The notes beneath the pieces were generated by a model. It saw nothing but the letters and a program-made list of their open reading frames with translations, was not told the origin of the DNA and searched no databases. Source: a virus. Taken from it: a DNA stretch of 22,884 nt. The position numbers and the translations under genes were made by a program. Below are positions 1-22,884 of this stretch, in pieces (position 1 is the first letter of the stretch; each line of letters starts with the position of its first letter). Location: positions 1-22,884 of IMG/VR virus record IMGVR_UViG_3300012036_000028; one strand, 5' to 3'.

Positions 1-517
1 TTTAAGCGAACTATTTATCGAAATGGGGATCGCTTGCACGAAAGCCGGAAAGCGTTTAGCGGACATTTCCGAGAATGGAGAAGTAGTTAATACGGATCTT
101 CCAAAAGAAGAAAAAGAAGAGCCGAAAAAGGAAAAAAGTAGCGAAAAAGCTTTCGTAGCTAAAAATCCCCCAAAGGGAAAAACGGAAGTCGGAGAATTTA
201 GAAAGCATTGGGCGGAACTATCGGCCGAAGAGCAAGACGCGTATGTCGCGGGCGAAATTGACTCTCTTGGGAACTCAATTAAAACCGCTACAAAAGCAAA
301 AGAAGCTCCGGAAGAGTTAGACGATTTCGGCGGAGAAGAGTCTCAAGCTACGGCGGACGACGTAAGAAAAGCGCTTCAAGCTTATAGTAAAAACCATAAA
401 GACGGAGTCAAAGCCGGTAAGAAAGAAGCAAAAGGCATTCTCGCGACGTTTGGCGCTATGAAGGTCGCGGATCTTAGCGAAGATCAATTTGAAGACGTGA
501 TCCAAGAGCTATCATAA
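1..517 (+). CDS. 5'-truncated phage protein of unknown function, charged, in replication operon
   Basis: The reading frame is open to the left window edge, so the gene probably starts outside. The first ATG in frame (position 23) has no Shine-Dalgarno sequence before it, and seven sense codons precede it. The visible part has a strongly charged Lys/Glu stretch (about residues 28-56 counted from ATG 23), then a predicted helical segment, then a C-terminal unit of about 55 residues (DDVRKALQAYSK ... EDQFEDVIQEL). That unit reminds me of a short helical module repeated at the C-terminus of various phage recombination and replication proteins; this is memory, not a search. Its stop codon shares one base with the start of the exonuclease gene (TAATG), so it is co-translated with the replication genes. 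A role in DNA metabolism is inferred from this position only. I do not recognise the family firmly. Confidence 0.75.
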   Translation, partial: LSELFIEMGIACTKAGKRLADISENGEVVNTDLPKEEKEEPKKEKSSEKAFVAKNPPKGKTEVGEFRKHWAELSAEEQDAYVAGEIDSLGNSIKTATKAKEAPEELDDFGGEESQATADDVRKALQAYSKNHKDGVKAGKKEAKGILATFGAMKVADLSEDQFEDVIQELS

Positions 518-1065
518 TGCATTGTATGTTAGATCTTGAAACTTTAGGAACTACTCCGGACTCCGTCGTCTTATCGGCGGGAGCGGTTTATTTTACTAAA
601 GAGCAAGGGATAATCAAGGAATCTTATAGCGTTTTTAGCGTTAAAAAACAGTTAAAAATGGGCCGTCAAATTGATACGGAGACGCTTCAATGGTGGATGA
701 AACAATCGCCGGAAGCCCGATCGGTATTAGACGAAGCTTTTAACTCTCGAGAGCCTCATAATCTTGCAAATCAATTAATGCGAGATCTCGCGGATCTTAA
801 ACATGACAAGCAATTGGATGATTTTAAAAACTTAAAAGTATGGGGAAATGGAGCAAATTTCGACGTCGTTTTGGCGGAGAGTTTTTTCCTTCATGAATAC
901 GATTCAATCCCTTGGAAGTTTTGGAATGTTAATTGCTTTCGTATGTTTAACAAGCTTACAAAATGCCGAGACAAAGTAAAAAGAGAGGGGGCTCATCATA
1001 ACGCTTTAGACGATGCGAGATATCAAGCTCAATGCGTTTTAGATATTATAAAGGGGGATAAATGA
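517..1065 (+). CDS. DEDDh 3'-5' exonuclease (RNase H-like fold; Rv2179c/DexA-like)
   Basis: Predicted 182-residue exonuclease that would remove nucleotides from 3' ends, either in DNA processing or in RNA turnover. The N-terminus starts directly with the Exo I motif (LDLETLG, D6 and E8) followed by the DSVVLSAGAVYF strand typical of the compact Rv2179c-like/T4 DexA-like branch. The C-terminal Exo III motif is HHNALDDA with H161 and D166 (H-x4-D), which makes it DEDDh. WGNGANFDVVLAE in the middle fits Exo II. There is no polymerase domain and the length is that of a stand-alone domain. Start ATG 517 shares a base with the upstream stop. The stop overlaps the next gene by ATGA (1062-1065). This is a second exonuclease domain in addition to the one on the polymerase, so it probably serves recombination or repair rather than proofreading. 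Confidence 0.85.
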   Translation: MHCMLDLETLGTTPDSVVLSAGAVYFTKEQGIIKESYSVFSVKKQLKMGRQIDTETLQWWMKQSPEARSVLDEAFNSREPHNLANQLMRDLADLKHDKQLDDFKNLKVWGNGANFDVVLAESFFLHEYDSIPWKFWNVNCFRMFNKLTKCRDKVKREGAHHNALDDARYQAQCVLDIIKGDK

Positions 1066-2210
1066 GCGCGCACAATGAAAGAGCCCACGCCATTCTTGGA
1101 GCTTCAAGCTCGGGAAGATGGCTTAAATGCCCAGGCTCGGTAAGATTAAACGAGCAAGCGCCTCCTCAAAAGTTTAGCGAGTACGCGGCTTTAGGGACGG
1201 CGGCTCATGATCTTGCGGAAAAGGTTTTAAAGACTAAAACTAAAAACGCGATTGACTACAAAGGTAAAAAGATCAATGGATTTGAAGTCGATTTGGATAT
1301 GATCCAAGCCGTGCAAGTCTATGTCGATTTGATCCGAGAAGAGTCAAAAGGTTTTAAGGTCGATCTTGAAAAGCGCTTTTCTCTTGAATGGCTTCATAAA
1401 GGTATGTTTGGGACAAATGATGCGAGTTTCGGAGAGCCTTTTGGGACTTTAAATATCTACGATTATAAGCACGGGGCGGGAATCGCCGTCGAAGCGGAAA
1501 ATAATACTCAAATGTTATATTACGCTCTTGGCGCGTCTTATGATCCGGATACTAAAGATCTTGAAGACTACGAAGAAATTAGAATGGTCATAGTTCAACC
1601 GCGAGCATTTCACGAAGACGGCCCGATAAGATCTTGGACTATTTCAAGGGATGAGCTCTTGGAATGGAAAGAGAAAATTAAGGCCGGAGCAATTGCGACG
1701 GAAGATCCAAACGCTCCTTTCAATCCATTCGACGACGCTTGCCGTTGGTGTAATGCGGCGGGATTTTGTCCGGCGCTTAACCAAAAAACGCAAGAGATCG
1801 CAAAGACCGATTTTGAGGATACTCTCCCGGATGCGAAGGCCATAACAATCGAGCAAGCGGCGAAAGTCGTAGCTCATAAAAAAATGCTTTCGGACTTTGT
1901 AGAGGCTTGCGAGGCGAGAATCGAAGAGGAAATGATAACTAATAAGAAGACTTTAAAAGGTCTAAAAGTAGTTAGAAAAAGAGGCGCTACCATTTGGAAT
2001 GATGAGGGCATGACAGAAAAAGTCTTGGCCAAAGAATACGGCGATAAGATTTATAATAAGAAGATCAAAACGCCTAACCAAATGGAGAAAGCTCTCGGAA
2101 AAGATGCAATCCAAGACCTCTTCCAAAAGGTCGAGGGCGGTTTTACGATTGCACCGGAAAGTGATCGGAGAAAAGAAGTAAATTTAGATCCAAAATTGGA
2201 CTTTGAATAA
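1062..2210 (+). CDS. DUF2800 phage nuclease, PD-(D/E)XK (RecB/Cas4-like) with four-cysteine pattern
   Basis: 382-residue protein of the DUF2800 type, regularly found beside DUF2815 and family A polymerase genes in phages. Visible nuclease motifs: GTAAH (H49), GTNDA (D120), the DYK of motif II/III (D134-x-K136), and a Q150-x3-Y154 motif as in RecB-family nucleases. Cysteines C23 (in LKCPGS) and C227-x2-C230-x5-C236 have the arrangement that holds a 4Fe-4S cluster in Cas4 and AddB nucleases. From the family I expect a DNA exonuclease that makes single strands for recombination. The Fe-S cluster is inferred from spacing only. It lies between a DEDDh exonuclease and a single-stranded DNA-binding protein, a sensible recombination set. 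The start overlaps the upstream stop by ATGA. The next gene follows after 29 bases with its own strong ribosome binding site. Confidence 0.88.
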   Translation: MSAHNERAHAILGASSSGRWLKCPGSVRLNEQAPPQKFSEYAALGTAAHDLAEKVLKTKTKNAIDYKGKKINGFEVDLDMIQAVQVYVDLIREESKGFKVDLEKRFSLEWLHKGMFGTNDASFGEPFGTLNIYDYKHGAGIAVEAENNTQMLYYALGASYDPDTKDLEDYEEIRMVIVQPRAFHEDGPIRSWTISRDELLEWKEKIKAGAIATEDPNAPFNPFDDACRWCNAAGFCPALNQKTQEIAKTDFEDTLPDAKAITIEQAAKVVAHKKMLSDFVEACEARIEEEMITNKKTLKGLKVVRKRGATIWNDEGMTEKVLAKEYGDKIYNKKIKTPNQMEKALGKDAIQDLFQKVEGGFTIAPESDRRKEVNLDPKLDFE

Positions 2211-2225
2211 TCACGAAAATTCACT

Positions 2226-2232
2226 AAAGGAG
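2226..2232 (+). promoter_or_regulatory. Strong Shine-Dalgarno for the ssDNA-binding protein
   Basis: AAAGGAG ends seven bases before ATG 2240, in the only real gap (29 bases) of the + strand operon. The other + strand genes start inside or on the stop of the gene before. A full-strength site here fits a protein needed in large, stoichiometric amounts. Confidence 0.8.
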
Positions 2233-2239
2233 AATTAAA

Positions 2240-2848
2240 ATGAGTACGAAAAAAACTGAATTTGTAAAATGCATGAGCCCTAAATTTAGAGCTTCATTTG
2301 CCCAAGTCTTTACGCCTAAATCAATGGAAGGCTCTACGGTCGAGAAATACTCCGTCGTTATGCTATTTGATAAGGAAGCGCAAGCGACTCCCGAATATAA
2401 AGCGATGAAAGCGGCAGCAAAGAAAAAACTTGTCGAGAAATTTGGGGCGGATGAGAAGAAATGGCCAGCAAATTTAAAAAATCCATTTAGAAGCGGAGCG
2501 GAGAAATCGGGGAAATATGAAGGTTATACCGACGACGTTATCTTTGTAACGGCTTCAAGTCTTGCAAAGAATAAGCCGGGAATTGTAGATAATAATCGCC
2601 AAGACATTATAAGCGAAGAGGGTTTTTACTCGGGATGCTACGCGAGAGCGACGATCAATCCTTATGCTTATTCTAAGGCCGGGAATAATGGAGTAGCATT
2701 TGGGCTTTTAAATATTCAAAAGCTCGGAGACGGCGAGCCATTTAGCGGTAAGACAGCGGCGAAAGATGATTTTGAAGCGGTCGAAGTTGAGAGCGATTTC
2801 GCATCAAATGACGATAATAGCGAAGACGGCGACTCTTCCGAATGGTAG
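2240..2848 (+). CDS. Single-stranded DNA-binding protein, DUF2815 / Enc34-type
   Basis: 202-residue protein of the DUF2815 family, whose member from phage Enc34 is a structurally characterised ssDNA-binding protein with an OB fold related to T7 gp2.5. Family-typical segments are the N-terminal strand around FRASFAQVFTPK, the EKYSVVMLFDK strand, NPFRSGAEK, and the YARATINPYAY motif near residue 140. The C-terminus is a strongly acidic tail of Asp, Glu and Ser ending in Trp. Such a tail in phage SSBs contacts the polymerase and nuclease partners. It would coat single strands made by the DUF2800 nuclease or at the replication fork. The polymerase start codon (2842) lies inside the last codons of this gene, so translation of the two is probably coupled. 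Confidence 0.88.
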   Translation: MSTKKTEFVKCMSPKFRASFAQVFTPKSMEGSTVEKYSVVMLFDKEAQATPEYKAMKAAAKKKLVEKFGADEKKWPANLKNPFRSGAEKSGKYEGYTDDVIFVTASSLAKNKPGIVDNNRQDIISEEGFYSGCYARATINPYAYSKAGNNGVAFGLLNIQKLGDGEPFSGKTAAKDDFEAVEVESDFASNDDNSEDGDSSEW

Positions 2849-4905
2849 AACACGCGACTATCGACTTTGAGACATATAGTGAACTCGACGTCCGGAAGGT
2901 CGGAGCTTGGAGATATTCCGGGCATCCGTCTACGGACGTCCTTTGTCTCGCGTATCGCATACCGGGCGAGCCGATGCGACTTTGGACTCCTTACTTTGAG
3001 CCAATGGATAATCTCGATAAAATCCCGACTCCGCTTTTAGATTACATCGAAGCGGGCGGGATCATTGAAGCCCACAATAACGAATTTGAGAGAGCGATTT
3101 GGGAAAATGTACTCGTAAGAAAGTATAATTTCCCAAATCTTCCTTTTGAGCAATGTAGATGCTCCGCCGCGAAAGCCGCCGCGCTCGCATTGCCAAGAGG
3201 TTTAGATGGACTCGGCCAAGCTTTAGGCCTTGAGACTGTCAAAGATATGACGGGAAATAGGCTTATGAAAAAGATATCAAAGCCTAGAAAGCCCTTAAAA
3301 GCGGAAAAAAAGAAATTACTTGAAGATCCGGACGTCCGAGAGCTTAGTCCTACAAAATTTATCCATGATCCAAGCGGAGAAGAAATCGTTTTTAGGCATG
3401 AAAAACCCGAAGAGTATATCCGCGTTTTTGAATATTGCGAGACGGATACCCTTGTCGAAGAAAAAGCAAGTGAGATCATGCCGGATCTTTCGCCCGATGA
3501 ATTACAAGTTTGGAGACTCGATCAAAAAATTAATAAGCGCGGGATTTATTGCGACTTAAAGCTCGTAAATACTTCCCTCGAATTTATAGAGCAATATTCC
3601 AAAGAATTAACGGAAAAGCTTATAAATCTGACAAATGGCGAAGTCCAAACGCCGGGCCAAAGAGATAAAATACTCGCTTTTTTAGAAAGTAATGGCTTGC
3701 AAATGCCCGGATTAACCGCCGCGGACGTAGAGAAATCCATAAAAGATCCGACTACTCCGGAGATATGCCGAGAAGTTTTAGAGATCCGCCAAGCCCTTTC
3801 CAAATCTTCGACGAAGAAATTTAAGAAGTTTTTGGAAATGGTATGCGAAGACGGTCGAATCCGCGGAACTCTTTTATATCATGGAGCTTCGACGGGACGA
3901 TGGGCCGGAAAAGGAATCCAAGTCCAAAACCTCCCAAGAGGGACGATAAAAGACGTTGGATCTTGCATAGATATGATCCTCGAAGGAGACTATATTTTCT
4001 TCCGCGCTTGTTATCCGGACGTCTTAGGGGCGATTTCTTCATGCATCCGGGGAGCTTTAACCGCCGCTCCGGGAAAGAAATTAATTTGCGCCGATTTCTC
4101 CTCGATTGAATCTCGCGGGCTCTTTTGGCTTGCGGACGAAGAGGTCGGGCTTGAGATTTACCGCGGCGACGGAAAGATTTACGAAGAAATGGCCGCGGAA
4201 ATCTATAACAAATCTCCCGATGAAATTCTCGGCGGGACAATGGAGAGAAATCTCGGAAAGCAAGCCGTCTTAGGATGCGGATATGGCATGGGCGCGGCGA
4301 AGTTTCAAATCACTTGCGAGGGATATGGAATGGACGTCGATAAACCTATGGCCCAAAAAGCCGTTACGGCATATCGATCTAAGTTTCCAAGAGTCCCGGC
4401 ATTTTGGAGAGAATGCGAAGACGCCGCAATCGGCGCGACCTTATATCCCGGTAAGATCTATAAAACGGGGAAAGTCGCTTGGCGAGTAGTCGGAGATTTT
4501 CTTTACGCTAAACTCCCAAGTGGTCGAAAGATTGCCTACCATAAACCAAAACTTGAGAGAAAGAAGACGCCTTGGGGCGAAATGAAGCTCGTTTTAACTT
4601 ATATGGGCGTCGATTCTCAAACGAAAAGATATTGTAGACAGCATACTTATGGCGGAAAGATCGTCGAGAATATTACTCAAGCGGTCGCCCGTGACTTTAT
4701 GGCCGAAGCTATGTTAAGAATCGAAGACGCCGGATACTCTCTTATAATGAGCGTCCACGACGAACTCGTCGCCGAAGTAGACGAAGATTTCGGATCTCTT
4801 GAAGAGTTTGAAAGATTAATGGAAGAGCTTCCGGAATGGGCAAAAGGATCTAGTCCATGCCCTATCGCCGTAGAGGGATGGGAAGGCAAAAGGTTTAAAA
4901 AATGA
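2842..4905 (+). CDS. Family A DNA polymerase with 3'-5' exonuclease domain
   Basis: 687-residue replicative polymerase of the phage PolA type. The N-terminal DEDD exonuclease shows Exo I IDFET (D8, E10), Exo II EAHNNEFE and Exo III YCETD. The C-terminal polymerase domain shows motif A CADFSSIESRG (D418), the O helix RNLGKQAVLGCGYG (R469, K473, L477, Y481) and motif C SVHDELVAEV (H639, D640, E641). No 5'-3' exonuclease domain is present, as usual for phage enzymes. All catalytic residues I can check are there, so it should be active. The residue matching E. coli Pol I Phe762 is leucine (L477), a variant common in environmental phages. The gene starts seven bases before the end of the SSB gene and ends in an ATGA overlap with a 30-codon ORF. 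Confidence 0.95.
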   Translation: MVEHATIDFETYSELDVRKVGAWRYSGHPSTDVLCLAYRIPGEPMRLWTPYFEPMDNLDKIPTPLLDYIEAGGIIEAHNNEFERAIWENVLVRKYNFPNLPFEQCRCSAAKAAALALPRGLDGLGQALGLETVKDMTGNRLMKKISKPRKPLKAEKKKLLEDPDVRELSPTKFIHDPSGEEIVFRHEKPEEYIRVFEYCETDTLVEEKASEIMPDLSPDELQVWRLDQKINKRGIYCDLKLVNTSLEFIEQYSKELTEKLINLTNGEVQTPGQRDKILAFLESNGLQMPGLTAADVEKSIKDPTTPEICREVLEIRQALSKSSTKKFKKFLEMVCEDGRIRGTLLYHGASTGRWAGKGIQVQNLPRGTIKDVGSCIDMILEGDYIFFRACYPDVLGAISSCIRGALTAAPGKKLICADFSSIESRGLFWLADEEVGLEIYRGDGKIYEEMAAEIYNKSPDEILGGTMERNLGKQAVLGCGYGMGAAKFQITCEGYGMDVDKPMAQKAVTAYRSKFPRVPAFWRECEDAAIGATLYPGKIYKTGKVAWRVVGDFLYAKLPSGRKIAYHKPKLERKKTPWGEMKLVLTYMGVDSQTKRYCRQHTYGGKIVENITQAVARDFMAEAMLRIEDAGYSLIMSVHDELVAEVDEDFGSLEEFERLMEELPEWAKGSSPCPIAVEGWEGKRFKK

Positions 4906-4994
4906 TTTATGTTATCTTATGGCTTATTGGCGTATTTTTGATTTGTAGATTTTTCGCCGTCGTCGATACTAAAGACGACGACGAATATCCTTAG
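4902..4994 (+). CDS. Small 30-residue membrane peptide with acidic tail
   Basis: This short ORF starts at an ATGA overlap with the polymerase stop, the same coupling used elsewhere in the operon. Residues 1-17 (MIYVILWLIGVFLICRF) are a hydrophobic stretch long enough for one membrane span. The rest ends in VVDTKDDDEYP, a short acidic tail. It is the last gene of the + strand operon, and its stop overlaps the stop of the convergent tail operon. I do not recognise it. Support comes from the start overlap, the hydrophobic composition and the fact that it exactly fills the space between the two operons. There is no homology evidence. It could also be chance read-through of a short open stretch. 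Confidence 0.5.
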   Translation: MIYVILWLIGVFLICRFFAVVDTKDDDEYP

Positions 4995-5338
4995 CAAAGA
5001 GAGCTTTCGACTGTTAAAACATTTTTAAATATAATTATGCTCGTTTTTGAAGCAATTACGATGCTTACTTGGATATCTTGCTTTTGCCCACGTTTTAAAA
5101 GTAACGTGTCCGCCTCTTCCCAATCGACTGTAAAAACTCCGCCCGCTCCGGCCTCTACGTTTATTTTCCCACTAACGAGATCAAGCTCTAAATACCCGCC
5201 TCCGTCTTGAGGGAAACAAACTTTTACTTCCGTCGCCGCGGATAGATCTTTGGGCCTTTGGACTTTATTTTCGTCCTCTTCCAATATTTGAAAGCTTAAT
5301 GGCTCATCCGAGCCCTTTACGACTGTTATCTCTTGCAT
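4991..5338 (-). CDS. BppU-N-like phage baseplate/appendage protein
   Basis: 115-residue protein, last gene of the leftward operon. The sequence alternates short strands in the order seen in the N-terminal Ig-like domain of phage upper baseplate proteins (BppU/DUF2479 type): an EITVVKGSDEPLSFQIL strand, PKDLSAATEVKVCFPQ, a LELDLVSGKINV strand, GGVFTVDWEEADTLLLKRG, then a last pair of strands. This is similarity by eye, so I propose a small structural attachment domain and not a proven baseplate part. It overlaps the end of the repeat-containing gene upstream by 13 bases. Its stop codon overlaps the stop of the 30-codon ORF on the other strand. Confidence 0.6.
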   Translation of the reverse strand: MQEITVVKGSDEPLSFQILEEDENKVQRPKDLSAATEVKVCFPQDGGGYLELDLVSGKINVEAGAGGVFTVDWEEADTLLLKRGQKQDIQVSIVIASKTSIIIFKNVLTVESSLC

Positions 5339-5811
5339 GATATTACTCCTTTGAGCGTCTTTTTATTGATTATACCTTTTAAATGATAAGGCTTTTTGAT
5401 CGTTCCGACTAATTGCTTTTGGCGGATCGTTCCAATGAGCCGCGTATTTGAGCGTAAAACGCCCTTAATCGTCTTCTTTTGGATTATCCCGAATAATCTA
5501 ACGGGAATGGACTCCCCGCCCCCTATGCCCGTATCCTCGAGCTTTTTAAATACTTCCGTTTGACGGCAAAGATCGCTCTCCATTGTATAAAGAGAATCTA
5601 AATATGCGACATATTGAATAATTATAAGCTCTAAATTAGGCATATTATAACTAAAAGATTCGAATCTTCCTTCGCCTTTGTCCGCGAGATCTCTTGTCGT
5701 TAAAAGATTATTGTCTTTGTCATAAACTAAGGCCCTAACGTAATAAGTAACGCCCTCCGGGCATTCAATTTGAGCCGATAATGGGACGATTGATCCTACT
5801 TTTATGCTCAT
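5326..5811 (-). CDS. Phage appendage protein: beta domain plus six short L-x-G-x-I repeats
   Basis: 161 residues in two parts. Residues 1-90 look like a beta-sandwich: a VPLSAQIECP strand, VTYYVRALVYDKDNNLL, a DLADKGEGRFES turn and a final strand around residues 62-76. This resembles small domains found in phage fibre and baseplate proteins. After a glycine linker (GIGGG), residues 104-158 hold six units of nine to ten residues, each with a hydrophobic-x-Gly-x-Ile core: LFGII, IKGVL, LIGTI, LVGTI, LKGII, LKGVI. The spacers are rich in Lys and Arg. Short repeats of this kind usually form a beta-solenoid or a stacked strand ladder. The start ATG overlaps the upstream stop by ATGA. I have no family name; a tail appendage is inferred from neighbours and fold. 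Confidence 0.7.
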   Translation of the reverse strand: MSIKVGSIVPLSAQIECPEGVTYYVRALVYDKDNNLLTTRDLADKGEGRFESFSYNMPNLELIIIQYVAYLDSLYTMESDLCRQTEVFKKLEDTGIGGGESIPVRLFGIIQKKTIKGVLRSNTRLIGTIRQKQLVGTIKKPYHLKGIINKKTLKGVISCKR

Positions 5812-6329
5812 ATTTCGCCCCTATAGAGTAAGCCTCGAGAGACTAAATCGTCGAGAAGAGCTTGCGTTTCGTCAAGGTCATAGTCATTTTCGTTTTTGGA
5901 GATCTTTACGCCCATAACGTCGCGAATAAATAATACGAGAATCTCATTACAAATGACGTTAGTCGGATTCCCTCTCCAAATACTTTTCTTTGAAAAACCT
6001 AATATTTTTATAAGTAATCCGAATATTTGGCCCATAGAGTATCCGCGCCCTTCGTTACTTTCCATCCATTTAAGGATCTCGATCCGACGCTCTTCCGGGA
6101 TTGTAAAATAATAAGTTCTCCGGATATCATAAGATTTTAAAAATTTATATTTAGGAAGACTTTTAACTTTCCAAAAAGTAGCGTCATAATATCGCTTTGA
6201 GCCCGTTTCGCCGTAATAGGCCATAAAAGTATGACTAGCGTCAATCTTTTGAAGCCAATTGATTAAAAGAGCAAAGATATTAAATGGAAATTTATTCTTT
6301 GAAAAAGCAAATCCAAATTCTATTTTCAT
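5808..6329 (-). CDS. Permuted NlpC/P60-like (YiiX-type) cysteine hydrolase, putative
   Basis: 173 residues. The order of likely catalytic residues is that of circularly permuted papain-fold enzymes such as YiiX/YebB-like NlpC/P60 proteins: histidine first (ASHTFMAYYG, H33), cysteine later at the start of a helix (NVICNEILVLF, C127 with E129). The NEGRGYSMGQIFG segment before the cysteine and YDLDETQALLDDL after it also fit that group. Such proteins cut amide bonds in peptidoglycan or act on lipids or protein ends. Here it lies among tail appendage genes, far from the amidase, so a virion-borne wall-degrading or capping activity is possible but inferred. There is no signal peptide. It overlaps both neighbours by four bases. 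The main doubt is that the assignment rests on two short motifs. Confidence 0.6.
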   Translation of the reverse strand: MKIEFGFAFSKNKFPFNIFALLINWLQKIDASHTFMAYYGETGSKRYYDATFWKVKSLPKYKFLKSYDIRRTYYFTIPEERRIEILKWMESNEGRGYSMGQIFGLLIKILGFSKKSIWRGNPTNVICNEILVLFIRDVMGVKISKNENDYDLDETQALLDDLVSRGLLYRGEI

Positions 6330-7225
6330 ATTGAGAACTCCCCGACTAAGTAATTTAAGATAGACAATTGTCCGCCCATAGCGTTCGGCTTGAAATTAAG
6401 CCAAGTATCGGTAGAAATTGCCGCTTGCTCAAAAGCTACATTTATAGTCTTTTTTCCAAAATTAGGATCATTAATATCTGTAATAGTCGAAGAGTTATCG
6501 ACAAAATTCTTAAAAGCACTATTAAAGCGATCCATAAAATCTCGCCCTAATAGTAAAACCGTTTGAGGATTTAAAGAATATTCGGCGCTCGCGTCTTCGT
6601 CGCTTGCCGCTTCAAGTAAAAAGGATAAGACGGGCAATTGGACGCCGTCTACAATATTCCCTCTTCGTCTTTTCCCCTCAAGGATTTGATCGATCGGATT
6701 AATAGTATAAATTTTTTCGGTTGTTTTAAGTGTAGGGAGAGGCTCATTTTCAAAATTATACCACGTCCGAATAGTATCTCTTCGCGTAGCAAAACCAAAT
6801 TGATCTCTTTCGTAATTTATATTTACTTTTAAAACTAAGTCCGTTAGTTCCGGATTTCTAAACCATTTAACTTCCCTTAATTCCCCTTGGAAAAAAGATC
6901 TTTTAGGGTATAGGCTTTCTTTTAATTCGCTTTTGTAATCAATATCTTGATAAGGCTTATTACGAAGCTCGTCGCTTACCATATCAAGGATCTTAGGGCC
7001 GAATTTACCTTGGGCGATATGACTTAAAATGTATTGCTCGACGTCTTGCGCCTCTTGATTTGTTAAATTTCTTTTAAAATAAAGACTAAAATTTTCCCCA
7101 TTTCGCATAATAGTGGAATAGAAAGAAGAAAAAACCGCGTTTAATTCATAATTTAACTTAGTTTGGTTAAGCTCTTGAGCCGCAATATCTTCATTAATAT
7201 TATAATCTATTTTAAATACGGACAT
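6326..7225 (-). CDS. Probable phage structural protein of unknown family, 299 aa
   Basis: I place the start at ATG 7225, which shares one base with the stop of the gene upstream (TAATG). A longer frame to 7270 would run through the upstream gene and is unlikely. The protein begins MSVFKIDYNINEDIAAQELN and has mixed helical and strand character. There is no signal peptide, membrane span or catalytic motif I recognise. The middle (about residues 110-170) contains a strand-rich part with ERDQFGFATRRDTIRTWYNF. The C-terminal part ends in GGQLSILNYLVGEFSI. Its place between a fibre gene and the papain-like gene, inside one tightly coupled run, suggests a virion appendage or its assembly factor. 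This is inference from position only. Confidence 0.6.
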   Translation of the reverse strand: MSVFKIDYNINEDIAAQELNQTKLNYELNAVFSSFYSTIMRNGENFSLYFKRNLTNQEAQDVEQYILSHIAQGKFGPKILDMVSDELRNKPYQDIDYKSELKESLYPKRSFFQGELREVKWFRNPELTDLVLKVNINYERDQFGFATRRDTIRTWYNFENEPLPTLKTTEKIYTINPIDQILEGKRRRGNIVDGVQLPVLSFLLEAASDEDASAEYSLNPQTVLLLGRDFMDRFNSAFKNFVDNSSTITDINDPNFGKKTINVAFEQAAISTDTWLNFKPNAMGGQLSILNYLVGEFSI

Positions 7226-7743
7226 TATGAGAATCTCCAAACTTCGATAAGTGACGAGTGCATAAAACAATCTACGTTATTACGAGAACTCCCGAACCTT
7301 ATCTCGATTGTGTTATTGCCCGCATTTAAGTTTTGAGTATAAAAAAGAAAGCTTCCCGGTATTCTTTGATCATTCCCTCGATCTTTTGGCTCTACTTGAA
7401 TAGTCCGGACAATATTCCCGTTTACTACAAGATTAATGATTCCGTCTTTTGATGTGCTATCTAGACTCCAAAAGAAATTTACATTAATTCGATAAGTATT
7501 TGCGCCACTTGGGGCGGTCACTGCAAAAGTTAAAGAGTCATAGGCTACCGGAGTTCCCCCATTTGTCTCTAAATTCTCTTTTTGCTTAAAAGCCTTATCT
7601 TTGCCAAAAACGGGGACGGGAGAATTTTCCCAATCCGTCCCATTATACCTTACATATTGATCGGAGCTTAGGGACGAAAAATCTACGTCCCTAAGCGTCT
7701 CTAAGCTATAATCTTGTACGAATTTAGATAAGATTTTACTCAT
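7225..7743 (-). CDS. Small fibre-like protein with shared KFVQD N-terminus
   Basis: 172 residues. The N-terminus MSKILSKFVQDYSLETLRD repeats the start of the next gene upstream (MSRLLGKFVQDSTITDL), so both probably use the same short peptide to attach to the same partner. A segment DQYVRYNGTDWENSPV, typical of linkers in phage fibres, follows at about residues 28-43. The rest (about 60-172) is beta-rich, with TYRINVNFFWSLDS and NNTIEIRFGSSRN strands as in a small jelly-roll or TNF-like receptor-binding head. I infer a short tail fibre or decoration. The ribosome binding site AAGGAGTT lies in a hairpin with the upstream stop codon. The stop of this gene overlaps the next start (TAATG). Confidence 0.72.
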   Translation of the reverse strand: MSKILSKFVQDYSLETLRDVDFSSLSSDQYVRYNGTDWENSPVPVFGKDKAFKQKENLETNGGTPVAYDSLTFAVTAPSGANTYRINVNFFWSLDSTSKDGIINLVVNGNIVRTIQVEPKDRGNDQRIPGSFLFYTQNLNAGNNTIEIRFGSSRNNVDCFMHSSLIEVWRFS

Positions 7744-7749
7744 ATTTTT

Positions 7750-7770
7750 AACTCCTTAATTTAAAGAGTT
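7750..7770 (-). promoter_or_regulatory. Hairpin masking the ribosome binding site of the 7225-7743 gene
   Basis: A nearly perfect 21-base palindrome. Outer arms AACTC/GAGTT and inner TTTAA pairing are complementary, and the one mismatch in DNA becomes a U-G pair in the leftward mRNA. The AAGGAGTT Shine-Dalgarno is the 3' arm. The 5' arm begins within the UAA stop of the gene before, so a ribosome reaching that stop would open it: a translational coupling device. This is seen as sequence symmetry; function is inferred. Confidence 0.5.
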
Positions 7771-8851
7771 AGTAATCCAAAGACTCAAAGTTAATATCTA
7801 AAACGTCGCCCGAAGCGATTATAGAATCAAGATCGCCCGCGAAAGTTATTCGAGTTTTTCCGCTCGCTCCGCCAGTATATGAAACTGTAAAGTCTACTAC
7901 TTCTTTTTGCTTAATCCCAAATCTAGGGAAAAGGAGAACGCTATCTCTTGAAGCTACTTTAGAAAGATCTACATACCCGTTAGAGATATCAGTCGCATTT
8001 AAAGTAAAGGCCTCTTCGAAAGTTCTACGCCCTTGGATCTCCCCAAGTCCGCCGATTTTAGTCGTCCCATCTACTAAATCCGAATCTACTAAAACGACTA
8101 GGCTATTTCCCGAATATCCAAGCCCGTCGCCATTATCAATTGATAGCGTTTGGCCTGTTTTTGTTAAACCTTGTCCAGCTTGGATTACTTCTCCAAATTG
8201 AGTAAAAGCAAGTCCGGAAGTCCCTACCGTGATAGGATCGGGAGTCGTTAAAAGAAATCCTAAAGATCCATTTACAGTCCCTTCCGCTACCGGGACGAAC
8301 ATCCCTTGGGTTACTTCGGCGTCTTCGTCCGCGTCTTCGGATCTTGTTAAAATCCAAGGATTTCCCGCATCCCCTAATTGAGTCACTTCATAAAGACCAT
8401 TTTGTAAAGCCGTCCCTTGATCCTTAACTAAAAGTCTCTCTCCGACTGATAATCCTACTCCGTCAATTGAAGGAAGCGCGCCATTTGCATCGGCCGTTAG
8501 AGTCGCCCCTACGCCCGAAACGCCATTATCATAAGTCGCCGCCGGAAGAGCCGCCGCAGTCGCTACTCTTGCCGCATCTTTTGGATCGGAAAGTCCCGAG
8601 ACTACCGAGTCGACATATTGCTTATTTGCACCGTCGAGCGCATTCGTCGGATCGGCAAGATTTGTTATCTTATTATTGCCCATTGACATTTCTCGAAGCA
8701 TTTCGAGAATATCGGAAGCGTTAATTTGTAAGATTGATACGTCCGCGGTATTTGCCGCATTTCTCGCTCTTAGTGGTAAATTGTTTCTCAATCTAATTTG
8801 AAGATCCGTGATCGTCGAATCTTGGACAAATTTCCCTAATAATCTTGACAT
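7769..8851 (-). CDS. Tail fibre protein with common phage fibre repeat domain
   Basis: 360 residues. The N-terminus MSRLLGKFVQDSTITDL is shared with the next gene downstream. Residues 60-85 (NNKITNLADPTNALDGANKQYVDS) are the classic phage tail-fibre shaft motif. Residues about 90-222 match a domain very widespread in tail fibres: DPKDAARVATAAALP, a GVGATLTADANG strand, GLSVGERLLVKDQ, LQNGLYEVTQLG, PWILTRSEDAD, then FVPVAEGT and a final FTQFG, ending in QAGQGLTKTGQTLSIDNG. The C-terminal 100 residues are beta-rich and probably form the tip. It would be a trimeric shaft and head on the virion for host contact, but which receptor cannot be read from the sequence. The leader carries an SD hairpin similar to the one downstream. 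Confidence 0.85.
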   Translation of the reverse strand: MSRLLGKFVQDSTITDLQIRLRNNLPLRARNAANTADVSILQINASDILEMLREMSMGNNKITNLADPTNALDGANKQYVDSVVSGLSDPKDAARVATAAALPAATYDNGVSGVGATLTADANGALPSIDGVGLSVGERLLVKDQGTALQNGLYEVTQLGDAGNPWILTRSEDADEDAEVTQGMFVPVAEGTVNGSLGFLLTTPDPITVGTSGLAFTQFGEVIQAGQGLTKTGQTLSIDNGDGLGYSGNSLVVLVDSDLVDGTTKIGGLGEIQGRRTFEEAFTLNATDISNGYVDLSKVASRDSVLLFPRFGIKQKEVVDFTVSYTGGASGKTRITFAGDLDSIIASGDVLDINFESLDY

Positions 8852-8856
8852 GGCCT

Positions 8857-8871
8857 AACTCCTTTTAAGTT
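8857..8871 (-). promoter_or_regulatory. Small SD hairpin before the 7769-8851 fibre gene
   Basis: On the leftward mRNA, AACTT and GGAGTT can pair around a short A-rich loop (four Watson-Crick pairs plus one U-G), which covers part of the AAGGAGTT ribosome binding site a few bases before ATG 8851. It is weaker than the hairpin at 7750-7770 but has the same design and the same edge sequence (AACTY ... GGAGTTA), which suggests the two leaders are related. Confidence 0.3.
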
Positions 8872-9134
8872 TAGTTATATGTTATCACTATTTTATCATT
8901 CTCGTCTAAGGTCATTTCCAAAGCGAGCCCATCCCAAAAAATCCTATTTCCGTCGACTTGATAATCCGAGCCCAAAAATTGAACCGTCCCGCTTGGGATA
9001 TCTAAAACGACCGAAGACGGATCGCTCGGCGTATTCGCTAAAAAGACCTCTTTGTCCGTCGCCTCTTGTAATGTCAATGTAAAGCGCTCTACCCGTCTTG
9101 GGCTTCCCGCTTTCCTCCCGAGACTTACGGTCAT
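8871..9134 (-). CDS. Small beta-strand appendage protein, 87 aa
   Basis: 87 residues that make one small beta domain: FTLTLQEATDKEVFLANTP, SVVLDIPSGTVQFLGSDYQV, then GNRIFWDGLALEMTL and ENDKIVITYN. This strand order, with the (D)YxV-x-G-x-x-(I/L)xW and D-K-I-x-I-x-Y features, recurs as a small domain in phage fibre and adaptor proteins. I therefore call it a virion accessory or fibre-adaptor protein. The start ATG 9134 shares its region with the end of the amidase gene (9135), so translation is directly linked to the lysin. It is the first gene after the lysis block in transcription order. Family name uncertain. Confidence 0.65.
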   Translation of the reverse strand: MTVSLGRKAGSPRRVERFTLTLQEATDKEVFLANTPSDPSSVVLDIPSGTVQFLGSDYQVDGNRIFWDGLALEMTLDENDKIVITYN

Positions 9135-9740
9135 TTATCTTCTCCATTTATCCTTCCCAAGATAATCTCCGATCGCTTGAGCGTATCTCGCGATCCCGAC
9201 TTCCGTTTCAAAAAATTGCTCGCTCTCATGAGTTTTAGTCCCGGCGAACATTGGCTCGACTAAAAGGGCAATTTTTGTCCCATAGTCTAAAGGATACTTA
9301 ATATTATAATAGCCGCGCTTTCCCTCTTTGAGAATCACTACTCCGTCTTTGGCCCTTTGTTTTAATGAAAATTCTCGAGCTAAGGCATCGGACAGCTTAT
9401 CCGCCGCGTAAAAGTTATCGTCAAATTCTCTCGCATTTTGGTTTATAAGGACTTCGCATCCAAAGGCGTCTATCTCATGCCCGATTGAATTAAAGTGAAG
9501 CTCGAGCGAAATATCGGCTCTAAACTCGCCAATTTGACGTCCGACCTCTTGGACGGATGCTCGATATAGCATATCGGGGCGGTAAAATGTTTTAACCATG
9601 AATTTAGGATAGGCTTTGGACATATAGATTAAGATCTCGTCCGCTACTTTCTTATTCCATTCCCATTCTTGTCGCCCATTATATGAAAGCGCGCCTTGAT
9701 TTCTTTCAGTATGACCCACGACTAGCGCGATTTTAGGCAT
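9135..9740 (-). CDS. N-acetylmuramoyl-L-alanine amidase (Amidase_3), endolysin
   Basis: Zinc amidase that cuts the bond between MurNAc and the peptide stem in peptidoglycan; here most likely the phage endolysin. I chose ATG 9740 because MPKIALVVGH places the first zinc ligand right at the usual distance. A frame extending to 9875 lies entirely within the small membrane protein gene upstream and is rejected. Visible motifs (from ATG 9740): VVGH (H10), QEWEWN with E25 or E27 as second ligand, SLELHFNS (H82), and the catalytic LLVEPMFAGT (E162). 201 residues is a single catalytic domain without a wall-binding domain. No signal peptide is present, so release depends on a holin, which fits the small membrane proteins upstream. 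The start lies eight bases inside the preceding gene. Confidence 0.9.
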   Translation of the reverse strand: MPKIALVVGHTERNQGALSYNGRQEWEWNKKVADEILIYMSKAYPKFMVKTFYRPDMLYRASVQEVGRQIGEFRADISLELHFNSIGHEIDAFGCEVLINQNAREFDDNFYAADKLSDALAREFSLKQRAKDGVVILKEGKRGYYNIKYPLDYGTKIALLVEPMFAGTKTHESEQFFETEVGIARYAQAIGDYLGKDKWRR

Positions 9741-9951
9741 CTTTGTCTCTATTTTTGAGCCATTCGATTTGACTTTTGGCGGACTTTCTAAGGCGGGCCG
9801 AATCCGTAAAAGAATTTTCAATTTTTCGAATAAATCCGATATAAGCTTCGCGAGCTTCCTTTTGTTTTTTGGCATCTTTAATCCCTTTATCGATAAAATA
9901 TCCTAAAGTTTTTAGGATAATTGGGAGAATCATAGTGATAATAGCTTGCAT
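9733..9951 (-). CDS. Small membrane protein, lysis block (holin or inner spanin candidate)
   Basis: 72 residues: a hydrophobic N-terminal segment (QAIITMILPIILKTLGYFI, about 2-20), then a basic, helical cytoplasmic or periplasmic part (KDAKKQKEAREAYIGFIRKIE) ending in a conserved-looking SARLRKSAKSQIEWLKN. Similar small proteins sit next to lysins in many phages. One span plus a long charged helix could serve as a holin of the single-span kind or as an inner-membrane spanin. The sequence does not decide between them. Its end overlaps the amidase start, so it is co-translated with the lysin. AGGGAATAAAT before the ATG gives a modest ribosome binding site. Confidence 0.72.
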   Translation of the reverse strand: MQAIITMILPIILKTLGYFIDKGIKDAKKQKEAREAYIGFIRKIENSFTDSARLRKSAKSQIEWLKNRDKDA

Positions 9952-9953
9952 AT

Positions 9954-10676
9954 TTATTCCCTTATAATAATTTTATCGTAGCCCAAGAGCGTCAATCTAT
10001 GAAACTTTTCCGCTTTAGTATCTGAAAAGACCATAACGCATTTTCCGCTTACCATATTAAATTCGATTGAGCGCTTGTCCATTTGGGGCGCCTTACAATC
10101 ATTATTTTCAGCTAAAACGACGTCTTCTTTAAAAGTGATCCTTTGGATTAAGCCCGATCTCGCTTGGCAATGACTTGTCCCTTTTGAGTCTTTAGTCCTC
10201 CCATTGCATTCGATTGTCGCCGGAAGCTTATATCTATTCGATTGAAAATCGACAAATCCCCAAGAGTGACGGCCGGATTTATCAAATCCCCCAAATTCTA
10301 AAGGACAATCCCCTTCCGCTTCGATCGCATTGGGATAATAGGCAAAAGTTACTTGATTTTTAACGTCGATTCTTTTTGAGCCCCATCCAAAAAGCCCGCT
10401 TTTTACAGTCTTTTGGACGTTCCAAGCTTTCTCTTTTGTCTCTTCTTTATGGCATGACGTCATAACGAAAAGATCGAGATTTCCTTTGGACTCGACTAAA
10501 AATTCGTATTTATCCGCTTTTTCAGCTACTAAAGATCCTTCGACCGTTTCGCCGTTTACGGTTATTATCATATCTCGCTTGTAAATATCCTCCGCATTTA
10601 ATAGCTCCGGGGCGGGATCTCCCGAGCAAGAGGCCGGCATGGACAAAAAAACTAAAATAAAAAGATTTTTAATCAT
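9954..10676 (-). CDS. Exported cysteine-containing protein, possible lipoprotein, unknown function
   Basis: 240 residues starting with a Sec signal peptide (MIKNLFILVFLSMPASC). The cysteine at position 17 follows Pro-Ala-Ser, an imperfect lipobox, so the protein is either a lipoprotein or cut by signal peptidase I nearby. The mature part has several more cysteines (in TSCHKEE, GDCPLEFGG, IECNGR, SHCQARSG, NDCKAP, GKCVMVF), which suggests disulfides in the periplasm, and a mainly beta pattern. I do not recognise the family. In a lysis block it could be an outer-membrane spanin partner, though it is much longer than usual for one. It could also be a surface protein that blocks superinfection or alters the envelope. 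The start overlaps the metallopeptidase stop by ATGA. Confidence 0.7.
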   Translation of the reverse strand: MIKNLFILVFLSMPASCSGDPAPELLNAEDIYKRDMIITVNGETVEGSLVAEKADKYEFLVESKGNLDLFVMTSCHKEETKEKAWNVQKTVKSGLFGWGSKRIDVKNQVTFAYYPNAIEAEGDCPLEFGGFDKSGRHSWGFVDFQSNRYKLPATIECNGRTKDSKGTSHCQARSGLIQRITFKEDVVLAENNDCKAPQMDKRSIEFNMVSGKCVMVFSDTKAEKFHRLTLLGYDKIIIRE

Positions 10677-11269
10677 ATTTTAACCCATCGGCATTTCTTA
10701 ATCCAAAGCCTATACCATTTACGAGAGCATATTTGCGTATAAATTTCTTCTTTTGGGAGATCTATCTCGCCTTCGATAAGCTTAGGATATAAAGTTTTAA
10801 CGATATAATTTGCATAATACGCAAAAGAAGTATTTGGATCGGAAGTATAATGGCGAAATCCCATTGTATGAAGCCATTCATGTAAGAGATTTGAGACAAT
10901 CCTCTCAAGCCCATAGCTATAATAGAATCGATTATTAATATGGATTGTAGGCTTTCCGGGATTCATAAATCCCACGACCTTACTCCATGCTTTTCCGCGA
11001 TACTCATCTACGATGATATCGGCTTCGTAATCTATTTCCGTATTCCATTCTTCTTTCCCAGAAAGGATATGATTATAAAGCTCTAAACCGCTTTTATTTT
11101 TATATTTGGAAGATTCGCCGATTCGCCAATTATCGGGTATATTGACGATCATATCTTTGAACTCCGCCGAATTAACGATAGTCTCGAATAGTTCCGCGGA
11201 TTTTGTAATCTTATTTAAAATTGACGCGCTATAAACGCCCTTAGCGTTTATATTTGCTTTTAGTTTCAT
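10673..11269 (-). CDS. Zincin-type metallopeptidase (HExxHxxGxxH), phage-encoded
   Basis: 198 residues with a full extended zinc-binding motif NLLHEWLHTMGFRH: H130, E131 (general base), H134, G137 and H140. That is the metzincin form HExxHxxGxxH. The segment before it (GKPTIHINNRFYYSYGLERIVSN) fits the strand and helix that lead into the motif in zincins. I see no clear Met-turn after it, so membership in a named metzincin family is open. There is no signal peptide. The C-terminus is basic and aromatic (RKWYRLWIKKCRWVKI). It lies between a holin-like gene and an exported protein, both overlapping it by ATGA, so it is made during lysis. The substrate is unknown: host envelope protein, peptidoglycan-linked protein or a phage protein are all possible. 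Confidence 0.85.
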   Translation of the reverse strand: MKLKANINAKGVYSASILNKITKSAELFETIVNSAEFKDMIVNIPDNWRIGESSKYKNKSGLELYNHILSGKEEWNTEIDYEADIIVDEYRGKAWSKVVGFMNPGKPTIHINNRFYYSYGLERIVSNLLHEWLHTMGFRHYTSDPNTSFAYYANYIVKTLYPKLIEGEIDLPKEEIYTQICSRKWYRLWIKKCRWVKI

Positions 11270-11436
11270 TTTTTATCCTTGTAAAGCGGCTCTTTTGTAG
11301 ATGCCCGAAGCCCTATTCCCGCAATACCATTTAAGATTAAGAGATTTCTCGTTTCACTCTCAAGATTCGGGGCGAAAATGCCCGCCCCGATCAAGATTAA
11401 GTTAAAAATTAAGGTCTTTGATTTCCACTTAAGCAT
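11266..11436 (-). CDS. Small holin-like membrane protein, 56 aa
   Basis: 56 residues: MLKWKSKTLIFNLILIGAG start, a first hydrophobic segment (about 9-22), a short polar turn, a second hydrophobic segment (LLILNGIAGIGLR, about 30-42) and a polar STKEPLYKDKK end. The pattern of a W-K-S-K-T start, two short spans, then an LRxxTxxP motif is that of a very common small phage membrane protein found next to lysins and generally annotated as holin. It starts on the stop of the gene upstream (TAATG at 11436) and ends in an ATGA overlap with the metallopeptidase gene, which strongly supports it as a real gene despite its size. Holin function is inferred from family resemblance and position. Confidence 0.75.
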   Translation of the reverse strand: MLKWKSKTLIFNLILIGAGIFAPNLESETRNLLILNGIAGIGLRASTKEPLYKDKK

Positions 11437-11786
11437 TAAGCTTTTAGGCTCTTTACAAGATCCATAGACTCTTTTACAAGAGCGTATTGTCTCTCTACGA
11501 TAGAAAGGGCTTGCTCGATACCTTGCTCCAATTTGTCGTCCGCAATATCGAATTTTACTTTTAAATGCTCATGAAGCTCTTTTCTTTCTTCGGCGTCAAG
11601 ATCTTTGATCTCCGCGCTTACTTGCTTAAAATCTACCGACCCAAGGCCCGTAAGTTCGTCGAAAAGATCCATTAAATGAAGGTAACGAGTCGCGCCCGTA
11701 TTTCTTCCAATCTTGTCCGCTACGTTCCCAAACTCAATCCCAAGACTTACGACCGGCTTTAGATTTTTAATCCCTAGTTTTTCCAT
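11436..11786 (-). CDS. Helical phage protein of unknown function, 116 aa
   Basis: 116 residues, almost entirely helical, with no membrane span: MEKLGIKNLKPVVSLGIEFGN, a polar middle (SAEIKDLDAEERKELHEHLKVKF) and a C-terminal helix (LSIVERQYALVKESMDLVKSLKA) that may form a coiled coil. The ribosome binding site TAAGGAGAAAGAAC is strong and almost identical to the one before the fibre gene starting at 15307. It heads the lysis block after the coiled-coil membrane protein and overlaps the holin-like gene by one base. Proteins of this shape near phage lysis genes are common but have no assigned role that I can name. Confidence 0.7.
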   Translation of the reverse strand: MEKLGIKNLKPVVSLGIEFGNVADKIGRNTGATRYLHLMDLFDELTGLGSVDFKQVSAEIKDLDAEERKELHEHLKVKFDIADDKLEQGIEQALSIVERQYALVKESMDLVKSLKA

Positions 11787-11822
11787 GTTCTTTCTCCTTA
11801 GTTATTGGCGTTTAATGCCTTT

Positions 11823-12098
11823 TCAATTGTGGGGCCAATGGCCCTCTAAAGTATGTAATCTTTCTTTCGCTCTTGCACTCTCTTTTTTAAGATAGGCAAT
11901 GTCCATTTTTAAGACGTCGAGCTCTTTTTTATGCCAAGATTGATCTAAAATAATCTCGGCGATTTTAATATTAAGATTATCCACGCTCTCTCTCATCCCG
12001 TGGATATCGCCTCTCATCCGCTTAAACTCCATAAGTAAAAGAGTCCCAATGACGGAGAGGAAGCCTCCTAAAAGTATCAATAATATTTCGACTTCCAT
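11823..12098 (-). CDS. Membrane-anchored coiled-coil protein (spanin or XhlA-like candidate)
   Basis: I choose ATG 12098 (MEVEILLILLGG), because AGGAG of TATAGGAGAATTAA lies at a workable distance before it. An upstream ATG at 12122 overlaps that ribosome binding site. The protein is 91 residues: an N-terminal membrane span (about 3-23, VEILLILLGGFLSVIGTLLL), then a long charged helix with heptad-like spacing (about 26-85) and a C-terminal HTLEGHWPHN. One span followed by a coiled coil facing away from the membrane is the design of inner spanins and of XhlA-type proteins that work with holins. It sits at the border between the fibre genes and the lysis genes. Either role is possible. Confidence 0.68.
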   Translation of the reverse strand: MEVEILLILLGGFLSVIGTLLLMEFKRMRGDIHGMRESVDNLNIKIAEIILDQSWHKKELDVLKMDIAYLKKESARAKERLHTLEGHWPHN

Positions 12099-12112
12099 GT
12101 CGGTTAATTCTC

Positions 12113-12754
12113 CTATAAGCATTTGTCTATTTCAGCAACAAGAGCTGTTTTGTCCCCTTCCGTAACCAAAGCCCCGTCCGGAGAAATTGCATTAATTTCT
12201 TCTTTTGCAGTATTAAGAGATCCCGACTCTAAAAGCGCGTCGACTTCGGAGTAAGTATTAACCATAGTTTTAATTTGGGCCGTAGTTAATCCTTTTGAAG
12301 CATTTCTAACCATTAAAAGAGCTTTGACATTTTTACCGCATTCCATCGCCGCTTTTGCTTGGGCAATCGCTCCGGTCATTTGAGCCTTTGCCGCTTGCTC
12401 CGCTTCATAAGTCGCTTTAAGACTTGCGTCTTCCATTACTTGCTCCGGACGAATCCAAGTACAATAAACCTCGTTTGGCTCAAGAGTATAGATTGCTTCA
12501 CCCTTTTCGCATTCTTTTAAAGCGAGTTCAGCTTGGCAATCCGCTTCGTCTACGCAAGACTCCGTCTCTTCTTTCATTTGAGTTTCGGCGACTATTCTAT
12601 GGTAAGCACAATTATATCCGCTAGGGATTTTAATCGTATTAGGCTTTGACTTCATAAAAACCGTTTGGCCGTCTTCGCATACTCCGACTTTTGACTTATC
12701 TAAGTAATTGGCGAATGCATTAAATGTTATTAAAAAAAGTATTAAATATTTCAT
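12113..12754 (-). CDS. Exported cysteine-rich protein downstream of the large fibre gene
   Basis: Start ATG 12754 is chosen because GGGAGAA stands nine to ten bases before it and because MKYLILFLITFNAFA is a good Sec signal peptide. A longer frame to 12904 would run back into the fibre gene. The 213-residue protein has eight cysteines (in VGVC, GYNC, ESC, ADC, KEC, VYC, MEC, DKC), pointing to disulfides outside the cytoplasm. A compact N-terminal domain (to about residue 105) is followed by a helical part rich in Ala, Gln and Lys, and then by LTTAQIKTMVNTYSEVDALLESG, a helix pattern I recall from small proteins at the ends of phage tail operons. It starts one base after the fibre stop, so it may assist or accompany that fibre. 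Function not recognised. Confidence 0.7.
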   Translation of the reverse strand: MKYLILFLITFNAFANYLDKSKVGVCEDGQTVFMKSKPNTIKIPSGYNCAYHRIVAETQMKEETESCVDEADCQAELALKECEKGEAIYTLEPNEVYCTWIRPEQVMEDASLKATYEAEQAAKAQMTGAIAQAKAAMECGKNVKALLMVRNASKGLTTAQIKTMVNTYSEVDALLESGSLNTAKEEINAISPDGALVTEGDKTALVAEIDKCL

Positions 12755-12755
12755 A

Positions 12756-14690
12756 TTATTTTTCTCCCATACAAATAACGGTTGAGACAAGGTCTCGACG
12801 TGTTGAGCCACTTGTCGTCCTAAATGACCATTGATTGCTATCAAAAACCCCCAATCTACTACAAAAAGTATTTCCCGAAGCAATACAAACGCAAATGGGA
12901 ACATCAGAGAAAGTCCCTGATTTAAAATTTAAAACATGTTCCCCAATCCTGATATCTGTAATGCTGTCAACCCAAGACTCGCAAAGGTCATTATCTGCTA
13001 TTGGCGTTCCCGTCCCGGCGTTTATAATACAAGCTTCAACTCTAACGTTCTTGCTAGCACTTTCAGCATAACTATTTGTTACCTGTCCGACTATGATAGG
13101 TTGGACTGTTGGCATCTTAAGATCTTCTTTTTTGACATTAACAATAACGGTATATCCCTGCCCAGGAGGCCCATTTGGTACTGTTGGGTAATGCCTTCTT
13201 ATAACAAGATTGTTATTAGCTAAACCGATAACAGTATTTGCCCCACCTAGAAAATTAAATAAACTAGATACCTGTGGTGGTGAGTTAGAAAATGTAACTG
13301 CAACATCAGGAATTTTAGAAAATCTATCAGGATTAAGACCGAAAGTATCAGTACTTGTTTGAGCTATCCAATCGGTGTCAGGAGTTTTTGATATAATATT
13401 TCCAGAAGAATTAACTTCAAAGCTGAATGTATTAACATTCTCACTAACTTTAGGAATAGACTTGTAAACTTGAACGCTTTGTTTTGCGTCTGTTCCTTGT
13501 TTTTGTGCAGAAATAAAAAATCCATTGTTAACTCTTAAAAAGCCGCCAGCGTTAGTCTGCTCGACTGTTATAACTACTTGACTTGCCGATATAGAATCGT
13601 CAACCTCACACCCATTCAATGTAACTGGCGACGCCGATCTTGAGGTGCAATTAACATTTGGCGGTACACTGAAAACTCCACTAACAAAGTTGCAAGTATA
13701 GACTCCAGTCCCAGTTATTGAGCAAGAGTCTATGAAATTTGAGCTTTCCTTTGAGACTAAGCCAGCATCATCAATATATGCACTAAATACATCAGGCAAA
13801 ACACTTTCACTTAATCCAATTAATGTTCCTGCATATGACTTATCAAATTTAATTAATGGGCTTGCACTTGCCCCAGTGTTTATTAATCTAAGTCTAATAT
13901 TGAAATCATTAACAAGTCCCATTTTTGGACATATAAAAAATGCTGATTCAACCGCTGAAATGGTATGAGCATTTAAAACTTGAGAACCCAATATATCATT
14001 ATCTGCATCTATTACTTGTAGAGTAAGATTTTCATCCCCTCCAATGTATTCAATTTGTATTTGGCATGATCTTCCTTTGAAAATATCTTTATCAAAGTCA
14101 AGAACTGCCGAATCCAGAGTGTCGTTTTGTGCCGAAGGCGTCCATATAAAAGACTGTTCGCCTTCCAATGGATCGGAAGTAGTTATGGCAAAAGTTCCGC
14201 CCGAGTTAGTCCATCCGGTCGTCCCGTCTTCGGCGTTCGCATTATCGTCCGTAGTAAAAGCATTGTTAAAATTCTCTCCGCCGCCTCCGCCGCTTCCCGT
14301 CCCAAATTTTTTAAAATTTGCTCCGACTTTACTTTTAAAAACTAGCTCTCCGACCGCGTCGTCATATTTAATCTCCGGGATATCCGCCGTCCCATTAATA
14401 TCATATTTTAGGGAAAGATCTTGAGCCGTTCCGTCTCCAATTGATATTTCGTTTCCCTCAATCGCAAGAGTCGATTTAGCGCGAAATGGGATATTAATTT
14501 CCATTTCCGTTCCGTCCGGAGAAGAAAAGATAGGATTTGAAGCCCCAAGTCCCATTTTTAACTCGAGAGACTTAGCGCTTAAAGCGTCTCCGTCTCCAAA
14601 TTTCATATCATTATTAGGAATATCAAATGGGATCGCTCCAAAAGCTCCCGTCGAAATCGCCAATAATACAAATATTATTAAACTTTTCAT
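12756..14690 (-). CDS. Large fibre / receptor-binding protein with signal peptide and mosaic C-terminus
   Basis: 644 residues. The start MKSLIIFVLLAISTGAFGA is a clear Sec-type signal peptide, unusual for a virion protein. Residues 25-130 are beta repeats typical of fibre shafts (SLELKMGLGASNP, STLAIEGNEISIGDG, IPEIKYDDAVGELVFKS). A glycine linker (about 132-138) leads to a jelly-roll-like domain (about 141-300, DDNANAEDGTTGWTNSGG onward) as found in carbohydrate-binding and phage proteins. The remaining part is beta-rich with many cysteines (SCSITGTGVYTC, NCTSRS, GCEVDD, ACIINAG, PICVCIASGNTFC). From about base 14160 down to 12760 the DNA style changes, with few GATC sites and looser codon use, which marks the distal part as recently exchanged. 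It is probably the host-recognition protein; alternatively it is an exported adhesin made by a lysogen. Confidence 0.78.
   Translation of the reverse strand: MKSLIIFVLLAISTGAFGAIPFDIPNNDMKFGDGDALSAKSLELKMGLGASNPIFSSPDGTEMEINIPFRAKSTLAIEGNEISIGDGTAQDLSLKYDINGTADIPEIKYDDAVGELVFKSKVGANFKKFGTGSGGGGGENFNNAFTTDDNANAEDGTTGWTNSGGTFAITTSDPLEGEQSFIWTPSAQNDTLDSAVLDFDKDIFKGRSCQIQIEYIGGDENLTLQVIDADNDILGSQVLNAHTISAVESAFFICPKMGLVNDFNIRLRLINTGASASPLIKFDKSYAGTLIGLSESVLPDVFSAYIDDAGLVSKESSNFIDSCSITGTGVYTCNFVSGVFSVPPNVNCTSRSASPVTLNGCEVDDSISASQVVITVEQTNAGGFLRVNNGFFISAQKQGTDAKQSVQVYKSIPKVSENVNTFSFEVNSSGNIISKTPDTDWIAQTSTDTFGLNPDRFSKIPDVAVTFSNSPPQVSSLFNFLGGANTVIGLANNNLVIRRHYPTVPNGPPGQGYTVIVNVKKEDLKMPTVQPIIVGQVTNSYAESASKNVRVEACIINAGTGTPIADNDLCESWVDSITDIRIGEHVLNFKSGTFSDVPICVCIASGNTFCSRLGVFDSNQWSFRTTSGSTRRDLVSTVICMGEK
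12760..14160 (-). other. Compositionally distinct segment: likely exchanged receptor-binding region
   Basis: Counting by hand, GATC occurs three times in 12781-14160 (starting near 13121, 13637 and 14067), about 2 per kb. Sampled stretches elsewhere carry 6 to 15 per kb (nine in 1261-1860, nine in 17881-18480, six in 8101-8700, four in about 11459-12100). CCGG-, CGGA- and TCCG-like words also thin out, while ordinary TTG, TCA and ACA-type words rise. The reading frame stays intact across both edges. The edges are approximate. Confidence 0.6.
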
Positions 14691-14692
14691 AA

Positions 14693-15307
14693 TTAAACTA
14701 CCTCCGTCATATTTCCGATTAATTGATTATTTGCTCCATTATTCTCGATTTCATCCGTATTATTGTCAAATGTATTAAACATTACAAAACAATTTTTTGC
14801 GTTCGCCGTAAGCTCTATGGCTTTCCCTCCCGCTTCGTCGAAATTAAGAAATCTTCCTTTCTCTATTTTTACTCTCGGAGCATCTATTTGAAGCCCTACG
14901 ACCGTAGTCGCGCCTTTGGCAAAAGAAGCGCTCGGATGAAAAGTAACCTCTACGCCCGCTTTGTCTATTAGTTGCGTAACCGTCGGAGAGATTGGATCGA
15001 GAACGTAAATTCTAACGTCTTCTAAAGGGAGATCTGTCCCATTCATATCGGCCATAACGTCGTTAATTGTAGCGTGTGTCCCGGTTGGGCTCACAATGGC
15101 GTCGTAAAGCCCTTGGATTTGAGTAACCTTGTCGACTTCTCCGTCGAAATATTCTACCCATTGTCCTACGTTATTTTGCCACCAATTAAAAAATTCTACC
15201 GGCGGGATTTCTACTTTCCATCCCTCCGCACGTTTCGCCGCTCCGGGATCTTGTATTAATGATCCTCCGTCCGTTGCCCACGAAGGAAGTTGACTAGGTT
15301 TTGACAT
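14693..15307 (-). CDS. Tail fibre/appendage protein with FNWW N-terminus and beta-helix-like end
   Basis: 204 residues. The N-terminal 60 (LPSWATDGGSLIQDPGAAKR, then EGWKVEIPPVEFFNWWQNNV and GQWVEYFDG) are a well-known phage motif, a Gly-Trp ... Pro-Pro ... Asn-Trp adaptor that starts many tail fibres and attaches to the baseplate. Residues about 130-204 (LQIDAPRVKIEKGRFLNFDE and following, with NCFVMFNTFDNNTDEIENNG and NNQLIGN) have the short strand-turn rhythm of a right-handed parallel beta-helix. This suggests a short fibre or a capped spike. It follows the DUF2612-type wedge protein, the usual site for the first fibre. Ribosome binding site CTAAGGAGAAAGAAT is strong. The stop is two bases before the large fibre start, so the two could be partners. 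Confidence 0.8.
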   Translation of the reverse strand: MSKPSQLPSWATDGGSLIQDPGAAKRAEGWKVEIPPVEFFNWWQNNVGQWVEYFDGEVDKVTQIQGLYDAIVSPTGTHATINDVMADMNGTDLPLEDVRIYVLDPISPTVTQLIDKAGVEVTFHPSASFAKGATTVVGLQIDAPRVKIEKGRFLNFDEAGGKAIELTANAKNCFVMFNTFDNNTDEIENNGANNQLIGNMTEVV

Positions 15308-15334
15308 ATTCTTTCTCCTTAGCTAAATGCTATC

Positions 15335-16021
15335 TTATATTAAGTCCGTTGAAAATCTTCCGCCGTAAATATGATCCTCAATCGTCCCGAAGCCTAAAAT
15401 CCCTTCATTCGAAGGATCTTCAAAGCCGAATTTTGGAGAAGTATCATAAAAGAAAGCGAACTCTCCTCCGATACTCCCATCTACTACCGTCCCAAAGCCC
15501 AAGGCCGTAGGCGCTCCTGAAAAGCCAAAAGGCGTTCCACTAAATTCTCCGATCCGATCTATACGAATCCCCGCTCCGACTACGCCTTGAAGCTTATTAT
15601 AAATAAACTCCGCCGTAATTGGATTAATCGTCCCATTTGAGAGAAGAGTCATTCCCGCGGGATAATGCTCTTGTAATTGGGCTATGCTGGTCCTAGTAAT
15701 AATTTTATAAATATCGATAACTCTCTCCGTCTCCCCTTGGGAAATATTCTCCCCAAGTTTAACGTAGAGCAATATCTTATAAAAATCGTCGTCAAAGCCG
15801 AGTCGCTCTTGGCCTATAATCGTCCCAAAATCGTCTAAAACTTGTCCGGATGCATTTTCGATCCATCTCCCCTCAAATAGTGAAAAAAGAGCGTCCTCAA
15901 GATCTTGAGTCTCTCGGTTAAACGAATCGAGTATGGATATTAAGTTAGTCGCTTGCTTATATTGCTCGATTAACCGATCTTGCGCCTCTTGAATATGGTT
16001 AGTTATTTTAGAGACTGTCAT
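15335..16021 (-). CDS. DUF2612-type baseplate wedge protein
   Basis: I choose ATG 16021 (MTVSKITNHIQEAQDRLIEQ), which overlaps the stop of the baseplate J gene by ATGA. A frame to 16054 would begin inside that gene. 228 residues. The N-terminal part fits the DUF2612 group of phage proteins (QATNLISILDSFNRETQDLEDAL, LDDFGTIIGQERLGFDDDFYK, LLYVKLGENISQGETERVIDIY, AGMTLLSNG). The C-terminal third is Gly/Phe-rich (GTPFGFSGAPTALGFGTVVDG, PKFGFEDPSNEGILGFGTIED) and likely forms the fibre docking part. Proteins of this type follow the J protein in contractile tail clusters and act like P2 gpI in completing the baseplate edge. The position here is exactly that. Confidence 0.8.
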   Translation of the reverse strand: MTVSKITNHIQEAQDRLIEQYKQATNLISILDSFNRETQDLEDALFSLFEGRWIENASGQVLDDFGTIIGQERLGFDDDFYKILLYVKLGENISQGETERVIDIYKIITRTSIAQLQEHYPAGMTLLSNGTINPITAEFIYNKLQGVVGAGIRIDRIGEFSGTPFGFSGAPTALGFGTVVDGSIGGEFAFFYDTSPKFGFEDPSNEGILGFGTIEDHIYGGRFSTDLI

Positions 16022-17487
16022 AATTCTATTACCGTAGTCCTTCCGGAATCCCATCGCGAAATCTCATTCGCCGCGACGATAATATTATCGTCAAGCGTAG
16101 GGCCCGCACTTGTCCCGATTCGGATTGCTACGTCCGTAATCCCCGGGATATCATTTAAAGCGCATATTAATTGAGGATAAACGATTATATCTCTCCCAAT
16201 ACCTAAAGCATTTCCAAAGTCTAAAATCGCTTGCTCGGCTATTGTTAAGCCATTGGAAGGGAAATCGCTATTTGTAGTTAGATCAATTTCGACATAAATA
16301 TCTAAATCCGTTGGACGAGAAAATTTAACATTTTGTGGAAATCCTTGCGAGTCTATAATCCCTTCGGTTAATGCTCCAAAAGTCTCGATCCCCGCCGGTT
16401 TATTTTCCCAAATTAAAGGCGCGATAGTCGCTAAGTCGCTCCCATCGATTACAATCTCGAAAGACTTTGGGGGTCTTCCGGCCAGCTCAATAAAAGTAAT
16501 ATTTTCAAATCCTACGACCGCCGTAACGCCCTCAAGATCCGCAAGGATTGAAACGATAGCTCCTAAAGTCCCCGCTCCCGCTCTTTGTAAAGATTGAGCT
16601 CTTCGGAGTTTTAAGTCCGCGTCGGATTCTATATCTCGCCCGATTATAGCGTCTTCATTATTAAAAACCGCGTCGAGTCCCGTAATTGGATTCTCAATAA
16701 CTGTCAAAGATCCGGCCGGGGCGGATATTTCGCCCACTACTTCCGCAAAAACAATCGCCGAGCTATTGGCTTGGCCCGCCGTCGTCTCTACTATTGTAGT
16801 CGTTACGGGGCTCGAGCTTAACTCGAGAGTATTATCTAAAACAATTAAAAGAGGATGAGGCTCTCCGCCGTCGTCGCCTTCAAAAGTAATCGTAAAGCCG
16901 GAAGAAAAGTCCCCGGCCACTACGACCGAGGACAGAGAAGAAAGACCATTGAGAGCATTCTCAACGTCTAGGGAGGTCGCGTCATACGCGATCAAAACCG
17001 AATCTTCGTTATTATTATATTGTAGTCTAAAGTTACCCGCGTCCGGAACTCCGGAAAATGTTAGAGTTTGGACTTCGTCTACGCTTGCTCCAAGAGTGAT
17101 CCCCGAGTCTAATACAAATCGAGAAGTCGGACTCCCATCTACGGAGAAAATTGATCCCGCCGGAATAATTGTCCCCGGCGTTCCTTGAAAGTATAAAGTC
17201 GCTCTTGAAGCGACGCCCTGCTGTCTTGTTATCCCCGTAATAGAGACGACGTTATCCAAAGGGACTCCGCTTGAATTATTTGGATATGCTGAATTATAAA
17301 CCGCTTCGGCAAGCTCCCATAATTTCGCCTCTCTTTCCGATTGAAGCCCTACAATTTGCCCAATGACCGAACTCGGGAGGAGGTTTATTGCATCCCCTAA
17401 AGCCTCTTTTAACTCGGCTTCCCTTTCTAATTTTATATCGGCCAATCTTTTAGAGACAAAGCCCGTTTCCGTTATACCAAAAGTCAT
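16018..17487 (-). CDS. Baseplate J-like protein with an inserted beta domain
   Basis: 489-residue baseplate wedge protein of the Baseplate_J family (P2 gpJ, Mu gp47). Family features: GITETGFVSKRLADIKLERE at the start, SVIGQIVGLQSEREAKLWELAEAVYNSAYPNN, GVPLDNVVSITGITRQQG, then IPAGSIF, SAPAGSLTVIENPITGLDAV and ESDADLKLRRAQSLQRAGAGT before the C-terminal part. Between about residues 139 and 235 lies an extra domain (EVQTLTFSGVPDAGNFRLQY, DATSLDVENALNGLSS and VVVAGDFSSGFTITFEGD), a phage beta domain that is otherwise known as a repeat or insertion in tail proteins. It should form the wedge ring that changes shape on sheath contraction. It overlaps both neighbours by ATGA. Confidence 0.93.
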   Translation of the reverse strand: MTFGITETGFVSKRLADIKLEREAELKEALGDAINLLPSSVIGQIVGLQSEREAKLWELAEAVYNSAYPNNSSGVPLDNVVSITGITRQQGVASRATLYFQGTPGTIIPAGSIFSVDGSPTSRFVLDSGITLGASVDEVQTLTFSGVPDAGNFRLQYNNNEDSVLIAYDATSLDVENALNGLSSLSSVVVAGDFSSGFTITFEGDDGGEPHPLLIVLDNTLELSSSPVTTTIVETTAGQANSSAIVFAEVVGEISAPAGSLTVIENPITGLDAVFNNEDAIIGRDIESDADLKLRRAQSLQRAGAGTLGAIVSILADLEGVTAVVGFENITFIELAGRPPKSFEIVIDGSDLATIAPLIWENKPAGIETFGALTEGIIDSQGFPQNVKFSRPTDLDIYVEIDLTTNSDFPSNGLTIAEQAILDFGNALGIGRDIIVYPQLICALNDIPGITDVAIRIGTSAGPTLDDNIIVAANEISRWDSGRTTVIEL

Positions 17488-17843
17488 AATATGTCCTCAT
17501 CAAATGAAATTATCCCATCGGAAGTCCTAGCGGAAAAAGAGAGACTCAATTGTCTTCCATCTTCGCCGCCTAACTCTATACTAAATTGTAACAATTCTAT
17601 GACGCCCGGACTAGATAAGATCTTGTCCTTAAAAATAGCGTCGATTCTCGCCGGATTGGGCGCTTTCTTTAAAATATCTTGAAAATATGGAACGCCCTCT
17701 CGAGTATCTAAAAACCATTCGCCCGCAAAGACTCTAAGCTCTTGTCTCAATACTTGGGCGATTTCCTCTCTCCCTGTTAAGAGAAAAGCGTCATTATTTA
17801 TAATATCTATGTCATTGTCTTGATCGACTTTAATTGTACTCAT
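17484..17843 (-). CDS. Baseplate wedge protein, GPW/gp25 family
   Basis: 119 residues of the GPW/gp25 family (T4 gp25, P2 gpW), the small wedge core protein from which the sheath starts to polymerise. Typical features: AFLLTGREEIAQVLRQELRV, then GEWFLDTREGVPYFQDILKK, IDAIFKDKILSSPGVIELL and a last beta hairpin with LSLSFSARTSDG. The GEW-x-LD-x-x-x-GVPY block is the family hallmark. It sits directly before baseplate J with an ATGA overlap, the standard order in contractile tails. This supports a myovirus even though the sheath gene itself is outside the window. Confidence 0.9.
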   Translation of the reverse strand: MSTIKVDQDNDIDIINNDAFLLTGREEIAQVLRQELRVFAGEWFLDTREGVPYFQDILKKAPNPARIDAIFKDKILSSPGVIELLQFSIELGGEDGRQLSLSFSARTSDGIISFDEDIL

Positions 17844-18052
17844 GTAATTTCTCCGACTCCGGTTATTGGCCTAGCTTCGGCATCTTGGAAGCTTCCCGGT
17901 AAAATGTCCGCTTGCTCAATCTCTTGCACTAAAGCCGCCGCAAGATCTTCGATATACGGTTTTAAAGTGGACTCGATCGAGGACGTATTCGAGTTACGAG
18001 CTACGATTCTCGCGAATATATCATTTGCTAGTCTTGTCGCATCTAAGGCCAT
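17840..18052 (-). CDS. Small protein between spike and wedge, unknown, 70 aa
   Basis: 70 residues: an N-terminal helix pair (LDATRLANDIFARIVAR, then ESTLKPYIEDLAAALVQEIEQAD) and a short C-terminal tail (PITGVGEIT). No membrane span and no signal peptide. It begins three bases after the spike stop and ends in an ATGA overlap with gp25. Its place between spike and wedge is typical of a small accessory gene in this kind of tail cluster. It might be a spike-related chaperone or minor baseplate part. I do not recognise the family. Confidence 0.72.
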   Translation of the reverse strand: MALDATRLANDIFARIVARNSNTSSIESTLKPYIEDLAAALVQEIEQADILPGSFQDAEARPITGVGEIT

Positions 18053-18055
18053 AAT

Positions 18056-18751
18056 TTATCCTTTCAACGTCTCGAGCCTTGCCTTTATGGCGTCAATCGT
18101 CGCTTTTGATCCGGGGAAAATCGGTTGTGGCCCAATGCCAGTGATCCAATTTGCCGCCGTGATCGCGTCGATAAGCTCTATTAAAAGAGCAAAAAGCTCT
18201 TCGCTATTATTAGTTAATTTGAATTTTCCGGCGGAAGATAATTCAATATTCCCGCCTCCATTTTTAATTAAGATCTTTCCATCTTTCTCAATCGTAATAT
18301 GATTCGCTCCATTTGAGATCTCTATATTATTAGATCCTCCATTCGGGCTAAATCCTGATATAGTCGGATAGCCTCCGGGTATGGCATAGGCGTCCGATAG
18401 ATTGAATTTACGGGGATCGTTAGGGGAAACAAGACCGCCCTTTGATTTCCAAATATCAAGACTCCTCTCGGAGAAGACGAGCGTAACGACGTCTCCGGGA
18501 TTGAGGTCGAAGTGTAAAAATGCATTTCCGTTCCTTGGAAAAGTTACCGGGACATTATTTATAATTGGGAGATCTACTACTCTCCCGTCCGTATATTTAC
18601 GTCTTAAAGCTGGTTGAACGCTACAAGATTGCTTTGCCCGATCATAGCTTTTTACTATCGCCGGGACGCAAGTATGCACGTCCGAGAGCTTGCCCTCTAC
18701 GGCCAATTGGAGAAGTTTAGGGAGAGAAATTTCTTCGACGTTTTGAGTCAT
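18056..18751 (-). CDS. Baseplate central spike, Gp138 N-terminal domain type
   Basis: I choose ATG 18751 (MTQNVEEISLPKLLQ): it shares a base with the hub stop (TAATG) and has GGGGAGG eight bases upstream. An in-frame TTG at 18772 lies before that ribosome binding site and is rejected. 231 residues. The N-terminal OB-fold domain matches Gp138-type spikes: DVHTCVPAIVKSYDRAKQSC, VQPALRR, LPIINNVPVTFPRNGN, DLNPGDVVTLVFSERSLDIW, then DPRKFNLSDAYAIPGGYP. A short beta-repeat stalk follows (NNIEISNGANHITIEKDGKI, then GGNIELSSAGKFKL), and the C-terminus is helical (LFALLIELIDAITAANW onward). It should plug the end of the tail tube and pierce the outer membrane. No lysozyme domain is attached. Confidence 0.9.
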   Translation of the reverse strand: MTQNVEEISLPKLLQLAVEGKLSDVHTCVPAIVKSYDRAKQSCSVQPALRRKYTDGRVVDLPIINNVPVTFPRNGNAFLHFDLNPGDVVTLVFSERSLDIWKSKGGLVSPNDPRKFNLSDAYAIPGGYPTISGFSPNGGSNNIEISNGANHITIEKDGKILIKNGGGNIELSSAGKFKLTNNSEELFALLIELIDAITAANWITGIGPQPIFPGSKATIDAIKARLETLKG

Positions 18752-19593
18752 TACGAAGCCTCCCCGGTGCAAAGAAATTGCCCTTCTTTATTGTTTCCAC
18801 TATATTTTATTTTCCTAACCGTTACAAAATTATTAAGCTCCGAGACTTCGCTTACGATTTGGAGGACTCTTCCGACTTTTATATCAGGATTTAAAAGAGC
18901 TTCGAAGCGGATTACGTCTTGGAGATTTTGTTTCCCATTTACTTCGGATTTAACTCTATAAGCTTTTAAAAGCCCCGTATCTTTAGAGAGAAATATCGCC
19001 TCTTCGTCCGTCGATCCGTTTTTAGGTAGGATTTGAAGCTCGTTATTTTGGACGTTCCATTCAAGATTTTGCTTTTCGGTTAATTCATCGAGACGATCTT
19101 TGATCTTTCCCGTCGCCGAATATCCCGAATTAAAGACAAGATCTTGGAGTCCTTTTACGGTCGCTTTTGCTACTCCGAGCGTCTTAGACATATCGTCCAC
19201 GACGGTTTTAATCGAAGTCCCTTCCTTATATGATTTATCGAGAGTCTTCTCTCTTAAAGCTTTTGTAGCTTCTCCGATTTGAAATTTTGTAATGATATCC
19301 GGGCCCGATCTATTTGTTTCGGCGTCCAAAATATCGCCCGAAGACAATAATTTGATTAAGGCCTCTTCTCCCGGAGGAGCGTATCCCGCTTTTATAATGT
19401 ATTTTGATCCCTCTTCATTGATTATCCCTCTTGAAGCCGGACTAAGATTATAAATGGAAATAGTCCCACTATTTGCATTGGATTCTCTATTCTTATCGAC
19501 GCTAAATTCGATTCTAAGTTCGCTAAAAGTTCGGCCCTCTTCGCCTTCCTTTCCGACTGTCAATTCGACTCTTCGATTAAAGAGGATCGTCAT
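18751..19593 (-). CDS. Baseplate hub protein (gpD/gp27-like)
   Basis: 280 residues with the layout of the hub proteins that carry the spike (P2 gpD, T4 gp27 relatives, as in cyanophage Pam3-type baseplates). The N-terminus has the TILFNRRVELTVGKEGEEGR beta strand, then LRIEFSVDKNRESNANSGTI and the hallmark IYNLSPASRGII. KYIIKAGYAPP and IKLLSSGDILDAE fit the first barrel domain. TSIKTVVDDMSKTLGVAK and RLDELTEKQNLEWNVQNNEL fit the helical and second domain. The C-terminal VTVRKIKYSGNNKEGQFLCTGEAS is also typical. It lies between plug and spike, overlapping the first by ATGA and the second by one base. Confidence 0.87.
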   Translation of the reverse strand: MTILFNRRVELTVGKEGEEGRTFSELRIEFSVDKNRESNANSGTISIYNLSPASRGIINEEGSKYIIKAGYAPPGEEALIKLLSSGDILDAETNRSGPDIITKFQIGEATKALREKTLDKSYKEGTSIKTVVDDMSKTLGVAKATVKGLQDLVFNSGYSATGKIKDRLDELTEKQNLEWNVQNNELQILPKNGSTDEEAIFLSKDTGLLKAYRVKSEVNGKQNLQDVIRFEALLNPDIKVGRVLQIVSEVSELNNFVTVRKIKYSGNNKEGQFLCTGEAS

Positions 19594-19919
19594 ACTAGAT
19601 CCTCCGACTCTTGATAAAAGAGATTAATATCTTCGCCTAGATTATCCGCGCTCGCGTCTCTTTGAAGATTCGCCCTATCGAGCATGATAAAATCTCCCGG
19701 AGGTAAATCCGCGACGGTTAATTGATCCAATAAAGGGACGTTTGTTAATAGCAAAAGCCCTGATACGATGGGGATCTCCTCTTCCGTTAGGATATCCATC
19801 GCCCATCTATCCATCCGCTCATTATAACGAATATCTAAATTATAAATAACGCCTTCAAGCTCGATACGCTCGTTAAATGCCGGAAGGTCGCTTCGTATAG
19901 GTATCTTAATTAAAGCCAT
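19590..19919 (-). CDS. Baseplate plug protein (Pam3 gp18-like)
   Basis: 109 residues. The pattern PAFNERIELEGVIYNLDIRYNE, RWAMDILTEEEIPIVSGLLLL, NVPLLDQLTVADLPPGDFIML is that of a small family named after the plug gp18 of the cyanophage Pam3 baseplate (from memory). This protein sits in the hub cavity and closes the tail tube until contraction. Its gene is normally followed by the hub and spike genes, as here. It follows the Dit-like gene after one base, with a weak ribosome binding site, so translation is probably coupled. Confidence 0.8.
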   Translation of the reverse strand: MALIKIPIRSDLPAFNERIELEGVIYNLDIRYNERMDRWAMDILTEEEIPIVSGLLLLTNVPLLDQLTVADLPPGDFIMLDRANLQRDASADNLGEDINLFYQESEDLV

Positions 19920-19920
19920 A

Positions 19921-20604
19921 TTATCCCGTTAATCCTTTATAAGCTTTGAAAAGGAGTGATCCTTGTCCTTGCTCATTTGCCGAAGATGGAAGCGGACTTT
20001 GCTTTCCGATAGTTTGCTCCGCCGCCGCTCCTTTAGTAGTCGCACCTTTTGGAATAGATACCGTTTGACTTTGTACGATTCGAACGCTCTCGCATCTAAC
20101 TGTAAATCGTAACGACTTCCCATCTTGCGCATTTACGGGGATTGATATCTCCGAGATTAAAACATTTTCATACTTTTTAAGTCCGGTTAGGACTGTAAAT
20201 GGATATCTATTTTTCCAAAAGTTCTCTAATTGAGTTAATGCCGTGACTCTCTTGGCGATCGCTCCGGTATTATTTAAAACGCCTCCGCTTATCGATCCGA
20301 CAAGGCTTCCAAGGGCGTTAAATCCTACATTTTGGACTTGTAGGGCTATGTCTCGGATATCGCTTCGATTAAAAGGCGCTTCCGATATAAGCCCTGTAAT
20401 TTCAAATTTTTCATTTCCTAAAACGACATTATCCGAGACGTTCGATCCGTCCTCGATTTCGTTTTTGGTTATAGTCGCCGTCCTCGTATGGGATTCGCTT
20501 ATCGTCGCGTCCAATTGAAGAAAGCCGATTCTTTGCCCGCCGATCTCATAGAGAAGCGCCGTGCGATTAATTACATTTCCTAAAGCCGTATCAAATAAGG
20601 CCAT
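19921..20604 (-). CDS. Dit-like baseplate/tail protein
   Basis: 227 residues. About residues 28-80 (LQLDATISESHTRTATITKN, EIEDGSNVSDNVVLGNEKFE and ITGLISEAPF) match the N-terminal domain of Dit-like phage tail proteins, which begin with a strand, an E-D-G-x-x-(I/V)-(S/T)-D turn and a G-x-I-S strand. Residues about 125-185 (LENFWKNRYPFTVLTGLKKYE and ISIPVNAQDGKSLRFTVRCESV) are the second half of this fold. The C-terminal 40 residues are low complexity, rich in Gly, Ser, Ala and Gln. It should link tape measure, tube and hub. The order tape measure - Dit - plug - hub - spike is as in Pam3-like tails. Confidence 0.83.
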   Translation of the reverse strand: MALFDTALGNVINRTALLYEIGGQRIGFLQLDATISESHTRTATITKNEIEDGSNVSDNVVLGNEKFEITGLISEAPFNRSDIRDIALQVQNVGFNALGSLVGSISGGVLNNTGAIAKRVTALTQLENFWKNRYPFTVLTGLKKYENVLISEISIPVNAQDGKSLRFTVRCESVRIVQSQTVSIPKGATTKGAAAEQTIGKQSPLPSSANEQGQGSLLFKAYKGLTG

Positions 20605-20607
20605 ATA

Positions 20608-22143
20608 TTACTCCGCTATCGGGGAGGTTACGTCTCTCCCGGCTTGCGTAAATAGAGAGCTTAAACTCTCCTTTACTCCGTCCCTAACAAATGGCCCGAC
20701 CTCTTCGGGATTCGTACCCGCCGGGACATTAACTTCGATTGGCGCAGTGACGTTCGTATCGCCTCCGCCTTTCTTTTCATTGGACGGGCCAAAGCCAAAA
20801 AGCCCGCCTATCCCATTATTTAAGACCGTGGAGGGATCAAAAGTATTTACGGCGCTTTCTTTAAGCGCGTCTAAAGCTCCCCCAAAGTCTCCTCCGGCAA
20901 TTGCCCCAATCGCTCCGCCTAAACCTCTTACGAGGGATATAGCGCCTCGAATAGGAGCCGTTATAAGGGCAATCGCCCCTTTAACTATTCCCGGAAGACT
21001 GTTAAATTTTTCTCCGACAAAATCGACCGCTCTTCCTATTTCGTCGATTATGACTCCCGTTAAGGAATCTTCGCCTTTAAAGAAAGCGATTAAATCGTCG
21101 ACGACTAGAAAAATGATGGCAAGACCGGCGGCGATTAAAGCCCCGATTAATAAGAATTTGGCCCCTAACAATAAAAGGGCGACATTTGACAAGCCGATCG
21201 CCGCGGCGAGGCCTGTAAATGCGGCTATTAGTGGAGTAGCTATCGCCAAAACCGATCCAAAGAGGAAAAGAAGTGGGCCGACAATGGCGACAAGCCCTCC
21301 GACGATTAAAATAAGCGTTTTAGCCCCTTCGGACAAGTCATTAAAAAATTCTACGACTGAAATTATTTTATTTAATACTTTAGTCGCCGCCGGGAGAAGT
21401 ATCTTCCCAAAGCTTACGGCCAAATCTGAAATCCTAGCTCCTAAGATTCTCGATCTATTGGCAAAACTATCTTGAGTCCTAGCAAAATCCCCAATCGCGT
21501 TTTTCGATTGCTCTTGGGCAATTTGGAGAGTCGCAAATGCTTTCGCCTGTCTTTCCGTCTCAAAGGTTAATCCCTTAGCGGTATTAATAGCGACTTTTTT
21601 CTTTACGTCCTCTTCGAGTATTGAGATCCCCAAAGACTTAACAGATTCTCTTTCCCCGAGTAGTGCTTTAGTAAGGGCTTTGGAAGCGCCTTCCGCTCCG
21701 CCCGAGAAGTTCGTAAAGGATGCGAGGTCGACGGCCAGCTCATTAACTTGCTTAGATAAATCCAAAGCGGACTCTTGAGTAAAGTTAAAACCTGTCAAAA
21801 GATCCGCCGTATCCCCTAAGAGAGTTTGAGCGGCGACGCCACTTTGCCCGAAATCTCTTGCAAAGTTTTTCGCCGTATCCGCCGCTTGGCCTTGAATATT
21901 CTTAAAAATTGTATTGAATTTAGAGTCCGCCTCTTCCGCGTCGCTTGCCGTCTTAATGAACGCCGCGCCCGTGGCGAGGATTGGGAGAGTTACAAAGGTA
22001 GTAAGCTTTTTACCAGCATTCGTCGCCGTTTGACTTACCTTTTGAAGTGATTTAGTCGTCGCTTTGACTTTAGAGTCGAACGCTTTTAATTGATCGTCTC
22101 TTATGTCAAATCCAATTTTTGTAAATAACTCTCTTATAACCAT
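20608..22143 (-). CDS. Tail tape measure protein
   Basis: 511 residues. The N-terminal part has helical scaffold features of tape measures (DIRDDQLKAFDSKVKATTKS, QKVSQTATNAGKKLTTFVTL, then a TP901-like core around residues 55-230: KTASDAEEADSKFNTIFKNI, GQSGVAAQTLLGDTADLLTG and LTKALLGERESVKSLGISI). Residues about 276-355 are a long hydrophobic block that could enter the host membrane after ejection. The C-terminal end has a short beta-plus-helix unit (IEVNVPAGTNPEEVG, FVRDGVKESLSSLF). At roughly 1.5 angstrom per residue the length predicts a short tail of about 75 nm. Start ATG 22143 shares a base with the stop of the frameshift extension of the chaperone gene. Confidence 0.93.
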   Translation of the reverse strand: MVIRELFTKIGFDIRDDQLKAFDSKVKATTKSLQKVSQTATNAGKKLTTFVTLPILATGAAFIKTASDAEEADSKFNTIFKNIQGQAADTAKNFARDFGQSGVAAQTLLGDTADLLTGFNFTQESALDLSKQVNELAVDLASFTNFSGGAEGASKALTKALLGERESVKSLGISILEEDVKKKVAINTAKGLTFETERQAKAFATLQIAQEQSKNAIGDFARTQDSFANRSRILGARISDLAVSFGKILLPAATKVLNKIISVVEFFNDLSEGAKTLILIVGGLVAIVGPLLFLFGSVLAIATPLIAAFTGLAAAIGLSNVALLLLGAKFLLIGALIAAGLAIIFLVVDDLIAFFKGEDSLTGVIIDEIGRAVDFVGEKFNSLPGIVKGAIALITAPIRGAISLVRGLGGAIGAIAGGDFGGALDALKESAVNTFDPSTVLNNGIGGLFGFGPSNEKKGGGDTNVTAPIEVNVPAGTNPEEVGPFVRDGVKESLSSLFTQAGRDVTSPIAE

Positions 22144-22364
22144 TATTTTTTCTTCCTTAAAAACTCTTGGATCTCTTCCTCAATGTCTATGGCCTCGTGA
22201 AAGTCCATGACGTCGCTAAGTGAGAGCTTCTCGTCGATTTCCGCATAAGTAGTCTTCCCGGCCATAATAAGTCTAAAGAAAAACCAATCGACGCTAGTCT
22301 TTCCCATATTATAACCCGCCAAGCTTCCGTCGGATACTACCCTTTTAGCTCGGCGATCTCTCCT
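22143..22364 (-). CDS. Second half of tail assembly chaperone, read by -1 frameshift
   Basis: This -1 frame is open without a stop from the slip site at 22364-22370 through the stop of the first chaperone frame to TAA 22143-22145, where it overlaps the tape measure start. After a slip at codon 140 it adds 73 residues, giving a 213-residue fusion. The coding part (VDWFFFRLIMAGKTTYAEID, EKLSLSDVMDFHEAIDIEEE, then IQEFLRKKK) is aromatic then acidic and looks like the T or E' extension of tail chaperones, whose genes always sit just before the tape measure. An internal ATG at 22307 could start a 54-residue protein but lacks a good ribosome binding site, which favours frameshifting. The slip itself is inferred from the sequence. 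Confidence 0.75.
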   Translation of the reverse strand, partial: RRDRRAKRVVSDGSLAGYNMGKTSVDWFFFRLIMAGKTTYAEIDEKLSLSDVMDFHEAIDIEEEIQEFLRKKK

Positions 22365-22783
22365 AAAAAATCGGAGTAATTTACCTCCAAAGAGAATTTA
22401 ACGAGCTTAAATAAATGCATTAAGCCTTTTTCTCTTTTGTTCATATGACTTTCAATATTAACGATCTTTTTATAGTCTTCTCCGTCCACTGAAAAAGTAA
22501 TTAAGTCCGTAGGCAAAAGATCCTTCATAAGTTTTTCAATTGCGTTCTCTTCCATCCTCTCCGTAAGGGCTTCGAGCGCCATCCCTATAATCTCCGGATT
22601 GACGTCCGCATCTAATAGAGATCCATTCCCTTTGGCGTCTTTTTGACTCTCGCCTATAAGCTTTCCAAGAGGTCTTCCAATTAATTTAAGGATTCTAGTT
22701 AAGATTTTTGAGCTCTTAAATGGGCTCAATGGATACATTTTGTAAGTGACTTCGTCTATTGTGACTTCTTTTGGCTCTCTCAT
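22337..22783 (-). CDS. Tail assembly chaperone, zero-frame product
   Basis: 148 residues: MREPKEVTIDEVTYKMYPLS start, a beta then helical pattern (KSSKILTRILKLIGRPLGKL), an acidic middle (LLDADVNPEIIGMALEALTE, then RMEENAIEKLMKDLLPTDLI) and a C-terminal KREKGLMHLFKLVKFSLEVN. This is the common form of short tail chaperones (gpG/gpE-like) that bind the tape measure while the tail tube forms around it. It has a strong ribosome binding site (GGGAGGT). The position between a probable tube gene and the tape measure, with a slippery site eight codons before its stop, fits that role. The family is inferred from place and form more than from specific motifs. Confidence 0.8.
   Translation of the reverse strand: MREPKEVTIDEVTYKMYPLSPFKSSKILTRILKLIGRPLGKLIGESQKDAKGNGSLLDADVNPEIIGMALEALTERMEENAIEKLMKDLLPTDLITFSVDGEDYKKIVNIESHMNKREKGLMHLFKLVKFSLEVNYSDFLGEIAELKG
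22364..22370 (-). promoter_or_regulatory. -1 ribosomal slippery heptamer T TTT TTA
   Basis: In the leftward mRNA the chaperone frame reads GAT TTT TTA GGA GAG, so T TTT TTA is in the exact X XXY YYZ phase for -1 slippage by two tRNAs (codons 139 and 140). The stop UAG comes eight codons further on, and the -1 frame continues open into the extension. I see no strong pseudoknot by eye right after it, so the stimulator is unknown. Confidence 0.7.
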
Positions 22784-22807
22784 TTTTTACCTCCCTACGA
22801 TAATATA

Positions 22808-22839
22808 AAGCGGAGAAGTCTTCTCTTCCCTCTCCGCTT
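22808..22839 (-). terminator. Hairpin between probable tail tube gene and chaperone gene
   Basis: Arms AAGCGGAGA and TCTCCGCTT (nine pairs, perfect) enclose a purine-rich loop of 14 bases. It lies after the stop of the gene entering from the right and before the chaperone ribosome binding site. On the leftward strand it is followed by TTATATTAT, moderately T-rich, so a partial terminator or an mRNA-stabilising hairpin are both possible. Either would let the tube be made in excess over the downstream tail proteins. Confidence 0.5.
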
Positions 22840-22856
22840 ATGAGATTAAAATTTAA

Positions 22857-22884
22857 TTAGTTTCCGCCTAAATTCATTTCTAAA
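22857..22884 (-). CDS. C-terminal end of an upstream gene, probably the tail tube
   Basis: Only the last eight codons (LEMNLGGN) and a TAA stop are inside the window; the rest lies to the right. I call it a gene end because the frame is open to the edge, a hairpin follows the stop, and a major tail tube gene is expected immediately before the chaperone and tape measure. The identity rests on gene order alone. Confidence 0.4.

What the first reader, a model, noticed from the sequence alone, without database searches (positions are those of the whole stretch)
12760..14160. Distal two thirds of the large fibre gene look recently exchanged
GATC is found three times in 12781-14160 but 6 to 15 times per kb in four sampled regions elsewhere, and the general word style changes too. 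The frame is intact and the N-terminal shaft keeps the local style. This is what one expects if the receptor-binding part came from another phage or from a bacterial surface protein while the attachment part stayed.
Basis: partly seen in the sequence, partly recalled or inferred. Interest (0 to 1): 0.6.

Follow-up and report, generated by a model that had tools for sequence, protein, structure and literature searches.

The report
Phage fibre with recently swapped tip
A virus of an unknown bacterium carries a cell-recognition fibre whose outer two thirds was recently replaced by a version from another virus; unusually, the fibre and its companion protein both carry export signals, so they may be assembled outside the cell's interior.

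Summary
One segment, 12800-14130, departs from the rest of the phage: an independent Markov model gives LLR 150 (second-best segment 8; simulated maximum 12.5). GATC is a weak marker (3 seen, ~9 expected). The strong one is CAG/CTG: ~28/kb here, ~3/kb elsewhere.

Exchange is shown directly. L002, 98.8% identical over 8.4 kb, loses all identity at the fibre's Gly linker (nt ~14286, aa ~135). The window's shaft groups with its own backbone relatives. Its jelly-roll and tips instead match fibres L019, L036, L037 and L039; three of these sit on phages with a different adaptor and only marginal baseplate similarity. L019 is a natural recombinant: L008-type shaft, window-type middle, L008-type end. 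The donor was probably another phage; no bacterial surface protein was found, but host genomes could not be searched well.

The partner's N-half has the same three nearest relatives as the terminal tip domain. Tip exchange is a known kind of event; an apparently exported fibre/partner pair moving between unrelated phages is a new variant. Host and virion location are unknown.

The parts
12756..14690 (-). Fibre gene, 644 aa
   Evidence: Intact frame; relatives at the same place in the tail operon
14637..14690 (-). Predicted Sec-type signal peptide of the fibre, aa 1-18 (MKSLIIFVLLAISTGAFG)
   Evidence: Hydropathy scan; all 13 fibre relatives have one. No SignalP was available; the cleavage site is my reading
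14298..14636 (-). Retained beta-rich shaft, aa 19-131
   Evidence: 99% identical in L002, 49% L003, 39% L006
14277..14297 (-). Gly-rich linker, aa 132-138: homology breakpoint
   Evidence: blastn identity with L002 ends at window 14286; linker present in the complete relatives
13797..14276 (-). CBM-like jelly-roll module, aa 139-298
   Evidence: Alignment A11; Foldseek to CBM6/CBM4, weak model
12800..14130 (-). Segment of foreign DNA composition, about aa 187-630
   Evidence: Max-scoring segment, LLR 150; codon z -4.3
13479..13796 (-). Tip repeat A, aa 299-404
13113..13442 (-). Tip repeat B, aa 417-526
12759..13085 (-). Tip repeat C, aa 536-644, beta-sandwich
   Evidence: AF2 pLDDT 87.9; BFVD matches to phage proteins
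12113..12754 (-). Partner gene, 213 aa: signal peptide, Cys-rich N-half, helical C-half; likely chaperone or cap of the fibre
   Evidence: function inferred
14693..15307 (-). Adaptor, tail-fibre N-terminal type, 204 aa
   Evidence: phrog_2282 tail fiber protein E 1e-6, aa 9-53

Best explanation
The gene encodes a mosaic receptor-recognition fibre: signal peptide, beta-rich shaft, Gly linker, CBM-like jelly-roll, then three tandem lectin-like tip domains. In a recent ancestor, recombination with another phage carrying the same fibre/partner cassette replaced the part distal to the linker, while the backbone-specific N-terminus stayed (shown by homology and composition). The donor had ordinary DNA composition, unlike the CAG/CTG-avoiding recipient (shown for the segment; the exact donor was not found). 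The likely effect is a change of surface glycan recognised (inferred). Recombination was probably by homology or near-homology at the conserved linker/jelly-roll start and the partner gene, perhaps helped by the phage's own PD-(D/E)XK nuclease and Enc34-type ssDNA-binding protein (inferred). Fibre and partner both carry signal peptides, so they are probably exported by Sec, folded with disulphides in the periplasm, and joined to tails at lysis or displayed at the surface (inferred; the choice is open).
For: L002: 98.8% identity over 8405 bp ending at the linker, different CAG-rich tip beyond it. Foreign-composition segment 12800-14130. Different nearest relatives for shaft, jelly-roll, tip C and partner; AU test p 6e-40. 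L019 as a second recombinant. Three relatives of the swapped part lie on phages with marginal baseplate and no adaptor similarity. Tip fold matches predicted phage proteins, some named tail fibre. Signal peptides in 13/13 fibres and 10/10 partners; Cys enrichment p 2e-9.
Against: No donor of high identity was found (best jelly-roll 61%, tip C 46%). Compositional and homology borders differ by about 50 aa, so more than one exchange is needed. Lectin and CBM assignments are weak (PDB E 0.08 for tip C; low-confidence full model). A virion fibre with a Sec signal is unexpected. Host unknown.
Confidence: 0.85

Rival explanations
1. The protein is not a virion fibre but a phage-encoded, Sec-exported adhesin displayed on the infected host cell (a MAT-like fibre), for example to exclude rival phages or alter the host's own contacts; its tip is swapped for that reason.
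For: Conserved signal peptides, Cys-rich, architecture like Bdellovibrio MAT fibres (PMC10769870).
Against: Sits directly after baseplate and adaptor genes in phages with different backbones; tip fold matches phage proteins, some named tail fibre.
Confidence: 0.25
2. The distal part came from a bacterial surface protein, not from another phage.
For: Signal peptide and Cys-rich, cell-surface-like architecture; two genome scans were pattern-limited and cannot exclude it.
Against: All homologues of jelly-roll and tips found lie in phage contigs, next to the same partner gene.
Confidence: 0.07
3. Assembly chimera of two phages in one metagenome.
For: Metagenomic contig; L002's contig ends inside the variable tip.
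Against: Needs two in-frame joints around a 1.33-kb insert; L019 shows the same kind of mosaic in another sample; both flanks keep backbone composition.
Confidence: 0.04
4. No exchange: the odd words reflect an unusual amino-acid make-up (Ser/Thr/Asn/Cys-rich tip) or local selection.
For: Tip proteins are indeed rich in Ser, Thr and Asn.
Against: Synonymous codon z = -4.3; CAG/CTG normal in the tip but depleted in all three frames elsewhere; direct homology break against L002.
Confidence: 0.01
5. Programmed diversification (invertible segment or diversity-generating retroelement).
For: Variation is concentrated in the receptor-binding end.
Against: No inverted repeats in 11800-15400; no reverse transcriptase or recombinase among the window proteins scanned (a few genes were not scanned and most of the phage lies outside the window); differences are whole-module replacements, not point changes.
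Confidence: 0.02

Closest known systems
Shared tail-fibre plus chaperone host-recognition modules of Alteromonas phages A5, V22, P24 (PMC10579305)
   Same: Fibre and downstream cognate protein are shared between phages with different backbones; differences concentrated in particular domains; repeated (duplicated) domain in the fibre.
   Different: No signal peptide is mentioned there; sequences not compared here; our partner is Cys-rich and its chaperone role is only inferred.
MAT (mosaic adhesive trimer) fibres of Bdellovibrio bacteriovorus (PMC10769870)
   Same: Signal peptide, conserved beta-rich N-terminus, fibre, C-terminal tips exchanged in evolution; some tips with disulphides.
   Different: MATs are bacterial surface proteins; this gene lies in a phage tail operon. 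The MAT N-terminal domain could not be compared; no S74 domain here.
Classical tail-fibre tip exchange among tailed phages (P2/Mu/P1/T4-type, from memory; modularity reviewed in PMC9603124, listed but not read)
   Same: Conserved N-terminus, exchanged receptor-binding C-terminus.
   Different: Those fibres are, to my knowledge, virion proteins without signal peptides; this fibre family has no significant match in PHROGs, Pfam, NCBIfam or among cultured phages.

Membership tests
Modular phage receptor-binding fibre with exchanged tip | Gene in the tail module, next to baseplate and adaptor | tested here: met
Modular phage receptor-binding fibre with exchanged tip | Conserved N-terminus, replaced C-terminus between near-identical phages | tested here: met
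Modular phage receptor-binding fibre with exchanged tip | Tip with a carbohydrate-binding type fold | tested here: inconclusive
   BFVD matches to phage proteins; PDB lectin only E 0.08; CBM hint from a weak model
Modular phage receptor-binding fibre with exchanged tip | Present in the virion | not testable with these tools
   Needs virion proteomics
MAT superfamily | Signal peptide followed by the conserved ~130-aa MAT N-terminal domain | tested here: inconclusive
   Signal peptide predicted; the MAT domain itself could not be compared
MAT superfamily | Encoded by a predatory bacterium and displayed on its surface | tested here: not met
   Gene lies in a phage tail operon; surface display not testable. 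Not filed as a member
Fibre + cognate chaperone module (Alteromonas A5/V22 kind) | Downstream cognate gene that co-varies with the fibre tip | tested here: met
   For the window, partner N-half and tip C share the top three relatives L039, L038, L040; over all pairs only Spearman 0.37
Fibre + cognate chaperone module (Alteromonas A5/V22 kind) | Partner needed for, or bound to, the fibre | not testable with these tools
   Needs co-expression

The most novel reading that the evidence does not exclude
A class of tailed phages makes its receptor-recognition fibre and the fibre's Cys-rich partner as Sec-exported, disulphide-bonded proteins, and this two-gene cassette is traded between phages with unrelated adaptors. 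Tails would then be completed outside the cytoplasm, or the fibres are displayed on the infected cell, like the fibres of predatory bacteria.
Probability: 0.5. Interest if true: 0.8.

Novelty: new variant of a known kind. Interest (0 to 1): 0.55.

Why it matters
Exchange of receptor-binding tips is a main way phages change hosts, and here the recipient's strong avoidance of CAG/CTG makes the borders of a recent exchange visible without knowing the donor. The fibre family has no significant match in curated libraries or cultured phages. If the conserved signal peptides are real, they raise a direct, testable question: how does a tail fibre that leaves the cytoplasm get onto a virion that is built inside it?

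Tried and rejected
No homologue of the fibre in INPHARED or of L037's fibre in PLSDB. No family match for the window fibre in Pfam or NCBIfam and only chance-level ones in PHROGs; for relatives only sub-threshold hits. Genome scans: the N-terminal alignment found nothing; the baseplate alignment found only distant relatives, so the host was not identified; the genome search does not draw relatives for a virus record. The full-length AF2 model is poor and was used only for the jelly-roll hint. A single-sequence search with aa 180-644 found nothing; an alignment with L019 then found five more loci. An exact DNA word from the shaft found only L002's contig; a degenerate tip C word found nothing. 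GATC was dropped as the main marker because CAG/CTG is far stronger. Literature searches gave no clear report of a tail fibre with a Sec signal, but the library is partial.

Full report
WHAT WAS CLAIMED.

CHECK OF THE OBSERVATION. The gene is 12756-14690 on the minus strand, 644 aa, intact. GATC occurs three times in 12781-14160; the window average is 6.7/kb, so about nine were expected: suggestive but weak, and the longest GATC gap (12220-13120) also spans part of the next gene. The style change itself is overwhelming. Tetranucleotide distance of 1.4-kb windows peaks at 0.59 over 12701-14100, against about 0.21-0.31 for windows that do not overlap the region. The leading words are CAG/CTG: 40 found where the rest of the phage predicts 4.3. 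A Markov model trained on two relatives of ordinary composition (L007, L009), not on the segment itself, picks 12800-14130 with LLR 150; the next segment scores 8, and 30 simulated background sequences never exceed 12.5. Amino-acid content does not explain it: synonymous codon choice in aa 188-631 has z = -4.3, the other genes lie within -1.9 to +2.1.

EXCHANGE SHOWN BY HOMOLOGY. Contig L002 is 98.8% identical to the window over 8405 bp, from upstream tail genes through the fibre shaft, and then loses all identity at the Gly linker (window ~14286, aa ~135). Its own tip is different and also CAG-rich (37/kb). Other relatives with the same tail genes (L003, L006, L007, L008) carry the same architecture: signal peptide, shaft, Gly linker, jelly-roll, variable tip.

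MODULES HAVE DIFFERENT RELATIVES. The window's signal peptide + shaft is nearest to L002 (99%), L003 (49%), L006 (39%), in line with the baseplate protein (L003 65%, L006 64%). Its jelly-roll is nearest to L019 (61%), L037 (59%), L036 (53%), L039 (52%), far above L003 (27%) and L006 (33%); its terminal tip (aa 521-644) is nearest to L039 (46%). Holding window, L003 and L006 together on the jelly-roll tree is rejected (dlnL 156, AU p 6e-40), while the shaft tree keeps them with L002 (weakly, 64/68). L036, L037 and L039 share only marginal, partial baseplate similarity with the window and no adaptor similarity. L019 is a second recombinant: shaft about 80% like L008, middle like the window, last part like L008; L008 and L019 as a jelly-roll pair are rejected (p 1.5e-5). 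L008's tip is also CAG-richer than its genome.

BORDERS. Homology and composition borders differ: against L002 the break is at aa ~135, while foreign composition starts at aa ~187. Residues 138-187 keep local style yet are 76% identical to L019, itself a CAG-poor phage. The simplest reading is two successive exchanges, the older from a CAG-poor relative, the recent one from a phage of normal composition. The 3' compositional border is near the end of the gene. The next gene's protein is mosaic as well: its Cys-rich N-half has the same top three relatives as tip C (L039, L038, L040), while its C-half is nearest to L040 and L006. Over all pairs of loci the tip C / partner N-half correlation is modest (Spearman 0.37), so co-inheritance is supported for the window rather than proved for the family.

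WHAT THE SWAPPED PART IS. Three ~100-aa tip repeats (aa 299-404, 417-526, 536-644) recur in L019 and L036-L040, separated by conserved linkers. Tip C is predicted with confidence as a beta-sandwich (pLDDT 87.9). It matches 15 predicted viral proteins at E < 1e-3, one of them named tail fibre protein and more so named further down the list; the best solved structure is a snail H-type lectin, but only at E 0.08. The jelly-roll resembles CBM6/CBM4 modules in a model of low overall confidence. Glycan binding is therefore an inference.

THE UNEXPECTED PART: EXPORT SIGNALS. All 13 fibres and all 10 downstream partner proteins begin with a positively charged residue followed by a strongly hydrophobic stretch and a small-residue cleavage-like motif (9-residue hydropathy 2.6-3.7; most other window genes lie near 1, the exceptions being a lipoprotein and two membrane-type small proteins). 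This was a simple scan, not SignalP. The partner has four invariant cysteines. Fibre plus partner contain 20 Cys in 824 residues, against 7 in 3393 for 13 tail-type proteins (p 2e-9). This fits export by Sec and folding with disulphides. A Sec signal on a tail fibre is not expected for a virion assembled in the cytoplasm, so either the fibre is added to tails outside the cytoplasm, or it acts on the cell surface, or the stretch is not cleaved. My searches found no clear report of this.

MECHANISM. Shown: module replacement downstream of the linker. Inferred: recombination at conserved stretches (linker/jelly-roll start and the partner gene) during co-infection. The phage encodes a PD-(D/E)XK nuclease and an Enc34-type ssDNA-binding protein, which could support it. 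There are no inverted repeats in the region and no reverse transcriptase among the proteins scanned, so programmed variation is unlikely.

COMPARISON WITH THE KNOWN. The nearest published case is the fibre + chaperone host-recognition module shared by distantly related Alteromonas phages (PMC10579305), where no signal peptide is mentioned. The architecture also resembles Bdellovibrio MAT fibres (PMC10769870), but family membership is not claimed: the MAT N-terminal domain could not be compared, S74 is absent, and the gene is in a phage tail operon.

VERDICT. The exchange is real and ordinary in kind; the apparently exported fibre/partner cassette, mobile between unrelated phages, is a new variant worth testing.

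Noticed in passing
Window except 12800-14130; also L003, L006, L008, L019: CAG/CTG is avoided about tenfold in all three reading frames (obs/exp 0.08, 0.18, 0.02), beyond what dinucleotides predict, so it acts on DNA rather than codons; L007, L009, L036, L037, L039 do not show it. Cause unknown; the unharmed foreign segment with 39 such sites argues against simple ongoing restriction.
   Followed up: partly
L008:12601-13300: The fibre tip of L008 is also CAG-rich (28.6/kb) in a phage with mostly 0-7/kb elsewhere: a probable independent tip import.
   Followed up: partly
10673-11269 (-): Protein with an HExxHxxGxxH zinc-protease-type motif (HEWLHTMGFRH), kept in L006 as HEYMHKLGFGH; no Pfam or NCBIfam hit.
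   Followed up: no
9954-10676 (-): Predicted lipoprotein (MIKNLFILVFLSMPASC), with a relative in L006 (15979-16689); no family match.
   Followed up: no
7225-7743 (-): Small protein with a sub-threshold CBM_35 match (E 9e-6), next to a tail-fibre-like gene at 7769-8851: a possible second glycan-binding part.
   Followed up: no
12113-12754 (-): Listed ORF 12113-12904 overlaps the fibre gene; the likely true start is the ATG at 12754, right after the fibre stop, giving the signal peptide.
   Followed up: yes
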